From NCBI GenBank assembly GCA_017538105.1, contig JAFYJN010000032.1, positions 62,001 through 126,000 of the forward strand: DNA of 64,000 nt. The letters run 5' to 3'. This stretch comes from Prevotella sp. GTDB taxonomy: Bacteria; Bacteroidota; Bacteroidia; Bacteroidales; Bacteroidaceae. Made by a program: the position numbers and the translations under genes. Each line of letters starts with the position of its first letter. Position 1 is the stretch's first letter. A model generated the notes under the pieces. That model ran no database searches, was not told the origin of the DNA, and was given only the letters and a program-made list of their open reading frames with translations. Positions 1-64,000 of this stretch are shown here, piece by piece.

Positions 1-1
1 C

Positions 2-148
2 GTGCAGTACAACCCCAAGAAACTGGTCCGTCAGCTCGAGGTATGGGTAGCCAAGAGTGTCAAGCAGGGAAAAATCACCCTGGAAGAGGGCAAAGAGTTC
101 CTCTCCAATTACCGTTCCGGCCTCTACGGATATACGTATTTGGAGTAA
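2..148 (+). CDS. speA: C-terminal end of biosynthetic arginine decarboxylase (partial)
   Basis: The window opens inside an open frame of 48 codons ending at TAA 146-148. The readable C-terminus runs from VQYNPKKLVRQLEVWV to GLYGYTYLE. This tail resembles the last residues of Bacteroidetes SpeA-type arginine decarboxylases, which convert arginine to agmatine for polyamine synthesis. In Bacteroides relatives, as I recall, speA lies just before argB and an ECF sigma gene, and that order is seen here. Only the tail is visible, so the call rests on tail similarity and gene order. A GC-rich hairpin repeat begins 3 nt after the stop. Confidence 0.65.
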   Translation: MQYNPKKLVRQLEVWVAKSVKQGKITLEEGKEFLSNYRSGLYGYTYLE

Positions 149-151
149 AAG

Positions 152-305
152 AAACCCACCCTGGCCCTCCCAAAGGGAGGGGATAAACACCCACCCTAAC
201 ACGATACCCACCCTAACCCTCCCAAAGGGAGGGGATGGAAAAGAAACCCACCCTGACACGATACCCACCCTAACCCTCCCAAAGGGAGGGAATGGAAAAG
301 ATACC
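152..305 (+). repeat. Tandem GC-rich hairpin repeats, left flank of the DUF559 gene
   Basis: There are several copies of a module reading ACCCACCCT, a short spacer, then CCCTCCCAAAGGGAGGG, a perfect 7-bp stem with an AAA loop. Full cores start near 152, 204 and 262, and truncated ACCCACC modules near 187 and 245. The last two full units repeat with a 58-bp period. The block begins just after the speA stop. Its orientation is opposite to that of the copies at 738-817, so the intervening DUF559 coding region is bracketed by inverted copies. Confidence 0.9.
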
Positions 306-313
306 ATTTAATT

Positions 314-1576
314 ATGAAAAAAGGTTACGAGACAACTGATGCCACAACATATCATCTTCTGCTTGAAAAAGCAAAAGAAAATAGGAATAATCCAACAGCA
401 GCAGAAAAGCATCTATGGAGATATCTCAAAGGTAACCTACTTGGGGCTCATTTTCGACAGCAACATCCTATCTATGGGTTCATTCCGGATTTTGTTTGTC
501 TCCAACAACAATTAATAATAGAAATCGATGGTGGGTATCATCTTGACGGTGAACAACCAGAAAAAGACGAAGAACGTACCCAATGGTTGAAAAGTCAAGG
601 TTATAGAGTTCTTCGTTTTACAAATGAAGAAGTTCTTCAAGAAACAGAAGCTGTAATCACAAAAATAAAAGAAGCCTTGAACAATAATAATATTAATCCA
701 CAGTCTGGCAACTCCCTCCCCCAGTCTAACTCTAACAACTCCCTCCCTTGGGGAGGGGATGGGGTGGGTAATCCACAGTCTGGTAAGCCCCTCCCTTGGG
801 GAGGGGATGGGGTGGGTATCACTATCGTTAAGGTGGGTGGTGCCATTGTGGAAGATGAGCGGCAACTCAGTATGCTGCTCGATAACTTCAGTGCCATTCC
901 CGGACGGAAAGTGCTGATTCACGGTGGTGGCAGACGCGCCACGCAGGTGGCCTCGCAGTTGGGTATCGAGAGCCAGATGGTCAATGGCCGTCGCATCACC
1001 GACGAGAAAATGCTCAATGTGGTGACGATGGTCTATGGCGGACTGGTGAACAAACAGCTTGTGGCCCGTCTGCAGGCACATGGTGTGAATGCCCTCGGAC
1101 TGACGGGTGCCGACATGGATATCGTCCGCTCACACCGCCGGCCGGTGAAAGATGTGGACTACGGCTTTGTGGGCGATGTGGACAAGGTGGACGGAGAGCG
1201 ATTGGCAGCACTCCTTGAGGCGGGTATCACACCCGTACTCGCTCCCCTCACGCACGATGGCAACGGCACCATCCTCAACACCAATGCCGACACCATCGCC
1301 TCAGTGGCTGCACAAGCCCTTGCTCCTTTCTATGAGGTGACCCTCATCTACAGCTTCGAGAAACCCGGCGTTCTGCGCGACCCCGACGATGACTCATCAG
1401 TCATCCCCCATATCACCCGTACCGACTTCGACCGCTACGTGGCCGACGGCACCATCTCTGGCGGCATGATTCCCAAGATAGAGAATGCCCTCGCCGCCGT
1501 GGAGGCGGGCGTGCGCCGCGTCATCATCACCCTTGCCACCGCCATCGACGGAGAGCATGGCACGGTGATAGAGTGA
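314..1576 (+). CDS. argB: DUF559 endonuclease-like domain fused in frame to acetylglutamate kinase
   Basis: The 420-aa frame holds two unrelated proteins. Residues 1-122 are a complete DUF559 (Vsr/PDDEXK-like) domain with FRQQHPI, PDFVC, the conserved IEIDGGYH and GYRVLRFTNEEVL. Residues 128-166 are translated GC-rich repeats (SLPWGGDGVG-like). Residues 167-420 are ArgB, with IVKVGG, HGGGRRA, NGRRITDEKM, LTGAD, LNTNADT and GGMIPKI. ArgB phosphorylates N-acetylglutamate, the second step of arginine synthesis. ArgB's usual first few codons are missing and are replaced by repeat sequence. An in-frame GTG at 812-814, inside the repeat and after a GGAGG-like run, could restart translation and give a normal-length 254-aa kinase. 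Whether cells make the fusion, separate ArgB, or both cannot be told from sequence. ArgB identity is certain. Confidence 0.88.
   Translation: MKKGYETTDATTYHLLLEKAKENRNNPTAAEKHLWRYLKGNLLGAHFRQQHPIYGFIPDFVCLQQQLIIEIDGGYHLDGEQPEKDEERTQWLKSQGYRVLRFTNEEVLQETEAVITKIKEALNNNNINPQSGNSLPQSNSNNSLPWGGDGVGNPQSGKPLPWGGDGVGITIVKVGGAIVEDERQLSMLLDNFSAIPGRKVLIHGGGRRATQVASQLGIESQMVNGRRITDEKMLNVVTMVYGGLVNKQLVARLQAHGVNALGLTGADMDIVRSHRRPVKDVDYGFVGDVDKVDGERLAALLEAGITPVLAPLTHDGNGTILNTNADTIASVAAQALAPFYEVTLIYSFEKPGVLRDPDDDSSVIPHITRTDFDRYVADGTISGGMIPKIENALAAVEAGVRRVIITLATAIDGEHGTVIE
695..820 (-). repeat. GC-rich hairpin repeats, right flank of the DUF559 domain, translated
   Basis: Two units begin AATCCACAGTCTGG (695 and 770) and carry CCCTCCCTTGGGGAGGGG-type hairpins followed by ATGGGGTGGGT. 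This is the reverse orientation of the block at 152-305. The repeats are read through in frame and form the linker of the DUF559-ArgB fusion. The right edge GGTGGGTATC is the same edge found at the dprA and parE stop codons. Confidence 0.88.
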
Positions 1577-1612
1577 GCAAGAGACAAGAGGCAAGGAGCA
1601 AGAGGTCACCCG
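1577..1612 (+). repeat. CAAGGAGCAAG-type repeat
   Basis: Directly after the argB stop lies a purine-rich run of CAAGAGACAAGAGGCAAGG type. It belongs to the dispersed family GGGGCAAGGAGCAAG seen again near 23714-23748, 29989-30042, 49745-49795, 50068-50100 and 50586-50608. The rest of the gap to 1745 holds short direct words (CTCCTACACTCCTGAACTCC) and a possible -7 box TATTTTTG at 1731-1738, only 7 nt before the next start codon. Confidence 0.7.
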
Positions 1613-1745
1613 CGGACTATTGTCTACACTTCTAAACTCCTACACTCCTGAACTCCTTGAAAATCTCCCTCCTTAAAATTTGTTAAAACCCTCCGTTTCA
1701 CTGTAACTTATCTATTAACCCATTCGTCGATATTTTTGAGAGAAG

Positions 1746-2255
1746 ATGAAAAACGTCAGTTTCCGAAACGATGTGCTACCGTTGAAAGACGTACTCTACC
1801 GGTTGGCACTGCGCATCACTCTTCAACATGAGGACGCGGAAGACATCGTGCAGGATACACTGATCAAAGTCTGGAACAAACGCGACGAATGGCAAGACAT
1901 CGACTCGATAGAGGCTTACAGCCTCACCATCTGCAGGAACCTTGCCCTCGACCGGCTGAAACGGAAAGACTGCCACAGCGAATCCATCGACACCATCCAT
2001 CTCGCGTTGCACGACGCCACGGCAAGCCCGTATGAACAGATTGACCAGAAAGACAGGCTGCAAATCGTGAAAAACATCGTCAACGCCCTTCCTGAGAAAC
2101 AACGCTCCTGCATGCAGCTGCGCGACTTCGAAGGGAAGACCTATAAAGAGATTGCCTCGATCATGAATATCAGCGAAGACCAGGTGAAAATCAACCTTTT
2201 CAGGGCTCGCCAAACGGTCAAGCAAAGGTATCAGGATTTGGCATCATTAGATTGA
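1746..2255 (+). CDS. ECF-type RNA polymerase sigma factor
   Basis: The 169-aa protein has the two sigma domains of ECF factors. Region 2 is near residues 18-75 (EDAEDIVQDTLIKVW and TICRNLALDRLK). Region 4 is near 108-165, with LPEKQRSCMQLRDFEGKTY and the helix-turn-helix EIASIMNISEDQVKINLFRAR. It should direct RNA polymerase to a small regulon that the sequence does not identify. A small membrane protein follows 30 bp downstream and is a plausible regulator. The same arrangement after argB is, to my knowledge, common in Bacteroidales. Confidence 0.9.
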   Translation: MKNVSFRNDVLPLKDVLYRLALRITLQHEDAEDIVQDTLIKVWNKRDEWQDIDSIEAYSLTICRNLALDRLKRKDCHSESIDTIHLALHDATASPYEQIDQKDRLQIVKNIVNALPEKQRSCMQLRDFEGKTYKEIASIMNISEDQVKINLFRARQTVKQRYQDLASLD

Positions 2256-2285
2256 CAACAACTCGGTAAACATATTTCCGATAAC

Positions 2286-2759
2286 ATGAACTATCAGTAC
2301 ATCGAACAGCTTCTGGAACGCTACTGGCAATGCGAGACGACAGTGGAGGAAGAGAAAATCCTCCGCACGTTCTTCAGCCAGAAAGACGTACCGGCCCCCT
2401 TGCTCCCCTACAAGGACCTGTTCACCTATGAGCAGCAGGAGCGCGAAGAGGTGGCATTGGGCGATGACTTTGACAGTCGGATGATGGAACTCATCAACGA
2501 GCCCACACCTGTCAAGGCACGTACCATCAAGCTGACCGAACGGCTCAAGCCGCTCTTCAAGGCGGCGGCGGTGGTGGCCATCATCCTCACCTTGGGCAAT
2601 GCCGTGCAGATGGCGTTCCTCCACGAGGCACCGAACACCACGGGCGGCGATATAGCGGTCATCGAACAGCCTACCGATGGTCCAGCGGTGGCCAAGGCCG
2701 ACTCCGCACGCATCGACACGCTCAACGCCATCACGGGCGACGTGCCGTTCATCAAATAA
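2286..2759 (+). CDS. Single-pass membrane protein downstream of ECF sigma factor, possible anti-sigma
   Basis: The 157-aa protein has an acidic N-terminal half (residues 1-80), one hydrophobic segment at about 91-112 (FKAAAVVAIILTLGNAVQMA) and a short outer tail. Size, topology and position immediately after an ECF sigma gene fit an anti-sigma or sigma-partner protein, but I recognise no zinc-finger or FecR motif. The function is therefore inferred from context. It ends at 2759 and is followed by AT-rich non-coding DNA. Confidence 0.75.
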   Translation: MNYQYIEQLLERYWQCETTVEEEKILRTFFSQKDVPAPLLPYKDLFTYEQQEREEVALGDDFDSRMMELINEPTPVKARTIKLTERLKPLFKAAAVVAIILTLGNAVQMAFLHEAPNTTGGDIAVIEQPTDGPAVAKADSARIDTLNAITGDVPFIK

Positions 2760-2868
2760 GATTTTTTTCTATGCTTTCTCTATAAATAATCATGTTTAGT
2801 AAAACAAAAAAAGAAACTGTGAAGTTTCGATTTCTCTCAAATTTTTCATAACATACTATTTATTAGTG

Positions 2869-2900
2869 AATCCCCGGTTCAATGCGCTGAATCGGGGATT
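2869..2900 (+). terminator. Strong hairpin after the sigma/anti-sigma pair
   Basis: AATCCCCGGTTCA pairs with TGAATCGGGGATT (13 bp with one G-T pair) around a 6-nt loop ATGCGC. It lies 110 bp after the upstream stop. No T-run follows, so it may be a transcript end or a stabilising structure rather than a textbook terminator. Confidence 0.55.
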
Positions 2901-3222
2901 ATTGATGCTGGGATAACTTCACCACCTTTATTTTTGTTGTTTGCAGTATTTTTCCTTATTTATGACCATAAATTCATGTTTTCAAATGTAACATGTAAAA
3001 CATGTATAAAACGTGCTACTTGTTGTAAGCCAGATGGTTATTTGCATGTAACAACGGTAAATCCCATTATCCAAATTTGGAACTTTGAAAACTATTTCAT
3101 ATATTTGCCACAGACAAACAAAAACATACTATAACGAAGAGGGGGTTGGTATTTAGGTATTTATAAGTCACAAATACATGCGCCACAAATAGTTATGTTC
3201 AGTTTATAAAGAGTATTATTGG
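2901..3222. promoter_or_regulatory. AT-rich gap with promoter for the following exported proteins
   Basis: This 322-bp stretch has no convincing gene. A good Bacteroidetes promoter is present: TTTG at 3076-3079, a 20-nt spacer, and TATATTTG at 3100-3107. Transcription would start near 3113 and leave a leader of about 110 nt before the gene at 3223. Base composition becomes clearly AT-rich from here to 6.2 kb. Confidence 0.55.
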
Positions 3223-3816
3223 ATGGTAAAGGAAATAGTAAAACGAGGCGCGTTTGTCGTTCTGGGGATATTGCTGGGATTGCTTTTGTGTAAAGTATTC
3301 TTGGCAAAAGACCCTGTTTCTCATATCGAGAGGAGCAACAACGACAAACAGTTAAGAGTGTTTAATCCCGACACTCTGAGCAAATGGATATCTCAAAAGG
3401 AAGCAAAACTGTTAGTTAAGAATAACCCTCATTGGGATGACCCATATGGAGATTCCAGTATCTTACACCAAAGGAGTGAGTATATTATTATCACAAAAGA
3501 CACATTATATAAAGGCACTGACGACTTTGAAATATCAAGCTATTCTAAGAACGACAGTTTAATTTATGTCAGCGAATGCGGCTATCCGCCCCATTTGTCC
3601 TTTTACCCGATTATCGCCAGAGACAGTAAAAGAATAGTTTATCTAAATGACAGCATAAAGGAAACCATCATCCTTTCCCAATATCATGACAGATTAGCAA
3701 AGAGAAGTGTTAATCGGATTATTGAGAATTTTTTAAAAGTACAGGTTAGACCTGACGAGCCTGAATTATTTCAACCCGCTATGAATTGTCATGGCGGCCA
3801 GTATCTTGTAGATTGA
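3223..3816 (+). CDS. Unknown exported or membrane-anchored protein
   Basis: The 197-aa protein starts with a positively charged stretch and a hydrophobic segment at about residues 9-27 (GAFVVLGILLGLLLCKVFL), which acts as a signal or membrane anchor. The rest is soluble and hydrophilic, with no motif I recognise. It is first in a row of small exported proteins (3223-6209) in AT-rich DNA, 10 bp before the next gene, so the two are probably co-transcribed. The island context suggests recent acquisition, but no function can be given. Confidence 0.7.
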   Translation: MVKEIVKRGAFVVLGILLGLLLCKVFLAKDPVSHIERSNNDKQLRVFNPDTLSKWISQKEAKLLVKNNPHWDDPYGDSSILHQRSEYIIITKDTLYKGTDDFEISSYSKNDSLIYVSECGYPPHLSFYPIIARDSKRIVYLNDSIKETIILSQYHDRLAKRSVNRIIENFLKVQVRPDEPELFQPAMNCHGGQYLVD

Positions 3817-3826
3817 CTATAACTAT

Positions 3827-4285
3827 TTGATGATGAAGAAATCCTATTTATTATATCTGTTAGGTGGGTTTATCCTTGCTGTTGCCTTTGAAAGAATCAT
3901 TCTTGGCAACAAACAGCCCATGGAGGATTCATCAAGCGTTCAAGATGAAGCTCTTCTGAAAGATGAGATTATCACTCCCAATGGCATTTATTGGGAACGG
4001 CATGAGGATGGCGGCAAGGATATCTGCCGACAGGAATTTGAAAGCCTTTTTATCTCCAATGACACGGTTTACAGAATCACAGCCGAAGCTAACCTGATTG
4101 GTGACAGCATTGAATTAGTTCGTCTCTCTTCCCCAGTGATTAAAAGGAAAATCAGGGATTATTCTTCATCTTGGGTGAGATACGAGGCCCCTCATTCTTA
4201 TAAAACCATCTATTTAAAGAGATACGACAGACACAGATGCAACAAAAACAGTTACAAAAACGTTGCGAACTGGATTGCACTATGA
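3827..4285 (+). CDS. Unknown exported or membrane-anchored protein
   Basis: The 152-aa protein has an N-terminal hydrophobic segment at about residues 5-22 (SYLLYLLGGFILAVAFE) and a soluble remainder. It has the same plan as the gene before it (short anchor, then a domain rich in charged and aromatic residues), but I cannot show homology by eye. It starts with ATGATGAAG; the second ATG (3830) and third (3833) are alternatives. No function is assigned. Confidence 0.68.
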   Translation: MMMKKSYLLYLLGGFILAVAFERIILGNKQPMEDSSSVQDEALLKDEIITPNGIYWERHEDGGKDICRQEFESLFISNDTVYRITAEANLIGDSIELVRLSSPVIKRKIRDYSSSWVRYEAPHSYKTIYLKRYDRHRCNKNSYKNVANWIAL

Positions 4286-4350
4286 ACTGTAATACGAAAA
4301 CGAAATATAAACAGAGGTGTAGTCAAACGATATCAAGATTTATTGAAACC

Positions 4351-5265
4351 ATGAACAAAGTTTTGCTTTTCGTTGTCTGTATATTATCCTTGATAGCATG
4401 TTCCAAGGAGAATAAAAACAGTCCTTTCTGTGATACATTGAATAATTACGTGGAAGGGTTTATGGATTCTGTTCACTCGGAAATAATTAACATATCGTTT
4501 TTCAGAAAAGACAATAAAGACTATGCTTACATCCGTAACGCATACGAATTTGATACATTGCATACGGATTACTATATTGAAACCAATAAAGGCTATTATT
4601 CTTGGAAAGGAGGGGAGTATTCGAACAAAAGACTTATTACAGTCAGTTTTGATACCTATATTAATCATCAGGATGTTTTTGATGTCACAAAGGCTACAAA
4701 ATATGAAGGAAAAGTTCCAAAAGGATGGCCTACGGATGTCGATGTGATGGACGGCTACCTTAAAGATAAAGCATTCTTGATTAAAAGCAAAGATAGCATA
4801 CAGCCTCTCGAATCTTTTCCTACCACAAGATTTGATGGTAATGATAATCTTTCATCATATATCACCAACCCTTATCTTTCAGAATATTTGTGTCGCTATA
4901 TTATTGGAAGCGGACCTGTGATGTATTATCTCATTTTTCTCCAATACGAAGGAAATAATTATGTATTGATAGATGGTCCACATTTATATATCAAACAGCA
5001 TCTGAAAGGTTTTTTCTTTTACCAAACAGAGTTGGTCCTATGCTATTCTTTAGGGGATTTATATAAAAAATATGTTAATGTAGACAGTCTGATAATTCCA
5101 TATAATGGTAGAATTCCAGGATATAAAGAAAGAGAAGAAAGATATGAAAGGAATCCTGTAAATTATACTGTTTTTAAAATCAATAAAGATGGTAAATTGG
5201 AATGGATTCAGTATGACTGGATATTGAAAAACAACATTATCCTTCAATGGGAACATTCGTTATAA
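4351..5265 (+). CDS. Unknown lipoprotein
   Basis: I choose ATG 4351 because it gives a clean lipoprotein signal (MNKVLLFVVCILSLIAC, lipidation at Cys17). The frame is open upstream to 4237, but that extension overlaps the previous gene and lacks export features. The mature protein (about 288 aa) has many Tyr and Asp residues and no recognised motif. After its TAA (5263-5265) the same frame stays open for about 49 codons of protein-like sequence to 5415, so the gene may have been longer in an ancestor. Confidence 0.7.
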   Translation: MNKVLLFVVCILSLIACSKENKNSPFCDTLNNYVEGFMDSVHSEIINISFFRKDNKDYAYIRNAYEFDTLHTDYYIETNKGYYSWKGGEYSNKRLITVSFDTYINHQDVFDVTKATKYEGKVPKGWPTDVDVMDGYLKDKAFLIKSKDSIQPLESFPTTRFDGNDNLSSYITNPYLSEYLCRYIIGSGPVMYYLIFLQYEGNNYVLIDGPHLYIKQHLKGFFFYQTELVLCYSLGDLYKKYVNVDSLIIPYNGRIPGYKEREERYERNPVNYTVFKINKDGKLEWIQYDWILKNNIILQWEHSL

Positions 5266-5415
5266 AAAAAGAACGTGTCTAACGGAACGGCAGACCCAGA
5301 AATCCTGCTTGAATATGAATACGACTACCTGAACCCGCAATATGTTACAACAATCATATCCTTAGAGGAAGACGATAACACCAGAATTAAAGCTGCATTT
5401 CGGGATAAAGAATGA
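5266..5415 (+). pseudogene. In-frame protein-like continuation after the upstream stop
   Basis: From GTG 5275 to TGA 5413-5415 the sequence encodes a plausible 46-aa segment (VSNGTADPEILLEYEYDY onwards). It is in the same frame as the lipoprotein ending at 5265. It could be the severed C-terminus of that gene, a leftover of another gene, or a small protein. Codon content is protein-like, but length and position argue for a remnant. Confidence 0.35.
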
Positions 5416-5424
5416 ACACGCTCA

Positions 5425-5456
5425 TTTTATTCTCCACTCAATTTGCATTATCTTTG
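5425..5456 (+). promoter_or_regulatory. Promoter for the lipoprotein at 5487
   Basis: The -7 box TATCTTTG lies at 5449-5456, with a weak -33 (TTTT, 5425-5428) 20 nt upstream. The start codon is about 30 nt downstream, giving a short leader. Confidence 0.55.
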
Positions 5457-5486
5457 CAACCGTAAAACCATAAAGCTGAGAAAACG

Positions 5487-6209
5487 ATGAAAAAGATTAT
5501 TTTACCTATCATACTACTTCTATGTATTTGTTGCTGTAACGTAATGCATGAAAAGAGTGGTGAGCGTGTTGGCAAATCCAACATGAACATACCTTCTGAC
5601 GTGGTTATTATAAGAGATTCCTTCCCAATTTCAAGTGATCTGTATTCTGATGAAAAAGAGTATTTCGTGTCAAAGAATTACATCGGCATTCGATATGTAA
5701 GTGAAGGAGACACGATTATTGAGGAACCCGTATTTAGTTTAACGCCGAATGTGATGAAAGAGATTCACTCATACGGAAAAGAGGTCATCCCTTATCTTAT
5801 CAGTCATATAGATATGGACAAAAATGGAATTGCAGGATTTGTCAACCCATACGATTCCAACTTGCAAAATATGGTCATAGGGAGCCTTTTAGGTGTCAAC
5901 TATGCCTATATGATTGAATTAATAATGACAAAAGATTCCATCATGGACAATGTTGCCTTTGCCGATGGAAATGATGTATGGGATAGAAAAATGAAGCCTT
6001 ATCGACTCTATGGGCAGTGTGTAATCATCAGGAAAAAGGATAAGGACAATCCCCAAAAGTCGAAAATGACAGTTGATGACATGAAAACAATCAAGGCCAT
6101 CTATAATAAATGGTGGGAAAGCAATAAGGACGAAAATCTTGACGCTTTAAGAAAGAAGTGGAGAGAAGAAGGAAGTCCTTTGCAAAATTCTCCGTATATG
6201 TGGATATAA
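5487..6209 (+). CDS. Unknown lipoprotein
   Basis: The 240-aa protein has a hydrophobic leader ending in a cysteine cluster (LLLCICCCN), typical of a lipoprotein signal. The mature part includes an EVIPYLISHID region, a glycine-containing stretch near NGIAGFVNPYDSN and a lysine- and tryptophan-rich C-terminus (IYNKWWESNKDENLDALRKKW). I recognise no family. It has its own promoter and ends 16 bp before the convergent CPBP gene. The cluster resembles accessory loci that sometimes encode immunity or surface proteins, but nothing in the sequence proves that. Confidence 0.7.
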   Translation: MKKIILPIILLLCICCCNVMHEKSGERVGKSNMNIPSDVVIIRDSFPISSDLYSDEKEYFVSKNYIGIRYVSEGDTIIEEPVFSLTPNVMKEIHSYGKEVIPYLISHIDMDKNGIAGFVNPYDSNLQNMVIGSLLGVNYAYMIELIMTKDSIMDNVAFADGNDVWDRKMKPYRLYGQCVIIRKKDKDNPQKSKMTVDDMKTIKAIYNKWWESNKDENLDALRKKWREEGSPLQNSPYMWI

Positions 6210-6225
6210 CCCCCTCCTTCTATCA

Positions 6226-7020
6226 TCACTCCCTGCGCATCCTGATATGCAACTGATAGATGGCGGGCAGGAGGATGCAGAACGAAAAAGCCACACTCAT
6301 AAGCGCACGGCCTTCGCTGCCGAAGAGTTGACCGAGAGTCATATCCTCCATGCCGGGCATAAGACGGTAGGTGACATAAGCGATGGTGTTGTTCACCCAG
6401 TGCAGGGCCACGCCGGGCAGTATGCTCCCCGTACGCCAGTACATCCAGCCCATGAGCAGACCGATAACGAAGGCATGGGGCATCTGAGCAAGATTGGCAT
6501 GAACGAGTGAGAAAAAGACGGCGGAGATGAGTATGGCCAGCCAAGGCTTGTACGACCCGAGCAACGACCGCAGGATGGCACCACGGAACACCATCTCTTC
6601 GGCCAAAGGTGCCAAGAGACAGAGCACCACATAACCCCAAGGCGACGACATCATCATCGAGAAAAGCATGGCGTTAGTGTCCTCGAACTGCAACTTCTCG
6701 ATGAGCCACTGCGAGGGGATGGCGGCACCGATGGCGATGAGAGAGGCCCAGAAGAGGACACCCCAAGGACGTGTGCGCAGGTAATGACGCGACACCTCAC
6801 ACCAACGGCAACCCAAAAACAAGGCGATAAGCACGATGCTTGTCACCGCGCTCGACACGAGGAGCATGGGTGCAGTATAGGGAACGACACCATAGGCCAA
6901 GGTGTTGAGAGCCTGTGGCAAGGTTTGGCCTCCGGCCATGACCCAAGGTATAAGAACACCATAGGTGCACACAAACTGCACCAAGATAAACGCCAGTAAA
7001 TATAATAATGCTTTTTTCAT
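6226..7020 (-). CDS. CPBP-family intramembrane glutamic endopeptidase
   Basis: The 264-aa integral membrane protein has about seven hydrophobic segments. The CPBP (CAAX protease and bacteriocin-processing, Abi) motifs are present in order: LAEEMVFRG (the EExxxR motif), then FSLVHANL and the late HWVNN. These residues form the active site within the membrane. Members process or degrade membrane-associated peptides; the substrate here is unknown. It runs toward the upstream lipoprotein (convergent, 16 bp apart) and lies downstream of ribF on the same strand. Confidence 0.9.
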   Translation of the reverse strand: MKKALLYLLAFILVQFVCTYGVLIPWVMAGGQTLPQALNTLAYGVVPYTAPMLLVSSAVTSIVLIALFLGCRWCEVSRHYLRTRPWGVLFWASLIAIGAAIPSQWLIEKLQFEDTNAMLFSMMMSSPWGYVVLCLLAPLAEEMVFRGAILRSLLGSYKPWLAILISAVFFSLVHANLAQMPHAFVIGLLMGWMYWRTGSILPGVALHWVNNTIAYVTYRLMPGMEDMTLGQLFGSEGRALMSVAFSFCILLPAIYQLHIRMRRE

Positions 7021-7077
7021 TTTATTGTTGAATAGTTAAAAAGTGGAGAAGCTAGGGAGTGGAGGTCGGAGTGAATA

Positions 7078-8040
7078 TTATAGGGCATGGCCCCCTGTCC
7101 ATTCTGAATGTTCTTTGTGGAAATATTCTTTTACGGTCTGTGCATCTTTCTGAAGTTGTAGCGTCAGCTCGTCCTTGTTGGAAAAACGGTGCTCCTCGCG
7201 CACACGATGGAGGAACTGAACCTCCAGTTGCTGGCCATATAAATCGCCTTGGAAACCGAAGATATGCACCTCCAACGACAAATCACTACCGCCGAAAGTG
7301 GGTCGCATGCCGATATTCATCATGGCCGGATAGGGCAGTGCCGACTGCTCCGTCCAAGCCTTGACGGCATATACCCCGGGGGCGGGCAACTGTTTCTCGC
7401 TGGGCACCTCGATGTTGGCCGTGGGGAACCCTATTCTGCGGCCCAACTGATGCCCTTTGACCACCCTTCCTGTCATTTCATAATAATAGCCTAGACACTC
7501 CGCGGCTCTCAACACTTCACCCTCCTGCAGGTAACGACGTATGAGCGACGAACTGATGTTGTGGCCACGCATCTGGAAAACGGTCCACTGCTCAACTGTG
7601 ATGCCCAACTCCTGACCATAACGCACATAGTCGGCGAAGCCCTCGCTGCGGCCGTGGCCGAAATGATGGTCATATCCCACCACCAGATGACGCACATGGA
7701 GTTGGCGCAAGAGCACGTCTTCCATGAACTGCCGGGCACTCATGGCAACCAACTCACGCGTAAAAGGCAACACCACACAATATTTAACGAGGGTGTGAGA
7801 GAGGTTCTTGATTTTCTCGTCGAAAGTATTGAGCAGCAGTGGTTGATAAGTCTTATCGAGCACCTGTTTTGGGTGCTGGTCGAAGGTGATGGCCACCGAT
7901 GTCAGTCCCTCTGCCTCTGCCTGTTGCGCCACATGGTTGATGAGGTCACCATGTCCATGATGTACCCCATCGAAGAAACCGATGGTGGCCACACAGGGAG
8001 GCATGTCACAAGCCCCGTCTTTCAGAAAGATGGTCTTCAT
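7078..8040 (-). CDS. ribF: Bifunctional riboflavin kinase / FAD synthetase
   Basis: The 320-aa enzyme makes FMN from riboflavin and then FAD. The N-terminal adenylyltransferase domain shows IGFFDGVHHGHGDLI. The C-terminal flavokinase domain shows GRVVKGHQLGRRIGFPTANIE and MNIGMRPTF. I place the start at 8040 (MKTIFLKDG). The open frame extends upstream to 8253, but that part overlaps the divergent regulator and its promoter. A -7 box (TAACTTTG on the minus strand, 8046-8053) sits only about 5 nt before this ATG, which suggests a leaderless or nearly leaderless transcript. Confidence 0.93.
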   Translation of the reverse strand: MKTIFLKDGACDMPPCVATIGFFDGVHHGHGDLINHVAQQAEAEGLTSVAITFDQHPKQVLDKTYQPLLLNTFDEKIKNLSHTLVKYCVVLPFTRELVAMSARQFMEDVLLRQLHVRHLVVGYDHHFGHGRSEGFADYVRYGQELGITVEQWTVFQMRGHNISSSLIRRYLQEGEVLRAAECLGYYYEMTGRVVKGHQLGRRIGFPTANIEVPSEKQLPAPGVYAVKAWTEQSALPYPAMMNIGMRPTFGGSDLSLEVHIFGFQGDLYGQQLEVQFLHRVREEHRFSNKDELTLQLQKDAQTVKEYFHKEHSEWTGGHAL

Positions 8041-8045
8041 GCTTG

Positions 8046-8053
8046 CAAAGTTA
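8046..8053 (-). promoter_or_regulatory. -7 promoter box of ribF
   Basis: TAACTTTG on the minus strand matches TAnnTTTG, and its last base is 6 nt from the ribF ATG. No clear TTTG lies 18-21 nt upstream, so strength is uncertain. Confidence 0.45.
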
Positions 8054-8062
8054 GCGTATTTT

Positions 8063-8093
8063 TTTGTGATTTTACTTTTTTTGCTTAGTTTTG
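8063..8093 (+). promoter_or_regulatory. Promoter of the fructan sensor-regulator
   Basis: TTTG at 8063-8066, a 19-nt spacer and TAGTTTTG at 8086-8093 match the Bacteroidetes vegetative promoter. Transcription would start about 20 nt before the ATG at 8117. Confidence 0.65.
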
Positions 8094-8116
8094 CAACATA
8101 AGACCTAAAACACTGT

Positions 8117-9697
8117 ATGAGTAAACCATTAAAAACTGTCCAAAAACTGTTGTTGGCCACGTTTGCCATCATTACCATCGTTTCTTGTTCCACAAATGAG
8201 AAGCAGTACCGCATTGGTGTGTCACAATGTTCTGATGACATTTGGCGTGACAAACAAAACGCTGAACTCAGGATGGGTGCTTATTTCCACGAAAATGTGG
8301 AATTGAAGTTTGCTGCAGCCTATGACAGTGATGAGCGACAGATACAACAGATTGACAGTTTAGTGAACAGCGGCATCGACCTGCTGATTGTGGCTCCCAA
8401 TCAAGTATCCACTATTTCGACCGCCATAGACCGTGCCTACGACAAGGGTATACCTGTGATCGTCTTTGAACGGAAGACGAACTCACAAAAATACACCGCT
8501 TTCATTAGTGCTGACAATTACGAAATGGGTCGCCAGATGGGAAAATACATTGCGTCGCGACTGAAGGGAAAAGGACGGGTAATGGAGGTGATGGGACTGG
8601 AAGGGTCGTCACCAGCTATAGAGCGCCACAAAGGGTTCAAAGAGGCTCTTAATGGTTATCCGAATATTGTGGTGGCCGCTACACTCCAAGGCGACTGGAC
8701 CGAGCCAACAGCTTATTCCACAGTAAAGAAATGGCGTGATGCAAATCCATCTGAGTCCATCGACCTAGTGTTCGGTATGAACGACCGTACTGCCATGGGA
8801 GCACGTAAAGCCTTTGAGGAGAGTGGTGGAAAACTACCTCTTTTCTGTGGTATTGATGGACTGCCTGGTGAAAACGGCGGTATACGTTTGGTGCGCGATT
8901 CTCTGCTCGATGCTTCATATATCTATCCTACCCACGGCGACAAGATTATTCAGTTAGCCATCAATATCCTTGATGGCAAGCCTTACAAAAAAGAACAATT
9001 ACTCATGTCAGCGTTGGTAACACACGATAATGCCGACGTGCTGCTCTTGGAAAACGATGAAATCATGCGCCAATCGTCTTACCTTGACCAATTACACGAG
9101 AAAGCTGACGGCTATCTGCAAGCTTTAGGCACCCAACGTATCATCAATTGGCTGGCAATAAGCACCATCTTACTGTTAGTGGTGGTGTTCGTTCTATTTT
9201 ACCTCTACCACCGCAGGAAAATTGCCCTACAACGCGAGCGTGTTTTAAATACGTTGTGGAACCTCAAGTCAGAAGAAGTACTCACTGCCGAAAAGCCATC
9301 CAAAACAACAGACAATGCGGAATCAACCAAAAGCGATGGTCCCTCGGTGTTTTCCGAAGAAAATAAACTAATGGGTGTATCATTGTTCATCACTCGTTTC
9401 AAGGAAGTGGTTGAAGCCCGGCTCAACGACAGTGACTTCAGCGTGGAGGATTTGGCTACTGACATGAACCTCAGTCGTGTGCAACTCTACCGCAAAGTGA
9501 AAGCCGTCACAGGATCATCACCTGTTGAGATGCTTCGCACAGCACGCCTAAACCGTGCATACCAGTTGCTGCTAACCACTGATAAGAGTGTCAGCGAGGT
9601 AGCTTACGCCGTTGGCTTCACTTCACCCTCATATTTTACTAAATGTTTCAAAGATGAATATGGCATCGTGCCTGGTGAGGCAAGAAATGTGAAATAA
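8117..9697 (+). CDS. Transmembrane sugar sensor with periplasmic-binding domain and cytoplasmic AraC DNA-binding domain
   Basis: This 526-aa protein has an export signal with a possible lipobox (TIVSC, Cys24). It is followed by a type-I periplasmic sugar-binding domain at about 32-335 (YRIGVSQCSDD, LIVAPNQVSTI, GMNDRTAMG and FCGIDGLPGENGG). One membrane span lies at about 342-365, then a linker of about 55 residues, and an AraC helix-turn-helix pair at about 422-524 (VEDLATDMNLSRVQLYRKVK, VSEVAYAVGFTSPSYFTKCF). B. thetaiotaomicron BT1754, the fructose-binding hybrid two-component sensor of the fructan locus, has the same ends but carries histidine kinase and receiver domains between them. Those are absent here. 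It probably detects fructose or a fructan product in the periplasm and activates the downstream locus while bound to the membrane. Confidence 0.88.
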   Translation: MSKPLKTVQKLLLATFAIITIVSCSTNEKQYRIGVSQCSDDIWRDKQNAELRMGAYFHENVELKFAAAYDSDERQIQQIDSLVNSGIDLLIVAPNQVSTISTAIDRAYDKGIPVIVFERKTNSQKYTAFISADNYEMGRQMGKYIASRLKGKGRVMEVMGLEGSSPAIERHKGFKEALNGYPNIVVAATLQGDWTEPTAYSTVKKWRDANPSESIDLVFGMNDRTAMGARKAFEESGGKLPLFCGIDGLPGENGGIRLVRDSLLDASYIYPTHGDKIIQLAINILDGKPYKKEQLLMSALVTHDNADVLLLENDEIMRQSSYLDQLHEKADGYLQALGTQRIINWLAISTILLLVVVFVLFYLYHRRKIALQRERVLNTLWNLKSEEVLTAEKPSKTTDNAESTKSDGPSVFSEENKLMGVSLFITRFKEVVEARLNDSDFSVEDLATDMNLSRVQLYRKVKAVTGSSPVEMLRTARLNRAYQLLLTTDKSVSEVAYAVGFTSPSYFTKCFKDEYGIVPGEARNVK

Positions 9698-9733
9698 ACA
9701 TGTTCAATTATTGTTTATTTCAACTTTATTTAT

Positions 9734-10005
9734 TATTTTTGCAAATATCAAGATAAGAATGCCTTGGCGAAGGCTAACATCGTGGGACATTGACGTGAGT
9801 TGCTGAATCTTTTCGAACCAAACTGCGACATTGGAACAAGAATGGAGAGTTCAGTACACCACCAAACTTATTACATCGATATGCTACACCAGTAGCATTT
9901 TCGTGTGTATAAAAAAGTTGGTGTGGACTGACATTTCATCTGTTCTTGGGTTGTCGCAGACCTAGTTCGAAAGTGAAATGCTTCATCCACACCTTATATT
10001 ATTCC
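9734..10005 (+). ncRNA. Candidate structured RNA or regulatory leader between regulator and susC
   Basis: A promoter-like pair (TTG 9711-9713, 20-nt spacer, TATTTTTG 9734-9741) begins a stretch with no gene but several hairpins. These are GCCTT-ggcg-AAGGC (9761-9774), ATGCTAC-acca-GTAGCAT (9881-9898), and a long imperfect stem in which GGTGTGGA (9920-9927) and CATTTCA (9932-9938) pair with TGAAATG (9974-9980) and TCCACACC (9986-9993). A T-rich run follows. It does not match the conserved cores of tmRNA, RNase P or SRP RNA. It could be a small RNA, a long structured leader, or decayed DNA. Confidence 0.35.
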
Positions 10006-10049
10006 TCTTGACGACACAAAATTAGTTGCACCATCATGAAACAACTTGT

Positions 10050-10149
10050 AATAATCGTTCAAACACACGTAAAAATGTTACATCGCAACATTTTTGTTCT
10101 TTGATGAACGATAATTGCCATCCATAATAACCTAATGACATTACTTTTG
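10050..10149 (+). promoter_or_regulatory. susC promoter with candidate AraC operators
   Basis: The -7 box TACTTTTG lies at 10142-10149, without a good TTTG at -33, as expected for an activator-dependent promoter. Upstream are GAACGATAATTG (10106-10117) and an inverted near-copy AATAATCGTTC (10050-10060). An inverted repeat AAATGTT-7nt-AACATTT (10073-10093) includes ATGTTAC at 10075-10081. GAACGATAATTG and ATGTTAC recur before the periplasmic GH32 gene at 18324. ATGTTAC ends 60 bp before the -7 box in both promoters. Confidence 0.6.
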
Positions 10150-10189
10150 CAACTAAATCTAACAGAATACTAATCAAAACATTTAAAAC

Positions 10190-13100
10190 ATGGAAAAACT
10201 AAAAAGGTTTCTACTGAGCATTCTGCTCATCTTTGCGAGTACATTATTGTACGCGCAAACGGAAATCACCGGAACCATCGTCGACGAGACAGGTGAAGGT
10301 GTCATCGGAGCCACGGTGATGGAGAAAGGCACCTCCAACGGAGCTATCACCGACATCGACGGCAACTTCAAGTTGAAAGTGACGGAAGGTGCTACGCTCG
10401 TGATTTCCTATATCGGTTACGATGATGTAGAAATGGTTGCCACACCAGGCATGACTGTGTCGCTAAAAGAAAATACATCTGAGTTGGCTGAAGTAGTAGT
10501 GACAGGATACACCACCCAACGCAAAGCAGACCTCACAGGAGCCATCTCAACGGTAAATGTTGATGAGATGGCGAAACAAAACGAGAACAACCCGATGAAA
10601 GCACTACAGGGAAGAGTACCCGGCATGAATATCGGCACGGATGGTTCACCCTCAGGTGCTGCTCAGGTGCGTATCCGTGGTATCGGAACGCTGAACAACA
10701 ACGATCCACTTTATATTATCGATGGCGTGCCGACAAAGGCTGGTATGCACGAGCTGAATGGCAACGACATCGAGAGCATACAGGTTCTCAAAGATGCGGC
10801 TTCTGCTTCTATCTACGGTTCAAGAGCTGCCAACGGTGTCATTATCATCACTACTAAGCGTGGCAAAGAGGGAAAGGTGAAGATTAATTTCGATGGCTCG
10901 CTAGCTATACAGACGTATGCTCACAAAATGAGTGTTCTCAACGCAAAGGAATTTGGCCAGGTGATGTGGCAGGGTTACGTAAACGACGGTCTTGACCCCA
11001 ACCAAAATGGTCTTGGCTACCACTACGACTGGAGCTACAATCAACAAGGCACACCTGTGCTGAACGGTATCACGATGAATAAATACCTTGATGCTGCCGG
11101 TACGACTCCCAGTGCCGATACAGACTGGTTTGGCGAAACCACTCGTAACGGCATCATACAACAATACAACGTCTCGTTAAGCAATGGAAATGAACGTGGC
11201 TCATCATTCTTTTCGCTCGGCTATTATAAGAATAAAGGTATCATCAAGCATTCTGACTTCGAACGGTTCTCCGCCCGCATAAACAGCGACTATAAGCTCA
11301 TTAAGGTGGGAGACCGCCACATCGTTACTGTTGGTGAGAACTTCACGGTAAACCGCACCAGCGAAGTACAGGCACCCGGTGGTTTCTTAGAGAACGTCCT
11401 TCAATTCAATCCCTCACTCCCCGTACGCACGACGAGTGGAGACTACGCTGGTCCTGTCGGAGGCTACCCCGATCGCGAGAACCCTGTAGCCAGATTGGAG
11501 CGTAACAGTGACAACCGTTACACCTACTGGCGCATTTTCGGCGATGCCTACCTGAACATCAACCCATTTAAAAACTTCAACATCAAAACCACCTTCGGTC
11601 TAGACTACGCCCAAAAGCAGCAGCGCATTTTCCAGTACCCAATTACCGAGGGAACTGTGGCCAACCCCATCAACAATGTAGAAGCCAAGCAAGAGCATTG
11701 GACGAAATGGATGTGGAATATCATTGCCACCTATAACTTCGAGGTGGACAAGCATCGTGGTGACGTCCTGATTGGAACAGAGTTGAACCGCGAGGACGAT
11801 GTATGGTTCAGCGGTAAGAAATATGATTACATGATTCTCAACCCTGATTACATGTGGCCCAATGCAGGTGTAGGCGAGGCCGAAGCCTATGGCAGCGGTG
11901 AAGGCTACACACTCATCTCCTACTTTGGCAAGGTCAACTATACCTATGCCGACCGCTACCTTCTCGGTCTCACCATGCGCTATGACGGAAGTAGCCGCTT
12001 CGGTAAGAACAACCGCTTCGGTATATTTCCCAGCATCAGTGCCGGTTGGCGTCTCAGTGAAGAGAGTTTCATGCAGAACTTTAACTGGTTAGATAACTTG
12101 AAACTCCGTGCCTCATGGGGACAGACCGGCAATCAGGAGATATCCAATATTGCCCGCTATACCCTCTATGAAAGCAACTATGGCGAAGCCGGCTTTGGCG
12201 GCCAAAGCTACGGTACCAGTTATGACATCGCTGGCACGAATGGAGGTCAGACTCTGCCAAGTGGCTTCAAACGTAACCAGCTTGGCAACGACGACCTGAA
12301 GTGGGAGACTACCACACAGACCAATATAGGTCTGGACTTCGGACTCTTCCGCAACGCCCTCTATGGTAGCTTTGAATGGTATTACAAGAAGACCAAAGAT
12401 ATCCTAGTATATATGCCTGGTATCGGTGTTATGGGTGAGGGTAGCAGCCAGTGGATCAACGCCGGTGAAATGGAAAACAAAGGAATCGAGTTGAATGTTG
12501 GCTACCGCGGCAACATCGGAAACTTCCAATACGACATCACTGGCAACATAGGAACTTACCGCAACGAGGTGACCAAGCTGCCCGAGACCATCGCTGCTCG
12601 CGGCACCTTCGGCGGCAATGGTGTAGAGAGCGTTGTCGGTCATCCCTTCGGTGCTCAAGTCGGCTATGTTTACGATGGTATTTTCAAGAGTCAGGACGAA
12701 ATTGACAACCATGCCACACAGAATGGCGCCGGTCTCGGTCGTATCCGTTGGAAGGACCTCAACGCAGACGGTGTTATCAACGAAAAAGACCAAGAATGGA
12801 TATACAGCCCTGTCCCCGACTTCACCTGGGGCCTCAATATATACCTCCAATACAAGAATTGGGACTTTACGATGTTCTGGCAGGGCGTACAGGGAGTCGA
12901 TGTCATCTCTGACCTCAAACGTGAGACTGATCTCTGGAGTGGCCTGAACATCTCCAATCTGAACAAGGGCAGCCGTCTCCTCGATTCCTGGAGTCCCACT
13001 AATATGAATTCGAACATCCCCGCCATCAGCACAATGGACAACAACAACGAGAAACGCGTTAGCAGTTATTTCGTTGAGAACGGCAGCTATGCCAAGCTAC

Positions 13101-13297
13101 GTACTATTCAGTTTGGCTACAACTTGGCAAAGTCTATCTGCGAGAAGTTCCATGCCGACCGTCTGCGCATATACATCTCCGCACAAAACCTCTTCACCAT
13201 CAAAAGCAAGAACTTCACGGGCGTTGACCCCGAAAATGCCAACTTCGGTTATCCCATCCCACTGAATGTCACCTTCGGTCTCAATGTTTCTTTCTAA
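10190..13297 (+). CDS. susC: SusC-like TonB-dependent outer-membrane fructan transporter
   Basis: The 1035-aa protein has a signal peptide ending near LLYAQ, a carboxypeptidase-D-like domain at about 24-100 (ITGTIVDETGEGVIGATV), then VVVTGYTTQRKADLTGAIS. A plug domain follows (PMKALQGRVPGMNI, QVRIRGIGTLNNNDPLYIIDG and SIYGSRAANGVIIITTKRG), then a large beta-barrel ending in FGLNVSF. SusC proteins import oligosaccharides across the outer membrane with energy from TonB. It is first of the fructan operon, 18 bp before susD. Substrate is inferred from the two GH32 enzymes and fructokinase downstream. It matches the role of BT1763. Confidence 0.95.
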   Translation: MEKLKRFLLSILLIFASTLLYAQTEITGTIVDETGEGVIGATVMEKGTSNGAITDIDGNFKLKVTEGATLVISYIGYDDVEMVATPGMTVSLKENTSELAEVVVTGYTTQRKADLTGAISTVNVDEMAKQNENNPMKALQGRVPGMNIGTDGSPSGAAQVRIRGIGTLNNNDPLYIIDGVPTKAGMHELNGNDIESIQVLKDAASASIYGSRAANGVIIITTKRGKEGKVKINFDGSLAIQTYAHKMSVLNAKEFGQVMWQGYVNDGLDPNQNGLGYHYDWSYNQQGTPVLNGITMNKYLDAAGTTPSADTDWFGETTRNGIIQQYNVSLSNGNERGSSFFSLGYYKNKGIIKHSDFERFSARINSDYKLIKVGDRHIVTVGENFTVNRTSEVQAPGGFLENVLQFNPSLPVRTTSGDYAGPVGGYPDRENPVARLERNSDNRYTYWRIFGDAYLNINPFKNFNIKTTFGLDYAQKQQRIFQYPITEGTVANPINNVEAKQEHWTKWMWNIIATYNFEVDKHRGDVLIGTELNREDDVWFSGKKYDYMILNPDYMWPNAGVGEAEAYGSGEGYTLISYFGKVNYTYADRYLLGLTMRYDGSSRFGKNNRFGIFPSISAGWRLSEESFMQNFNWLDNLKLRASWGQTGNQEISNIARYTLYESNYGEAGFGGQSYGTSYDIAGTNGGQTLPSGFKRNQLGNDDLKWETTTQTNIGLDFGLFRNALYGSFEWYYKKTKDILVYMPGIGVMGEGSSQWINAGEMENKGIELNVGYRGNIGNFQYDITGNIGTYRNEVTKLPETIAARGTFGGNGVESVVGHPFGAQVGYVYDGIFKSQDEIDNHATQNGAGLGRIRWKDLNADGVINEKDQEWIYSPVPDFTWGLNIYLQYKNWDFTMFWQGVQGVDVISDLKRETDLWSGLNISNLNKGSRLLDSWSPTNMNSNIPAISTMDNNNEKRVSSYFVENGSYAKLRTIQFGYNLAKSICEKFHADRLRIYISAQNLFTIKSKNFTGVDPENANFGYPIPLNVTFGLNVSF

Positions 13298-13315
13298 TAT
13301 AAAAGCTTCAAGAAT

Positions 13316-15079
13316 ATGAAAACGATATATAAGCCCATTATCAAAAGCCTCCAAAATACCGTCATCTTCGGTTGTGTTTGTTGCTGCATCACTGCACTCC
13401 TAACCTCCTGCTCAGATTTCCTCGATGAGCATACACCACAGGGCACACTTAGCGACGAGCAAGTGAAAACGTCCGAAAACGCTGAAAATATGGTTATCTC
13501 TGCCTATGCCATTTTCACCTCTGCAGAGGACATCAATTCCAGCTTTTCCATGTGGAACTTCGACGTTCGCTCGGATGATGCCTATAAGGGCGGAAGCGGT
13601 ACCAGCGATGGTGATGTCTTCCATCAACTTGAGATTCAGCAGGGTGTGCTCACCACTAATTGGAATATCAATGACATGTGGGTACGTCTCTATAACAGCA
13701 TCTCACGAGTCAATAGTGCTATCGCCCTCCTCAACTCATGTGACGACAGCTTTATCATGAAGCAGCAGCGCCTGGCCGAAATGAAATTCCTCCGAGCCTA
13801 CGCACACTTTCTTCTTAAACGACTATACAAGAATATCCCCTTTGTCATAGATTCCGACCTCAGCTATGATGATTACAACGCTCTCTCGAACCGCACTTAT
13901 AGCAACGATGAGGGTTGGCAACTCATCATCGATGACCTCACCGAGGCATACAACACCCTGCCTATAACGCAAACAGACAAGGGTCGCCCCACCAAAGCAG
14001 CAGCTGCCGCTTTCCTCGCCAAGGTATATCTGTACAAGGCATACCATCAAGATAATGATGCCACAAACCAAGTAACCAGCATCAACGAAGCCGACCTACA
14101 GCAAGTCATCGAGTTCACTAACCCCAGTCTCTACACCAACTATGGCCTAGAAGACGACATACACAACAACTTCCGACCCGAGGAGCAGTATGAGAACGGC
14201 CGCGAGAGTATTTGGGCTATCCAGTATTCGCGCAATGATGGCTCTACCTATGGTAACCTTAACTGGAGCTACGGCCTCATCCCACCCAATATTCCTGGTG
14301 CCACTGACGGCGGCTGCGACTTCTATAAGCCCTCGCAGAATCTAGTAAATGCCTACCGCACGGGAGCTGACGGACTTCCTTTACTTCACAGTTTCAATGA
14401 CAAGGACTATGATAAAGCCAGTGACAACGCTGACCCGCGCCTTTTCCTCACTGTTGGCATCCCCGGGCTACCCTATATGTTCAATAAGAACTATATGATG
14501 GAGGAAACCAGCATCTGGAGCCGCTCCAATGGTCTATACGGTTACAACGTATCCCTTAAGCAAAATGTAGACCCAGCACTTATTGACCAGTATCTTATCA
14601 AAGGTAGCTATTGGGCTTCCAGCATGAACCGCATAGTATTCCGTTATGCCGACGTGATTCTCATGCGTGCCGAAGCCTTTGCCCAAATGGGACAAACCGA
14701 TGAAGCCATTAAACTTGTCAACCAGCTTCGCACCCGTGCCGCTGGCAGCACGCAGATGATAAGTAGCTACCAACACCTCTATGGAGTCAAGATGTATATC
14801 ACAACTTACAAGGGCAACTTCTCCAAGGACGAAGCCGTCAAGATTGTGAAGATGGAACGCCGTTTGGAACTCGGCATGGAGTGTGAGCGTTTCTTTGACT
14901 TGGTCCGTTGGGGCGATGCCGCCACAGTGCTCAACCGCTATTACGCCGAAGAGATTCCCCATTGCGCCATCTACACCAGTGCACACTTTACTGCTGACAA
15001 AGACGAATACCTACCCATCCCCTTCGAGCAGATTTCAGCCAGTCACGGCAACTACAAACAAAATATTGGCAACTGGTAA
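13316..15079 (+). CDS. susD: SusD-like surface glycan-binding lipoprotein
   Basis: The 587-aa lipoprotein has its lipobox at TSC (Cys32). Typical SusD features are CSDFLDEHTPQGTLSDE at the mature N-terminus, helical TPR-like segments (AEMKFLRAYAHFLLKRLY, KAAAAAFLAKVYLYKAY) and a C-terminal RLELGMECERFFDLVRWG. SusD caps the SusC channel and helps deliver oligosaccharides. The gap to susC is 18 bp, so they are co-transcribed. By position it is equivalent to BT1762. Confidence 0.94.
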   Translation: MKTIYKPIIKSLQNTVIFGCVCCCITALLTSCSDFLDEHTPQGTLSDEQVKTSENAENMVISAYAIFTSAEDINSSFSMWNFDVRSDDAYKGGSGTSDGDVFHQLEIQQGVLTTNWNINDMWVRLYNSISRVNSAIALLNSCDDSFIMKQQRLAEMKFLRAYAHFLLKRLYKNIPFVIDSDLSYDDYNALSNRTYSNDEGWQLIIDDLTEAYNTLPITQTDKGRPTKAAAAAFLAKVYLYKAYHQDNDATNQVTSINEADLQQVIEFTNPSLYTNYGLEDDIHNNFRPEEQYENGRESIWAIQYSRNDGSTYGNLNWSYGLIPPNIPGATDGGCDFYKPSQNLVNAYRTGADGLPLLHSFNDKDYDKASDNADPRLFLTVGIPGLPYMFNKNYMMEETSIWSRSNGLYGYNVSLKQNVDPALIDQYLIKGSYWASSMNRIVFRYADVILMRAEAFAQMGQTDEAIKLVNQLRTRAAGSTQMISSYQHLYGVKMYITTYKGNFSKDEAVKIVKMERRLELGMECERFFDLVRWGDAATVLNRYYAEEIPHCAIYTSAHFTADKDEYLPIPFEQISASHGNYKQNIGNW

Positions 15080-15154
15080 ACGGATAAAGCAACCACCCTG
15101 TGGATGCCATTCGGAAAATAACAATTCATTTCAAAAAACTCAACAACCACAACA

Positions 15155-16570
15155 ATGAAACTCAGTATAAAGAACCTCATCGGTTGGTTCACTTGTTGCC
15201 TCTTCTTCACAACAACAGTCGGCATCACCGCCTGTAGCGAAGACAACACAAGCGACCTCCGTCTTGACGGTGACTGTCTCGTCACGTCCCTCGCTCTTGA
15301 CAACTATCAGGGTAACATCGACCTCGCTACTCGTAGCATAGTTGTTCGCCTGCCCGAAGTTTACGAGACCTCGGCAATGACTCTCACCTCACTCACCATC
15401 AGTAATGGTGCCTCCTGCAACATTGCCCAAGGCGACAAGCTCAATATGGATGCAGCCCAGGTGCTTCGTGTCACCAATGGCGATACCTATCTCAATTGGA
15501 CTGTCAGTGTCCTCCATGATGAGGCACGCATTACCTCCTTCGTTATCAACGATATCTACACTGGCTCCATCGACCAGAACGACAAAACCATCACCGTCTA
15601 TGTCCCTGCCAGCATCGACATCACCAATCTTGTGCCCACCATAGTCTACAGCAAAAATGCCTCCATAACTCCTGGGTCTGGCGTACCACAGGATTTCAGC
15701 CAGCCCGTCACCTACACTGTAAAGAACAACTCAGCTGAGAGTACTTACACTGTCACCGTTGTTGCCATCAATAAGCCTGCAGCACTCTTCGTCGGCTCTG
15801 CCGCTACCATGAACGAACTCGACAATGAAGCCAAGGCCGCCTGCGAATGGATGCTCGGCAACGTGCCAGGTTCACTCTATGCCTCATTCGCTGACCTTCG
15901 TGCCGGCACTCTCGACCTCAGCCAATGCAAGGTGATTTGGTGGCACTGGCACGTCGATTGGGCCGTGGATGGTCATGATCAGTTTGTCGCCAAAGGCTTT
16001 GACGCTCTTGACACCAAGAATGAACTTCGCTCCTTCTATGAGAACGGCGGTTCCCTGCTCCTTACCCGCTATGCCACTAACCTACCCTCTTTTATCGGTG
16101 TAACTGGCGATGACGAGTGGACCACTCCCAACAACTGCTGGGGTGGTGAGGAGGTCAGTGCTGAACTCTGTGGCGGACCTTGGACCTTCCGCATCTTTGA
16201 TGGTCAGGCAGACCATCCGCTGTGGCAGGACCTTATTCTGGGTGACAATCCCAACGAGGTCTATTGTACCGATGCAGGCTACCATATCACCAACTCTACC
16301 GCACAATACCACATCGGAACCGATTGGGGTGGATTTGACGACTACAATGCCTGGACGACACGTACCGGTGGAAAGATTCTAGGCGTTGGTGGCGACGGAG
16401 CCATCGTTGCATGGGAATATCCTGCCCACGATGGACGCGGCGGCATCGTATGCATAGGCTCCGGCTGCTACGATTGGTATAGCTACACTTTCGAGGCTGG
16501 CTATGTTGAGAACTACCACCGCAACATTTCAATTATCACTCAGAATGCTATCAAATATTTAACTAAATAA
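15155..16570 (+). CDS. Surface glycan-binding lipoprotein of the fructan locus (BT1761-like position)
   Basis: The 471-aa lipoprotein has its lipobox at GITAC (Cys27). Two Ig-like repeats of DUF5018 type occupy roughly residues 35-125 and 126-205 (SFVINDIYTGSIDQNDKTI, VTYTVKNNSAESTYTVTV). A C-terminal domain of about 260 residues is rich in Trp, Gly and Asp (IWWHWHVDWAVDG, GGSLLLTRYATNLPSF, GGIVCIGSGCYDWYSY) and resembles DUF4960 proteins of Bacteroides fructan loci. It lies between susD and the surface GH32, the place of the levan-binding protein BT1761, so a role in binding fructan outside the cell is likely. Domain names are from memory. Confidence 0.8.
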   Translation: MKLSIKNLIGWFTCCLFFTTTVGITACSEDNTSDLRLDGDCLVTSLALDNYQGNIDLATRSIVVRLPEVYETSAMTLTSLTISNGASCNIAQGDKLNMDAAQVLRVTNGDTYLNWTVSVLHDEARITSFVINDIYTGSIDQNDKTITVYVPASIDITNLVPTIVYSKNASITPGSGVPQDFSQPVTYTVKNNSAESTYTVTVVAINKPAALFVGSAATMNELDNEAKAACEWMLGNVPGSLYASFADLRAGTLDLSQCKVIWWHWHVDWAVDGHDQFVAKGFDALDTKNELRSFYENGGSLLLTRYATNLPSFIGVTGDDEWTTPNNCWGGEEVSAELCGGPWTFRIFDGQADHPLWQDLILGDNPNEVYCTDAGYHITNSTAQYHIGTDWGGFDDYNAWTTRTGGKILGVGGDGAIVAWEYPAHDGRGGIVCIGSGCYDWYSYTFEAGYVENYHRNISIITQNAIKYLTK

Positions 16571-16577
16571 ATACCTT

Positions 16578-18164
16578 ATGAAAACAATGATATATTCAGT
16601 ATTCGCACTCATGCTGTCAGCCACTGCGCTGACGGCATGCAGCGACGACGACTTTGGTCCAGATCCCGCTCGTGACTGGGCTGGTACCACATCCGTTTTC
16701 ACCCCTACCGATGATGCAGGTTTCAACACTTACTACATGCCCGCCATCGGACGCTGTGGCGATCCTATGCCCTTCTACGATCAGAAAGCTGGCGAGTTCA
16801 AGGTGCTCTACCTTCAGGAGTACGACAACAACGGCCCCTGCTACCATCCCTATTGGGGTGTCGCCACTAATGACGGTGCAACATATACCTCCCTTGGAGA
16901 AGTCCTCCCCACTGGCACCAGCACCGCCCAGCAGGATGCCTCCCTCGGCACAGGTTGCGCCATCTTCAATGAGAAGGATGGTCTCTACTACATCTACTAC
17001 ACGGGCTACAACGTCCTCCTTCCCAACCATGAGGTCGTAATGCGCGCAACCTCGCCCGACTTCAAGACATGGACCAAAGACCCCGTCTGGGCTCTTAAAG
17101 GCACTGAATACGGCTACGATGCCAACAACTTCCGTGATCCGCAAATCTTCACCGCTGATGACGGCCTCTACCACATGGTTGTCGCCAGCAAGCTACGCTT
17201 CGCCGAATTCAAAAGCTCAGATTTGAAGAACTGGGAACATGTCGGCAGCTTCCCAATGATTTGGGATCGCATGTGCGAGTGTCCAGACATCTTCAAAATG
17301 GGTGACTGGTGGTATCTCGTATATAGCGAAGGATTTAAAGCTAACTGGAGCCGCAAGGTGAAGTATATGATGGCTCCTACCTTCGATGCCCTAAAAGCTT
17401 GTTTCAACGACCCGGGTGCCAATTGGCCGAAGGACGGCCATGAAGGTGTACTGGACAGCCGTGCCTTCTACGCCGCAAAAACCGCCACGAACGGAACTGA
17501 CCGCCTTATCTGGGGATGGACTCCCTACCGTACTGGTGCCACTATCCACGACCGCAACATCAATGTCGGTGCAGGGGACGGCAACGAACCCAACTGGTCT
17601 GGTGCCCTGGTCTGTCACAGGATTATCCAACACTCCGATGGTACTCTCACCCTTGGTGCCGTTCCAGCAATGACCAACAAATATAATAAGGAACAATCTG
17701 TTTCTGTTATGGCTTCCAATGGCTATAATAGTGGTACTTTGAGTGGTGACGATGCTTATGTTCTCTATAACCGTCTCGGCACTTGCAATCATATCTGTTT
17801 CACTGTGAAAACTTCGAACAATTGGGATAAGTTTGGCATTTCCTTCGTTCGTGGCACAGACTCGAAGAAATATTACACCCTCGTTGTTAATCCCGAATGG
17901 GAAGACGGGCGCAAGGTGAATTTCGAGCAAGAGGGTGAGGATGGCAAGGGGTTCATAGAAGCTGCTGATGGTTACAACTTCGCCCGTCCTGCCGACAACA
18001 TCTACAACATCGATATATACACCGATAATAGCGTTTTAGTCATGTACATCAACGATGTCTGTGCCTATACACAACGCATCTACGGCATCCAGAAAAATTG
18101 CTGGAGCATCAACAACTATGGTGGGTCTATCACTGTCAGCAATGTGAGAGTATTCCAACAATAA
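16578..18164 (+). CDS. Surface GH32 fructanase (likely endo-acting) lipoprotein
   Basis: The 528-aa protein has lipobox LTAC (Cys21). The GH32 catalytic triad is visible: nucleophile Asp62 in GRCGDPMPFYD (a variant of the usual WMNDPN), the transition-state stabiliser in FRDPQ (Asp187), and the acid/base Glu234 in MCECPD. The C-terminal half is a beta-sandwich-like domain (YYTLVVNPEWEDG, VLMYINDVCAYTQRIYG). Lipidation and the altered nucleophile loop match BT1760, the surface endo-levanase, so it probably cuts long fructan into importable pieces. Levan versus inulin preference cannot be read from sequence. It starts 7 bp after the previous gene. Confidence 0.9.
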   Translation: MKTMIYSVFALMLSATALTACSDDDFGPDPARDWAGTTSVFTPTDDAGFNTYYMPAIGRCGDPMPFYDQKAGEFKVLYLQEYDNNGPCYHPYWGVATNDGATYTSLGEVLPTGTSTAQQDASLGTGCAIFNEKDGLYYIYYTGYNVLLPNHEVVMRATSPDFKTWTKDPVWALKGTEYGYDANNFRDPQIFTADDGLYHMVVASKLRFAEFKSSDLKNWEHVGSFPMIWDRMCECPDIFKMGDWWYLVYSEGFKANWSRKVKYMMAPTFDALKACFNDPGANWPKDGHEGVLDSRAFYAAKTATNGTDRLIWGWTPYRTGATIHDRNINVGAGDGNEPNWSGALVCHRIIQHSDGTLTLGAVPAMTNKYNKEQSVSVMASNGYNSGTLSGDDAYVLYNRLGTCNHICFTVKTSNNWDKFGISFVRGTDSKKYYTLVVNPEWEDGRKVNFEQEGEDGKGFIEAADGYNFARPADNIYNIDIYTDNSVLVMYINDVCAYTQRIYGIQKNCWSINNYGGSITVSNVRVFQQ

Positions 18165-18204
18165 ATAAAACTATTTGTTGTCAGTACAAGATTGTATTCA
18201 GGAT

Positions 18205-18295
18205 AACATTTCTTGCATAAATGTTACTAAGAACGATAATTGACAGAAAATGCAACAGAAATGACAGTACATTTACTGAAAAACAAATATTTTTG
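18205..18295 (+). promoter_or_regulatory. Internal promoter of the periplasmic GH32-transporter-kinase operon
   Basis: The -7 box TATTTTTG lies at 18288-18295. Upstream are ATGTTAC (18221-18227), part of an inverted repeat AACATTT-7nt-AAATGTT (18205-18225), and GAACGATAATTG (18231-18242). Both words occur in the susC promoter, so the second half of the locus is probably induced by the same regulator. Confidence 0.6.
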
Positions 18296-18323
18296 CAGCA
18301 GATAGTAAACTAAAAACCTAATA

Positions 18324-20000
18324 ATGACAATGGTAAAAAGACTAATTGCAATAATGGCTTTGGCGGTTTCGGTTGCCGGAGGTGTCTGTAAGGCTCAAAC
18401 AATAGTGCCACAGGCTTGTGAGCAAAGCATCATCACACCGAATAGTGAGGGTCGCTACCTATGGTTGCCCATCGAGGAAAAAGCACCGGAAGGCAAGGTA
18501 CAGGTTATTGTCAATGGAGTGCTACAGATAGAGCAGAATGTGCGCATGGCCCGCGAACAGGTGGACTACTATGTGGCACTGGATATCCAACCTTATCAAG
18601 GCAAAGGCTCATTACAGGTGTGCATGCAGAATGTGCCGACAGGCAGTGTATGTTTCTCGAAGTTGACACAGAACGACAATGCCGACTTTGCACTCATCAA
18701 TGAACACTACCGGCCGCTGTATCACCACACACCTAAACGTGGATGGATGAACGACCCAAACGGGATGTTTTATAAAGATGGCAAATGGAACCTCTATTAC
18801 CAATACAATCCCTACGGCTCCATGTGGGGTAACATGCACTGGGGGCACTCAACTTCGACCGATCTTATCCACTGGAAAGATGAGGGCATTGCATTAGCTC
18901 CTGATGTATGGGGCACAATGTTCAGCGGGTCGTGCGTAGTGGAAAAAAATACAGTCGTTGCGATGTACACTGCAAGCCGCCCCACCCCATTTGGCGGTGA
19001 TGTCCAAGCACAATGTCTGGCATATTCAACCGATGATGGACTGACATTCAAAAAGTATGAAGGCAATCCCGTTTTAACGGCTGAAGACAAGGACTTCCGT
19101 GACCCCAAAGCATTTTGGAACGAAGAAGCCAAGGTGTGGAACCTCATCCTTGCTGCCGGGCAGGAAATGCGCATCTACACTTCGCATGACCTGAAAACAT
19201 GGCAATATGAAAGTTCGTTCGGCAAAGAATACGGCAACCACGGCGGAGTGTGGGAATGCCCCGACCTTTTCAAGATCGACGGCAAATGGGTGCTCATCTG
19301 TAACATCAACCCAGGCGGTACCTTCGGCGGTTCGGCCACCCAATATTTCATTGGTGACTTCGATGGCAAGCGGTTTACCTGTGAATCGATGCCGAAGGTG
19401 ACGAAATGGCTCGATTATGGCAAAGACCATTATGCCACTGTCTCGTTCTACAACGCACCGGAAAACCGTCGAGTGGTGTTGGCATGGATGTCGAACTGGC
19501 AATATGCCAACCAAGTACCAACACAACAGTTCCGTTCAGCCAACTCCATTCCCCGCGACCTTGGACTATTTCAAGACGGCGAAGAGACATACGTGAGCGT
19601 TATTCCCTCGAAGGAAATGCTGGCTGTGCGTGGTGCCAAACAAAAAGAACCGACTGAGGCATGCGAGATTGTGGTGGACGTGAAGGGGACGATGGAACTG
19701 ACTCTCTCAAATAAGAAAGGCGAAAAAGTGGTGATGGTTTATGATGCACAGAAACAGACATTTTCCATGGATCGCACCCAAAGTGGACAAATCGATTTTA
19801 GCGAAGCTTTCCCCTGTGTGACCACGGCTCCCACCCATGGTGCTATCAAACAACTCCGCATCTTCGTTGACCATTGCAGCATCGAGGCTTTCACCGCCGA
19901 TGGTAAAATGGCCATGACCAATCTCGTTTTCCCCACGGAATCATATAGTATACTAAAAGTAAAAGGTGGCAAGGCCACCATCTATAACATTGAACATTAA
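18324..20000 (+). CDS. Periplasmic GH32 exo-fructanase / invertase-type enzyme
   Basis: The 558-aa protein has a cleavable signal (residues 1-25, ending CKAQ) and no lipobox. An N-terminal beta domain of DUF4980 type (about 26-125) precedes a classic GH32 five-blade domain: GWMNDPNGMFY with nucleophile Asp144, DFRDPKAFW (RDP at 259-261) and VWECPDLF (acid/base Glu311). The C-terminal sandwich ends IFVDHCSIEAFTADG. It should release fructose from imported fructo-oligosaccharides in the periplasm, as BT1759/BT3082-type enzymes do. The start could also be Met3 (18330). It has its own promoter and is followed by the transporter after 5 bp. Confidence 0.92.
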   Translation: MTMVKRLIAIMALAVSVAGGVCKAQTIVPQACEQSIITPNSEGRYLWLPIEEKAPEGKVQVIVNGVLQIEQNVRMAREQVDYYVALDIQPYQGKGSLQVCMQNVPTGSVCFSKLTQNDNADFALINEHYRPLYHHTPKRGWMNDPNGMFYKDGKWNLYYQYNPYGSMWGNMHWGHSTSTDLIHWKDEGIALAPDVWGTMFSGSCVVEKNTVVAMYTASRPTPFGGDVQAQCLAYSTDDGLTFKKYEGNPVLTAEDKDFRDPKAFWNEEAKVWNLILAAGQEMRIYTSHDLKTWQYESSFGKEYGNHGGVWECPDLFKIDGKWVLICNINPGGTFGGSATQYFIGDFDGKRFTCESMPKVTKWLDYGKDHYATVSFYNAPENRRVVLAWMSNWQYANQVPTQQFRSANSIPRDLGLFQDGEETYVSVIPSKEMLAVRGAKQKEPTEACEIVVDVKGTMELTLSNKKGEKVVMVYDAQKQTFSMDRTQSGQIDFSEAFPCVTTAPTHGAIKQLRIFVDHCSIEAFTADGKMAMTNLVFPTESYSILKVKGGKATIYNIEH

Positions 20001-20005
20001 TCATT

Positions 20006-21166
20006 ATGTCAAAATCAAATAAGTTCGCGATTATCTCGGTCATGCTCTGCTTCTTCTGCATGGGCTTCGTCGACTTGGTGGGTATTGCATCCAACTACGT
20101 CAAGGAAGACCTGCACCTGAACGACTCCACGGCCAATATTTTCCCGTCGCTTGTATTTTTCTGGTTCCTCATCTTCAGTGTTCCCACAGGTATGCTGATG
20201 AACAAGATAGGCCGCAAGAAAACTGTTTTACTCTCGTTGGTGGTGACCCTCATATCACTGCTACTGCCTCTCTTCGGCGAAAGTTTCGGCATCATGTTGG
20301 TGGCTTTCTCCTTACTCGGCATTGGTAATGCGCTCATGCAGACATCGCTCAATCCTCTGGTGTCGACCGTGTTGGGTGGAGGAAATTTGGCGTCGACCCT
20401 GACCTTCGGACAATTTATCAAGGCCATTGCCTCATTCATCGCTCCCTATTTAGCCATGTGGGGTGCCACACGGATCATCCCCTCCTTGGGATACGATTGG
20501 CGCATCCTTTTCGCCATCTTCCTCGTGGTAGGTGCTTTAGCCACACTTTGGCTGGCCGTCACACCCATTAAGGAAGCACCCATTGAGGGCAAGCCCTCCA
20601 CTTTCGTCGAATGTTTCAAACTATTGGGCAAGCCTGTCGTCCTGCTCTCTTTTCTAGGCATTATGTGCCATGTGGGCATCGATGTGGGCACAAACACAAC
20701 AGCTCCAAAAATCCTGATAGAACGACTGGGGATGACGCTCAACGATGCCGCCTTCGCCACAAGTCTCTATTTCATCTTCCGAACCATTGGATGCCTGACA
20801 GGTTCGTTCTTCCTACGCGTGATGAACAACCGCACATTCTTTGTCATCAGCGTGGTGATGATGGCTCTCTCGATGTGCGGACTGTTTTTCGGTACCGAAA
20901 AATGGATGCTCTATACTGCTATCGCTCTCGTTGGATATGGCAACTCCAACATCTTCTCCATCTGTTTCGCACAGGCCCTCACATCGATGCCTCAGAAACA
21001 GAACGAGGTAAGCGGCCTGATGATCATGGGACTGTTTGGCGGCACAGTGTTCCCCTTGCTGATGGGCTTTGCCAGCGATGCCATCGGACAGGCCGGTGCC
21101 GTGCTCGTCATGGCTGTAGGCGTACTTTACCTTTTCACTTACATCAAACAACTAAAAACTGCATAA
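20006..21166 (+). CDS. MFS sugar transporter (FucP/FHS-like), likely fructose importer
   Basis: The 386-aa membrane protein has 12 hydrophobic segments. It has MFS loop motifs such as GMLMNKIGRKKTVLLS after segment 2 and GIGNALMQTSLNPLVSTVLGG in segment 4, the latter resembling the FHS (fucose-galactose-glucose-proton symporter) branch. It lies between the periplasmic GH32 and fructokinase, the position of the BT1758 inner-membrane fructose importer. It should move fructose released in the periplasm into the cytoplasm. The gap to the kinase gene is 4 bp. Confidence 0.88.
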   Translation: MSKSNKFAIISVMLCFFCMGFVDLVGIASNYVKEDLHLNDSTANIFPSLVFFWFLIFSVPTGMLMNKIGRKKTVLLSLVVTLISLLLPLFGESFGIMLVAFSLLGIGNALMQTSLNPLVSTVLGGGNLASTLTFGQFIKAIASFIAPYLAMWGATRIIPSLGYDWRILFAIFLVVGALATLWLAVTPIKEAPIEGKPSTFVECFKLLGKPVVLLSFLGIMCHVGIDVGTNTTAPKILIERLGMTLNDAAFATSLYFIFRTIGCLTGSFFLRVMNNRTFFVISVVMMALSMCGLFFGTEKWMLYTAIALVGYGNSNIFSICFAQALTSMPQKQNEVSGLMIMGLFGGTVFPLLMGFASDAIGQAGAVLVMAVGVLYLFTYIKQLKTA

Positions 21167-21170
21167 CTTC

Positions 21171-22064
21171 ATGAAAACAAAACGTTATATCGTAGGACTC
21201 GGAGAAGCCCTCTGGGATGTCCTTCCCGAAGGAAAAAAACTGGGTGGCGCCCCCGCCAACTTCGCCTATCATGCCGGCGCATTCTTAGGAATGGACAACA
21301 CACTGGCCATCAGTGCATTGGGTGAAGACAAACTGGCCGAAGAAACCATTGATGCTCTCAAGGAGCATGAATTGAACTACCTAATGCCACGGGTTCCCTA
21401 CCCCACAGGCACCGTGCAAGTGCAACTCGATGAGCAGGGCATACCAACCTATGACATCAAAGAGAACGTGGCGTGGGACAATATCCCTTTCAACGACGAT
21501 ATCAAGGCCGTAGCCAAGAACTGCCGTGCCGTGTGTTTCGGCTCATTAGCTCAGCGCAATGTGGTGTCGCGCGAGACCATCAAAGCATTTCTCGACAACA
21601 CGCCCAACGACTGCATGAAAATTTTCGACATCAACCTGCGGCAGCAATTCTACACCAAGGAAGTGATACAAGAAGCCATGCGCCGCTGCAACATCCTCAA
21701 GATCAACGATGAAGAATTGGTTCTCATCGGGCGTATGTTCGGCTATCCCGGACTTGACATAGAAAACAAATGTTGGCTCATCTTGGGGAAATATAACCTC
21801 GACATGTTGGTGCTTACTTGTGGAACCAACGGCTCCTATGTGTTCACACCAGGACAGATGTCATTCCAAGAGACACCCAAGGTGGAAGTAGCCGATACGG
21901 TGGGTGCCGGCGACTCGTTCACGGGTTCGTTCTGTGCCGCCATCCTCAATGGTAAACCAGTCTCCGAGGCACACAAACTGGCTGTTGAGGTGAGTGCCTT
22001 TGTTTGTACGCAAAATGGTGCCATGCCTATGGTTCCAAAAGAGTTATTGGCCAAAGGTAATTAA
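21171..22064 (+). CDS. Fructokinase (PfkB/ribokinase family)
   Basis: The 297-aa enzyme has the N-terminal GLGEALWDVLPEGKKLGGAPANF, typical of fructokinases, and the C-terminal ATP/anion-hole motif DTVGAGDSFTGSF with catalytic Asp. It phosphorylates imported fructose to fructose-6-phosphate for glycolysis. It is last in the fructan operon and is followed by a strong terminator. It corresponds to BT1757 in position and family. Confidence 0.92.
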   Translation: MKTKRYIVGLGEALWDVLPEGKKLGGAPANFAYHAGAFLGMDNTLAISALGEDKLAEETIDALKEHELNYLMPRVPYPTGTVQVQLDEQGIPTYDIKENVAWDNIPFNDDIKAVAKNCRAVCFGSLAQRNVVSRETIKAFLDNTPNDCMKIFDINLRQQFYTKEVIQEAMRRCNILKINDEELVLIGRMFGYPGLDIENKCWLILGKYNLDMLVLTCGTNGSYVFTPGQMSFQETPKVEVADTVGAGDSFTGSFCAAILNGKPVSEAHKLAVEVSAFVCTQNGAMPMVPKELLAKGN

Positions 22065-22126
22065 TCTCTATATCATCATAATAATTTCTTAGGTTATTTT
22101 CACATAGCATTTTCATTAGGTTAGAA

Positions 22127-22159
22127 CCAAGTCGTGGTAACATCACGACTTGGCTTTTT
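22127..22159 (+). terminator. Rho-independent terminator of the fructan operon
   Basis: CCAAGTCGTG (22127-22136) pairs perfectly with CACGACTTGG (22144-22153) across a 7-nt loop, followed by CTTTTTC. It lies 63 bp after the fructokinase stop. Confidence 0.88.
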
Positions 22160-22169
22160 CGTAATTTTA

Positions 22170-22201
22170 CTTGGCGGATAAAAAAAAACAATCTACTTTT
22201 G
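22170..22201 (+). promoter_or_regulatory. Promoter of the Fur-family gene
   Basis: A TTG-type -33 (22171-22173), 20-nt spacer and TACTTTTG at 22194-22201 precede the start codon at 22282 by about 80 nt. Confidence 0.55.
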
Positions 22202-22281
22202 CAAAACAATAATCAGGTTATTCCAAGAAAACCAAGGAATTACAAGACTATTTAGATTTCCCATAGAAAAGACCATTAAAA

Positions 22282-22716
22282 ATGAAAGACGAGGAATTTT
22301 TCCTGCATAAACTGGAGCATCGCGACATCAAGCCCACGGCCACGCGCCTGCTCATCCTGCGCGAGATGTACCGCGGCGACGAGACGGTGTCGCTGCCTGA
22401 ACTGGAACGGCTGTTGCCGACCATCGACAAATCGACCATCTCGCGCACACTGACGCTCTTTCTGCTGCACCGTCTCATCCATGCCGTGGACGACGGCTCG
22501 GGCTCGCTGAAATATGCCGTGTGTGCCGATGATTGCGACTGCACGGTAGATGACGAGCACACCCATTTCTTCTGCACTGCCTGCCGCCGCACGTTCTGCC
22601 TGAAGCACCTGCAGGTGCCTGTGGTGCCACTGCCCGACGGGTTCGTACTGGAAAGTGTGAACTATGTGCTCAAGGGGCTGTGCCCAGAGTGTTCGGAGAA
22701 GAGAAATCGGCCCTGA
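22282..22716 (+). CDS. Fur-family metal-responsive transcriptional regulator
   Basis: The 144-aa protein has an N-terminal winged helix (IKPTATRLLILREMY, LLPTIDKSTISRTLTLFLLHRL) and a C-terminal dimer domain. The latter has the Fur zinc-site signature HTHFFCTACRRTFC and a second CPEC near the end. This is the family of Fur, Zur and PerR; the metal specificity is not readable. It has its own promoter. Its last 47 bp overlap, tail to tail, the end of dusB on the other strand. Confidence 0.9.
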   Translation: MKDEEFFLHKLEHRDIKPTATRLLILREMYRGDETVSLPELERLLPTIDKSTISRTLTLFLLHRLIHAVDDGSGSLKYAVCADDCDCTVDDEHTHFFCTACRRTFCLKHLQVPVVPLPDGFVLESVNYVLKGLCPECSEKRNRP

Positions 22717-23677
22717 CTTTTTCCAAGATACCTAATAATTCGTCGCAGGTGGTGGCGCGGAGGAAAGCGATGCGCGTCTGCCGGAAATTGGGTATGCCTT
22801 TGAATATCGGACTGGCCGCCAAGTGACGGCGTGTGTGCAGGATGCCCCGATATTCGTCGATGCGCTCCACATTGATGCGCAACTGTTCTTCCAACACATC
22901 CAGTTTCCACCCGAAATCCATCGTCTCGTCGGCTGGGCGACCATCCAAATAATCACGTATCTCCTTGAAAATCCACGGACGGCCGAAGGTGGCCCTGCCC
23001 ACCATCACGCCATCCACGCCATAACGGTCGAAAGCCATCTTCGCCTCTTCGGGCGAGGTGATATCGCCGTTGCCGATGATCGGGATATGGATGCGCGGGT
23101 TGTTCTTCACCTCACCGATGAGGGTCCAGTCGGCCTCGCCCGTATACATCTGCGAACGGGTACGGCCATGGATGGTGAGGGCCTGGATACCACAGTCCTG
23201 CAACCGCTCCGCCAAGTCGGTGATGATGAGGTCGGTCTTGTCCCACCCCAGGCGTGTCTTCACCGTGACGGGCACCTTCACCGCCTTTACCACCTCCCGC
23301 GTGATGTCGAGCAGCAGGGGGATATTACGCAGCATGCCCGCACCGGCACCCTTGCCCGCCACTTTCTTCACCGGACAGCCGAAATTGAGGTCAATCACGT
23401 CGGGACGGGCCTGTTCAACGATTTTCGCCGCCTCGACCATGCTCTCCACGTCGCGTCCGTAGATCTGTATGCCCACGGGGCGTTCCTCGTCGCTGATGGT
23501 GAGCTTGTTCACCGTGCTCTTGATGGAGCGCACCAGTGCCTCGGCGCTCACGAATTCGGTATATACCATCGAGGCGCCATAACGTTTACACAGATGGCGA
23601 AATCCTATGTCGGTGACATCCTCCATCGGTGCCAACAACACTGGCTTGTCGCCCAAATCTATTGTTCCTATTTTCAT
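22670..23677 (-). CDS. dusB: tRNA-dihydrouridine synthase B
   Basis: The 335-aa flavoenzyme reduces uridine in the tRNA D-loop. Motifs include LLAPMEDVTDIGFR at the N-terminus, DLNFGCPVKKV with the catalytic Cys, KTRLGWD, LTIHGRTRSQMY and IPIIGNGDITS. I start at 23677 (MKIGTIDLG); the open frame continues upstream to 23737, but only through repeat sequence. The 3' end overlaps the Fur-family gene by 47 bp in opposite orientation. Confidence 0.93.
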   Translation of the reverse strand: MKIGTIDLGDKPVLLAPMEDVTDIGFRHLCKRYGASMVYTEFVSAEALVRSIKSTVNKLTISDEERPVGIQIYGRDVESMVEAAKIVEQARPDVIDLNFGCPVKKVAGKGAGAGMLRNIPLLLDITREVVKAVKVPVTVKTRLGWDKTDLIITDLAERLQDCGIQALTIHGRTRSQMYTGEADWTLIGEVKNNPRIHIPIIGNGDITSPEEAKMAFDRYGVDGVMVGRATFGRPWIFKEIRDYLDGRPADETMDFGWKLDVLEEQLRINVERIDEYRGILHTRRHLAASPIFKGIPNFRQTRIAFLRATTCDELLGILEKVRADFSSPNTLGTAP

Positions 23678-23684
23678 TTGTTCA

Positions 23685-23848
23685 GAAGTGAGAGGTGAGG
23701 GGTGAGAGATATGCAAGGGGCAAGGAGCAAGGGGCAAGGAGCAAGAGATATGCCAGCAGGGTAATGGCTTAACTCCTTAACTTCTTAACTACTGTCGTTT
23801 GCTCGCTTGGGACTCCCCTCCCTAGGGGAGGGGTCGGGGGTGGGTATC
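23685..23848 (+). repeat. Composite repeat block between dusB and dprA
   Basis: In order: GTGAGAGGTGAGGGGTGAGAG (23688-23708), GGGGCAAGGAGCAAG copies (23716-23745), a 46-bp segment from GAGATATGCCAGC to CTTCTTAACT (23745-23790), and a hairpin repeat CCCCTCCCTAGGGGAGGGG with GGTGGGTATC edge (23816-23848). The 46-bp segment recurs inverted at 25035-25088 on the other side of dprA. The last bases TC of the final repeat are part of the dprA stop codon. Confidence 0.9.
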
Positions 23849-24974
23849 AACTAATCAAATGATACATTCCTCCGGCGAGCGTCCGCACCACCCCTTTCAT
23901 TTCCATCTCGAAGAGGATGGCCGTGAGCCGATGGACGGGCAGACCCGTCTGCACCGAGAGCATGTTTACCTGCAGGTCGTTCTGACGGGATAGCACCTCC
24001 GCCACCTGACGCTGCTCCTCGGTGAGGTCAGGAAAGAGTTCCCGTTGTATGCCTTCCTGCTGGGCTTTCACCAGTTGGGCATCCTCCTCCCAACCCATGG
24101 CTTTCACGAAGTCGGCGGCATCAGTGATCAAGGCCGCGCCATTGTCGCGGATGAGGTGGTTGCAACCCTCGGAATAGGTGTCGCCCACCCTACCGGGGAA
24201 GGCGAACACGTCGCGTGCGTAGCCGCGCGCTATCTCCGCCGTTATCAGACTGCCGCCATGAGCCGCCGATTCCACCACGATGCAGGCATCGGCCATGCCC
24301 GCCACGATACGGTTGCGGCGCACGAAATTGATTTTGTCGGCATTGGTGGCCGTCATAAACTCCGTGAGTAGTCCGCCCTGTCTCACCATGGCATTGGCCG
24401 TCTCGCGGTGGCGCGAAGGGTATAGGTCATCGAGGCCGTGGGCCAGCACGCCCACCGTCTCATAGCCACACTGAAGGGCCTGCCGATGGGCATTGATATC
24501 TACGCCATAGGCCAGACCGCTCACCACGAGCACCTGGGGACACACCGTCCGCAGTTCGGCCATGAACTTCCTGATGAGATCCTGCGCATAGGCGGTGCAC
24601 CGCCGCGTGCCCACCATGCAGATGACACGTCGTTGGTTCAGGTTCGCCGTACCCTTGTAATAGAGCACCAGCGGGGCGTCGTCGCATTCCTTCAGCCGTT
24701 GCGGGTAAAAAGGCTGGTCGGGTGTCAGCGGCAGTATGTCGTGGTTGGCGCAGAATGTCAACTCCTCCTCAGCACGGCGCAGGGCAGCATCCAAGCCTTG
24801 CAACCCTTCTTCAAAACGTGTCGACACGTCGGGCAGTACATCCCGCAGATGTCCCTTGTTTTCGATGATGGCAGAAGCACTACCCAACGCAGCATACAGC
24901 TGGTTGAGTGCTGCCGGCCTGAAATGGCTAAGCCGTGTCAGCGCCATGGCATGGAGTATTTCCTGGGAATCCAT
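23847..24974 (-). CDS. dprA: DNA-processing protein DprA (Smf)
   Basis: The 375-aa protein has the Rossmann-like DprA core: VGTRRCTAYAQ, VSGLAYGVDINAHRQAL, AHGLDDLYPSRH, GLLTEFM and RRNRIVAGMADACIVVES. A C-terminal winged-helix domain ends at MYHLIS. DprA binds incoming single-stranded DNA and loads RecA during transformation. The stop codon TGA (TCA at 23847-23849 on the plus strand) overlaps the edge of a GC-rich repeat. The gene lies between inverted copies of a roughly 50-bp repeat. Confidence 0.93.
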   Translation of the reverse strand: MDSQEILHAMALTRLSHFRPAALNQLYAALGSASAIIENKGHLRDVLPDVSTRFEEGLQGLDAALRRAEEELTFCANHDILPLTPDQPFYPQRLKECDDAPLVLYYKGTANLNQRRVICMVGTRRCTAYAQDLIRKFMAELRTVCPQVLVVSGLAYGVDINAHRQALQCGYETVGVLAHGLDDLYPSRHRETANAMVRQGGLLTEFMTATNADKINFVRRNRIVAGMADACIVVESAAHGGSLITAEIARGYARDVFAFPGRVGDTYSEGCNHLIRDNGAALITDAADFVKAMGWEEDAQLVKAQQEGIQRELFPDLTEEQRQVAEVLSRQNDLQVNMLSVQTGLPVHRLTAILFEMEMKGVVRTLAGGMYHLIS

Positions 24975-25034
24975 TTTTTGAAGGAAATAATTAATGATTT
25001 ATTTACGGGAACCTAGGCAAATTTCTTGCCCAGA

Positions 25035-25180
25035 AGTTAAGAAGTTAAGGAGTTAAGGAGTTAAGCCATTACCCCGCTGGCATATCTCTCACCCCTCACC
25101 TCTCACCCCTTAACGCACCCTCCCTTGGGGAGGGCCGGGGTGGGTATTCATGTCCCTTTGGGAGGGTCGGGGTGGGTACT
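25035..25180 (-). repeat. Composite repeat block downstream of the thioesterase gene, inverted partner of 23745-23790
   Basis: AGTTAAG to TATCTC (25035-25088) is the reverse complement of the segment at 23745-23790, with one extra GGAGTTAA unit. Next come CTCACCCCTCACCTCTCACC (25087-25107) and two hairpin repeats ending GGTGGGTATT (25144 region) and GGTGGGTACT (25180). The last copy stops 5 bp from the thioesterase stop codon. Confidence 0.88.
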
Positions 25181-25185
25181 AGAAT

Positions 25186-25575
25186 CTACAGCAACAATTC
25201 ATCGTATAGGCTCTCGCGCACCAGTTTACCATGGTCCATCACCACCAGATCGACAGTGCTACGGAAACAGAGCACGTTGTCGCCCTCGCGGAACAGGTCC
25301 TGCTGGAACACGAATTTCACGCCTTGCTTGCTGACAGCCAAGCGCGAGATAAACACATCGTCGCAGCGCAGGGGCACCTTGTACTGCATGGTCATGCGGG
25401 CCACCACGGCATCCAGTCCCCGCTCGTGCATCTTGGCGAAGCTCACGCCCTTGCTCTTGAGGAACAGGTGGCGTGTATGCTCGATATAATGCAGGTAATT
25501 GGCATTGTTGACAATGCCTTCGATATCGCACTCGTAATCGCGCACTTCCAGGCGCGTCTCAAAATCGTAAGTCAT
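25186..25575 (-). CDS. Acyl-CoA thioesterase, 4HBT/YbgC-like hotdog fold
   Basis: The 129-aa protein has the 4HBT signature region: VRDYECDIEGIVNNANYLHYIEHTR, in which the conserved Asp of the YbgC group (usually D-x-x-G-x-V) appears as D-I-E-G-I-V. A beta-rich remainder follows (MTMQYKVPLRCDDV, FQQDLFREGDNVL). Members hydrolyse acyl-CoA thioesters; the natural substrate is unknown. Its start overlaps the stop of the upstream DUF2851 gene by 4 bp (ATGA), so translation is likely coupled. Confidence 0.87.
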   Translation of the reverse strand: MTYDFETRLEVRDYECDIEGIVNNANYLHYIEHTRHLFLKSKGVSFAKMHERGLDAVVARMTMQYKVPLRCDDVFISRLAVSKQGVKFVFQQDLFREGDNVLCFRSTVDLVVMDHGKLVRESLYDELLL

Positions 25576-26885
25576 ATTGGTCGTTTTAAGGGGTGGGTGT
25601 TCAAATATTCATGTCCGATGCGGCAGCGGAGGCAGTCGCGGCGGTCACAGTATTCCTTTTTCAGTTGGATGAGAGCCTGACTGTCGCCCGCCGACACCAC
25701 GTCCATGCCACATTCGCTCCACATACGCACGATATGGTTGTCCTCGGCCTTCATACTCTCCAAGAAGTCGAAAGAGCGGTCACAGAGTTTCTCATCGCCC
25801 AGATGGCGTCCATAGGCGAAAAGCATGGGTATGGCCGCATTGAGGATGAGCGTGTCGGTGGTGTGCTGTGTCATGTGTTTGTCAACACGATAGCTCTCGC
25901 TGCCAAAGCTGTAATGGGTGGCCCAATAAGGCGTCACCTGCGTGGCATACAATTCGCGCACCTCATCAAGGGTGTCACATTCCACCAATTGGCGCAGTCC
26001 CGTGCGCCGCTCATAATAGAGGTTGGCCAGTTGTGCCAGTCGTATCTGCGGGAAGTTCTGGGGCCGCAGACGCAAGTATTTCCACTGTTTCCCGTCCAAA
26101 GGTGTCAGACTGAACTTATTCTTCAGGAACGCATATTCCGCCCGCAGCCGTTGGAAATAATCGTCGACCAGCGCCTGTTCGCGCTGCCGCTCGGGCATCG
26201 TCAGCACATCGAGCATTCCCGCCTGTCCGAGAAAGAGCGCCTCCACCTGAAACAGGTTGTCGCGATGGTGGTCGGCGGCATGGAGAGGCATCGACAGCGC
26301 CCATTGCTCGAAGGCATCGCCATTGAGGGCGAAGCCGAAGCCACGGGCGAGGGTGACGAAATAGGCGGCCTCCCAATCACCAGCCAGACGGTCCACGCGA
26401 TGCTCTATATCGACGGTCTTGCGCTCCAGCCGTTCCGTCTGCAACGCGCTCATCCAACTGTGTATCAGCAACTTCGACAGTGAGGGTATGATGCGATAAC
26501 ACGGAGGGTATTTATCCGTTGTCTGCAGCTCCGCATAATGGTCCCTCACATGCTGGGGCACGCGCAGCTGCACCTGCGGCAACAGCCTACCCTGGCTGTT
26601 GGTCACAGGCCGGTCGATATCGCCGCACACATGGAGCACAACATTGTCGTAGGCGGCATCATGGTCGTGGCCATGGGCATACCAGTCGCTGGCGCGGTCG
26701 TGTATCTCCACATTGCCCACCCACAGCTCACCGCCAATCTTCACCTTGGCATTGAAGAAGTCGGGACCCGCATTGCGATTGTGCAAGCCGGGGTCAACCA
26801 CTTCCACCTGTTGGCCATTGCTGGTGACCAACGGTTCCAAAGGCCACATCTTGTGCTTCCACACGTAATGTAACAGTTGCTCCAT
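25572..26885 (-). CDS. DUF2851-family protein
   Basis: The 437-aa protein matches the Bacteroidetes DUF2851 family. Features are MEQLLHYVWKHKMWP at the N-terminus, VDPGLHNRNAGPDFFNAKVKI, WVGNVEIHDRASDWYAHGHD, CYRIIPSL and a C-terminal cysteine-containing tail CDRRDCLRCRIG. No biochemical role is established to my knowledge. The C-terminal Cys motif may bind metal. It overlaps the thioesterase gene by 4 bp and probably forms an operon with it. Confidence 0.88.
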   Translation of the reverse strand: MEQLLHYVWKHKMWPLEPLVTSNGQQVEVVDPGLHNRNAGPDFFNAKVKIGGELWVGNVEIHDRASDWYAHGHDHDAAYDNVVLHVCGDIDRPVTNSQGRLLPQVQLRVPQHVRDHYAELQTTDKYPPCYRIIPSLSKLLIHSWMSALQTERLERKTVDIEHRVDRLAGDWEAAYFVTLARGFGFALNGDAFEQWALSMPLHAADHHRDNLFQVEALFLGQAGMLDVLTMPERQREQALVDDYFQRLRAEYAFLKNKFSLTPLDGKQWKYLRLRPQNFPQIRLAQLANLYYERRTGLRQLVECDTLDEVRELYATQVTPYWATHYSFGSESYRVDKHMTQHTTDTLILNAAIPMLFAYGRHLGDEKLCDRSFDFLESMKAEDNHIVRMWSECGMDVVSAGDSQALIQLKKEYCDRRDCLRCRIGHEYLNTHPLKRPI

Positions 26886-26897
26886 ATCACGTCATAC

Positions 26898-26930
26898 TAA
26901 ACCCACCCCGACCCTCCCCAAGGGAGGGCA
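26898..26930 (+). repeat. Single hairpin repeat between divergent DUF2851 and dapB
   Basis: AAACCCACCCCGACCCTCCC with the pairing AGGGAGGG half. Unlike most copies it is not at a gene 3' end; it lies in the shared 5' region of two divergent genes. Confidence 0.85.
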
Positions 26931-27101
26931 TGGATAGCGGGCTATTGTGTTCTGAACAATTCTCTTCCGTTTTCCTCCTTTCTCCGTGCAAATTTAACAA
27001 ATCTTCCTTGGAAAAAGTTGTTTTTTGTTAGATTAACACTCATAATGACCGCTTTTTGTCGGCTTTTACGTATTTTTGCACGGAATTTACGATTACCATT
27101 T

Positions 27102-27866
27102 ATGAAAATAGCATTGATAGGATACGGCAAGATGGGTCGCATGATAGAGCAGATAGCCCTGGCGCGCGACCATGAGATTGTCAGTATCATCGATATCGAC
27201 AACCCGGAAGAGTTCGAGTCGCCCCGTTTCGCCGAGGCCGATGTGGCCATCGAATTCACCAGTCCCACGGCAGCCTACGGCAATTACCTGAAAGCTTTCG
27301 CCAAGGGCGTGAAGGTGGTGTCGGGTTCCACGGGATGGATGAAGGAACATGGCGACGACGTGCGCCGTATGTGCTCCGAGGGTGGCCAGACCCTATTCTG
27401 GGCCTCCAACTTCTCCGTGGGCGTGGCCATCTTCCAAGCCGTGAACCGTTACCTGGCACATCTCATGAACGGCTTCCCTCAGTATGGCGTGCGCATGGAG
27501 GAGACACACCACATCCATAAGCTCGACGCCCCGTCGGGCACAGCCATCACGCTGGCCGAGGATATCGTCGATGAGATGGACCGCCTGAGCGGATGGACCA
27601 AGGGAACGCTCGTGGCTCCCGACGGTAGCGTGAGTGGCGAGGCGACATGTGCCGACGACCTGCTGGCCATCGACAGCGTGCGACGCGATGAGGTGCCCGG
27701 CATACACAGTATCCAGTACGACAGCGAGGCCGACAGCATCACCATCACCCATGATGCCCACTCGCGCAAAGGTTTCGCCTTGGGTGCCGTGCTCGCCGCC
27801 GAATATACCGCCAACCACAGCGGCCTGCTCACCATCAGCGATATGTTTAATTTTACCCACCCATAG
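27102..27866 (+). CDS. dapB: 4-hydroxy-tetrahydrodipicolinate reductase
   Basis: The 254-aa enzyme of lysine/diaminopimelate synthesis has N-terminal MKIALIGYGKMGRMIEQ for NAD(P)H, SGSTGW, WASNFSVGVAIF, the catalytic region EETHHIHKLDAPSGTA and C-terminal FALGAVLAAEYT. I start at 27102. The longer frame from 27018 lies over the promoter (TATTTTTG 27071-27078) and lacks homology. The last codons (THP, stop TAG) read through ACCCACCCATAG, which is repeat sequence, so a repeat supplied the end of this gene. Confidence 0.94.
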   Translation: MKIALIGYGKMGRMIEQIALARDHEIVSIIDIDNPEEFESPRFAEADVAIEFTSPTAAYGNYLKAFAKGVKVVSGSTGWMKEHGDDVRRMCSEGGQTLFWASNFSVGVAIFQAVNRYLAHLMNGFPQYGVRMEETHHIHKLDAPSGTAITLAEDIVDEMDRLSGWTKGTLVAPDGSVSGEATCADDLLAIDSVRRDEVPGIHSIQYDSEADSITITHDAHSRKGFALGAVLAAEYTANHSGLLTISDMFNFTHP

Positions 27867-27945
27867 GAATACCCACCCCGGTCCTCCCAAAGGGAGGGAG
27901 TTAAGGAATACCCACCCCAACCCTCCCAAGGGAGGGAGTTAAGGA
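27855..27945 (+). repeat. Hairpin repeats at the dapB 3' end
   Basis: ACCCACCCATAG encodes the dapB terminus. Two full copies follow (cores from 27870 and from about 27910), each ending GGGAGGGAGTTAAGGAAT. Orientation follows dapB transcription. Confidence 0.88.
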
Positions 27946-27997
27946 ATGAAAAAATAATTTTTTAATATTTTAATTTTATAATTTTATAATTTTTCTC

Positions 27998-29440
27998 ATG
28001 ATTGACAAGAGAAAAGCCAACCTGAATATGAAGAAACAGTGGACGAAGTTCATCATCGTCCTCGTGCTCTACCTCCTCTTCCTCTTCTGGGTGAAGAGCT
28101 GGCTGGGACTGATTGTCGTGCCCTTCATCTACGATGTATATATCACCAAGAAGATAAAATGGCAATGGTGGAAAGACTCCGAGAAACCCGTACGCGTGCT
28201 CATGAGCTGGGTCGATGCCATCATCTTCGCCCTCGTGGCCGTGTATTTCATCAACCTGTTCTTCTTCCAGAACTATGTCATCCCCTCCAGCTCACTGGAG
28301 AAATCGCTGCTCCGTGGCGACTACCTGTTCGTGAGCAAGCTGAGCTACGGTCCGCGTATCCCGCAGACGCCGCTCACCATGCCTCTCACCCAACATACGC
28401 TGCCCGTGTTCGGCACGAAGTCATACATCGAATGGCCCCAATGGAAATACCGCCGCGTGAGTGGACTGGGTCAAGTGGAGCAGAACGATATCGTGGTGTT
28501 CAACTACCCCGCCGGCGACACGGTGATGAGCAACGAGCGTTACCAGGCGCAAGACTACTACCAGTATTGCTATGCCTACGGTGTGCAGAGCACGCCTACC
28601 ACCACATCGCTCGACTCGATGTCGGCACAGCAGCGTTGGGACTATTACCAGACGGTAATGCGCAACGGTGCCGAGATTGTGAAATCGAACCCTGCCGAGT
28701 TCGGCGATATCATCACTCGTCCCACCGACCGGCGCGAGAACTACGTGAAACGCTGCGTGGGACTGCCCGGACAGACGTTGCAGATCATCAACCAGAAAAT
28801 ATTCATCAACGGCAAGGCAACCAAGGAACCCGACAATGTGCAGTTCTCCTACTTCGTCAGGCTGAAGCAGATGATTCCCGACGCCACGCTCGAAGAACTG
28901 TCCATCACCATGGAGGACATCCAAAGCATGAACGTCAGCGGCTACATGCCCATGACGAAGAAAGCCGCCGAGGCGTTGGCCAAGATGCCCGACTATGTGG
29001 AATATGTGCGTCCGGTGACCGATGTCGACCACATGGACTCCGGCAAGACCTATCCCGTGAACGGCAACTACGGCTGGACACGCGACAACTACGGTCCCAT
29101 CTGGATTCCCGCCAAAGGTCAAAGCGTGAAACTAACGATGGACAATATCGCCATCTACGACCGTCCCATCCGCGTGTATGAAGGCAACGACCTGCAGGTG
29201 CGCGACGGCAAGATATTCATCAACGGCAAGGAGACCAACGAATACACCTTCCAGATGGATTACTACTGGATGATGGGCGACAACCGCCACAACTCCGCCG
29301 ACTCACGTTACTGGGGATTCGTGCCCGAGGATCATGTGGTGGGCAAACCTATCTTCATCTGGCTCTCCATCAATCCCGAAGACCTGGGACCGAAGATTCG
29401 CTGGAAACGGATGTTCCGCATGGTGGATAATATCAGGTAA
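27998..29440 (+). CDS. lepB: Signal peptidase I
   Basis: The 480-aa protein has two or three N-terminal membrane segments (about 18-48 and 72-92). The catalytic serine lies in VIPSSSLEKSLLRGD (Ser99 by alignment to PSGSM) and the catalytic lysine in NYVKRCVGLPGQ (Lys251). The C-terminal box is WMMGDNRHNSADSRYWGFV. It removes signal peptides from exported proteins. The protein is longer than the E. coli enzyme because of a large insertion between Ser and Lys and another after the Lys box; long forms are usual in Bacteroidetes. Met11 (28028) is an alternative start. Confidence 0.93.
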   Translation: MIDKRKANLNMKKQWTKFIIVLVLYLLFLFWVKSWLGLIVVPFIYDVYITKKIKWQWWKDSEKPVRVLMSWVDAIIFALVAVYFINLFFFQNYVIPSSSLEKSLLRGDYLFVSKLSYGPRIPQTPLTMPLTQHTLPVFGTKSYIEWPQWKYRRVSGLGQVEQNDIVVFNYPAGDTVMSNERYQAQDYYQYCYAYGVQSTPTTTSLDSMSAQQRWDYYQTVMRNGAEIVKSNPAEFGDIITRPTDRRENYVKRCVGLPGQTLQIINQKIFINGKATKEPDNVQFSYFVRLKQMIPDATLEELSITMEDIQSMNVSGYMPMTKKAAEALAKMPDYVEYVRPVTDVDHMDSGKTYPVNGNYGWTRDNYGPIWIPAKGQSVKLTMDNIAIYDRPIRVYEGNDLQVRDGKIFINGKETNEYTFQMDYYWMMGDNRHNSADSRYWGFVPEDHVVGKPIFIWLSINPEDLGPKIRWKRMFRMVDNIR

Positions 29441-29447
29441 GGAAGAA

Positions 29448-29570
29448 AAACCTCCCCCTATCCCCCTCCCAAGGAGGGGGGAACGTGAACACTTTGCAGT
29501 TGCAATCATTGGGCATGAACAGCACGGTAACTACATCCCCCCTCGGGGGGAATGAGGAGGGGCTGAGAAC
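29448..29570 (+). repeat. CCCCCTCCCAAGGAGGGGG-type repeats between lepB and wbqC
   Basis: AAACCTCCCCCTATCCCCC with CTCCCAAGGAGGGGG (29448-29481) starts 8 nt after lepB. A CCCCCCTCGGGGGG copy (29537-29550) lies inside the predicted 5' coding part of wbqC. The first subtype recurs at 39680-39720 and at 52335-52440. Confidence 0.82.
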
Positions 29571-30237
29571 ATCCTGTTTGCTCACCTCCACCTATTTCGG
29601 ACCGGTTCAGTGGTATCAGAAACTGAACCGGTTCGAACATGTATGGGTGGAAAGCATGGACCATTTCCAAAAACAGACGTTCCGCAACCGTTGTGTCATC
29701 GCCTCGCCTGGCGGTCCGCTGGCATTGACGGTGCCCGTGGTGCACGACGAGCCGAAGATTCTCATGCGCGACCTGCGCATCAGCGACCACGGCCAATGGC
29801 GGCGACTGCATTGGAACGCCCTGCAGACGGCCTACGGCGAGTCGCCTTTCTTCGAATACTACGCCGACGACCTGCACCCCTTCTTCGAGAAGAAATGGGA
29901 GTTCCTGCTCGACTTCAACATGGAAATCACGCGGCTGATGTGCCAGTGGCTGGACATTCATCCCACCCTGCACATCACTGAAAGTTATCAAGGGGCAAGG
30001 GGCAAGAAGCATGGAGCAAGGGGCAAGGAGCAAGGAGCAAGAGATTACTCCGCAGAGACGGTGGATTACGTGGCTGATTTTCGCGAGGTGATTCGTCCCA
30101 AACATCCACAGCCCGATGCTGACTTCATGCCGAAGTCATACTATCAGGTTTATCAATCAAAATACGGATTCCTTCCTAACCTCAGCATCCTCGACCTACT
30201 CTTCAACGAGGGAAATGAAAGCATTTTCTTCCTTTGA
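29485..30237 (+). CDS. WbqC-like family protein with repeat-derived insertion
   Basis: The 250-aa protein matches the WbqC-like family: LTSTYFGPVQWYQKL, MDHFQKQTFRNRC, LTVPVV, LHWNALQTAYGESPFFEYY and the C-terminal NLSILDLLFNEG. Some members occur in O-antigen clusters; no reaction is firmly known. Residues 1-31 translate repeat DNA and probably are not native. The conserved part begins at residue 32 (TTG 29578), a likely original start. At about 169-184 the GGGGCAAGGAGCAAG repeat is read in frame (GARGKKHGARGKEQGARD) in a loop before VDYVADFREVI. The fold probably tolerates it. Confidence 0.82.
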   Translation: MNTLQLQSLGMNSTVTTSPLGGNEEGLRTSCLLTSTYFGPVQWYQKLNRFEHVWVESMDHFQKQTFRNRCVIASPGGPLALTVPVVHDEPKILMRDLRISDHGQWRRLHWNALQTAYGESPFFEYYADDLHPFFEKKWEFLLDFNMEITRLMCQWLDIHPTLHITESYQGARGKKHGARGKEQGARDYSAETVDYVADFREVIRPKHPQPDADFMPKSYYQVYQSKYGFLPNLSILDLLFNEGNESIFFL

Positions 30238-30522
30238 AGAGTAAAATGAAAAAGAGTAAAGACAACCATTTCCCATTTGAGTTTTCTTTATCAACCGTAT
30301 GAATCACTTCCAAGAAAGCCTGTAAGCATAGAAGAACCATCGTTAAAGACAAGCTATTCTTCATTATATCGGCTCTTATATCTCTTTAAGTATTTAAGAC
30401 TCAAAAGTAACAGGTAAATAAAGATTATTAAGCAAAATTATATCCTAACGTGAAGGAAAAACCGCCGTTAAAGGGTTATATAATGAGAAAGCATCAAGTA
30501 AAGGGGTTCAGAAGGTTTTAGA

Positions 30523-31026
30523 GTGAAAAGCAAAAACGAGTTAATGACATTGAGAGAACGTTATAGGCAGCTGTTTCTGCAGCATTATGAACAAATGCTA
30601 CTGTTGGCGCGGTGTCTTCTTCATGATGAGGAAGAGAGCCGAGATGCCGTCATCGAAGTGTTCACACTGCTGATGGAAAACGGAACCATACCTCCTCACA
30701 ACCAAGAGAAGCAGTATCTGCTGACCTGTATACGCAACCGTTGCCTAAAAATAATCCGACATAAAAACGTCAAAGAACGAGCCAACAGACTGTTGGCGGA
30801 AAATGAAGTCACCGATTTTCCACTAATGGAGGAAAACTACCGCGACATTGTCCAGTTTGCGGAAAAGCATTTACCACCACTTACATATCAAGTGCTGACG
30901 CTACGTTACAAAGACGGACTGAAATACCAGGAAGTAGCAGAGGTGTTAGGCATCAGCGAAGCTACCGTCTATCGTCATCTTGCCCAAGCGATTCATCTGA
31001 TTAAAGACCATTTCAACAAACTCTAA
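30523..31026 (+). CDS. ECF-type sigma factor of the 30.5-35.7 kb operon
   Basis: The 167-aa protein has sigma region 2 near residues 18-75 (LQHYEQMLLLARCLLHDEEES, LLTCIRNRCLKII) and region 4 near 105-160 (LPPLTYQVLTLRYKDGLKYQEVAEVLGISEATVYRHLAQA). It begins with GTG; ATG 30544 (MTLRERY) is an equally good start. An anti-sigma-like gene follows after 4 bp and three exported proteins after that, with overlaps, so this sigma factor probably controls its own operon. Confidence 0.9.
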   Translation: MKSKNELMTLRERYRQLFLQHYEQMLLLARCLLHDEEESRDAVIEVFTLLMENGTIPPHNQEKQYLLTCIRNRCLKIIRHKNVKERANRLLAENEVTDFPLMEENYRDIVQFAEKHLPPLTYQVLTLRYKDGLKYQEVAEVLGISEATVYRHLAQAIHLIKDHFNKL

Positions 31027-31030
31027 TGAC

Positions 31031-31639
31031 ATGACAGAAAACGACACCATTCTCCGATTACTCCATATCACGGAAAGCCCTGAATGTTACGATGACCACG
31101 ACATCGATCAGGCTCTCTCTGAAAACGACTTCATTTGGCTCTCGCGCATTGCGGGCGCATTTGCCATGTCACGTCCATCGGCGGTAGCAGCAGAATCGGC
31201 ATGGGAGGAACTGGTAGAGGTGTGCCAGCCCTCTCAACGACACCAACGATGGAGCATTGCAGCAGTTATCATAGGTTTTGTGCTGTTATCGGGACTCACC
31301 TTTGCTGCCATTCGTTTGGGATTATTCCATTCCACCCAAGAATTACAGGCACCCCCAACTACCAACATAGAAACAATCGATATAAAAAAACCAACTGACC
31401 TGTCATCGCCTGAACAAGAGAAAACCGTCGTTTTCGAGAACAAACCGTTGGAAGATGTTCTCCTATCCATTGCCAAGCATCATCATGCGAACGTCAGTTT
31501 CCGACAAGAGGGCATCAAATCGCTCCGTTTGTATTATGAGTGGGATGTCGAGCAACCATTAGACGCGGTTATAAACGACTTGAACCATTTTAATAGTTTC
31601 CATCTGACGATTGAACAGGAAAATATCATTGCAGAATGA
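31031..31639 (+). CDS. Anti-sigma-like membrane protein with DUF4974-type C-terminus
   Basis: The 202-aa protein has a cytoplasmic N-terminal part (about 1-73), one membrane span at about 74-97 (WSIAAVIIGFVLLSGLTFAAI) and a periplasmic part. The last 70 residues (FENKPLEDVLLSIAKHHHAN, LDAVINDLNHFN) match the DUF4974 domain found at the C-terminus of FecR-type anti-sigma factors. The usual FecR middle domain appears missing. It presumably holds the sigma factor until a periplasmic signal arrives; in Fec-type systems that signal comes from an STN domain, and such a domain is encoded two genes downstream. Confidence 0.8.
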   Translation: MTENDTILRLLHITESPECYDDHDIDQALSENDFIWLSRIAGAFAMSRPSAVAAESAWEELVEVCQPSQRHQRWSIAAVIIGFVLLSGLTFAAIRLGLFHSTQELQAPPTTNIETIDIKKPTDLSSPEQEKTVVFENKPLEDVLLSIAKHHHANVSFRQEGIKSLRLYYEWDVEQPLDAVINDLNHFNSFHLTIEQENIIAE

Positions 31640-32970
31640 AAAAAAGAATATTTGGAATTGTCACATGCCTATGCCCGTTACTCCTTTTCGGACAACAGCA
31701 TACTGCTCTTGACCCGCAGGCTTTGAAAGAGGGAAACACCCTTTGGGAATCCTTCAATAATCAGCCCGTCATCATGCCAGCGGGATGGGGTGACTTCCCC
31801 ATTGTCGTCCTATCAGAAAACCACCAAGTTGACGTGCATGACAAGAAAGTGTTCAACCCCATTCGCCTGTTTTTTCACGCCCGCAATGAGCATGTGACAG
31901 ACATCCGCATAACCAGCCATTATCTAATCAAGATTAACGACGACAACCAAAAGTCCCCATTCTTTGGCATACCAGCTATCCGACACATTGAGGAAAAGGA
32001 CACATTGGCCAATTACACCGCTGCTGTTCGGATTTTCAAGAGCGGTGCTCTTGCTTCTACTGATATGTATATTTATCAGGGAAAAACACCACCAGACAGC
32101 ATGGAGTTGCCACCACTCAATAGTGGTGACATGGTAGAGTATGTCATCGAATGCAAAAAAAGGACGAATGAAGCGATTTCTTTTTTATTTATTCCTCCAC
32201 GTGCAAAATTCCCGATAGTACATTACACTTACGATGCCCATGTGGACAAGAAATTGCGAACAAGGGTATATACCTCAGAAGATTTGTCCCCATATGTGGA
32301 TGAAGGCAAAAAAACTCTTTCCATACGACTGTCAAAGGAGCACATCACCGACACCATCAAACCTCATATCAGGATGACAGCCATCAACGTGAACGAATGT
32401 CGGTACATCGGCATCAAAACCAATTCTGGTCTGGCTGTCAATCACACGTTATATGGTTACCCCGATATACGGCGATTATACAAAGACATTCTACTTGAAA
32501 GACCTTTAAAAACACTATACAAGGATTACGGCATCCCGCCATCTGCACTGACACTTGACCCGTCATTGTCGCCGAGTGAGAAAGCGAAAAAAATCGCGCT
32601 TTACTGCCGCGACCTAACTGATTTGAACATCCTAACGAGACATGGAGAACTGTTACTTATGGTCGGACTTCTGAAAGAGAACAATATTGCCTTTCAAATG
32701 GCATACACCAATAGGAACTACGAGAACGCGTTAGAAGAAGCCGACCGCGACGGTAAACTATGGTTTGTTCGTATAGATGCAGACGGGACATGCCTGTTTC
32801 CACTCGATTATCCCCATTATCCAAAATTCGTCGAAACTCGTTCTGATGACTCTCTATATTACCCTGACAACAACTACGTTCGAGCCGACCAAGTGCCCAC
32901 TATTTATGTGGGCAAAAGAGCTGTTACCGAAGACCATACCACATATTTCACCATTCAGCCCAATCCATGA
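31636..32970 (+). CDS. Exported protein with degenerate DUF3857/transglutaminase-like features
   Basis: The 444-aa protein has a signal peptide ending near LLLFGQQ. The middle (DMVEYVIECKKRTNEAISFLF) resembles the DUF3857 beta domain, and a late segment (RHGELLLMVGLLKENNIAFQMAYTNR) resembles transglutaminase-like proteins. The usual GDC-K-D box with its catalytic Cys reads RHGEL here, so enzymatic activity is doubtful. It overlaps both neighbours by 4 bp (ATGA), implying coupled translation. The family call is from pattern similarity only. Confidence 0.7.
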   Translation: MKKRIFGIVTCLCPLLLFGQQHTALDPQALKEGNTLWESFNNQPVIMPAGWGDFPIVVLSENHQVDVHDKKVFNPIRLFFHARNEHVTDIRITSHYLIKINDDNQKSPFFGIPAIRHIEEKDTLANYTAAVRIFKSGALASTDMYIYQGKTPPDSMELPPLNSGDMVEYVIECKKRTNEAISFLFIPPRAKFPIVHYTYDAHVDKKLRTRVYTSEDLSPYVDEGKKTLSIRLSKEHITDTIKPHIRMTAINVNECRYIGIKTNSGLAVNHTLYGYPDIRRLYKDILLERPLKTLYKDYGIPPSALTLDPSLSPSEKAKKIALYCRDLTDLNILTRHGELLLMVGLLKENNIAFQMAYTNRNYENALEEADRDGKLWFVRIDADGTCLFPLDYPHYPKFVETRSDDSLYYPDNNYVRADQVPTIYVGKRAVTEDHTTYFTIQPNP

Positions 32971-34868
32971 GAATACGTATTACCTTCATTTGTCTATGCT
33001 TTATGCTGTCCATGTCCATCATGGCGCAGCATACCATCACTCTACAATTACGCGACGTACCCCTACCTGAGGCGTTGCAGCGCATTCATCGAGCTGCACC
33101 CCATTATCGCATCAATTATATATATAACGATTTGGAAGATTTCACTGTTACTGCCGACATCCGCCAACTGAGCGTACCTGACGCGGTGAGAGCTGTGACA
33201 GTCAACTACCCCATCCACCTAACTTTCGATGGCAACAAAATCTATGTTGAATGTTCCCAAAAAGAACCTTATAGACTGCGCGGACGAATCACCGACGAAC
33301 AAGGCCATCCAGTACATAATGCCAACATCACCATCATAGGCAGTGACGGGCATAGCATTATCAACCACGGCACCAGCAATATCAACGGACATTTTGTAGT
33401 GCCATGCCCTATTCAGCGGGCAATAGGTCGCCTAACCCATGTTGGCTATGAAGAAGTGGTCAACCTATACGACATGAGTCGCATTTATCATGTGACCATG
33501 CGCGAGAAGACCACACCTCTTGCCGAAGTTATCATAGAGAGAAACACCCAAAGACTACCCCCGATGGATTATGACCAGTTTTATCGTCAAATCAGCGATG
33601 AGGTGTGGGGAAGTTATATGCCTGAGTTTAACCGTATGGAAACGCCTGAGTTATGGGCCGACAGTGCGGTGGTTATCCTGACAGAGTTGGATAGCGTGCT
33701 GACCGTCAAAGGTGCCGAATCGTTTTGGACGACCAACCGAAGTCCCTTGCATGTGCAATATGAACTGCACCGTCGGAGATATAAAATCAATCAGGAAGAG
33801 GGCTGTAAAATACTCTCTAAAATGCCATACGATAAAACCATGGCCACATCGTTTGACCACGAACAAAAAACAACAAAAAAGAAAAGAAAACGTATCAAAA
33901 ACTGTTCAGCAATAGGTATCCGAATCATTAAGCCTAACGGTACCATATACACCGTAAACACCAGTCAATACCTACGCCCCTCCGATATTAATGACCCTGT
34001 CAACCTGCGCCCAGACAGCATAGAACTCCCCTTGCTGCAGACTGGCGACATCATCGACATGTTCACCTACAACGAGCAATGGTCGTATGATGCACTAAAT
34101 CCGTTGCACCATTTATGGCGTTTCCAGCAGCCCTTTCCAGTAGTGGATTACCGCATGGCATGCCGCATCGACAAGGGGCTTAACGCTGCATACAATTACT
34201 GGGGAACAGACAGCAGTACCATCAGAAAACAGAGAGAGAAAAAAGGCTCCTATTACTTGGCTCGGCATCTGTATTTCCAAGATCCCAGCACAGACCCTGT
34301 CATTGCTGGGGCTGCCGTTTATACTCGACTTCCATATTTATTACATAGAAAGGTATCAAAAGTCGGGATTGACACTCCCAATGGATACGAAGAAATGCAA
34401 GATTATCTCTATTACAACAAATTCCGCGAGCGTCTTTACGGCATAGTCCTGCCAAGAAATGACACCGACGTACAGGATGCTCTGTATATCAGTACCTTCT
34501 TTGCCGACAGTCTCGCCTCATCTTCCCTCTCCTCAAAGAAAAAAGCCGATATTATCGTTGGCGAGGCGCAACGCATTATCCACCAAGTCCCAGACTCCTA
34601 CCGCGACCAATTTATCCATCTCCTGCTCGTGCCGTTTGAACGTGCAGGTATAGAATACGACTTATGGCTGACCACCCCCGTTGACCGCGAACCCATTGAC
34701 TTTTTAATAGACATTTCTTCCATCGAGTTGGTCATTCACTTGAAAGAGGGCACCAATATCTACAATGATGTGGACCGGCCATACGAGACTCCAGACCGTT
34801 TGAAAGGACGTTCGTACGTAGATTCCCATGACTTATCTAAAAAAATTCACATTAAGATAAAACAATGA
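32967..34868 (+). CDS. STN + carboxypeptidase-D-like domains joined to a DUF3857-like region, no TonB barrel
   Basis: The 633-aa exported protein has a signal at residues 1-20 (SIMAQ). An STN (secretin/TonB short N-terminal) domain follows at about 23-95 (ITLQLRDVPLPEALQRIHR, VPDAVRAVTVNYPIHLTFDGNKIYV), then a carboxypeptidase-D regulatory-like domain at about 101-190 (RLRGRITDEQGHPVHNANITI, HVGYEEV). The remainder (about 200-633) resembles DUF3857 (ELWADSAVVILTELDSVL, SIELPLLQTGDIIDMF). In Fec-type receptors the same N-terminal pair precedes an outer-membrane barrel; here there is none. It may touch the anti-sigma factor directly as a soluble or envelope-attached signal carrier. Confidence 0.78.
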   Translation: MRIRITFICLCFMLSMSIMAQHTITLQLRDVPLPEALQRIHRAAPHYRINYIYNDLEDFTVTADIRQLSVPDAVRAVTVNYPIHLTFDGNKIYVECSQKEPYRLRGRITDEQGHPVHNANITIIGSDGHSIINHGTSNINGHFVVPCPIQRAIGRLTHVGYEEVVNLYDMSRIYHVTMREKTTPLAEVIIERNTQRLPPMDYDQFYRQISDEVWGSYMPEFNRMETPELWADSAVVILTELDSVLTVKGAESFWTTNRSPLHVQYELHRRRYKINQEEGCKILSKMPYDKTMATSFDHEQKTTKKKRKRIKNCSAIGIRIIKPNGTIYTVNTSQYLRPSDINDPVNLRPDSIELPLLQTGDIIDMFTYNEQWSYDALNPLHHLWRFQQPFPVVDYRMACRIDKGLNAAYNYWGTDSSTIRKQREKKGSYYLARHLYFQDPSTDPVIAGAAVYTRLPYLLHRKVSKVGIDTPNGYEEMQDYLYYNKFRERLYGIVLPRNDTDVQDALYISTFFADSLASSSLSSKKKADIIVGEAQRIIHQVPDSYRDQFIHLLLVPFERAGIEYDLWLTTPVDREPIDFLIDISSIELVIHLKEGTNIYNDVDRPYETPDRLKGRSYVDSHDLSKKIHIKIKQ

Positions 34869-35656
34869 TGAAAAAATATATCCTCGTATTATTATACACC
34901 GCTTCGTTTCTATTTGCACATTCACAACAATCCGGACATTTTCCGTTAATATGTGCATTTCATGGCGTTGGTTTTGAAAGTGACAGCATAGACTATTACG
35001 ACCCGGCCTTCCCCTTTATATGGACAGGAAATACTCAGGTGAGCGACGGCATTTTCGGAGGAAGCCACGACGACTTCCATACCCGAAAGGGCTTTATGAA
35101 ACAGTTTGAGATCGGTTTCACTTTTTTTCAGATAAACCACAACCTCTACAAAGGCATCGCAGGCATAAGTTACGCGTTCCAACTTGTCATTCATAACATC
35201 AGCCTCGATCACCATTATATGCCACACCGTACAGGCAACAGTCTGGAATTTGAATATGTAGATAACGCCCTCAAAAAGAACAACATTGGATTTGCAGCAC
35301 TTCGCATACCCGTTTTGACAGGCATACAAACACGTAACAGGTATCTCTCGTTTCAGACAGGATTCTCGTTCGAAGGTAGATCTGAAAGAACTCACTATTT
35401 CCAAGTGCAAGGTGAAGAAGAAGACGACCACCATATCCACATACCATTTTTTGGTGTTAACTGGCATGTGATGGCCAACGTTGGGGCGTTCACCATAGCC
35501 TTTAATCAGAGTCTCATCCCCATCTTTCAAGTGTCGAACGGTAGGAAAGCCTACACCCGTTCGCTGACATTAGGTTATAACATTTGCTTTAACCACAGTT
35601 TCAAGAACAGTCGCGCCATTGCCAAACGAAGAAAAGCAGCAGAGAGGCTGTTTTAA
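34865..35656 (+). CDS. Exported beta-rich protein, possible outer-membrane barrel
   Basis: The 263-aa protein has a signal peptide ending at FAHSQQ. Alternating hydrophobic and polar stretches (GISYAFQLVIHNIS, YLSFQTGFSFEGRSER, VNWHVMANVGAFTIAFNQSL and YTRSLTLGYNICFNHSF) suggest an 8- to 12-strand outer-membrane barrel. It is last in the sigma/anti-sigma operon and overlaps the previous gene by 4 bp. It may be the membrane partner that the preceding STN protein lacks. No family is firmly recognised. Met2 (34868) is an alternative start. Confidence 0.68.
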   Translation: MMKKYILVLLYTASFLFAHSQQSGHFPLICAFHGVGFESDSIDYYDPAFPFIWTGNTQVSDGIFGGSHDDFHTRKGFMKQFEIGFTFFQINHNLYKGIAGISYAFQLVIHNISLDHHYMPHRTGNSLEFEYVDNALKKNNIGFAALRIPVLTGIQTRNRYLSFQTGFSFEGRSERTHYFQVQGEEEDDHHIHIPFFGVNWHVMANVGAFTIAFNQSLIPIFQVSNGRKAYTRSLTLGYNICFNHSFKNSRAIAKRRKAAERLF

Positions 35657-35905
35657 CTCGAATGACTCACTCAAATTCATTGGGTGACGGTTTTTCTAAG
35701 AAAGAAACAATTCTATATCATTTAACTTCCGCAAGCTCCAGTTGTAAGGAGTTACAAAGAAGTAAGGAGGAGTTAGAAGAAGTTAAAAGCCAATAGCCCA
35801 TAGCCCATCAACGGGTTCGGGCAAGGTATTGTCCTTTATCTTCGCCGCTGATAAGCGGCTATCTTCCTTTATCTTCTTTTATCTCCATAACATGAGGAAA
35901 TTGAA
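35657..35905. other. Gap between convergent genes with hairpin and low-complexity words
   Basis: There is no gene here. It contains GGAGTTAGAAGAAGTTA-type words (35772-35790) related to those near 50481 and 56130, CCCATAGCCCAT, and a perfect hairpin GCCGCT-gata-AGCGGC at 35844-35859 between CTTTATCTTC words. The hairpin could end transcripts from either side. Confidence 0.5.
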
Positions 35906-37141
35906 TCAATCATAACACAACACCAATTGGCGGTCGGGGTCGAACACTTCTTGTGCGGTCTGTTGCACCTGTTCGGCGGTGATGGCGTCGATACGGGCGT
36001 AGAGCTTGTCGGGGTCGCTCTCCCAACCATAATGCAGGAATGTCTTGCCGAGACCCAGGGTGAACGATTCGCGCTGGTCACAGGCCACACCAATCTGTCC
36101 CTTCAGCTGTCGTTTGGCGGCTGTCAGTTGCATGGGAGTGAGCGGACTATTGATAAGCAGGTCTTGTTCCTTGCGCACCACCCTGAGACAACGCTGCACA
36201 TCATGCGGGTCACACCCGAAATAGGTGGTCCACACCCCCGTGTCGCTGTAGTTGGCCATGCTGCTCTCCACGGTATACACCAGTCCGCGCCGCTCGCGCA
36301 ACGCCAAGTTGAGTCGCGAATTCATGCCTGGTCCGCCCATCATGTTGTTCAACAGGTAAAGAGACATACGCAACGGATGGTGGACGCTGTAGCCTCTGGT
36401 GCCCAGGAGCACATGGGCCTGGTGGGTGTCGCGGTGAACGTGCAGCGTGCACGCCTCGAAGGGAGCGAGCGCGGCAGCCTTCGCCTCCCTGTCGGGAAGG
36501 TCTGGCGTGGCCTCGGGCAGGTCGTTGGTGGCTCGTTCCAACAGGCGCACGAGCCGGTCGAAAGAGATATCGCCCGAGGCGAAAAACACCATGTTTTCCG
36601 CCCGGTAATGCATTTTGGTGAAACGCTGCGCGTCGGCCGTGGTGAAGGAACGCACTCGTTCCACGGAGCCCAAGATATGATGCCCCAGAGGATGTCCATC
36701 GAAAAGCTTATTGTCGAACTCATCATATATCAGTTCGGCGGGCGTGTCGTTATAGCTCTCTATCTCCTCGCAGATGACCGTGGCCTCCTTGTCAATCTCC
36801 GTCTGGGGATACTGGCTGTGGAACACGATATCGGTGAGCAGGTCGACAGCCCTGGGCAGGTGCTCGGCCAGTATGGCGGCATGGTAAACGGTGTCTTCCT
36901 TGTTGGTGAAGGCGTTGAGGTCGCCCCCCACCCGCTCCAGCGTGTTGAGGATATGCCAGGAGCGACGCCGTGCGGTGCCCTTGAACGTCATGTGCTCACA
37001 GAAATGGGCCAGTCCATGACTGTCGGCTTCCTCGTCGCGCGAGCCGGCATTGATGGCGTAGCCGCAATAGACCACGGACGAAGCCACGGGCTGGTGGATA
37101 ATGCGCAGCCCACAGCGCAAAGTATGTGTGTTGTATCTCAT
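35906..37141 (-). CDS. M16-family zinc metallopeptidase
   Basis: The 411-aa protein has the inverted zinc motif HxxEH as HFCEH (His46, Glu49, His50), with the third ligand Glu in the following VICEEIESYND helix. The C-terminal half has the R/Y-type pocket (LALRERRGLVYTVESS) of M16 enzymes. No signal peptide is seen, so it acts in the cytoplasm or with a partner. Family members degrade peptides or process proteins. It is divergent from the PfkB gene. Confidence 0.92.
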   Translation of the reverse strand: MRYNTHTLRCGLRIIHQPVASSVVYCGYAINAGSRDEEADSHGLAHFCEHMTFKGTARRRSWHILNTLERVGGDLNAFTNKEDTVYHAAILAEHLPRAVDLLTDIVFHSQYPQTEIDKEATVICEEIESYNDTPAELIYDEFDNKLFDGHPLGHHILGSVERVRSFTTADAQRFTKMHYRAENMVFFASGDISFDRLVRLLERATNDLPEATPDLPDREAKAAALAPFEACTLHVHRDTHQAHVLLGTRGYSVHHPLRMSLYLLNNMMGGPGMNSRLNLALRERRGLVYTVESSMANYSDTGVWTTYFGCDPHDVQRCLRVVRKEQDLLINSPLTPMQLTAAKRQLKGQIGVACDQRESFTLGLGKTFLHYGWESDPDKLYARIDAITAEQVQQTAQEVFDPDRQLVLCYD

Positions 37142-37186
37142 TTCGGTGCGAAGTTACAACAAAAAAGAAAAAAACACGCTTTTTGC

Positions 37187-37216
37187 TTTGTGTTTTACTT
37201 TTTTTTCGTAACTTTG
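37187..37216 (+). promoter_or_regulatory. Promoter of the PfkB-family kinase
   Basis: TTTG (37187-37190), an 18-nt spacer and TAACTTTG (37209-37216) lie about 32 nt before the start at 37249. Confidence 0.6.
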
Positions 37217-37248
37217 TTTCCCAAAACACGACAACCATCACACACTCT

Positions 37249-38205
37249 ATGCGAAAAGTATTCGGAATAGGAGAAACGGTACTCGACATCATCTTCAAAG
37301 ACGAGCAGCCCATTGGCGCGGTGCCCGGAGGCAGCGTGTTCAACGGCATCATCTCCCTCGGCCGCGCAGGCGTCGAAGCCTCGTTCATCAGCGAGGCGGG
37401 CAACGACCGTGTGGGTCAGAACATCATACAATTCCTCAAGGATAACCATGTCAATGCCGACAATATCAATGTATACCCAGGCAGCAAGTCGCCTATCTCG
37501 CTTGCCTTCCTCGATGACAACAACGACGCGGAATACCTGTTCTACAAAGACCACCCTCACGACCAACTCGACTTCATCTATCCCAAAGTGCAGCGCGACG
37601 ACATCGTGATGTTCGGCTCCTACTATGCCGTGAATCCCGTGATACGTCCACAGATGTTCGGGTTCCTCGAATATGCCAAGAGCCAGGGAGCCATCCTCTA
37701 CTACGACGTGAATTTCCGTTCGTCACACCGCGACGACGTGATGAAGATTACCCCCAACTTGTTGGAGAACCTCGAATATGCCGACATTGTGCGCGGCAGC
37801 TATGAAGATTTCTTCGTGCTCTACAAGAAAGACGACCCCGACCGCGTCTATAATGCAGACATTTCATTCTACTGCAAGAAATTCATCTATACCCACGGAG
37901 CACATCCCGTGGAGCTGCGTGCCGACGGATTGAAGAAGAGCTACCCCGTGATTGCCACGAACACGGTGAGCACCATCGGGGCCGGCGACAACTTCAATGC
38001 GGGCATCGTCTATGGCATGATGAAATATAACATCACCCGCGACACCATCGACCAAGGGCTCTCCGAAGAGCAGTGGGACGAGGTGATACACTGCGCCCAG
38101 GTCTTCTGCGCCGAATGTTGCAAACATATCAGCAACTCCATCCCCGTGGAGTTCGGCGAAAAGATGAAAGAGGAATTGATGCTTAGTAGGCAAGTAGAAG
38201 AATAA
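37249..38205 (+). CDS. PfkB-family carbohydrate kinase
   Basis: The 318-aa sugar kinase has N-terminal GIGETVLDIIFKDEQPIGAVPGGSVFN and the C-terminal STIGAGDNFNAGIV with catalytic Asp. I start at 37249, just after its promoter; the frame is open upstream to 37126, but that part overlaps the promoter. Substrate is unknown; it differs in sequence from the fructokinase at 21171. The following flavoprotein gene is 60 bp away, with a small CCCTTC-tgca-GAAGGG hairpin between. Confidence 0.9.
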   Translation: MRKVFGIGETVLDIIFKDEQPIGAVPGGSVFNGIISLGRAGVEASFISEAGNDRVGQNIIQFLKDNHVNADNINVYPGSKSPISLAFLDDNNDAEYLFYKDHPHDQLDFIYPKVQRDDIVMFGSYYAVNPVIRPQMFGFLEYAKSQGAILYYDVNFRSSHRDDVMKITPNLLENLEYADIVRGSYEDFFVLYKKDDPDRVYNADISFYCKKFIYTHGAHPVELRADGLKKSYPVIATNTVSTIGAGDNFNAGIVYGMMKYNITRDTIDQGLSEEQWDEVIHCAQVFCAECCKHISNSIPVEFGEKMKEELMLSRQVEE

Positions 38206-38265
38206 GACAACCCTCGTACCCATTAGGCTGCCCTTCCTGCAGAAGGGGAAATAAAAAATCATTTT

Positions 38266-39450
38266 ATGCTCATTACCAACAACATCCATTACGTGGGCGT
38301 GAACGACCGCAACAAGTTCTTGTTCGAAGGACTGTGGCCATTGCCCAACGGCGTGTCCTATAACGCCTATCTCATCGACGACGAGAAAGTGTGCCTCATC
38401 GACACCGTGGAGGTGGACTTCTTCGTGCAGTTCATTGAAAACATCCGTAACGTCATCGGCGACCGTCCCATCGACTACCTCGTGGTCAACCACATGGAAC
38501 CCGACCACAGCGGGTCGCTCGCACTCATCAAGAAATACTATCCCGACGTGAAAATCGTTGGCAACAAAAAAACCTTCGGCATGATGGCGGGCTTCTACGG
38601 CATCGACGAGGTGGGCATGGAGGTGAAGAACGGCGACAGCCTCGAACTGGGACAACACACCCTGCAGTTCTTCCTCACACCCATGGTTCACTGGCCCGAG
38701 ACGATGGTGACCTATGACGCATCTACGAAGACGCTCTTCTCCGGCGACGCCTTCGGCTGCTTCGGCGCCCTGAACGGCGGCATCATCGACAAAGACATCA
38801 ACTGCGACACGTTCTGGCTGGAGATGACACGTTACTACTCGAACATCGTGGGCAAATACGGCACACCCGTGCAGAACGCGCTGAAGAAACTCGCCGGTGT
38901 GCCCATCGACTATATCTGCGCCACCCACGGACCGGTATGGCATGAGTATGTGACGAAGGTGGTCGGTATCTACGACCGTCTGAGCCGCTACGAGGCTGAG
39001 GAGGGACTGGTGGTATGCTACGGCACGATGTACGGCAATACCGAGCGTATGGCCGAGGTCATCGCCCGTGCTGCCAGCGAGGCCGGTGTGAAGAACATCG
39101 TGCTCTACAACGTGTCGAAGACGCACCACTCCTATATCCTCCGCGACATCTTCCGTTACCGGGGTCTCATCGTGGGAGCGCCGACCTACAACACCGGACT
39201 GTACCACGAGATGGACGTGCTACTCTCGGAAATCGCCGGCAAGGACATGAAGAACCGTCTCTTCGGCTGGTTCGGCAGTTTCGGCTGGGCCGGCAAGGCG
39301 GTGGCGAAAATCCAGGAGTGGAACGACAATCACCTGCATTTCGAGGCCGTGGGCGAACCTGTTGAGATGAAACAGGCACTCACCGAAGAGACACGCCTCC
39401 AATGCGAGGCTCTTGGCCGTGCCATGGCCGCCCGACTGAAAGAAACATAA
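38266..39450 (+). CDS. A-type flavoprotein (FprA / rubredoxin:oxygen oxidoreductase-like)
   Basis: The 394-aa protein has a beta-lactamase-like diiron domain (about 1-250), with ligands in NHMEPDHSG, VHWPETM, SGDAFG and THGPVWHEY. A flavodoxin domain follows (about 255-394; CYGTMYGNTERMAEVIA, GAPTYNTGLY). Such proteins reduce O2 to water or NO to N2O and protect anaerobes from oxidative or nitrosative stress. The redox partner (rubredoxin or NADH reductase) is not in the window. A strong terminator follows. Confidence 0.92.
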   Translation: MLITNNIHYVGVNDRNKFLFEGLWPLPNGVSYNAYLIDDEKVCLIDTVEVDFFVQFIENIRNVIGDRPIDYLVVNHMEPDHSGSLALIKKYYPDVKIVGNKKTFGMMAGFYGIDEVGMEVKNGDSLELGQHTLQFFLTPMVHWPETMVTYDASTKTLFSGDAFGCFGALNGGIIDKDINCDTFWLEMTRYYSNIVGKYGTPVQNALKKLAGVPIDYICATHGPVWHEYVTKVVGIYDRLSRYEAEEGLVVCYGTMYGNTERMAEVIARAASEAGVKNIVLYNVSKTHHSYILRDIFRYRGLIVGAPTYNTGLYHEMDVLLSEIAGKDMKNRLFGWFGSFGWAGKAVAKIQEWNDNHLHFEAVGEPVEMKQALTEETRLQCEALGRAMAARLKET

Positions 39451-39475
39451 AAACAGAAATCTGAAAACAATAACC

Positions 39476-39518
39476 GTGCCGGAGGAGGTTGCAAAAAACT
39501 TCTTCCGGCACAACTTTT
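39476..39518 (+). terminator. Terminator after the A-type flavoprotein
   Basis: GTGCCGGA (39476-39483) pairs with TCCGGCAC (39504-39511), extended by partial pairing of GGAGG with CTTCTT, and is followed by AACTTTT. It lies 25 bp after the stop. Confidence 0.82.
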
Positions 39519-39720
39519 AGCCCCCCTCTAACTCCCCCGAGGGGAAGGAGTTGAGTGTTGAATGTTGACGAGTTGTTGAGACATATGTCGAAAAATTGTC
39601 GCTTCGCGATTACGAATTATCAATGAAGAATTTGTAGAGTATTCTCTCACCTCTCACCCCTTCTGGGCTGGGGTGGGTGTTTCCCTCCCCCCTCCTTGGG
39701 AGGGGGACAGGGGGAGGTTT
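39518..39720 (+). repeat. Mixed repeat block reaching into the LOG-family gene
   Basis: It contains AGCCCCCCTCTAACTCCCCC with GAGGGG (39518-39545), GAGTTGAGTGTTGAATGTTG (39549-39568), CTCTCACCTCTCACCCC (39643-39659), GGCTGGGGTGGGTG (39664-39677) and CCCTCCCCCCTCCTTGGGAGG (39682-39702). The last part encodes the C-terminus of the LOG-family protein. Confidence 0.82.
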
Positions 39721-40238
39721 CCAATCACCTCGTCAAGACTATTGGCCACCTGTATGTAGTCTTCCCGACAGCCACGGAGCATGCCACGACGCTGGATGTC
39801 ATCCAGCAGAGCCACGAGCGGGTCCCAAAACCCTTTTATGTTATATAAGATGACACGTTTCCGGTGGTAGCCGATGGTATAGGCCGCCACGACGGTGAAA
39901 ATCTCGTCGAGCGTTCCCACGCCACCGGGCAAGGCCACGCACACATCGCTATGTGCCAGGAGCAGGTCCTTGCGGTCGCTGAGCGTCGCCGTGGGGATAC
40001 ACACATCCACATATTCCGACACGTGCCCATGCTTCTCTATCATCGAGGGCACCACGCCGATGGTTTGGCCTCCCGCCTCATGCACGGCCTGCGACACACA
40101 TTGCATCAATCCCATGTCGCACCCTCCGAAAACCAAGGTATGGCCTTCTTGACCCATCCACTGTCCCAACTCACGCGTTGCCGTGAAGAAGTCGGGGTCT
40201 ATTGTCTTATTGGCTGAACAGAAAACACCTATTTTCAT
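39654..40238 (-). CDS. LOG-family (TIGR00730) nucleotide phosphoribohydrolase with repeat-derived tail
   Basis: The 194-aa protein has N-terminal MKIGVFCSANKTIDPDF, FGGCDMGLM and the family signature PGGVGTLDEIF. LOG enzymes cleave nucleoside monophosphates of cytokinin type to base and ribose-5-phosphate; the bacterial role is uncertain. I start at 40238 rather than 40256 because conserved sequence begins there. The last 18 or so residues (NLPLSPSQGGGRETPTPAQKG) translate a GC-rich repeat and are not conserved. Confidence 0.88.
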   Translation of the reverse strand: MKIGVFCSANKTIDPDFFTATRELGQWMGQEGHTLVFGGCDMGLMQCVSQAVHEAGGQTIGVVPSMIEKHGHVSEYVDVCIPTATLSDRKDLLLAHSDVCVALPGGVGTLDEIFTVVAAYTIGYHRKRVILYNIKGFWDPLVALLDDIQRRGMLRGCREDYIQVANSLDEVIGNLPLSPSQGGGRETPTPAQKG

Positions 40239-40265
40239 ACTATTTGTCGTTATCAACTACTGATC

Positions 40266-41402
40266 TTATTGCAATGCCACGAAGAGCCGTTCCAACTGTT
40301 GGGCCACCACCGATGGAGCGGCAAGAGTGGCCACCTGCTCACCCGCTAGACGATAGGACTGACCTGTCGCCCCGACGATATCATTTTCCACCTGATGAAG
40401 CATGGCCTGTGTCAAGGCGGGCGTGTCGTCAACGGGCACTATGCTGACGGCTCCTTCGATACGCTCGTTCTGTGGAATGCACGTCGTACCGATGACAGGG
40501 CGTCCGGTACTGACGGCCTCAAGCACCACCAACGGCTGCACCTCGCTGCGACTGGCCAACACCAGACAGTGACAGTCGTAAAGCAGCTGCCGCAAGTCAT
40601 CGCGCCCCAATTCACCATGCACCACCACCCCCTCTGGCTTCGACAGCAGGTGGGTGTCGCGCCCAGCCACGTGGAGCTCGCTCTTGGGATAGGTTCCATG
40701 AACTTTGGCGAAGGCGTCGAACAGGATGTCATACCCCTTCAGTGGCGTGTTGTGGGCGATGCAGCAAAAACGATAGGGAGTCATGGTGGCCCGGGGTCGG
40801 TAAGCGAAGAAATCCGTGTCGATGATGTTCGACACCTCTTGCCACCGATAATCCGTGCCGAAGAGATGGGCCGTCTGCTCCACCACCTCGCGAGCCACGG
40901 GAATCACGATGCCCGCACCCTCGTAAGCCTGTCGCAACAACGGCACCTGCCATGTGGTGGTGGAGGAGCCCCACTCCTGTTCGAGCACATGCAGCGACAG
41001 GTGTTCGGTGATGGCATACGGCACGCCATGACGCTGATGGATGAGCAGGGCCGCATAGCCCGCCCACTTGGCACAATGGGCGTGGATGATGTCGGGACGG
41101 CCATAGCGCCTCACATACCCCTCATACATCCGTTGCACCGTGTTCACCCAACGTCGTTGGTTCTTCCGGGGTGAACGGGGCCAGCCCCGCATGTAATGCT
41201 TCATCACCGTCACGCCATCATACTGCTCCTCACGGACGAGCCATGGCAGGGTGATGAACTGGCGTAGCGAACGGCGCACCGACAGTTGCACACAGGCCAT
41301 GATACGCACCTCATGCCCCCGTGCGGCCAGCGCCTTGGCCTGCTCGAGACAAAACTCACCGCCATAGGGAGTGAAAAACGAGGGTATCTCCAGTATGTGC
41401 AT
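40266..41402 (-). CDS. Glycosyltransferase family 4 protein
   Basis: The 378-aa GT-B enzyme has N-terminal EIPSFFTPYGGEFCLEQAKALAARGHEV, DIIHAHCAKWAG and a central VSNIIDTDFF. In the C-terminal half are VHGELGRDDLRQLLYDC and the nucleotide-sugar binding region LASRSEVQPLVVLEAVSTGRPVI (E-x7-E). It transfers a sugar, probably to a cell-surface glycan; donor and acceptor are unknown. It lies 9 bp upstream of the 40256 limit of the LOG gene on the same strand. Confidence 0.9.
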   Translation of the reverse strand: MHILEIPSFFTPYGGEFCLEQAKALAARGHEVRIMACVQLSVRRSLRQFITLPWLVREEQYDGVTVMKHYMRGWPRSPRKNQRRWVNTVQRMYEGYVRRYGRPDIIHAHCAKWAGYAALLIHQRHGVPYAITEHLSLHVLEQEWGSSTTTWQVPLLRQAYEGAGIVIPVAREVVEQTAHLFGTDYRWQEVSNIIDTDFFAYRPRATMTPYRFCCIAHNTPLKGYDILFDAFAKVHGTYPKSELHVAGRDTHLLSKPEGVVVHGELGRDDLRQLLYDCHCLVLASRSEVQPLVVLEAVSTGRPVIGTTCIPQNERIEGAVSIVPVDDTPALTQAMLHQVENDIVGATGQSYRLAGEQVATLAAPSVVAQQLERLFVALQ

Positions 41403-41440
41403 ATTGACAAATCCTTATCGTTGATGGACAGCCATCGTGG

Positions 41441-44400
41441 TTAGTTGAACAAATACCTGATGGTGAACATCACTCGGTAGGTGGAAGCCGTGTCCAAGTA
41501 GTTCTGATACGTCTTCGTGTGCCGTTCGCCATTCACGGTGTTATACATATACTTGCCTTCTTTGTAGGTGAGCAAGGCATTGCCCTGCACCTGTTTGTAG
41601 ATGCCCCAGTCGCTGTTCAACAGGTTGGGCAGGTTGAGGATATCGACACCCAGTTGCAGCGTATCGCGCGTCTTGCCCGCCATCACACCGATGTCGCATT
41701 GGTATTTGAAGTCAAGCTGGTGGTGCCACGGCATCTTCGCCCCACCCCGCTCGGCATAACGTCCCTTGCGGTCCTTCAGGTAATCATCCTGCTGGATATA
41801 CGTCCAGAAGTCATCGCGTTGCATGGCCGCCGTATATTCCATCTTGTCCGTCCCATAGGTGCTGGGGGCGAAATCCCATCCGTCCAGTTCCTCGCGCGAC
41901 GCAGGCACATAGATGAGGTTGCCGGGTGCCAAGGCATCGCCGTTGACATTCGAAGAGAAATAATATGAATAGCGACTGTAGGAGAAGTCGCCGGAGAAAC
42001 CAAATTGGTAGCCGTCGTACACCAGGGAGAACACGGAAGAGATGTTTTTTGTCATCTTCCATCGGTAGGCGGCGGAAAGGAGCAGTCGGCTCGGTGCCAC
42101 GTAGGGGGCAAAGCCCGTCTCATTGTCTTTCATGGCATTGACGGAGTAACGATAGACGCTATAGGCCGACGATGCCTGGTCGCCATAGCCCGGTGTATAG
42201 GTCTTCGACCGTGATATCGTGTAGCTGCCCGCCAGATCCAGACCGAAGTCGAACGACTTGCGCAACTGGGCACTGAGCGACATATAATAGGCCTTGCCGC
42301 CCGCGTTCTCCAACACGAACACGGAGTGTTTATCGTCATAGTACGACATCTGGTGGCGCACATCACCGTGACCGAGATCAACAACAGAGACACCGTCCCA
42401 ATAGATATCGCGGTTGGCCACCACCACAGGGTTGATATCTTTGTTGATGATTCCCTCCAGGGTAAAGTCAATATCGCCGGGCAGTTTCATGTCCACCGAC
42501 AGCGATGTCTTCCACGTCTTCGGCATGCGCAGGTCATTGGACAGGATGGTCGGGCTACCGGGCACCGTGGTCTTGCTGGTGGCATGAATCTGTTGCAACA
42601 TCTCCTCCTGACTCATGGTAAAGGTGGGCATCAGCGGTGTCTCCCCTTTTGCCACAGCATTATTATAGTCCTGCTGCGAATAGGTGAAGGTGGTCTGTCC
42701 CATGCCCGAGCCGCTGACAGCGGAGATGAGCCATACGAAGGGCATACGTCCCACGAACAGTCCCGAGCCGCCACGGACTATCAGTCGTTGGTCACCCAGC
42801 ACATCCCAGTTGAAACCGATGCGCGGCGAGACGGAGAGGCTGGCATCAGGCACATTGTCGGTGCGGAAATGCTGTCCTCCGAAGTCCAGCTTATAGAAAT
42901 CCTCGTTGAAATTATCCTTCAATGAGGGATAGGACGGCAGTTCCAGACGCAGGCCTACAGACAGGCGGAAACGGTCGGTCAGCGACATGTTGTCCTGCAC
43001 ATACAACGACCATTGGTTGGTCGACATCTTCGACTTGAACATCGAATGGTCGGCATTGTTGCCGTAGGTGATGCCGAACAGACGGGTTTGTTCGGGTGTG
43101 AACACCGACGCCCAGTCGCCGGCAGCCACCTGCTCAGGAGTGGCCTCAAAGGCGTAATAGCCTGCCGCGGCATGGGCATAGCCGTTGGTGGCACTGTTGT
43201 GCTCAAACTGCAATCCGCCGAACAGCTGGTGCTTGCCCACTTGGATGCTTACCTCGTCGGTAATCACGGTGTTCTTCGTCTGCGCCAAGTTGCCATAGGT
43301 ATAGGGGTCACCCGTCACCGCCCATGAGGGATAGAAGCCCTGGCCGTTACTCATCACAATCTCCACCATGGGCACCGACTCCCCATATTCATTGCTGCGT
43401 GGCTGGTCCTGGAAGGAATAGGTGGCACGCAGCGTGTTCTGCCACTTACCGAAACGGCTGTTCAACTCGGCGGCCAAAGATGTGAAACGGTATTCGGCAT
43501 AGTAACGGCTGGAGAGCGATGACATGCTGTAGTTGGTGCCCGAGCCGTAATCGTTCTGATTGCCGCCATATATCAAGGTGCTGCGGTTGCTGCCTATCGA
43601 ACGAGAGAGGGAACTGAAATTCGACGTTTTCCTGTTCGACTTGGTGAAACGTACATTGAGACGGTGGCTATCATTGATGTTCCAGTCAAGGCGCGCCAAC
43701 AATCGATAGGCTGGTGTCTTCACGTTATACCCCTGCCAGGGACCAGTCGTCAGTCCGTAGGTGTTCTGCAGGAAGTTGGAGAGACTCTCCAGCTGTTCAA
43801 TCTGTGGACGGCGGTTGGTCACGGTATAGGGCGTGCTGCCATTGCCGGCATGGGCCTCGGGACCGGCCATCACGATATCTTCCACCTCGCCATTGACGAA
43901 GAAAAACAGTTTGTCTTTTATGATGGGACCGCCTAATGACAGGCCGTAGGTGTTGCTGTGTCCGTCAGCCACGGGCAGCGTTGTCGATGCCACGCGGTCG
44001 CCCTTCAGTGCGTTGCTGGTGAGGTAAGAATAGGCCGAGCCTTTGAATTCGTTCGTTCCGCTCTTCGTCACAGCATTGATGCCTCCGCCGATAAAACCAC
44101 TCTGACGCACGTCATAGGGCGTGATGGACACCGTCATCTGCTCCAGGGCATCGAGTGAGATGGGCATGCCGCCGCCCGGCAGCGGTGAGTTGCCCAAGCC
44201 GAAGGCGTCGTTGAAAGATGCTCCGTCGATGGTCACCCTTGACTGGCGGTAGTTGCCGCCGCCGATGGCCATGCCGCTCGATGAGGCCGACTGTGGCGTC
44301 ATCTTCATCAGGTCGGTCATGGCACGTCCCACGGTGGGCACGACGGCCATCTGAGCCGCATCAAGGTGTGTCACGGCTCCCGAGCGGTCACTGCGCATGG

Positions 44401-44776
44401 TGTTGTTGGTGGGTGCCACGATAACCACCTCGTCGAGCAACGCACTCTCTTCTGAGAGTGTGGCATCGACCACCGTGTTCTGTCCCAACGTCAGCCGTAT
44501 GCCCTCAAACTTGGCGGTGTGATAGCCGATGTACGACATCTCCACCTCGTAGGGACCGCCCACGAGCATGCCGGTGATGGTGTAACGTCCGTCATAGTTG
44601 GTAAAACCACGGTAGAGCGTTCCTGTGGGGATATGCTTCGCCTTGATGATGACACCGATAGCTTCTTCGCCACTAGCAGTCACCAGTCCGCTGATGCCCG
44701 AGGTGGTTACCTGGGCATTGACAACACTGGTTATCGCAAGAAAGATGCCCAGCATCCATTGTTTCATCGCTTTCAT
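41441..44776 (-). CDS. Oar-like TonB-dependent outer-membrane receptor
   Basis: This protein of about 1111 aa has a signal (MKAMKQWMLGIFLAITSVVNAQ), a carboxypeptidase-D-like domain (GISGLVTASGEEAIGVIIK, GYHTAKFEG), and a plug (GRAMTDLMKMTPQS, GGGNYRQSRVTIDGASFND, GFIGGGINAVTKSGTNEFKGSAY). A large barrel ends VMFTIRYLFN. The Oar-type plug and lack of a SusD partner suggest a receptor for something other than glycan, possibly a peptide or adhesin role. The frame is open to 44815, but a -7 box covers that upstream ATG (44813-44820), so the start must lie downstream; 44776 fits best. Confidence 0.88.
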   Translation of the reverse strand: MKAMKQWMLGIFLAITSVVNAQVTTSGISGLVTASGEEAIGVIIKAKHIPTGTLYRGFTNYDGRYTITGMLVGGPYEVEMSYIGYHTAKFEGIRLTLGQNTVVDATLSEESALLDEVVIVAPTNNTMRSDRSGAVTHLDAAQMAVVPTVGRAMTDLMKMTPQSASSSGMAIGGGNYRQSRVTIDGASFNDAFGLGNSPLPGGGMPISLDALEQMTVSITPYDVRQSGFIGGGINAVTKSGTNEFKGSAYSYLTSNALKGDRVASTTLPVADGHSNTYGLSLGGPIIKDKLFFFVNGEVEDIVMAGPEAHAGNGSTPYTVTNRRPQIEQLESLSNFLQNTYGLTTGPWQGYNVKTPAYRLLARLDWNINDSHRLNVRFTKSNRKTSNFSSLSRSIGSNRSTLIYGGNQNDYGSGTNYSMSSLSSRYYAEYRFTSLAAELNSRFGKWQNTLRATYSFQDQPRSNEYGESVPMVEIVMSNGQGFYPSWAVTGDPYTYGNLAQTKNTVITDEVSIQVGKHQLFGGLQFEHNSATNGYAHAAAGYYAFEATPEQVAAGDWASVFTPEQTRLFGITYGNNADHSMFKSKMSTNQWSLYVQDNMSLTDRFRLSVGLRLELPSYPSLKDNFNEDFYKLDFGGQHFRTDNVPDASLSVSPRIGFNWDVLGDQRLIVRGGSGLFVGRMPFVWLISAVSGSGMGQTTFTYSQQDYNNAVAKGETPLMPTFTMSQEEMLQQIHATSKTTVPGSPTILSNDLRMPKTWKTSLSVDMKLPGDIDFTLEGIINKDINPVVVANRDIYWDGVSVVDLGHGDVRHQMSYYDDKHSVFVLENAGGKAYYMSLSAQLRKSFDFGLDLAGSYTISRSKTYTPGYGDQASSAYSVYRYSVNAMKDNETGFAPYVAPSRLLLSAAYRWKMTKNISSVFSLVYDGYQFGFSGDFSYSRYSYYFSSNVNGDALAPGNLIYVPASREELDGWDFAPSTYGTDKMEYTAAMQRDDFWTYIQQDDYLKDRKGRYAERGGAKMPWHHQLDFKYQCDIGVMAGKTRDTLQLGVDILNLPNLLNSDWGIYKQVQGNALLTYKEGKYMYNTVNGERHTKTYQNYLDTASTYRVMFTIRYLFN

Positions 44777-44812
44777 CATAGGCATTAAAACCTGTTTTTC
44801 ACATCCATGATG

Positions 44813-44820
44813 CAAAAATA
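44813..44820 (-). promoter_or_regulatory. -7 box of the Oar-like receptor gene
   Basis: TATTTTTG on the minus strand, about 37 nt before the chosen start codon at 44776. It overlaps the first in-frame ATG (44813-44815), ruling that start out if the promoter is used. Confidence 0.5.
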
Positions 44821-45014
44821 ATCATAAAACTGCAAAAAACGCATCCTTTAGGTGTTATTTTGTTATTTAGGAATATTCACTCCTGGTTATCAACAGGTAC
44901 TTTTGTCTTTCTAAACAAGACATGGATTTCAGCAAAGATTAAGAGATGTTAATTTTTTGGAATTCCTAAATATAAAAGCTTATTTTGCAAATAATTAATC
45001 AAAAATGAAGAATA

Positions 45015-47387
45015 ATGAAAGAAAACTATTATCTTTTTAACCTTCGCAAGAGAGCCAGACTCCTAAGATGGCTCGTATTCTTGACGCTTGCAATATGCCA
45101 TTCTGACTTATTCGCACAGCGTGAGTTCAATATTTTTTTCAACAGTAATGACTTTGAAACTACACTCACAGATGGAAAGGTCAGTTTGAGTACAACTAAA
45201 CCCTTCGCCGGCTACTCTGGTGATACAAGCAAGCCTGCATTCCCTCTTTTCCCTTATTGTATATTGATTCCTGAAGATTCCACGTCATTGAAATACAATG
45301 TGTCATTCGAGAGCAGCCTCGTCCATTCAAACGTGGATGTGGAGAAAAACGAACCTGTCATGACGACGAATGGAGAAATCGTCGGATCAATTCAAGACAC
45401 CATTATCTCCGTAACAACACCTGCATGGGGAGCCCGAGTGATTAGTTTTGGAAAATATAAATACATTTGTTTATCAACTACGCCGTTCCTGTATGACGCG
45501 GCAAATAAGAACCTTTATTTCGTGTCTCACATCAAGATAACGGTTCCATCCTATCCGTCAACCGCTGGCACGTCTGACATTATTGACTGGCCGTTAAAAT
45601 ATAGGGACATCGCGGAGAGTTTGGCCAATCCTGAAGATTTGGACGATTTTTACACCATTACTAATGAAGAAAACAACAGATATACCCTACAGCCACTTGA
45701 CTATCTTATCATCACAAGCTCGAAGTTAGCCTCAAGTTTCCAAAATTTAGCCGATTGGAAAAGGAGAAAAGGCTACCGGACGGAGATTGTAACTACGGAT
45801 TCCATATATAATTATTATTCGGGGACTGACGAGCAAGAGAAAATCAAGGATTTCCTATATTCCAACCTTGACAGAGGCATTAAATATGTCCTGCTCGGTG
45901 GAGATGATACCGTTGTGCCAACCCGAACCTGTATCACATTGGGTTATCATTTTCCTGCTGACATCTACTATTCTTGTTTTTCTGACTATAATAATGGTGA
46001 TTGGGATAAAAATAATGATGGAATCTATGGACAAATGCAAGACAGCATCAATTATTTTCAATCGTATTTTCTTAGTCGGCTACCTATCCGCACTACGAAT
46101 CAGGTAACAGACTACACAACAAAACTGCAGCAATACGAAATGGCAACCGACACCACGGCAACCAACAGGATTTTATTGACAGGCTTTTGTCTGGATAACA
46201 CACATGATTCGGCTAAGAACTATAACAATTACCTCTATCAACATTATATTCAGCCCTTTTGGAGTGGAAACATGTTTTATATGTATGAAAATGAGGGCAG
46301 TCTGCCAGACAACACTTCTTATTCAATTTCAAATATTCACCTTTTTAATGAAATAAACCGGGGATACAATATCATACATGAAGTCTCACATGGCGACACA
46401 TGTTTATGGGTATTAAACAATCAGAATAATACATTTCTTAACTATAAAAATGTTCATGCTTCATCACAAACTAACAGCATTCCATCAATTATTGTAACTA
46501 ATGCATGCCTCACTAATGCTTTCAATGAAGAACCATGTCTGAGCGAAGCATTTATCCGTAATCCAAACGGAGGTGCTGTCGCATATTTCGGCAGTTCAAT
46601 TGAGGGGTTTAGTCAAGGTACATCATTCAATGGTTCTTTCTTGTATAACGGTTACTTTTTCCAATACCTTTATCAAGGAAAGCCATATAATGCGCCTTAT
46701 AGTTTCGGTGGTGTGGTTAAACAAGCCAAGCAAAAGATGCTGGACTATTTTGATGATTTTGTCTTTAACAGACTTTTGCAAATGTCCATCAATCCTATAG
46801 GAGACCCAGAATTATCCATTTTCACTGACAAGCCACAGAGTTTTGTCAACATGAATGGTTTTTCTGTTAATCAACCTGCCATTCTTATCAATCCTATACA
46901 AAAGAAGATCACGGTGCAATCCACTGTTGGCGGATGTAGGATTGTATTATTGGAGGACAATGGTAATATACAGGTGTACGACAGTGTTCAAAATGCCACA
47001 TTCAACACCCATTTCGGACAACATAAAGTAACCATTCTCAAGCACAATTACACTCCTTTCTTAGCCGATGCTACACTCGACTCTATTCCCAACATTCCGG
47101 GCCCATTTACCATGAACATAAGAAAAGACGGCAATAATTATGTGATAACAGCCTTGAAGACAATAACCGAGGACGGCTACTATTACAGCGACGGAGAAAG
47201 CGGTGAGGAATTGGAAGAATGGAACCTGCGTATTGTCAATATCATGACAGGTGAGACGAAGGTTAATACCTTCGTACAATCATCCTCCTATGTTTGCGAT
47301 GCCTCATCTTGGGAGAACGGAGTCTATGCCGTTCAGGGAAGAGACGAAGAAAACACTGCGCAAAAGAAAATATTCATCAATAAATAA
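45015..47387 (+). CDS. Gingipain-like C25-family cysteine peptidase with T9SS-like tail
   Basis: The 790-aa exported protein has a signal ending near DLFAQ and a propeptide-like region (about 36-220). A C25 catalytic domain starts near LDYLIITSSKLASSFQNLADWKRRKGY, with catalytic His459 in EVSHGD and Cys498 in VTNACLTNAF. The last 80 or so residues (WNLRIVNIMTGETKV, GVYAVQGRDEENTAQKKIFI) look like a type IX secretion C-terminal sorting domain. It is probably released or attached at the cell surface and digests protein. The next gene starts 1 bp after its stop. Confidence 0.85.
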   Translation: MKENYYLFNLRKRARLLRWLVFLTLAICHSDLFAQREFNIFFNSNDFETTLTDGKVSLSTTKPFAGYSGDTSKPAFPLFPYCILIPEDSTSLKYNVSFESSLVHSNVDVEKNEPVMTTNGEIVGSIQDTIISVTTPAWGARVISFGKYKYICLSTTPFLYDAANKNLYFVSHIKITVPSYPSTAGTSDIIDWPLKYRDIAESLANPEDLDDFYTITNEENNRYTLQPLDYLIITSSKLASSFQNLADWKRRKGYRTEIVTTDSIYNYYSGTDEQEKIKDFLYSNLDRGIKYVLLGGDDTVVPTRTCITLGYHFPADIYYSCFSDYNNGDWDKNNDGIYGQMQDSINYFQSYFLSRLPIRTTNQVTDYTTKLQQYEMATDTTATNRILLTGFCLDNTHDSAKNYNNYLYQHYIQPFWSGNMFYMYENEGSLPDNTSYSISNIHLFNEINRGYNIIHEVSHGDTCLWVLNNQNNTFLNYKNVHASSQTNSIPSIIVTNACLTNAFNEEPCLSEAFIRNPNGGAVAYFGSSIEGFSQGTSFNGSFLYNGYFFQYLYQGKPYNAPYSFGGVVKQAKQKMLDYFDDFVFNRLLQMSINPIGDPELSIFTDKPQSFVNMNGFSVNQPAILINPIQKKITVQSTVGGCRIVLLEDNGNIQVYDSVQNATFNTHFGQHKVTILKHNYTPFLADATLDSIPNIPGPFTMNIRKDGNNYVITALKTITEDGYYYSDGESGEELEEWNLRIVNIMTGETKVNTFVQSSSYVCDASSWENGVYAVQGRDEENTAQKKIFINK

Positions 47388-47388
47388 T

Positions 47389-48303
47389 ATGAGAACTATT
47401 ATCAAGAATAAATATACCTTGTTGTATGTCATCTGCTGTTTTTCTTTTATGCCGATGAGAGCACAAGAAGAGCATCCTGAATTTTTCCCGCAGGGCACCA
47501 CATGGGAAGAGGCATGGTATCATTATCAAGAAGGTGATACCCGAGCATATTATATATATAACCGCTACACAGTTTCAGGTGACACTATAGTTGACGACAT
47601 TCTATATAAAAGAGTGATAAAAGAGAGAAGAGTATTGGAGTCTTATGAATATAATGATGAAATTTATGAATATTATGGGATACCCGATTTAGGCTCATAT
47701 ACTGTAAACCCTGATGTTTTTAATTGGAACAACACTGGACCTTGGCATTGGGAACCAGTAAGTGTTTTAAATTATTGCATCAGGGAAGAAAACGGTATGG
47801 TATATATCAGAAATAGACTCTACGGCACGGAAGAGAAAATAGTTTACGATTTCAATTGGGAAGAAGGAAAGCAAATTGAGGAATACAACTTTAATTCTGA
47901 ACTGTACGACACATATACGTTCGACAACATTATAGAAATAACATTGCTAGATGGAACTATAGAACAAGCCCTCACTTATAGTAACAGCAACGAACCTCGC
48001 ATAATACGGGGAATTGGCAACTTGGACGGTTTGTTTAATCCTCTTGGTATTATCATCTGGGACGGTAAGCCTAATTTTAGTCATATAATTAACTTCTACC
48101 GTGATGGTACGTTACTGTATGAGTGGGATCCCACTGAATATCTTGAAAATAAATGGGGGGTAACTGTAATAAAGCCAATGGATATGTCTTCAGTAAAGAA
48201 TGAAGGTAACACCTACACCATTACAGGTGTCCAAATAGATAAAAATACCACTCTACCTGCCGGCATCTATATCAAGAACGGAAAAAAGTTGATAGTCAAG
48301 TAA
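47389..48303 (+). CDS. Secreted protein of unknown function with T9SS-like tail, paired with the C25 peptidase
   Basis: The 304-aa protein has its start placed at ATG 47389, which gives the signal MRTIIKNKYTLLYVICCFSFMPMRAQ. An in-frame extension to 47251 lies inside the peptidase gene and is rejected. The mature protein is rich in Tyr, Asn and acidic residues (WEEAWYHYQEGDTRAYYIYN). The last 30 residues (ITGVQIDKNTTLPAGIYIKNGKK) resemble the sorting tails of Prevotella secreted proteins. It is co-transcribed with the peptidase and may be a co-secreted partner or inhibitor. No family is recognised. Confidence 0.75.
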   Translation: MRTIIKNKYTLLYVICCFSFMPMRAQEEHPEFFPQGTTWEEAWYHYQEGDTRAYYIYNRYTVSGDTIVDDILYKRVIKERRVLESYEYNDEIYEYYGIPDLGSYTVNPDVFNWNNTGPWHWEPVSVLNYCIREENGMVYIRNRLYGTEEKIVYDFNWEEGKQIEEYNFNSELYDTYTFDNIIEITLLDGTIEQALTYSNSNEPRIIRGIGNLDGLFNPLGIIIWDGKPNFSHIINFYRDGTLLYEWDPTEYLENKWGVTVIKPMDMSSVKNEGNTYTITGVQIDKNTTLPAGIYIKNGKKLIVK

Positions 48304-48327
48304 TCTGTTTTTTCTCCTATTACCCAT

Positions 48328-48365
48328 AACGATTGTACCATAATATTTGGTGCAATCGTTTTTTT
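48328..48365 (+). terminator. Terminator after the C25 peptidase operon
   Basis: AACGATTGTACC (48328-48339) pairs with GGTGCAATCGTT (48349-48360) with one G-T pair, loop of 9 nt, followed by a T-run to 48365. Confidence 0.87.
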
Positions 48366-48377
48366 ACACTACCTTTG
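48346..48377 (+). promoter_or_regulatory. DEAD-box helicase promoter overlapping the upstream terminator
   Basis: TTTG at 48346-48349, a 20-nt spacer and TACCTTTG at 48370-48377 match the Bacteroidetes promoter well. The -33 box lies in the loop and stem of the terminator above. Transcription would start near 48383, 22 nt before the TTG start. Confidence 0.65.
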
Positions 48378-48404
48378 CACCCCAAATTATTAAAAGACAA
48401 GACG

Positions 48405-50372
48405 TTGAAGACATTTGAAGAACTGGGCGTGTGCGAACCGATACGTCGCGCCATCGAAGAAATGGGTTTCGTACAGCCCATGCCCGTACAAGAAGAAGTG
48501 ATCCCCTACCTGCTGGGCACACGTAACGATGTGATAGCCCTGGCACAGACCGGCACGGGCAAGACCGCCGCCTTTGGCATCCCCCTGCTGCAACGCATCG
48601 ACACCGCACAGAACACCACACAGGCCATCATCCTCGCCCCCACGCGTGAACTGTGCCTGCAGATTACCGACGACATGAAAGATTATGCCCGCTACATGGA
48701 GGGCATCCGCATCGTGGCGGTATATGGCGGCACATCCATCGTCAACCAGATCAATGCCCTGCGCAAAGGGGTGCAGATCATCGTGGCCACCCCGGGCCGC
48801 CTCATCGACCTGATGAACCGTGGCGTGGCGAAACTCGACGAGGTACATAACGTGGTGCTCGACGAGGCCGACGAGATGCTTAACATGGGCTTCTCGGAGA
48901 GCATTGACGAGATACTCAAGGGAGTGCCCGAAGAACGCAACACGCTGCTGTTCTCGGCCACCATGAGCCGCGAGATAGAAGCCATCGCGAAGAACTACCT
49001 CCACGACCACAAGGAAATCGTGGTGGGCAGCCGCAACGAAGGGGCGGAAAACGTGAACCATATCTACTATATGGTACATGCCAAAGACAAATACCTGGCA
49101 CTGAAACGTATCGTTGACTTCCACCCGCGCATCTTCGCCATCATCTTCTGCCGCACGAAGGTGGAGACGCAGGAGATAGCCGACAAACTGATTCACGACG
49201 GTTACAACGCCGAGTCGCTGCACGGCGACCTGTCGCAGCAGCAGCGTGACCTGACGATGCAGAAATTCCGCCAGCACCTCACCCAACTGCTCGTGGCCAC
49301 TGATGTGGCAGCACGCGGTCTCGACGTGGACGACCTGACACACGTCATCAACTACGGACTGCCCGACGACATCGAGAGCTACACCCACCGCAGTGGCCGC
49401 ACGGGCCGCGCCGGGAAGAAGGGCACATCCATCTCCATCGTACACTCACGTGAGAAACATAAGATACGGGCCATTGAGAAAGAGATAGGCAAACAGTTTG
49501 TGGAAGGGGATATTCCCTCGCCACGCGAGATTTGCACCAAACAACTCTACAAGGTGATGGACCAGATAGAGAAGGTGGACGTGAACGAGGAGGAGATAGC
49601 CCCCTTCATGGACGACATCAACCGCCACTTCTTCTACCTCGAGAAAGAAGACCTCATCAAGAAAATCGTGTCGTTGGAGTTTGGCAAGTTCCTTGCCTAC
49701 TATGCCGACGCGCCAGAGATTTTGAAGCCCGACACGTCAAAGAAAGGGGCAAAGGGCAAGGAGCAAGGAGCAAAGGGCAAAGGACAAGGAGGCGACGGCC
49801 GTCAGCGCGGTTCACGCAAGGCGGAAAAAGGCTACCGCCGACTGTTCATCAACCTGGGCAAGGCCGACGGTTTCTACCCCAGCGAGGTGATGCAGTTCAT
49901 CAACAAACATGTGGAAGGTCGCCAAGCAGTGGGACATATCGACCTATTGAGCACCATCTCCTATATCGAAGTGCCCGAGAAAGATGCCCAGCGCGTGATG
50001 CGCGCCCTCGACGGCACCACCTACAAAGGACGTAGCGTGCGCTGTAATGAGGCGGACGATAAAGGGGCAAGGAGCAAGGAGCAAGGGGCAAGAGGCAGGA
50101 AGGCTGAGGGCAGGAAGCAGAAGGCCGAGGGCAAGGCGATGAAAGGTGAGGGATTCAGTTCCTACGAGAAGAAGTCGAAGCGCACCAGTCCCACGACAGA
50201 GAAACCCTCACGTCGCGGTCAGCGTGGTGCCGCCCGCATGTACGCTCCCGTCAAGGAGAGCGGCAAGAAAGACGACTGGCGCCAGTTCTTCCAAGGTCAC
50301 GACGTACAACTCGTTGGTGAAGAGCCCGACTTCTCCGAAGAAGGATGGGCAAGGAGGAAGCCGAAGAAGTAA
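48405..50372 (+). CDS. DEAD-box ATP-dependent RNA helicase with repeat-derived basic insertions
   Basis: The 655-aa protein starts at TTG 48405 (MKTFEELGV in relatives); the frame upstream to 48333 lies in the terminator and promoter. Helicase motifs are AQTGTGKTAA (I), PTRELCLQ (Ia), TPGRL (Ib), DEADEM (II), LFSATM (III) and HRSGRTGRAG (VI). A C-terminal DbpA-like RNA-binding domain follows (GYRRLFINLGKADGFYPSEV). It unwinds structured RNA, perhaps in ribosome assembly or decay. Two stretches (KKGAKGKEQGAKGKGQGGDG and KGARSKEQGARGRKAEGRK) translate the GGGGCAAGGAGCAAG repeat and add positive charge around the RNA-binding domain. Confidence 0.92.
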   Translation: MKTFEELGVCEPIRRAIEEMGFVQPMPVQEEVIPYLLGTRNDVIALAQTGTGKTAAFGIPLLQRIDTAQNTTQAIILAPTRELCLQITDDMKDYARYMEGIRIVAVYGGTSIVNQINALRKGVQIIVATPGRLIDLMNRGVAKLDEVHNVVLDEADEMLNMGFSESIDEILKGVPEERNTLLFSATMSREIEAIAKNYLHDHKEIVVGSRNEGAENVNHIYYMVHAKDKYLALKRIVDFHPRIFAIIFCRTKVETQEIADKLIHDGYNAESLHGDLSQQQRDLTMQKFRQHLTQLLVATDVAARGLDVDDLTHVINYGLPDDIESYTHRSGRTGRAGKKGTSISIVHSREKHKIRAIEKEIGKQFVEGDIPSPREICTKQLYKVMDQIEKVDVNEEEIAPFMDDINRHFFYLEKEDLIKKIVSLEFGKFLAYYADAPEILKPDTSKKGAKGKEQGAKGKGQGGDGRQRGSRKAEKGYRRLFINLGKADGFYPSEVMQFINKHVEGRQAVGHIDLLSTISYIEVPEKDAQRVMRALDGTTYKGRSVRCNEADDKGARSKEQGARGRKAEGRKQKAEGKAMKGEGFSSYEKKSKRTSPTTEKPSRRGQRGAARMYAPVKESGKKDDWRQFFQGHDVQLVGEEPDFSEEGWARRKPKK

Positions 50373-50754
50373 TACCTAACACCCACCCCGGCCCTCCCCA
50401 AGGGGGATACCCACCCCGACCCTCCCAAAGGGAGGGAGCGGATACCCACCCCTTTCCCCTCCCCAAGGGAGGGGGAAAAGGAAGTTAGAAGAAGTTAGAG
50501 GAAGTTAGAAGACAATAGCTTTGAAGGGTAAAAGGAGCTCCACCCCCGTCCCCTCCCGAGGGAGGGGAGATGAATAGCAGGGAAGGGCAAAAAACAAGGG
50601 GCAAGAGATTTTTTGGATTTCTCTTGCCCCTTGCCACTTTTTGCTTCTGGCATTTCTCTCACCCCTCACCTCTCACCCCTTAACGCTCCCTCCCTTTGGG
50701 AGGGCCGGGGTGGGTTTTTCTTTCCCCCTCCCTTGGGGAGGGCCGGGGTGGGTT
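50373..50754 (+). repeat. Dense repeat field between convergent DEAD-box and S41 genes
   Basis: No gene is present. After the DEAD-box stop come three ACCCACCCC-type hairpin repeats (50381-50470), GGAAGTTAGAAGAAGTTAG words (50481-50510) and CCCCTCCCGAGGGAGGGG (50550-50567). A long hairpin follows in which CAAGGGGCAAGAGA (50595-50608) pairs with TCTCTTGCCCCTTG (50620-50633). Then come CTCACCCCTCACCTCTCACC (50657-50677) and two hairpin repeats in the opposite orientation (50686-50754) that touch the S41 stop. Each half faces its own gene's 3' end. Confidence 0.9.
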
Positions 50755-52326
50755 TTACCCTTCCTGAATCAATTCCAACGCTTTCTGTACGATATCGTTA
50801 TACTTATTGATGATCTGGAAATATTCGTTCATGTCCCAGATATCGCGGGCGATAAGTGCTTTCAGTTGGGTGCGCAGATATGGAACGGTGCGCCGCAACT
50901 CATCATCGTCCTTGGGCTCGATACCCTGTTTCTTCGCCTCGGCCAAGATGTCGTCGACCAACGACTGGGGCACCTCAAACTGACTGTTGAACGCCTCAAA
51001 AGTGGAATAGCGTTTCTTTAGCTCCTTGCGGTGCTGGTCCACATAACGCAGGTTGGCGTTGATAATCAAGTTCTTCGCCGAAATCTTCCTATGATAGCGC
51101 GTATATTTGGTGGTGTCGAGCGGCACGAAATAGTCGGGCATGATACCACCGCCGCCATATACCGTGCGATGTTTTTTCAAGGTGTAGAACTTCAGCGAGT
51201 CGGCGAAATGGATGCTGTCGGGGTTCGTCAGCTCACCATGCTTGAGACGGTTCTCGAAATCCATCTCATAGTCCTTGAGGTCGCCTTTCTTATACGGTTT
51301 CTGTATGCACCGTCCCGAAGGAGTATAATAATGGGCGATGGTAAGACGTATCATCGACCCATCGGAGAAATCTATCGGACGCTGCACCAGTCCCTTGCCA
51401 AAAGAACGGCGTCCCACCACGATGCCGCGGTCCTGATCCTGTATGGCGCCGGCGAGAATCTCCGATGCCGAGGCGGACAATTCGTTCATGAGCACATAGA
51501 GATGGAGATCGCCCAACTGTCCACGGCCATTGGCGTTGTATGTCTGTCGTGGATTGCTCCGTCCCTCGGTATATACCACCAAGTCACCACGCTGCAGGAA
51601 CTCATTGGCTATCTGCACCGCCGTCTGGAGGTAACCGCCGCCATTGTCCTGCAAGTCGAGAATCAGGGTGTTCATTCCCTGCTCGCGCAACTTCGCCACC
51701 GCCGACATGAACTCGTTGTAGGTGTTCTGCGCGAACTGCTCGATGCGCACATAGCCCACGCCCGGACGAATCATGTGCGAGGCATGGATGGAATAGACGG
51801 GAATCTTGTCGCGGGTGACCATGAATGTGAGCGGATTGCCCTGGCCGGGGCGCACCACGCCTAACTTCACCGTCGTTCCCTTTGGTCCACGCAGACGTTT
51901 CATCATGTCCTCTTTTTTCATCTTCACCCCCGCGATGGCCGTGTCGTTCACCGACACGATGCGGTCGCCGGCCACGATGCCCACTTTCTCAGAGGGACCG
52001 TTGACTACGGGTTGGATCACCATGAGCGTGTCTTCCACCACGTTGAACTGCACGCCTATGCCCTCAAAATTGCCTTGCAGGGGTTCGGTGAGTGCCTTCA
52101 CCTCATCGGGAGTGGAATACACGGAATGGGGATCCAGTTCCTTGAGCATGCCCCGTATGGCATCCTCCACGAGTTTGTTGTCATCTACCTTGTCCACATA
52201 CAGGTTGCTGACCGCCATCTGTGCCATGCGGAACTTTGTGAGGGGGTTGGGGGCTTCTACAACCAACTGTGCCCTTGTCATGGTGGCGGTAAAGAGCAGT
52301 GCCGCCAATGCTATATATTTTTTCAT
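50755..52326 (-). CDS. S41-family C-terminal processing peptidase (CtpA-like)
   Basis: The 523-aa exported protease has a signal ending MTRAQ, an N-terminal helical region, a PDZ domain at about 75-165 (NFEGIGVQFNVVEDTLMV, AGDRIVSVNDTAIAG) and the S41 domain. The latter has LDLQDNGGGYLQTAV, the nucleophile region NELSASASEILAGAIQD and a lysine in RRSFGKGLVQRP. It degrades or trims exported proteins in the envelope. The stop lies 0-2 bp from a GC-rich hairpin repeat in gene-sense orientation. Confidence 0.93.
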   Translation of the reverse strand: MKKYIALAALLFTATMTRAQLVVEAPNPLTKFRMAQMAVSNLYVDKVDDNKLVEDAIRGMLKELDPHSVYSTPDEVKALTEPLQGNFEGIGVQFNVVEDTLMVIQPVVNGPSEKVGIVAGDRIVSVNDTAIAGVKMKKEDMMKRLRGPKGTTVKLGVVRPGQGNPLTFMVTRDKIPVYSIHASHMIRPGVGYVRIEQFAQNTYNEFMSAVAKLREQGMNTLILDLQDNGGGYLQTAVQIANEFLQRGDLVVYTEGRSNPRQTYNANGRGQLGDLHLYVLMNELSASASEILAGAIQDQDRGIVVGRRSFGKGLVQRPIDFSDGSMIRLTIAHYYTPSGRCIQKPYKKGDLKDYEMDFENRLKHGELTNPDSIHFADSLKFYTLKKHRTVYGGGGIMPDYFVPLDTTKYTRYHRKISAKNLIINANLRYVDQHRKELKKRYSTFEAFNSQFEVPQSLVDDILAEAKKQGIEPKDDDELRRTVPYLRTQLKALIARDIWDMNEYFQIINKYNDIVQKALELIQEG

Positions 52327-52334
52327 AAATTAAG

Positions 52335-52471
52335 AACCTCCCCCTATCCCCCTCCCAAGGAAGGGGCAACCTACTCGAGGTTAAGGGTTTAATGTATTAT
52401 TTAAAACCTCCCCCGTTCCCCCTCCCAAGGAGGGGGCAACCTACTCGAGGTTAAGGGTTTAGTGTATTATT
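52335..52471 (+). repeat. Two 67-bp tandem direct repeats
   Basis: Copies at 52335-52401 and 52405-52471 have a 70-bp period. Each contains AACCTCCCCC, CCCTCCCAAGG and the perfect inverted word CCTACTCGAGG, and each ends TTTARTGTATTATT. They lie just upstream of the S41 start codon (minus strand). Only a few positions differ. Confidence 0.88.
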
Positions 52472-52512
52472 GAATGTTTGAGTTAAAGAATTTCTAATAA
52501 GTTGAGTATTCA

Positions 52513-52620
52513 TTCTCCCTCCCTTGGGGAGGGCTGGGGTGGGTATCATTCTCCCTCCCTTGGGGAGGGTTAGGGGTGGGTATCACACCCCCTCCCTTGG
52601 GGAGGGCTGGGGTGGGTATC
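52513..52620 (-). repeat. Three tandem hairpin repeats at the parE 3' end
   Basis: Copies at about 52513-52547, 52548-52583 and 52586-52620 each carry CCCTCCCTTGGGGAGGG and end in GGTGGGTATC. The last TC belongs to the parE stop codon (TCA, 52619-52621). Read from parE, the repeats follow the stop directly. Confidence 0.9.
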
Positions 52621-54562
52621 ACTCTTCTGGTCTGTCTTCCTCGATGACGAGGTTGTCGATGATGAAGTTCTGGCGTTCCATGGTGTTCTTGCCCATGTAA
52701 TACTCCAGCAGTTTCTGCACCTGGTCGTTCTTGTGGAGCGTCACCTGCTCCAGTCGCATGTCCGGACCGATGAAATGGGCGAACTCATCGGGTGATATCT
52801 CTCCCAGTCCCTTGAAACGTGTGATTTCCGGGTCGGGACCCAGTTCATTGATGGCCGTCTGCCGTTCCTCGTCGCTGTAGCAGTAGCGGGTGATGAAATC
52901 GTTCTTCTTCTCGCTTTTCTCCAGTTTCTCGTCTACTTCGGCTATCACCTGTTTGTTCTTCACTTTCGTCCGTTTGTTGCGTACACGGAACAATGGTGTC
53001 TGCAGCACATACACATGTCCTTTTTTGATCAAGTCGGGGAAGAACTGGAGGAAGAAGGTGATGATGAGCAGTCGGATATGCATGCCATCGACATCCGCAT
53101 CGGTAGCCACGATGACCTTGTTGTAACGCAACGTGTCGAGACCGTCCTCGATGTCGAGCGCCGCCTGGAGGAGGTTGAACTCCTCGTTCTCGTACACCAC
53201 TTTCTTGGTCAGTCCGTATGAGTTGAGCGGCTTGCCACGCAGTGAGAACACCGCCTGTGTGTTCACGTCGCGGCTTTTCGTGATGCTTCCACTGGCCGAG
53301 TCGCCCTCGGTGATGAAGATGCAGCTCTCCTCCTTGCGGTCGTTCTTGGTGTCGGAGTAATGTATGCGGCAGTCACGCAGCTTGCGGTTGTGCAGGTTGG
53401 CTTTCTTCGCCCTCTCGCGTGCCAGTTTGGTGACTCCCGCCATGGCCTTGCGCTCTTTCTCGCTCTCGGAGATTTTCTGCAACATGATTTCCGCCACGTC
53501 GGCATGTTTGTGCAGATAGTTGTCCACCTCCTGTTTGATGAAGTCACCCACGTATTTGTTGATGGACACCCCGTCGGGACTCATCGTCAGCGACCCAAGT
53601 TTGATCTTCGTCTGACTCTCGAACACCGGCTCCTCCACGTTGACGGCGATGGCCGCCACGATGCCGTTGCGTATGTCGCCATACTCGAACCCTTTTCCCG
53701 AAAATTCCTTGATGGTCTTGGCGATATGCTCCTTGAAAGCGCTCTGGTGCGTGCCGCCCTGTGTGGTGTGCTGTCCGTTGACGAACGAGTGGTATTCTTC
53801 GCCATACTGGTTAGTGTGTGTGAAGGCGATCTCTATGTCGTCGCCCTTCATGTGTATGATGGGATAGATACCCTCGTTGGTCATACTGTCGTTGAGCAGG
53901 TCTTCCAGTCCGTTGCGGCTCAGGATACGTCGCCCGTTGAACATGATGGTCAGTCCCGTGTTCAGGTACGTGTAGTTGCGCAGCATCGTCTCCACGATAT
54001 CGTCCTGGAACCTATAGTTCTTGAACATCGTGTTGTCCGGCTCGAAAAAGATGAAGGTACCCGTCTCGTCGGCGGTGTCGGTGGTGACATCATCCTTCAG
54101 CACTCCCCGTTCGAAGGTCACCTTGCGCATCTTTCCTTCACGGTACGAGGCAGCCTCGAAATGCGTACTCAGCGCATTCACCGCTTTCACGCCCACGCCG
54201 TTCAGTCCCACACTCTTCTTGAACGCCTTCGAGTCGTACTTACCACCCGTATTGAGCACGTTCACCGCCTCGATGAGTTTGCCTTGGGGTATGCCGCGCC
54301 CGTAGTCGCGCACACTCACACGGAGATGGTCCTCGATATCTATCTCTATGCGCTTGCCGGCATTCATCTTGAACTCGTCGATGGAGTTGTCGATTACCTC
54401 CTTGAGCAACACGTAGATACCATCTTCGGGTAGCGACCCGTCACCCAGGCGTCCGATGTACATACCCGGACGCTTGCGCACATGCTCCATGTCGGAGAGG
54501 TGGACGATATTGTCTTCAATGTATTCTGGAGAGAGGTTGACTTGGTTCTGTATTTCTTCCAT
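52619..54562 (-). CDS. parE: DNA topoisomerase IV subunit B
   Basis: The 647-aa type IIA topoisomerase ATPase subunit has the GHKL ATPase domain ([36 protein letters not shown]), a transducer domain, and the TOPRIM domain with EGDSASGSI and [12 protein letters not shown]. The C-terminus ends [13 protein letters not shown]. Length and absence of GyrB-type insertions favour ParE over GyrB, though the two are close. It decatenates daughter chromosomes with ParC, which is outside the window. Its stop codon overlaps a GC-rich repeat. Confidence 0.9.
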
Positions 54563-54869
54563 TACATTTAAAGTGGGAGTTTTTATTTTTGTTTAATCGG
54601 GAGTTTTGTTTAATTGGAAGTTAAAATGGAAGTAAAATTGGAAGTTAATTCGCTTCGCTCATGGAAGTTAAAATGGACATTACCGCATCCGACTTTTACT
54701 TTTTTACTCTTTTACTTTTTTACCCTTTTACCTTTTTACTTTTTTACTCTTTTACTTTTTTACCTTTTTACTTTTTTACCCTTTTACCTTTCAAGGCTAT
54801 TGTCCTGCACGAAGTGCATTACTTCCCCTTTTACTTCCTCTAACTTCCTTTTACTTCCTTTTTTTCTTT
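54563..54869 (+). repeat. Low-complexity tract upstream of parE
   Basis: No gene is present. At 54600-54680 there are imperfect GGAAGTTAAAATGGAAGT repeats. At about 54690-54800 there is a nearly pure pyrimidine/T-rich tract built from CTTTTACTTTTTTAC units, then CTTCCTTTTACTTCCTTT. The tract lies between the GNAT-like gene's 3' end and the parE start, so it is in the parE upstream region. Such tracts are prone to copy-number change. Confidence 0.8.
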
Positions 54870-56009
54870 TCAAATATCCTTCTTATAGCAGCGGCGCCGT
54901 TTGTGCAACTCGTGGTCGAGGTGCTGCCACTGGCTCTGCACCTTGCCGTTCGTCTCCATCTCCACATGGGTCTCACCCCATTTGAGGCCCAAGGCATGGA
55001 ACCGCGGGATGAGGTCGCTGAAGAGCAGCGCGTTGGCACCTTTAGGCCGATATTCCGGCAGCACACCGATGAGCAGGCAGTCGACGATGTCGGCCTTGTG
55101 CCACTTGAGCACACGCAGGATATGCCACCAGCCGAAGGGCAGCAGTCGGCCTTTCCTACATTTCTGCAAGGCCTTGGTCAAGGACAGGAGACAGACGCCG
55201 GCGCCCACCACCTTGCCGTTGTTGCCATCCTCAATGACCGTCACGAAATCGAGATCAATCATCGGAAGATACATCTTCACATATTCGTCGATCTGTTTGT
55301 CCGACAGTTCCGAATACTCATACAGGTCTTTCATCGCCTCGTTGAGCGCCTCGAACAGTTTCCGCCCATAACCGTCTTCAAAGATATCTTTCTTGGTGAG
55401 TTTCTTGATGCGCAGGTTATAGCGCCGCTGAACCATATCGGCTATCTTGGCGAATTTCTCTGGTACCGTGTCAGGAACGAACAGTTTGTATTCCACATAG
55501 TCGTTGTCTTTCTCATAGCCACCCAGCCGCTCCATGTGCTCGGGATAATATGGGTAGTTGTAGATGGTGGCCATAGTGCCCAACTGGTCGAAGCCATCGG
55601 TGAGCATCCCTTCGGGGTCCATGTCGGTGAACCCCAGCGGTCCCACTATCTCGTTCATACCTTTGCTGCGTCCATATTCGGCCACGGCATCCAAGAGAGC
55701 ACCCGACACCTCGATGTCGTCGATGAAATCTATCCATCCGAAGCGCACTCGTTTATGGTTCCACCGCTCGTTGGCCCTGTGGTTGATGATGGCCGCCACG
55801 CGTCCCACCAATTTGCCATCCTTATAGGCGAGGAAATATTCAGCTTCGCAGAAATCGAAAGCCGAATTTTTGTCTTTGCTCAGCGTTCGCTTGTCGTCGC
55901 TGTAGAGGTTGGGGGCATCGAATTTGTTTCCTTTATAGAGCGTATAATGGAACTCGATGAATTTCTTCAAATCCTTTTTGGATTCAACTTTTTTAATTTC
56001 TACTGACAT
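54870..56009 (-). CDS. GNAT-like acyltransferase family protein of unknown substrate
   Basis: The 379-aa protein has an N-terminal segment (FIEFHYTLYKGNKFDAPNLY), a region like acetyltransferase strands (AEYFLAYKDGKLVGRVAAIIN, RFGWIDFIDD), GPLGFTDMDPEGML, and a second GNAT-like half (FVTVIEDGNNGKVVGAGVC, LIGVLPEYRPKGANALLF). It is a conserved Bacteroidetes protein, annotated in relatives only as hypothetical or N-acetyltransferase. I start at 56009 (MSVEIKKV); an upstream Met at 56018 is possible. Confidence 0.8.
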   Translation of the reverse strand: MSVEIKKVESKKDLKKFIEFHYTLYKGNKFDAPNLYSDDKRTLSKDKNSAFDFCEAEYFLAYKDGKLVGRVAAIINHRANERWNHKRVRFGWIDFIDDIEVSGALLDAVAEYGRSKGMNEIVGPLGFTDMDPEGMLTDGFDQLGTMATIYNYPYYPEHMERLGGYEKDNDYVEYKLFVPDTVPEKFAKIADMVQRRYNLRIKKLTKKDIFEDGYGRKLFEALNEAMKDLYEYSELSDKQIDEYVKMYLPMIDLDFVTVIEDGNNGKVVGAGVCLLSLTKALQKCRKGRLLPFGWWHILRVLKWHKADIVDCLLIGVLPEYRPKGANALLFSDLIPRFHALGLKWGETHVEMETNGKVQSQWQHLDHELHKRRRCYKKDI

Positions 56010-56049
56010 GGTTAACACGTTTAGTTGTGCGTTTCACCGCATGATGCTG

Positions 56050-56079
56050 CAAAGATACGCAAAAAAAACGAAAAGCAAA
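56050..56079 (-). promoter_or_regulatory. Promoter of the GNAT-like gene
   Basis: On the minus strand, TTTG (56076-56079), an 18-nt spacer and TATCTTTG (56050-56057) lie about 40 nt before the start codon. Confidence 0.6.
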
Positions 56080-56232
56080 GGCGAAAAAGACAAGAAATAA
56101 GAGTTAAGAGTTCAGAATTGAGAGTTTTAGGAAGTTAGGGAGTTTGGAAGTTTGGGAGTTTGGGAGTTTAGACAATAGCCCACTTGCCTCTTGCTCCTCT
56201 CTTTAATCTTTTAATCTTTTAATCTTTAAATT

Positions 56233-57612
56233 TTATAATCTTTTAATCTTCTTATTAACGCCCCCTCCCTTTGGGAGGGCCGGGGTGGGTTTCCACTCTC
56301 CCTCCCTTTGGGAGGGCCGGGGTGGGTTTCCATTCTCCCTCCCTTTGGGAGGGTCGGGGTGGGTTTCCATTCTCCCTCCCTTGGGGAGGGCTAGGGGTGG
56401 GTATTTCCCCCCTAAGAACAAAAATTGTTTCCTTTGGAAGGTGGTGGCGAAGATATAGTGTTGTCCTCCGTCGCGCAGATGCAATTTCTTCCGCAACTGG
56501 TCTGTGGACAGCGGGAAATTGCGGGTGGTGACGTTCGCCTGGTCAATGTCCCGTAAGGCCTCAGCATATTCCCGTTTATTCAGTGTGAACACCCGTTGCA
56601 CGTGGAACATTCGTCCAGGAAAGTCCTCCAGCATTTCTTCACTCACGAAAAGATGGCTGTTGCTCTCTATGGCCTTCACGCCGTAGCGTTGCGTGAGCAT
56701 GGCGAAGCATCCGCTTTTCATGATGGCCGGACAAGGTTCGTAGAGGAAAGTGATGTGGCGCAGTTCTTCCTCATCGCCTATCAGGGCCGGTGTGCCCTGC
56801 CGTTCGTCGGGGGAGATGTCGATGACCTGTTCCCCATGCACGCAAACCAAACGCATCTCACGCGACCCCATTGATGGCACGACCACGAACAGCAACTCCT
56901 TGCACTCGTTGCCCACATCTACGATATGCACCTCCGCCACGCTGCCACCGGCCTCCTCCATCTCGCTCACCGCCTGGTGCCAGTCAAGCATCGGCGACAG
57001 TTTGACCATCACGGCCCCCGCCTTCTCCAGCAGCGACGGCATCATCGGCAAGATATTGGGCGTGCAGTCGGCGATGCCCCATGTGCGTCCTCCGTGACTG
57101 TCACGACGGGCGGGGTCGAGGAAGACGACATCGGCAGTGGGCAACCGCCGCCACACCTCCTCGGCATCCCCCTGCACCACCTCGGTATGTGTCAACCCCA
57201 GCAATGGCAGGTTGTGGCGCGCCAGTCCACAGAGTGTATCCTGTCGCTCCACAAAATAAGAACGGTCGAAAAAAGGAGCCATAAACGAGTGGTCCACACC
57301 CAGACCACCCGTCAAGTCGACGAAGGTGGTGAGCCGGCCTTCCTGTTGCATGGTTGTCAACAGCCGTCTCACCACCTCACCTTTGTAACGTGCCGCCTCT
57401 TCCGATGAACACTGCTCCATCGACAGGTGCGGCGGATAGATAATCCCCTCGGTGGCCGCCCAGCGAGGCACCTTGTGGCGTGCCCGCTGCCAGCCATCCA
57501 CCTGACCCACGACCCATGGCATGTCCATGTCGGGATATCTGCCCGACTGTAAAGCCAAGAGGTGCACATCGTCAAGGCGATGTGCACGCACAAATTCCGG
57601 GTCGCGCCGCAT
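56233..57612 (-). CDS. THUMP-like-domain class I SAM-dependent methyltransferase with repeat-derived tail
   Basis: The 459-aa protein has SAM-binding motif I FVDLTGGLGVDHSFMAPFF, VVQGDAEEVW and motif IV VVFLDPARRDSHGGRTW. A C-terminal THUMP-like domain follows (ESNSHLFVSEEML, NVTTRNFPLSTDQLRKKL, YIFATTF). It probably methylates RNA or a protein; the target is unknown. From about residue 402 the sequence is a translation of four tandem hairpin repeats, each read in a shifted frame (PPLALPKGG, HPDPPKGRE, PPRPSQREG, PTPALPKGG), ending NKKIKRL. Relatives should lack this tail of about 55 residues. Confidence 0.87.
   Translation of the reverse strand: MRRDPEFVRAHRLDDVHLLALQSGRYPDMDMPWVVGQVDGWQRARHKVPRWAATEGIIYPPHLSMEQCSSEEAARYKGEVVRRLLTTMQQEGRLTTFVDLTGGLGVDHSFMAPFFDRSYFVERQDTLCGLARHNLPLLGLTHTEVVQGDAEEVWRRLPTADVVFLDPARRDSHGGRTWGIADCTPNILPMMPSLLEKAGAVMVKLSPMLDWHQAVSEMEEAGGSVAEVHIVDVGNECKELLFVVVPSMGSREMRLVCVHGEQVIDISPDERQGTPALIGDEEELRHITFLYEPCPAIMKSGCFAMLTQRYGVKAIESNSHLFVSEEMLEDFPGRMFHVQRVFTLNKREYAEALRDIDQANVTTRNFPLSTDQLRKKLHLRDGGQHYIFATTFQRKQFLFLGGKYPPLALPKGGRMETHPDPPKGRENGNPPRPSQREGEWKPTPALPKGGGVNKKIKRL
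56261..56404 (-). repeat. Four tandem hairpin repeats inside the methyltransferase 3' end
   Basis: There are four copies with a period of about 36 bp, each CCCTCCC(TTT/TTGGGG)AGGG followed by GGTGGGT. They lie within the open frame of the methyltransferase. Read from the gene, orientation is the usual ACCCACCCC-first. Confidence 0.92.
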
Positions 57613-57615
57613 GGT

Positions 57616-58194
57616 TTAGAACTTCACCTCGGGAGCCTTCTGTGCAGCCGCCTCAGCCTCGAACTTCTCCATCTTCTCGAAGCCGAACAAACCGGCGAAG
57701 AGTGACTTCGGGAAGTGACGGATATCCTGGTTGTATTCCGTCACTTTTTCATTGAACTTCTGTCGTGCCTCGTTGATGCGGTTCTCCGTCCCTTCGAGCT
57801 GTGTCTGCAGGTTCGTGAACTGCTCACTGGCCTTCAGGTCGGGATAGGATTCCGACACGGCAATGAGCTTACCCAAGGCCGAGCTCAGTTCACCTTGTGC
57901 CTGCTGGAACTGTTTCAGCTGCTCAGGTGTCACGTTCGACGGGTCGATGGTGATTTGCGTAGCCTTGGCGCGCGCCTCTACCACAGCCTTGAAGGTCTCT
58001 TCCTCGTGCTTGGCATAGCCTTTCACCGTCTCCACCAGGTTGGGGATGAGGTCGGCTCTCCGCTGATAGGTGGCCTGCACATCAGCCAGCGCCTTCGTGG
58101 CCGTTTCCTGTTTGTCAACCATGCCATTGTAGGCACTCATGCCCAGTAGGGCCAACACAGCCAATACGGCAATAAGAATCAATCCTTTTTTCAT
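57616..58194 (-). CDS. lemA: LemA family protein
   Basis: The 192-aa protein has one N-terminal membrane segment (LILIAVLAVLALLGMSAY) and a long helical domain with the LemA signature: VQATYQRRADLIPNLVETVKGYAKHEEETF and YPDLKASEQFTNLQTQLEGTENRI. Function is unknown. LemA is frequently encoded beside TPM-domain proteins, as here. I start at 58194; the open frame above it translates a GC-rich repeat. It ends 3 bp before the methyltransferase start. Confidence 0.92.
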   Translation of the reverse strand: MKKGLILIAVLAVLALLGMSAYNGMVDKQETATKALADVQATYQRRADLIPNLVETVKGYAKHEEETFKAVVEARAKATQITIDPSNVTPEQLKQFQQAQGELSSALGKLIAVSESYPDLKASEQFTNLQTQLEGTENRINEARQKFNEKVTEYNQDIRHFPKSLFAGLFGFEKMEKFEAEAAAQKAPEVKF

Positions 58195-58227
58195 GTTTAT
58201 TATATATTGAGTGATTAGTATCTTAGA

Positions 58228-58355
58228 AACCCACCCCGGCCCTCCCAAAGGGAGGGAGTTGAGTGTTGAATGTTGAGTGTTGAATGTTGAATGAATTTTC
58301 TCTCCCCCTCGGGGGAGTTAGTGGGGGGCTCCTCGGGGGAGTTAGTGGGGGGCTT
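58228..58355 (+). repeat. Composite repeat block, left arm around the TPM/lipoprotein pair
   Basis: In order: ACCCACCCCGGCCCTCCC with its pairing half (58228-58256), GTTGAGTGTTGAATGTTG words (58258-58290), and two CCCCCTCGGGGGAGTTAGTG units with GGGGGGCT (58303-58354). The same three parts occur in reverse order and opposite strand at 59993-60152. The right edge touches the TPM stop codon. Confidence 0.9.
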
Positions 58356-59195
58356 TTACCAACTCGACCCGGCACCACCGCCGCCGAAGCCACCGCCGCC
58401 ATAGCTGCCACCTGACGACCAACCGCCTCCTGACGACCAACCGCCCGATGAGCTGCCACCCAAACCGCCGGTGGATATCCATCCACCGCCCGATGAGCCA
58501 CCCGACGAGCCGCCATGACGGTTCAGGTAGATGAGTATCAGGATGAAGATGGCGAAATAGATGATGTCCGCCCACGTAAAATCTTCATCGCCCGTGTTGT
58601 CGGACAGCTGGTCTGCGTCAGGAAGGTTCCCCGTCTTGAACTTGTTGTATATCGCCGAGCACGTCTGCACCACGGCGGCGCTCACATCGCCCTTTTTCAT
58701 GTTGGGCACGATGCACGCCTGACTGATTTGGTTACATTCCAAGTCGGTGAGGTCTCCTTCGAGACCTTTTCCCGGGGCGATGAACGCCTTATGGTCCTCC
58801 ACGGCAATCACCACCACCAGTCCACGGTTCGTCTCCTTGCTTCCCACACCGTATTTGTTGCCCACATCCTGGGCCATGCGGAACGCGTCGCCACCTTTCA
58901 CATGTCCTACGACGATGAAGGCACTCTCCACGCCACACTCCCTGTCGAGCAGTCGCAGCAGCATATTCGCGGAGTCGCGTTGCACCGTGGCCACGAGGTT
59001 TTCGGGGTCACTCACATACTGGTTGGCGTCTTTCAGGTGAGCCATGGGTATGTTGTCGGCCGTCCACTCCTTCTGTTGCCATTCCGATGCGCCTTCATTC
59101 GACGACACCTCATACGTGGTATCGTCGCCGCAAGATCCCATGGCCGACAGGATGACGGCAAGGATGACTAAACCGAGAATGAGGTATTTATTCAT
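58356..59195 (-). CDS. TPM-domain protein with glycine/serine-rich tail
   Basis: The 279-aa protein has a possible lipobox AMGSC (Cys22). The TPM (YgcG/TLP18.3) domain is at about 60-190 (VATVQRDSANMLLRLLDREC, GVGSKETNRGLVVVIAVED, AFIAPGKGLEGDLTDLECNQI). A membrane segment lies at about 206-226 (ADIIYFAIFILILIYL), and the tail is almost only Gly, Ser and Trp. TPM domains bind metal ions or act as phosphatases in some plants; the bacterial role is unclear. It is part of the lemA-TPM-lipoprotein cluster. A GC-rich repeat starts right after the stop. Confidence 0.88.
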   Translation of the reverse strand: MNKYLILGLVILAVILSAMGSCGDDTTYEVSSNEGASEWQQKEWTADNIPMAHLKDANQYVSDPENLVATVQRDSANMLLRLLDRECGVESAFIVVGHVKGGDAFRMAQDVGNKYGVGSKETNRGLVVVIAVEDHKAFIAPGKGLEGDLTDLECNQISQACIVPNMKKGDVSAAVVQTCSAIYNKFKTGNLPDADQLSDNTGDEDFTWADIIYFAIFILILIYLNRHGGSSGGSSGGGWISTGGLGGSSSGGWSSGGGWSSGGSYGGGGFGGGGAGSSW

Positions 59196-59238
59196 TGTTG
59201 GTGGGTTGGTGGGTTTTGGGGATTATCAGATGATGCGT

Positions 59239-59961
59239 TTATTCAAACGTCATGCCGTTCCACTTCAGTGTGGTGTCGTCACTTTCGGCGGAATCGTTCT
59301 CTTTGTCGACGGTGTAGGCGTGGATGATGATATCCTTGCCTTCGTCGGGCAGGTCAACAGCAAAGGAGTCGTAACCTTTTACGCGCCTCTCTATCATGTT
59401 GGTCAATTCGGGCTCGGGAGTCAACACATCCGTGGCGGGGTCGTAGTCGTAGAACACCACCAAGTTGTCCTCTTCCCCACTTTCGGAGGCTGCGGACATG
59501 AAAGCGGCAAAAAGCTTGTGGTCGTTCTGGCGGTTCCAGTAACACATCTCGGTGACATGGATTGTCTCCACCTTCATGATGCATCGTGCGTAGCCATTGC
59601 GTGGTTTGCTGATGACGTCGTAGAGTTCATCCTTCTTGCCAGACATGAGATAGTCAAGCATGGCCTTGTTGGTCTCGCACTGAGGATACGCATCGCAGAA
59701 AGCGATGGCAAACTGCTCGATGCCCCTGTCGACATCACCTGCATCCACCTCGATAGTTTTTCCTGTCCACGCCTTCCTGATGGAAGCGATGCCGAAGGGG
59801 TCGTCAGACGATGCCGGAGCGGCATCCGTCTTAGTCGTGGCCGTCACCTTACCCCTTAATTTATCACTATCAACGGGTTTGCCGTTGTTCTTTTGTTTGT
59901 CACCGCATGCCACCATCAGCATGGCAGCCATCATCATAAATGCGAAAAATGATTTTTTCAT
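59239..59961 (-). CDS. Unknown lipoprotein next to the TPM gene
   Basis: The 240-aa protein has its start at 59961, giving MKKSFFAFMMMAAMLMVAC with lipidation at Cys19; the extension to 60003 reads repeat sequence. The mature part has a low-complexity linker (TATTKTDAAPASSDDPFG), then RKAWTGKTIEVDAGDVDRG and a beta-rich C-terminus (LVVFYDYDPATDVL). No family is recognised. It lies 43 bp upstream of the TPM gene; the gap contains GGTGGGTTGGTGGGTTTTGG, a degenerate repeat edge. Confidence 0.75.
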   Translation of the reverse strand: MKKSFFAFMMMAAMLMVACGDKQKNNGKPVDSDKLRGKVTATTKTDAAPASSDDPFGIASIRKAWTGKTIEVDAGDVDRGIEQFAIAFCDAYPQCETNKAMLDYLMSGKKDELYDVISKPRNGYARCIMKVETIHVTEMCYWNRQNDHKLFAAFMSAASESGEEDNLVVFYDYDPATDVLTPEPELTNMIERRVKGYDSFAVDLPDEGKDIIIHAYTVDKENDSAESDDTTLKWNGMTFE

Positions 59962-59992
59962 TTGAATTATTATTATTGTAAAGTTGACAAAA

Positions 59993-60152
59993 GAACCCCC
60001 CACTAACTCCCTGAAAGGAGCCCTCCACTAACTCCCCCAGGAGCCCCCCACTAACTCCCCCGAGGGGGAGAGAAAATTCATTCAACATTCAACATTCAAC
60101 ACTCAACATTCAACACTCAACTCCCTCCCCTCGGGGAGGGCCGGGGTAGGGG
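59993..60152 (-). repeat. Composite repeat block, right arm around the TPM/lipoprotein pair
   Basis: CACTAACTCCC-containing GGAGCCC units (59999-60068), CATTCAACATTCAACACTCAA words (60080-60120) and CTCCCTCCCCTCGGGGAGGG with GGGGTAGGGGC (60120-60152). This is the inverted counterpart of 58228-58355. Its outer edge lies 20 bp from the ybeY stop. Confidence 0.9.
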
Positions 60153-60171
60153 CTTTAATCTTTTAATTTTT

Positions 60172-60585
60172 TTATTTTATAATTTTCAACGCCTCGTTTT
60201 CTGCCCGTTCCATCGCCTCACGCTCTCCCGGCCCTTTGTCGTTGAGACCACAGAGGTGAAGGATGCCATGTATGAGCACACGGTACATCTCTTCGATGAA
60301 GGTGGTGCCCTGCTGTTCGGCATTCGTGCGCACCGTGTCCACGGAGATGACGATGTCGCCATTGATCGTGTCGCCTTCGCTGTAGTCGAACGTGATGATG
60401 TCGGTATAGTAGTCGTGGCCCAGGTACTGACGGTTCACCTCGAGGATATGCTCATCGTCAACGAGCAGATAGCCTATCTCGCCCACCCGTTTGCCATAGG
60501 AGGCGGCCACTTGTTTTATCCATGCTGTGAGCGGCCGTTTCCTGATATCGGGCCACTTCACGCCGTCGGTGTTATAGGTAATCAT
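60172..60585 (-). CDS. ybeY: Endoribonuclease YbeY
   Basis: The 137-aa rRNA-processing RNase has the conserved region YLLVDDEHILEVNRQYLGHDYYTDIITFDY and the metal site HGILHLCGLND. The third His of the usual HGxLHLxGxDH motif is replaced here; I believe this is common in Bacteroidetes members. The start at 60585 overlaps the coaD stop by 4 bp (ATGA). The upstream extension is in another gene and is rejected. It helps mature 16S rRNA and ribosome quality control. Confidence 0.9.
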   Translation of the reverse strand: MITYNTDGVKWPDIRKRPLTAWIKQVAASYGKRVGEIGYLLVDDEHILEVNRQYLGHDYYTDIITFDYSEGDTINGDIVISVDTVRTNAEQQGTTFIEEMYRVLIHGILHLCGLNDKGPGEREAMERAENEALKIIK

Positions 60586-61022
60586 GGTTTGGGAAGAAAA
60601 GGTTGTATGTCTTGTCCGAAATGAGCCAGTTCCCTCACGGCACTCGAGCTGACGCATGCCAGCGAGGGGTCGGCCAGGAGGAGCAGCGTCTCCACGCCCC
60701 CCAGTCTCCTGTTCAGCTCCGCCTGTTCACGTTCATATTCAAAGTCCTTCACGTTGCGCACCCCCTTGATGATGAAGTGTGCTCCCACGCGGCGGGCGAA
60801 GTCGACGGTGAGGTCGCTGTATGCCTCTACGCGCACCTTCGGTTCGTTGGCATAGAGCGAGCGGATGGTCTCCACACGCTCTTCCACGGTGTGCATATAC
60901 TGTTTTCGCTCGTTGTGCCCCACCCCGATGACGATGGTGTCGAACAGGGGCAACGCACGGCGAAGGATATCGTCGTGACCTATCGTGTAAGGGTCGAAAC
61001 TACCAGTGAAGATTGCGGCCAT
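60582..61022 (-). CDS. coaD: Pantetheine-phosphate adenylyltransferase
   Basis: The 146-aa enzyme of coenzyme A synthesis joins 4'-phosphopantetheine and ATP to dephospho-CoA. Motifs are FTGSFDPYTIGHDDILRRA (nucleotidyltransferase TxGH), IIKGVRNVKDFEYE and the C-terminal VSSSAVRELAHFG, equivalent to ISSTxVRE. It is slightly shorter than the usual 155-160 aa. It overlaps ybeY by 4 bp, so the two are translationally coupled. Confidence 0.94.
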   Translation of the reverse strand: MAAIFTGSFDPYTIGHDDILRRALPLFDTIVIGVGHNERKQYMHTVEERVETIRSLYANEPKVRVEAYSDLTVDFARRVGAHFIIKGVRNVKDFEYEREQAELNRRLGGVETLLLLADPSLACVSSSAVRELAHFGQDIQPFLPKP

Positions 61023-61044
61023 GGAATATTATTTAAAGATTTAA

Positions 61045-61212
61045 AAAAGCCCCTTCCCCATCCCTCCCCGAGGGGAGGGCGTAGATACTCACAAGGTAAC
61101 TATTCTCCCCCTCGGGGGAGTTAGTGGGGGGCTCCTTTCGGGGGAGTTAGTAGGGGGCTCACTGGGTAATCATCCTCCCCCTCGGGGGAGTAAGAGGGGG
61201 GCTCTTGGGGGC
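61045..61212 (-). repeat. Repeat field between ruvB and coaD
   Basis: It contains CCCTCCCCGAGGGGAGGG (61063-61080) and three CCCCCTCGGGGGAG units with TTAGTGGGGGGCTC or variants (61107-61212). The last touches the ruvB stop codon (TGA followed by GCCCCC in gene sense). No gene. Confidence 0.85.
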
Positions 61213-62238
61213 TCAGAACAGACTCGGCTCGTACCCCATTTGGTGATAGGGATTGCGCCCCAGGTGTTGGTAGGCCAGTTCCGTGACCATTCTTCCTCGT
61301 GGTGTCCGTTTGATGAACCCCTCCATGATGAGGAACGGCTCGTACACCTCCTCCACGGTGCCGGCATCCTCGCCGATGGCCGTGGCGATGGTGGTCAGTC
61401 CCACCGGTCCACCCTTGAACTTGTCGATGATGGTGAGCAGTATCTTGTTGTCTATCTCGTCCAGTCCATACTGGTCGATGTTCAGTGCCGTGAGTGCGAA
61501 CTTCGCGATGCGCATGTCGATATGTCCCGTCCCCTTCACCTGTGCGAAGTCGCGCACGCGGCGCAACAGGGCGTTGGCGATACGGGGCGTTCCCCTGCTT
61601 CGCCGCGCTATCTCACCCGCCGCCTCTTCGTCGATGGGCACTTGCAGGATCTGCGCCGACCGTTGTATGATACGCTGCAGCGTGGCGGGGTCGTAGTATT
61701 CCAGGTGCATATTGATGCCGAAGCGCGCCCGCAGGGGAGCCGTCAGCAGACCGCTGCGCGTGGTAGCTCCCACGAGGGTGAACGGGTTGAGGTCAATCTG
61801 TATGCTCCTGGCCGATGGTCCCTTGTCGATCATGATGTCGATGCGGTAGTCCTCCATGGCGCTGTACAGATATTCCTCCACCACGGGCGACAGCCGGTGT
61901 ATCTCGTCGATGAAGAGCACGTCGTTTGGCTCCAGCGAGGTGAGTATGCCCGCCAGGTCGCCCGGCTTGTCGAGCACCGGTCCGCTGGTGATTTTGAAGC
62001 CCACGCCCAGCTCGTTGGCGATGATGTTGCTCAGCGTCGTCTTTCCCAGTCCGGGAGGTCCGTGCAGCAGCGTGTGGTCGAGAGGCTCGCCACGGAATTT
62101 GGCGGCCTCCACGAACACCTCGAGGTTCTCCACCACCTTCTGCTGTCCGCTGAAGTCGTGGAAGCGCAGCGGTCGCAGCGCGTTCTCGAAATCCTTTTCT
62201 GCGTTCTGTCCTTCGTGTCTTATGTCAAAACTGTCCAT
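61213..62238 (-). CDS. ruvB: Holliday junction branch-migration helicase RuvB
   Basis: The 341-aa AAA+ ATPase has Walker [14 protein letters not shown], Walker [12 protein letters not shown], sensor 1 [20 protein letters not shown], arginine finger and the C-terminal winged helix ([17 protein letters not shown]). With RuvA it drives branch migration during recombination. I start at 62238 ([10 protein letters not shown]). The frame is open to 62298, but a -7 box (TATTTTTG on the minus strand, 62296-62303) overlaps that first ATG. Confidence 0.95.
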
Positions 62239-62295
62239 GAACTGTCTTTTCCCGTCGTTCCTCTCCTTGTGGGCGAAGAACCTTGTAATCGAATG

Positions 62296-62303
62296 CAAAA
62301 ATA
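62296..62303 (-). promoter_or_regulatory. -7 box of ruvB
   Basis: TATTTTTG on the minus strand. Transcription would start near 62290, leaving a leader of about 50 nt before the start at 62238. Confidence 0.5.
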
Positions 62304-62354
62304 AACAATTCCATTTTATTTTTGCCCTATTTTGGCAAATAATCTTTAAAAATG

Positions 62355-62386
62355 TTTGGATAATCGGGGAAAAGGGCTTATCTTTG
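62355..62386 (+). promoter_or_regulatory. Promoter of the CAU tRNA gene
   Basis: TTTG (62355-62358), a 20-nt spacer and TATCTTTG (62379-62386) match the Bacteroidetes consensus closely. The mature tRNA starts about 43 nt downstream. Confidence 0.7.
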
Positions 62387-62428
62387 CAGCCGCTATTGAT
62401 GCCGCGTCTCTTTTGCGGCCAATGCGTC

Positions 62429-62502
62429 GGACTTGTAGCTCAGTTGGTTAGAGCAACAGACTCATAATCTGGAGGTCACAGGTTCAAGCCCTGTCTGGTC
62501 CA
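62429..62502 (+). tRNA. tRNA with CAU anticodon (Met, or Ile2 if modified)
   Basis: The cloverleaf fits: acceptor GGACTTG with CTGGTCC (one T-T mismatch and one G-T pair), D-arm GCTCAGTTGGTTAGAGC and anticodon loop CTCATAA. The T-arm is ACAGG-TTCAAGC-CCTGT, and the discriminator is A. The anticodon is CAU, read as elongator Met or, with lysidine modification, Ile2. It lacks the initiator-type first mismatch. The 3' end adjoins decayed mobile-element DNA, a usual integration site. Confidence 0.93.
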
Positions 62503-62514
62503 CGATGAACAATC

Positions 62515-62550
62515 AAGCACTTACATAATTTTGTAGGTGCTTTTTCTTTT
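62515..62550 (+). terminator. Terminator after the tRNA
   Basis: AAGCACTTAC (62515-62524) pairs with GTAGGTGCTT (62533-62542) with one G-T pair, followed by TTTTTCTTTT. Confidence 0.87.
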
Positions 62551-62552
62551 GT

Positions 62553-62760
62553 TCGCGAACACCTTGCGAACACCGACCACAATCCCAGACATCCCATGAA
62601 CACAGGAAAATCCTGCGAACACGCTTTTGGTGTTCGCAAAATACCCTATCATCATCTTTTGAGAATTATTATCGACCTCCAATCTCACTCTTTTCAACTT
62701 CATCAATCTTTTTTTTAAGAGTAACCCCATTTTGGTGTTCGCAAATGGTGTTCGCATGGT
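62553..62760. repeat. Array of GCGAACACC words in both orientations
   Basis: GTTCGCGAACACC and GCGAACACC near 62552-62578, GCGAACACG and GGTGTTCGC near 62614-62638, and GGTGTTCGC twice near 62733-62757. There are at least six copies of the 8-mer GCGAACAC or its complement in about 200 bp. The array lies just inside the tRNA 3' end. I see no convincing gene here. Confidence 0.8.
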
Positions 62761-63058
62761 GTATTTCTCGGTAATATCAGTAATACCAGTAAGCTTTGTG
62801 GGCACAAAGACCGTCGAAATACCAAACTCGGTCAAGGACGATGGCTGTCACCTCGGTCATTATGTCCAGTGGTTCTTCTTCACTATCGGGTAGTGACAGG
62901 AGATATCGCCATACTGATAGCACAATATTGTGGGCGTAATCAAACTGAAACCACTGTCGCAAATCGCGACGGTGGTATTCGTATTTGCTATACGATTCGT
63001 TTTCTCCTTATTTGACTGCGCGTAAAACGTCTCTTTTGTGTTTGAAAGTTCCAAGCAC

Positions 63059-63176
63059 TTGCGAGCAAAAATATATTGGCTGTCAACCAGTTACATATAA
63101 TCGCTCGCAAAAACCGCTCGCAAATTCGCTCGTAACCGCTCGCAACCGCTCGCAATTTTCATGTTTTTGCGAGCGA
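63059..63176. repeat. Array of CGCTCGCAA words
   Basis: GCGAGC at 63062 and 63169, and CGCTCGCAA-type words repeated around 63101-63155 (five copies at short spacing). Together with the previous array they frame a gap (62761-63058) containing only weak open frames on the minus strand. Iteron-like or recombinase arm-site-like in appearance. Confidence 0.8.
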
Positions 63177-63256
63177 CTATAGAGAATTGTTCCCCTTTAT
63201 CATATTAGAGAGTTCTGCCAAATTTGCCTTCAAAGATTTTCTGATGCGATTTCCTA

Positions 63257-63556
63257 TTATTCTTTTATAACGACCCAGCGTCCAGACTTAACGTTACCCT
63301 CGCGGATAATAATTCTTTGTTTCTGCATTGCGACAAGGTCACGCTCAATCGTCCTCTGCGTCACCGACAAGATCTCCGACATTTCATTGGCTGACACATG
63401 CGCGTTTTCTTTTATCAAATTGAGTATTCCTTCCTGTCTTTCAGTAAGTTTTGCACCATCTTTATCTCCGACACCACCTCCGACATTACCTCCGACATTT
63501 GTCATTTGCATAAACTTCGTCCGCTCAATCGTCACTTGTATTGCTGCTTTCTTCAA
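63257..63556 (-). pseudogene. C-terminal winged-helix fragment of an AlbA-type DNA-binding/ATP-binding protein
   Basis: The 99-aa open frame ends in a clear helix-turn-helix (LTERQEGILNLIKENAHVSA, SVTQRTIERDLVAMQKQRII, SGRWVVIKE), preceded by NVGGNVGGGVGDKDG. This arrangement is typical of the C-terminal end of long AlbA_2/ATP-binding HTH proteins of Bacteroidetes. The N-terminal domains are missing. Upstream the frame continues only to a stop near 63650 and there overlaps another fragment. It is probably a truncated remnant within a decayed mobile element. Confidence 0.65.
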
Positions 63557-63602
63557 ATATACGTTGAAGTTCTTAGGAATCCCATTAAAGGGAAGTCTTT
63601 CA

Positions 63603-63628
63603 AATTCGCCAATTGTAATTGGCGAATT
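63603..63628. repeat. Perfect palindrome AATTCGCCAATT-gt-AATTGGCGAATT
   Basis: 12-bp arms with a 2-nt centre, inside the DUF1016 remnant. A related palindrome lies 50 bp away. Confidence 0.85.
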
Positions 63629-63678
63629 ATATTTTCCTGATTGTCAATTATTGAAGACGCGTCCAAAGTATGATACAC

Positions 63679-63706
63679 TAATTCGTCAGTCGGAACTGAC
63701 GAATTA
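63679..63706. repeat. Perfect palindrome TAATTCGTCAGT-cgga-ACTGACGAATTA
   Basis: 12-bp arms with a 4-nt centre. In the minus-strand frame it encodes the NSSVPTDEL module of the DUF1016 remnant. It shares AATTCG(C/T)CA with the palindrome at 63603. Confidence 0.85.
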
Positions 63707-64000
63707 ACTGTAATGTTGTTCAATATTCCCACACCATAATACAGGGCTAACTATTCCTGATTGACCCCTTTGACGGCCCGTGCCTAACTCTGCAGGATTG
63801 CCGTCTTGATGGTCTGAACAGCATTCCTAAGTTCTGATGATAATTGTATCTCTTTGTTACTCATATTCCTATAACGTTTTTAAACTTACATAATATCACG
63901 TTTGAACTCTACCTTTTTTAAAACCCTTCAATATTGTATTGTTCGTGCTATGTTTGAAAGGTGTTTCTAACTACAATTTTGTAACAGAATTAGCTAACCG

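Follow-up and report, generated by a model that had tools for sequence, protein, structure and literature searches.

A DUF559 nuclease gene between inverted hairpin repeats, a probable single-gene mobile element in Prevotella

The element between speA and argB

The window (the whole stretch of Prevotella sp. DNA that was analysed, 64,000 nucleotides) opens on the 3' end of a gene (1..148, +, stop codon TAA at 146-148) that we take to be speA, for arginine decarboxylase; a 50-aa piece of this speA-like gene found no match in a Pfam search, and its C-terminal sequence also stands before argB in relatives. Between it and argB lie, in order, three hairpin units beginning with ACCCACCC (154..181, with its tail outward; 206..233, with a 7-bp stem; and 263..290; all +), a DUF559 nuclease gene (314..709, +, with the domain at 365-679 and the frame open further on) and two inverted units (741..769 and 789..817, both -). 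A unit consists of a tail and a 7-bp stem (CCCTCCC-AAA-GGGAGGG), and the second left unit folds as single-stranded DNA at -7.4 kcal/mol (z = -1.65). The sequence-only reading had described a DUF559 gene bracketed by inverted copies of a hairpin repeat, which is confirmed by these three units on the left and two on the right; the arms were also recovered among the inverted repeat pairs computed for the window. The whole element, from ACCCACCC to GGGTGGGT, occupies 154..817 (+, 664 bp), in agreement with the junctions at empty sites and at the ispF copies described below.

The same reading had let the DUF559 frame end before the right-hand repeats, and here it was wrong: the frame runs through both right-hand units, which lie within it, and into argB (818..1576, +; presumably acetylglutamate kinase), forming a single open frame of 420 aa (314-1576) with an AA_kinase match (PF00696, E = 8.1e-38). 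The usual ATG and first codons are missing from this argB; in relatives with an empty site, an ATG followed by a few codons stands at this place. For the part of the frame that belongs to the element, the Pfam search for a known transposase family returned only DUF559 and a sub-threshold MTES_1575.

The nuclease and its relatives

DUF559 genes are common (PF04480 was found in 121 of 200 genus genomes), yet Pfam lists their function as unknown. The frame from 314 matches DUF559 (PF04480) with E = 6.4e-32 over residues 18-122, spanning profile positions 5-108 of 109. Ten residues (E31, D59, E70, D72, G73, H76, D85, R88, R101 and N104) were invariant in 62 of 62 sequences, and likewise constant in all 40 of a phylum-wide set; E31, D59, E70, D72, H76 and D85 among them are of catalytic type, and E31, D59, D72, H76 and D85, which we take to be the columns of the EDxHD motif, form an EDxHD-type core. 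Among solved structures, a profile search placed 3hrl first (E = 3.2e-32) and also matched the 'mobile intron protein' 3r3p (E = 1.6e-6), presumably the structure of I-Bth0305I, with two restriction-enzyme entries next (E = 0.009); a homing-endonuclease profile was matched weakly as well (E = 2e-4). Values of dN/dS were 0.14, 0.06, 0.26, 0.00 and 0.18 in five of the six computable close pairs and 0.70 in the sixth (L103/L112, with few changes), while five more distant pairs were saturated. These sequence comparisons support purifying selection on the nuclease and the retention of its catalytic-type residues.

Against the Vsr model TIGR00632, the window protein scored 21.5 bits, far under the cut-off of 97.85, and two others that were scanned did not match at all. 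In the portions of the publications available to us, a DUF559 gene is placed in the EDxHD homing-endonuclease family of Taylor et al. 2011 (PMC9403480), that family is itself described (PMC3943268), and Caulobacter VsrA, a Vsr-like DUF559 protein, is studied (PMC12907096). The literature searched, mostly outside subscription journals and partly in excerpt, yielded neither a link between DUF559 and inverted hairpin repeats nor a description of an insertion element built around a DUF559-type enzyme.

Ends, empty sites and insertion sites

We found argB in 76 of 100 genus genomes and read 30 of its loci, 14 of which had the speA-like end within about 200 bp before argB. By eye, the C-rich hairpin was absent from 13 of 14 DUF559-less speA/argB loci; in G051 (L060) hairpins stand at the speA/argB site without DUF559. 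The insertion is present in a sister genome (G019, argB 94% identical) with a different number of units: the alignment shows G019 to be without a 54-bp stretch carrying the first left unit (154..181), and between the two sister genomes (G000/G019) hairpin units have been gained or lost, with no clean target duplication.

At ispF (found in 189 of 200 genomes, with 30 loci read, four of them with DUF559), 24 of the 26 DUF559-less loci have no such hairpin, and the other two have one (L385, found by script, and L382, by eye). In our set of 60 genus DUF559 loci, eight have DUF559 fused in frame with ispF. Seven of the eight have their left end, ACCCACC, 0-16 nt past the apparent upstream stop; in all eight, the first ispF codons adjoin the right end, GGTGGGT, directly or nearly so, and the usual ATG is not seen. 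Two of these eight loci (L080 and L097) also have a solo hairpin unit in frame inside IspF, at the identical place.

The only other DUF559 gene of the window's own genome lies between two genes that we take to be korA and korB, and is flanked by an inverted hairpin of another kind (38 nt, 84% complementary) from which the first codons of korB are read. The korA/korB junction is a hot spot within an operon: depending on the species, it is occupied by DUF559, by a gene like S23 or one like GxxExxY (both presumed resemblances), or by no insert (L002, L065, L240, L244, L246, L255, L250, L252 and L258). Similarly, G191 and G046 differ at one spot whose flanks are 96 and 93% identical: one genome has a DUF559 element there, the other an S23-type gene (PF05635 match) with its own inverted repeats.

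Most relatives examined are without the insert at the orthologous site. No clear target-site duplication was found by eye in comparisons with relatives about 70-96% identical, and one site (G077/G038) had no clean empty allele, its flanks matching different G038 contigs. That the DUF559 gene and both arms move together as one insertion unit is well supported. The mobile unit suggested by the sequence-only reading is accordingly borne out in its defined ends and empty sites; its further suggestion, that the nuclease is linked to the spread of the repeats, goes beyond these observations and is one that we infer.

Inverted flanks of DUF559 genes in the genus

To each locus we assigned a flank score, that of the best inverted match of its left 350 bp to its right 350 bp, with sliding positions and other ORFs as controls. 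The 60 genus loci were 60 of the first 64 PF04480 matches by E-value, a top-scoring set and not a random draw, taken with up to 8 kb on either side; the four left out were on short contigs or near contig ends. A score of at least 34, a threshold picked after a first look at 31 of 32 loci (seven thresholds were tabulated), was reached by 51 of the 60 DUF559 genes, vs. 48 of 14,453 positions and eight of 510 control ORFs (three of 199 for control ORFs up to 750 bp), and a score of at least 50 by 38 of 60, vs. 21 of 14,453 and four of 510. Our second measure, which requires a G+C hairpin on each side within 220 bp and no match between left and right, gave 40 of 60 vs. 18 of 14,799, and 54 of the 60 loci passed one measure or the other. 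A chance origin was rejected on the controls of the two measures, and the enrichment of inverted flanking repeats at DUF559 genes of the genus, which had been proposed as a check on the window locus, is found.

Three of the eight positive control genes (L064, L080 and L101) are ordinary genes between C-rich hairpins, and the rest lie between other kinds of repeat; two of the three small positive control ORFs resemble, as we take it, S23 and GxxExxY genes. Seven of the nine low-scoring DUF559 loci (L081, L084, L090, L098, L099, L107 and L108) are flanked left and right by hairpins whose arms have diverged, another (L089) has several GC repeats, and the last (L075) has two hairpins on one side only. 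Tails mostly point outward: the left arm is C-rich over its outer 15 nt at 45 of the 51 positive loci. Tails-outward pairs 300-900 bp apart enclosed DUF559 in 30 of 32 cases, among loci that had been chosen for DUF559. The median distance from outer edge to outer edge was 543 bp (460-847).

In-frame life inside host genes

The DUF559 frame continues into a host gene at 16 of the 60 genus loci, and open frames of at least 500 aa from stop to stop were found at 55 of 170 loci. In ten fused frames analysed with Pfam, DUF559 lies within LeuRS (two cases), a class I synthetase (which its motifs lead us to take for IleRS), ValRS, RecG, B12 methionine synthase (MetH), an ABC ATPase and an AAA helicase, or is joined to guanylate kinase and to IspF (YgbB). 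No Hint splicing domain was found by Pfam in these ten proteins (E ≤ 1e-5), and an intein was rejected on that ground.

DUF559 loci sit at many unrelated sites. LeuRS was the host at 12 of 73 named loci (seven of 80 having been dropped), host labels in this set being assumed from peptide motifs familiar to us. For 15 of 23 host-labelled copies the nearest relative shared the host gene (in shuffles, 2.1 on average and 8 at most), which indicates that inheritance or one-site homing is common and that there have been some separate arrivals.

Range beyond the genus

The named loci came from the best 80 of at least 571 relatives, nearly all Bacteroidota; in this set inverted arms were found at 38 of 77 loci vs. 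32 of 11,170 positions, and hairpins on both sides at 30 of 77 vs. five of 11,586. PF04480 was present in 170 of 296 genomes of a phylum sample, where inverted arms were seen at 13 of 29 loci (a measure without controls there) and hairpins on both sides at six of 29 vs. 0 of 162. Long in-frame fusions had hairpins on both sides in 10 of 53 cases vs. 0 of 6,362.

Nine loci outside the phylum were read, eight of 39 plasmid-collection records and L166. Inverted-flank scores were 74 in Sphingomonas, 37 in Deinococcus and 34 in Picosynechococcus (0 of 206 controls each), and 29 in a gammaproteobacterial MAG (0 of 296 controls); those in Synechocystis (27) and Azospirillum (28) were not above their own controls, and two E. 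coli loci and one Sinorhizobium locus were not bracketed. The bracketed layout recurs in Bacteroidota and at single loci of other phyla, and fades away from the genus.

The E. coli gene ycjD, which lies between sapF and fabI, encodes a DUF559 protein and is present in 3,364 of 5,426 genomes (matches over at least 80% of the query). It has C-rich hairpin repeats on the downstream side only (L346), and in one strain it is broken by IS1. Two ycjD-less E. coli regions hold other genes, and so offer no empty site.

Hairpin repeats across the window and genomes

The hairpin repeat is scattered through the window, as the first description of this DNA had it: there are 22 tail-plus-hairpin units on the two strands, 16 outside and six inside ORFs of at least 100 aa, and none in any of five mononucleotide shuffles of the window scanned on one strand. 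Genome-wide, the palindrome CCCTCCCnnnGGGAGGG has 156 strict copies (reversed control, 0). Solo units lie at 23816..23845 (-), 25118..25145 (-), 26901..26928 (+) and 58229..58256 (+), and tandem arrays of two at 27871..27936 (+), of three at 52517..52617 (-) and of four at 56263..56402 (-), the last inside the end of an open frame (56233-57612, -). Such solo arms could be decayed elements. A cluster at 50409..50753 has two + units followed by two - units, with tails outward and no DUF559 between; the region 50350-50760 is a mosaic of C-rich hairpins, an AGTT-type stretch and inverted hairpins.

A G-quadruplex motif occurred on one strand in 24 of 51 arms (from loci L063-L122), vs. 24 of 10,772 background windows, which leaves room for recognition of a shape other than the hairpin; single-strand folds of four arm stretches were only 1.1-2.1 sd better than shuffles.

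Counts of hairpin cores in other genomes rest on small samples of each genome, both DUF559-bearing and DUF559-less. DUF559-bearing genomes yielded 14 cores in 324 kb, all from nine of 62 genomes, and a second such sample, drawn from better assembled genomes, one core in 400 kb from 12 genomes, one of them (G061) with only weak DUF559 matches; a DUF559 gene therefore does not guarantee many repeats. DUF559-less genomes yielded none in 126 kb (24 genomes) and none in 400 kb (11 genomes), and four genomes with only weak DUF559 matches none in 24 kb. Repeat-rich genomes without DUF559, which the sequence-only reading had named as evidence against a link, were not seen in these 526 kb of DUF559-less sequence.

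Arms and nuclease diversify together

Across 51 loci, protein distance and arm distance were correlated (Mantel r = 0.580, 0 of 2000 permutations), also when only pairs from different genomes at a protein distance of at least 0.2 were taken (r = 0.549, 0 of 2000 permutations). In 12 same-genome pairs, arm distances were 0.38-0.83 at protein distances of 0.42-0.63, showing that the host genome does not set the arm. Any unit whose parts travel together should show such co-divergence, which alone is no proof of recognition.

Further copies of an arm were denser in its own genome than in other genomes (7.57 vs. 1.73 per 100 kb, Wilcoxon P = 0.0015), the own-genome density being the higher for 24 of the 51 arms and the lower for 20; for 26 of the 51, the own-genome sequence examined held no further copy. 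DNA searches with two element regions returned 122 matches in G038, 112 in G077, 33 in G046 and 60 in G191; these counts include flanks, and many places are counted once per arm.

Other gene families with their own repeats

PF05635 (S23) was found in 52 of 60 genomes and PF13366 (PDDEXK_3/GxxExxY) in 41 of 60. Inverted flanks scoring at least 34 were present at 16 of 24 S23 loci and 19 of 25 PF13366 loci (11 of 60 loci were too short), vs. four of 144 and three of 150 nearby control positions, respectively. The repeats at S23 and PDDEXK_3 loci consist of tandem AGTT-like and CACGGATT-like words with a GC content of 0.37-0.38 and almost no stems, as compared with 0.68 for DUF559 arms; stems of at least 6 were found in 40 of 51 DUF559, one of 16 S23 and none of 19 PDDEXK_3 cases. 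S23 and PDDEXK_3 loci share genomes and sites with DUF559. Even within a single genome, and at a single site, repeat type thus tracks gene family; this favours a functional pairing over an effect of site or genome, and the idea that hairpins are a property of the site or of the genome was rejected.

The S23-type genes (PF05635, L286-L315) are small, of four-helix-bundle type, with up to 15 matches per genome, and appear as a second gene-plus-repeat class; the GxxExxY-type genes (PF13366, L316-L345), small and nuclease-like, with up to eight matches per genome and CACGGATT-type repeats, appear as a third.

Interpretation

We consider it fairly probable that the locus holds a mobile element of a single gene, about 0.5-0.8 kb long and bounded by terminal inverted repeats, in which an EDxHD/Vsr-like DUF559 nuclease lies between outward-tailed hairpin arms and spreads them. 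The nuclease would recognise its own hairpin and tail ends and cut there, the two inverted arms probably being bridged by a nuclease dimer; repair of the break may then copy the whole element or a single arm to new places, and the solo hairpins, which we infer to be spread by the nuclease as well, would be by-products of arm-only copying. Because the arms can be read without stops, copies at start codons or inside vital genes would survive as in-frame fusions, and would then be hard to delete.

Homing into repeats would reverse these roles, an independent hairpin family being the target that DUF559 cuts and into which its gene is copied by break repair. The solved relative 3r3p, a mobile-intron protein, and the weak homing-endonuclease profile match fit this account, as do the hairpins without DUF559 at speA/argB (L060) and ispF (L385, L382); we nevertheless think it unlikely, given that most DUF559-less sites at both places have no hairpin, and that the arms form an inverted pair, each matching the other and both matching the nuclease, a pattern that would not arise by insertion into a single hairpin. 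The nuclease might instead move no repeats at all and be a passenger at spots where a host process, such as recombination or replication, draws small elements. Sharing of spots by DUF559, S23 or PDDEXK_3 in different genomes (korA/korB; G191 vs. G046) is what such hot spots would produce, and in Legionella pneumophila three repeated segments with a transposase and a DUF559 gene are recombination hot spots according to the part of that report available to us (PMC12308824). The tracking of repeat type with gene family and the conserved nuclease residues make this account quite improbable.

That the hairpins are ordinary REPs moved by an HUH tyrosine transposase, with DUF559 as a bystander, is suggested by a layout that equals that of REPtrons, as far as the accessible part of the source describes them (PMC3733652), and is nonetheless very improbable: Y1_Tnp (PF01797) had no match in the window's own genome, by a search that was positive in five of 14 control genomes, and only 13 of 51 arms, extended by 6 nt at either end, contained a GTAG/CGTC tag or its complement. 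RAYT-driven REPs were rejected for this genome on the first of these grounds. The original comparison, of a layout like that of RAYTs and REPs built on an unrelated enzyme, has held up, the DUF559 gene being bracketed by dispersed hairpins in a genome with no Y1/HUH gene. Chance, or a regulatory or terminator hairpin common to small genes, might be read from the location of most window units outside ORFs, and can hardly be the explanation when so few small control ORFs are flanked, two of them, as we take it, resembling S23 and GxxExxY genes; it is refuted by inverted flanks being far rarer at unrelated genes than at DUF559 genes.

If the link that we favour between nuclease and repeats is true, it provides an enzyme for a repeat family without a transposase and an extra nuclease chemistry among DNA movers, and explains the extra nuclease domain in vital enzymes such as LeuRS, IleRS, RecG and IspF. 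Only tentatively, though we find it quite possible, might DUF559 elements form a new class of insertion element moved by a Vsr/EDxHD nuclease without a transposase, which, with S23 and PDDEXK_3/GxxExxY, would be among three or more parallel gene-plus-repeat classes, each spreading its own repeat grammar and competing for sites, that together would explain much of the unexplained dispersed repeat of Bacteroidota and beyond.

The element has points in common with several known systems. With REPs and RAYTs (REPtrons, TIRtrons) it shares the plan of one enzyme gene between inverted palindromic repeats dispersed in the genome, and insertions inside genes have been reported there too, in the portion of the source at hand (PMC3733652); it differs from them in its enzyme, which is EDxHD/Vsr-like and not an HUH tyrosine transposase, in the lack of a consistent GTAG/CGTC tag, and in that one genome can contain several DUF559 copies whose arms differ. 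Homology to 3r3p and the invariant E, D, H and D liken it to EDxHD homing endonucleases such as I-Bth0305I, whereas it lies outside introns and inteins, at many unrelated sites and within bounds of dispersed hairpins, and the window protein, about 130 residues long up to the arms, lacks the additional DNA-binding region described for I-Bth0305I. The weak TIGR00632 match recalls Vsr and the DUF559 protein VsrA of Caulobacter, although the score is far under the Vsr cut-off. Rickettsia palindromic elements are likewise palindromic inserts tolerated in frame inside protein genes; to our knowledge, they carry no nuclease gene. Unlike insertion sequences, the DUF559 element has no known transposase and showed no evident target duplication; like insertion sequences with MITEs, it has terminal inverted repeats (ACCCACCC...GGGTGGGT) and gene-less relatives.
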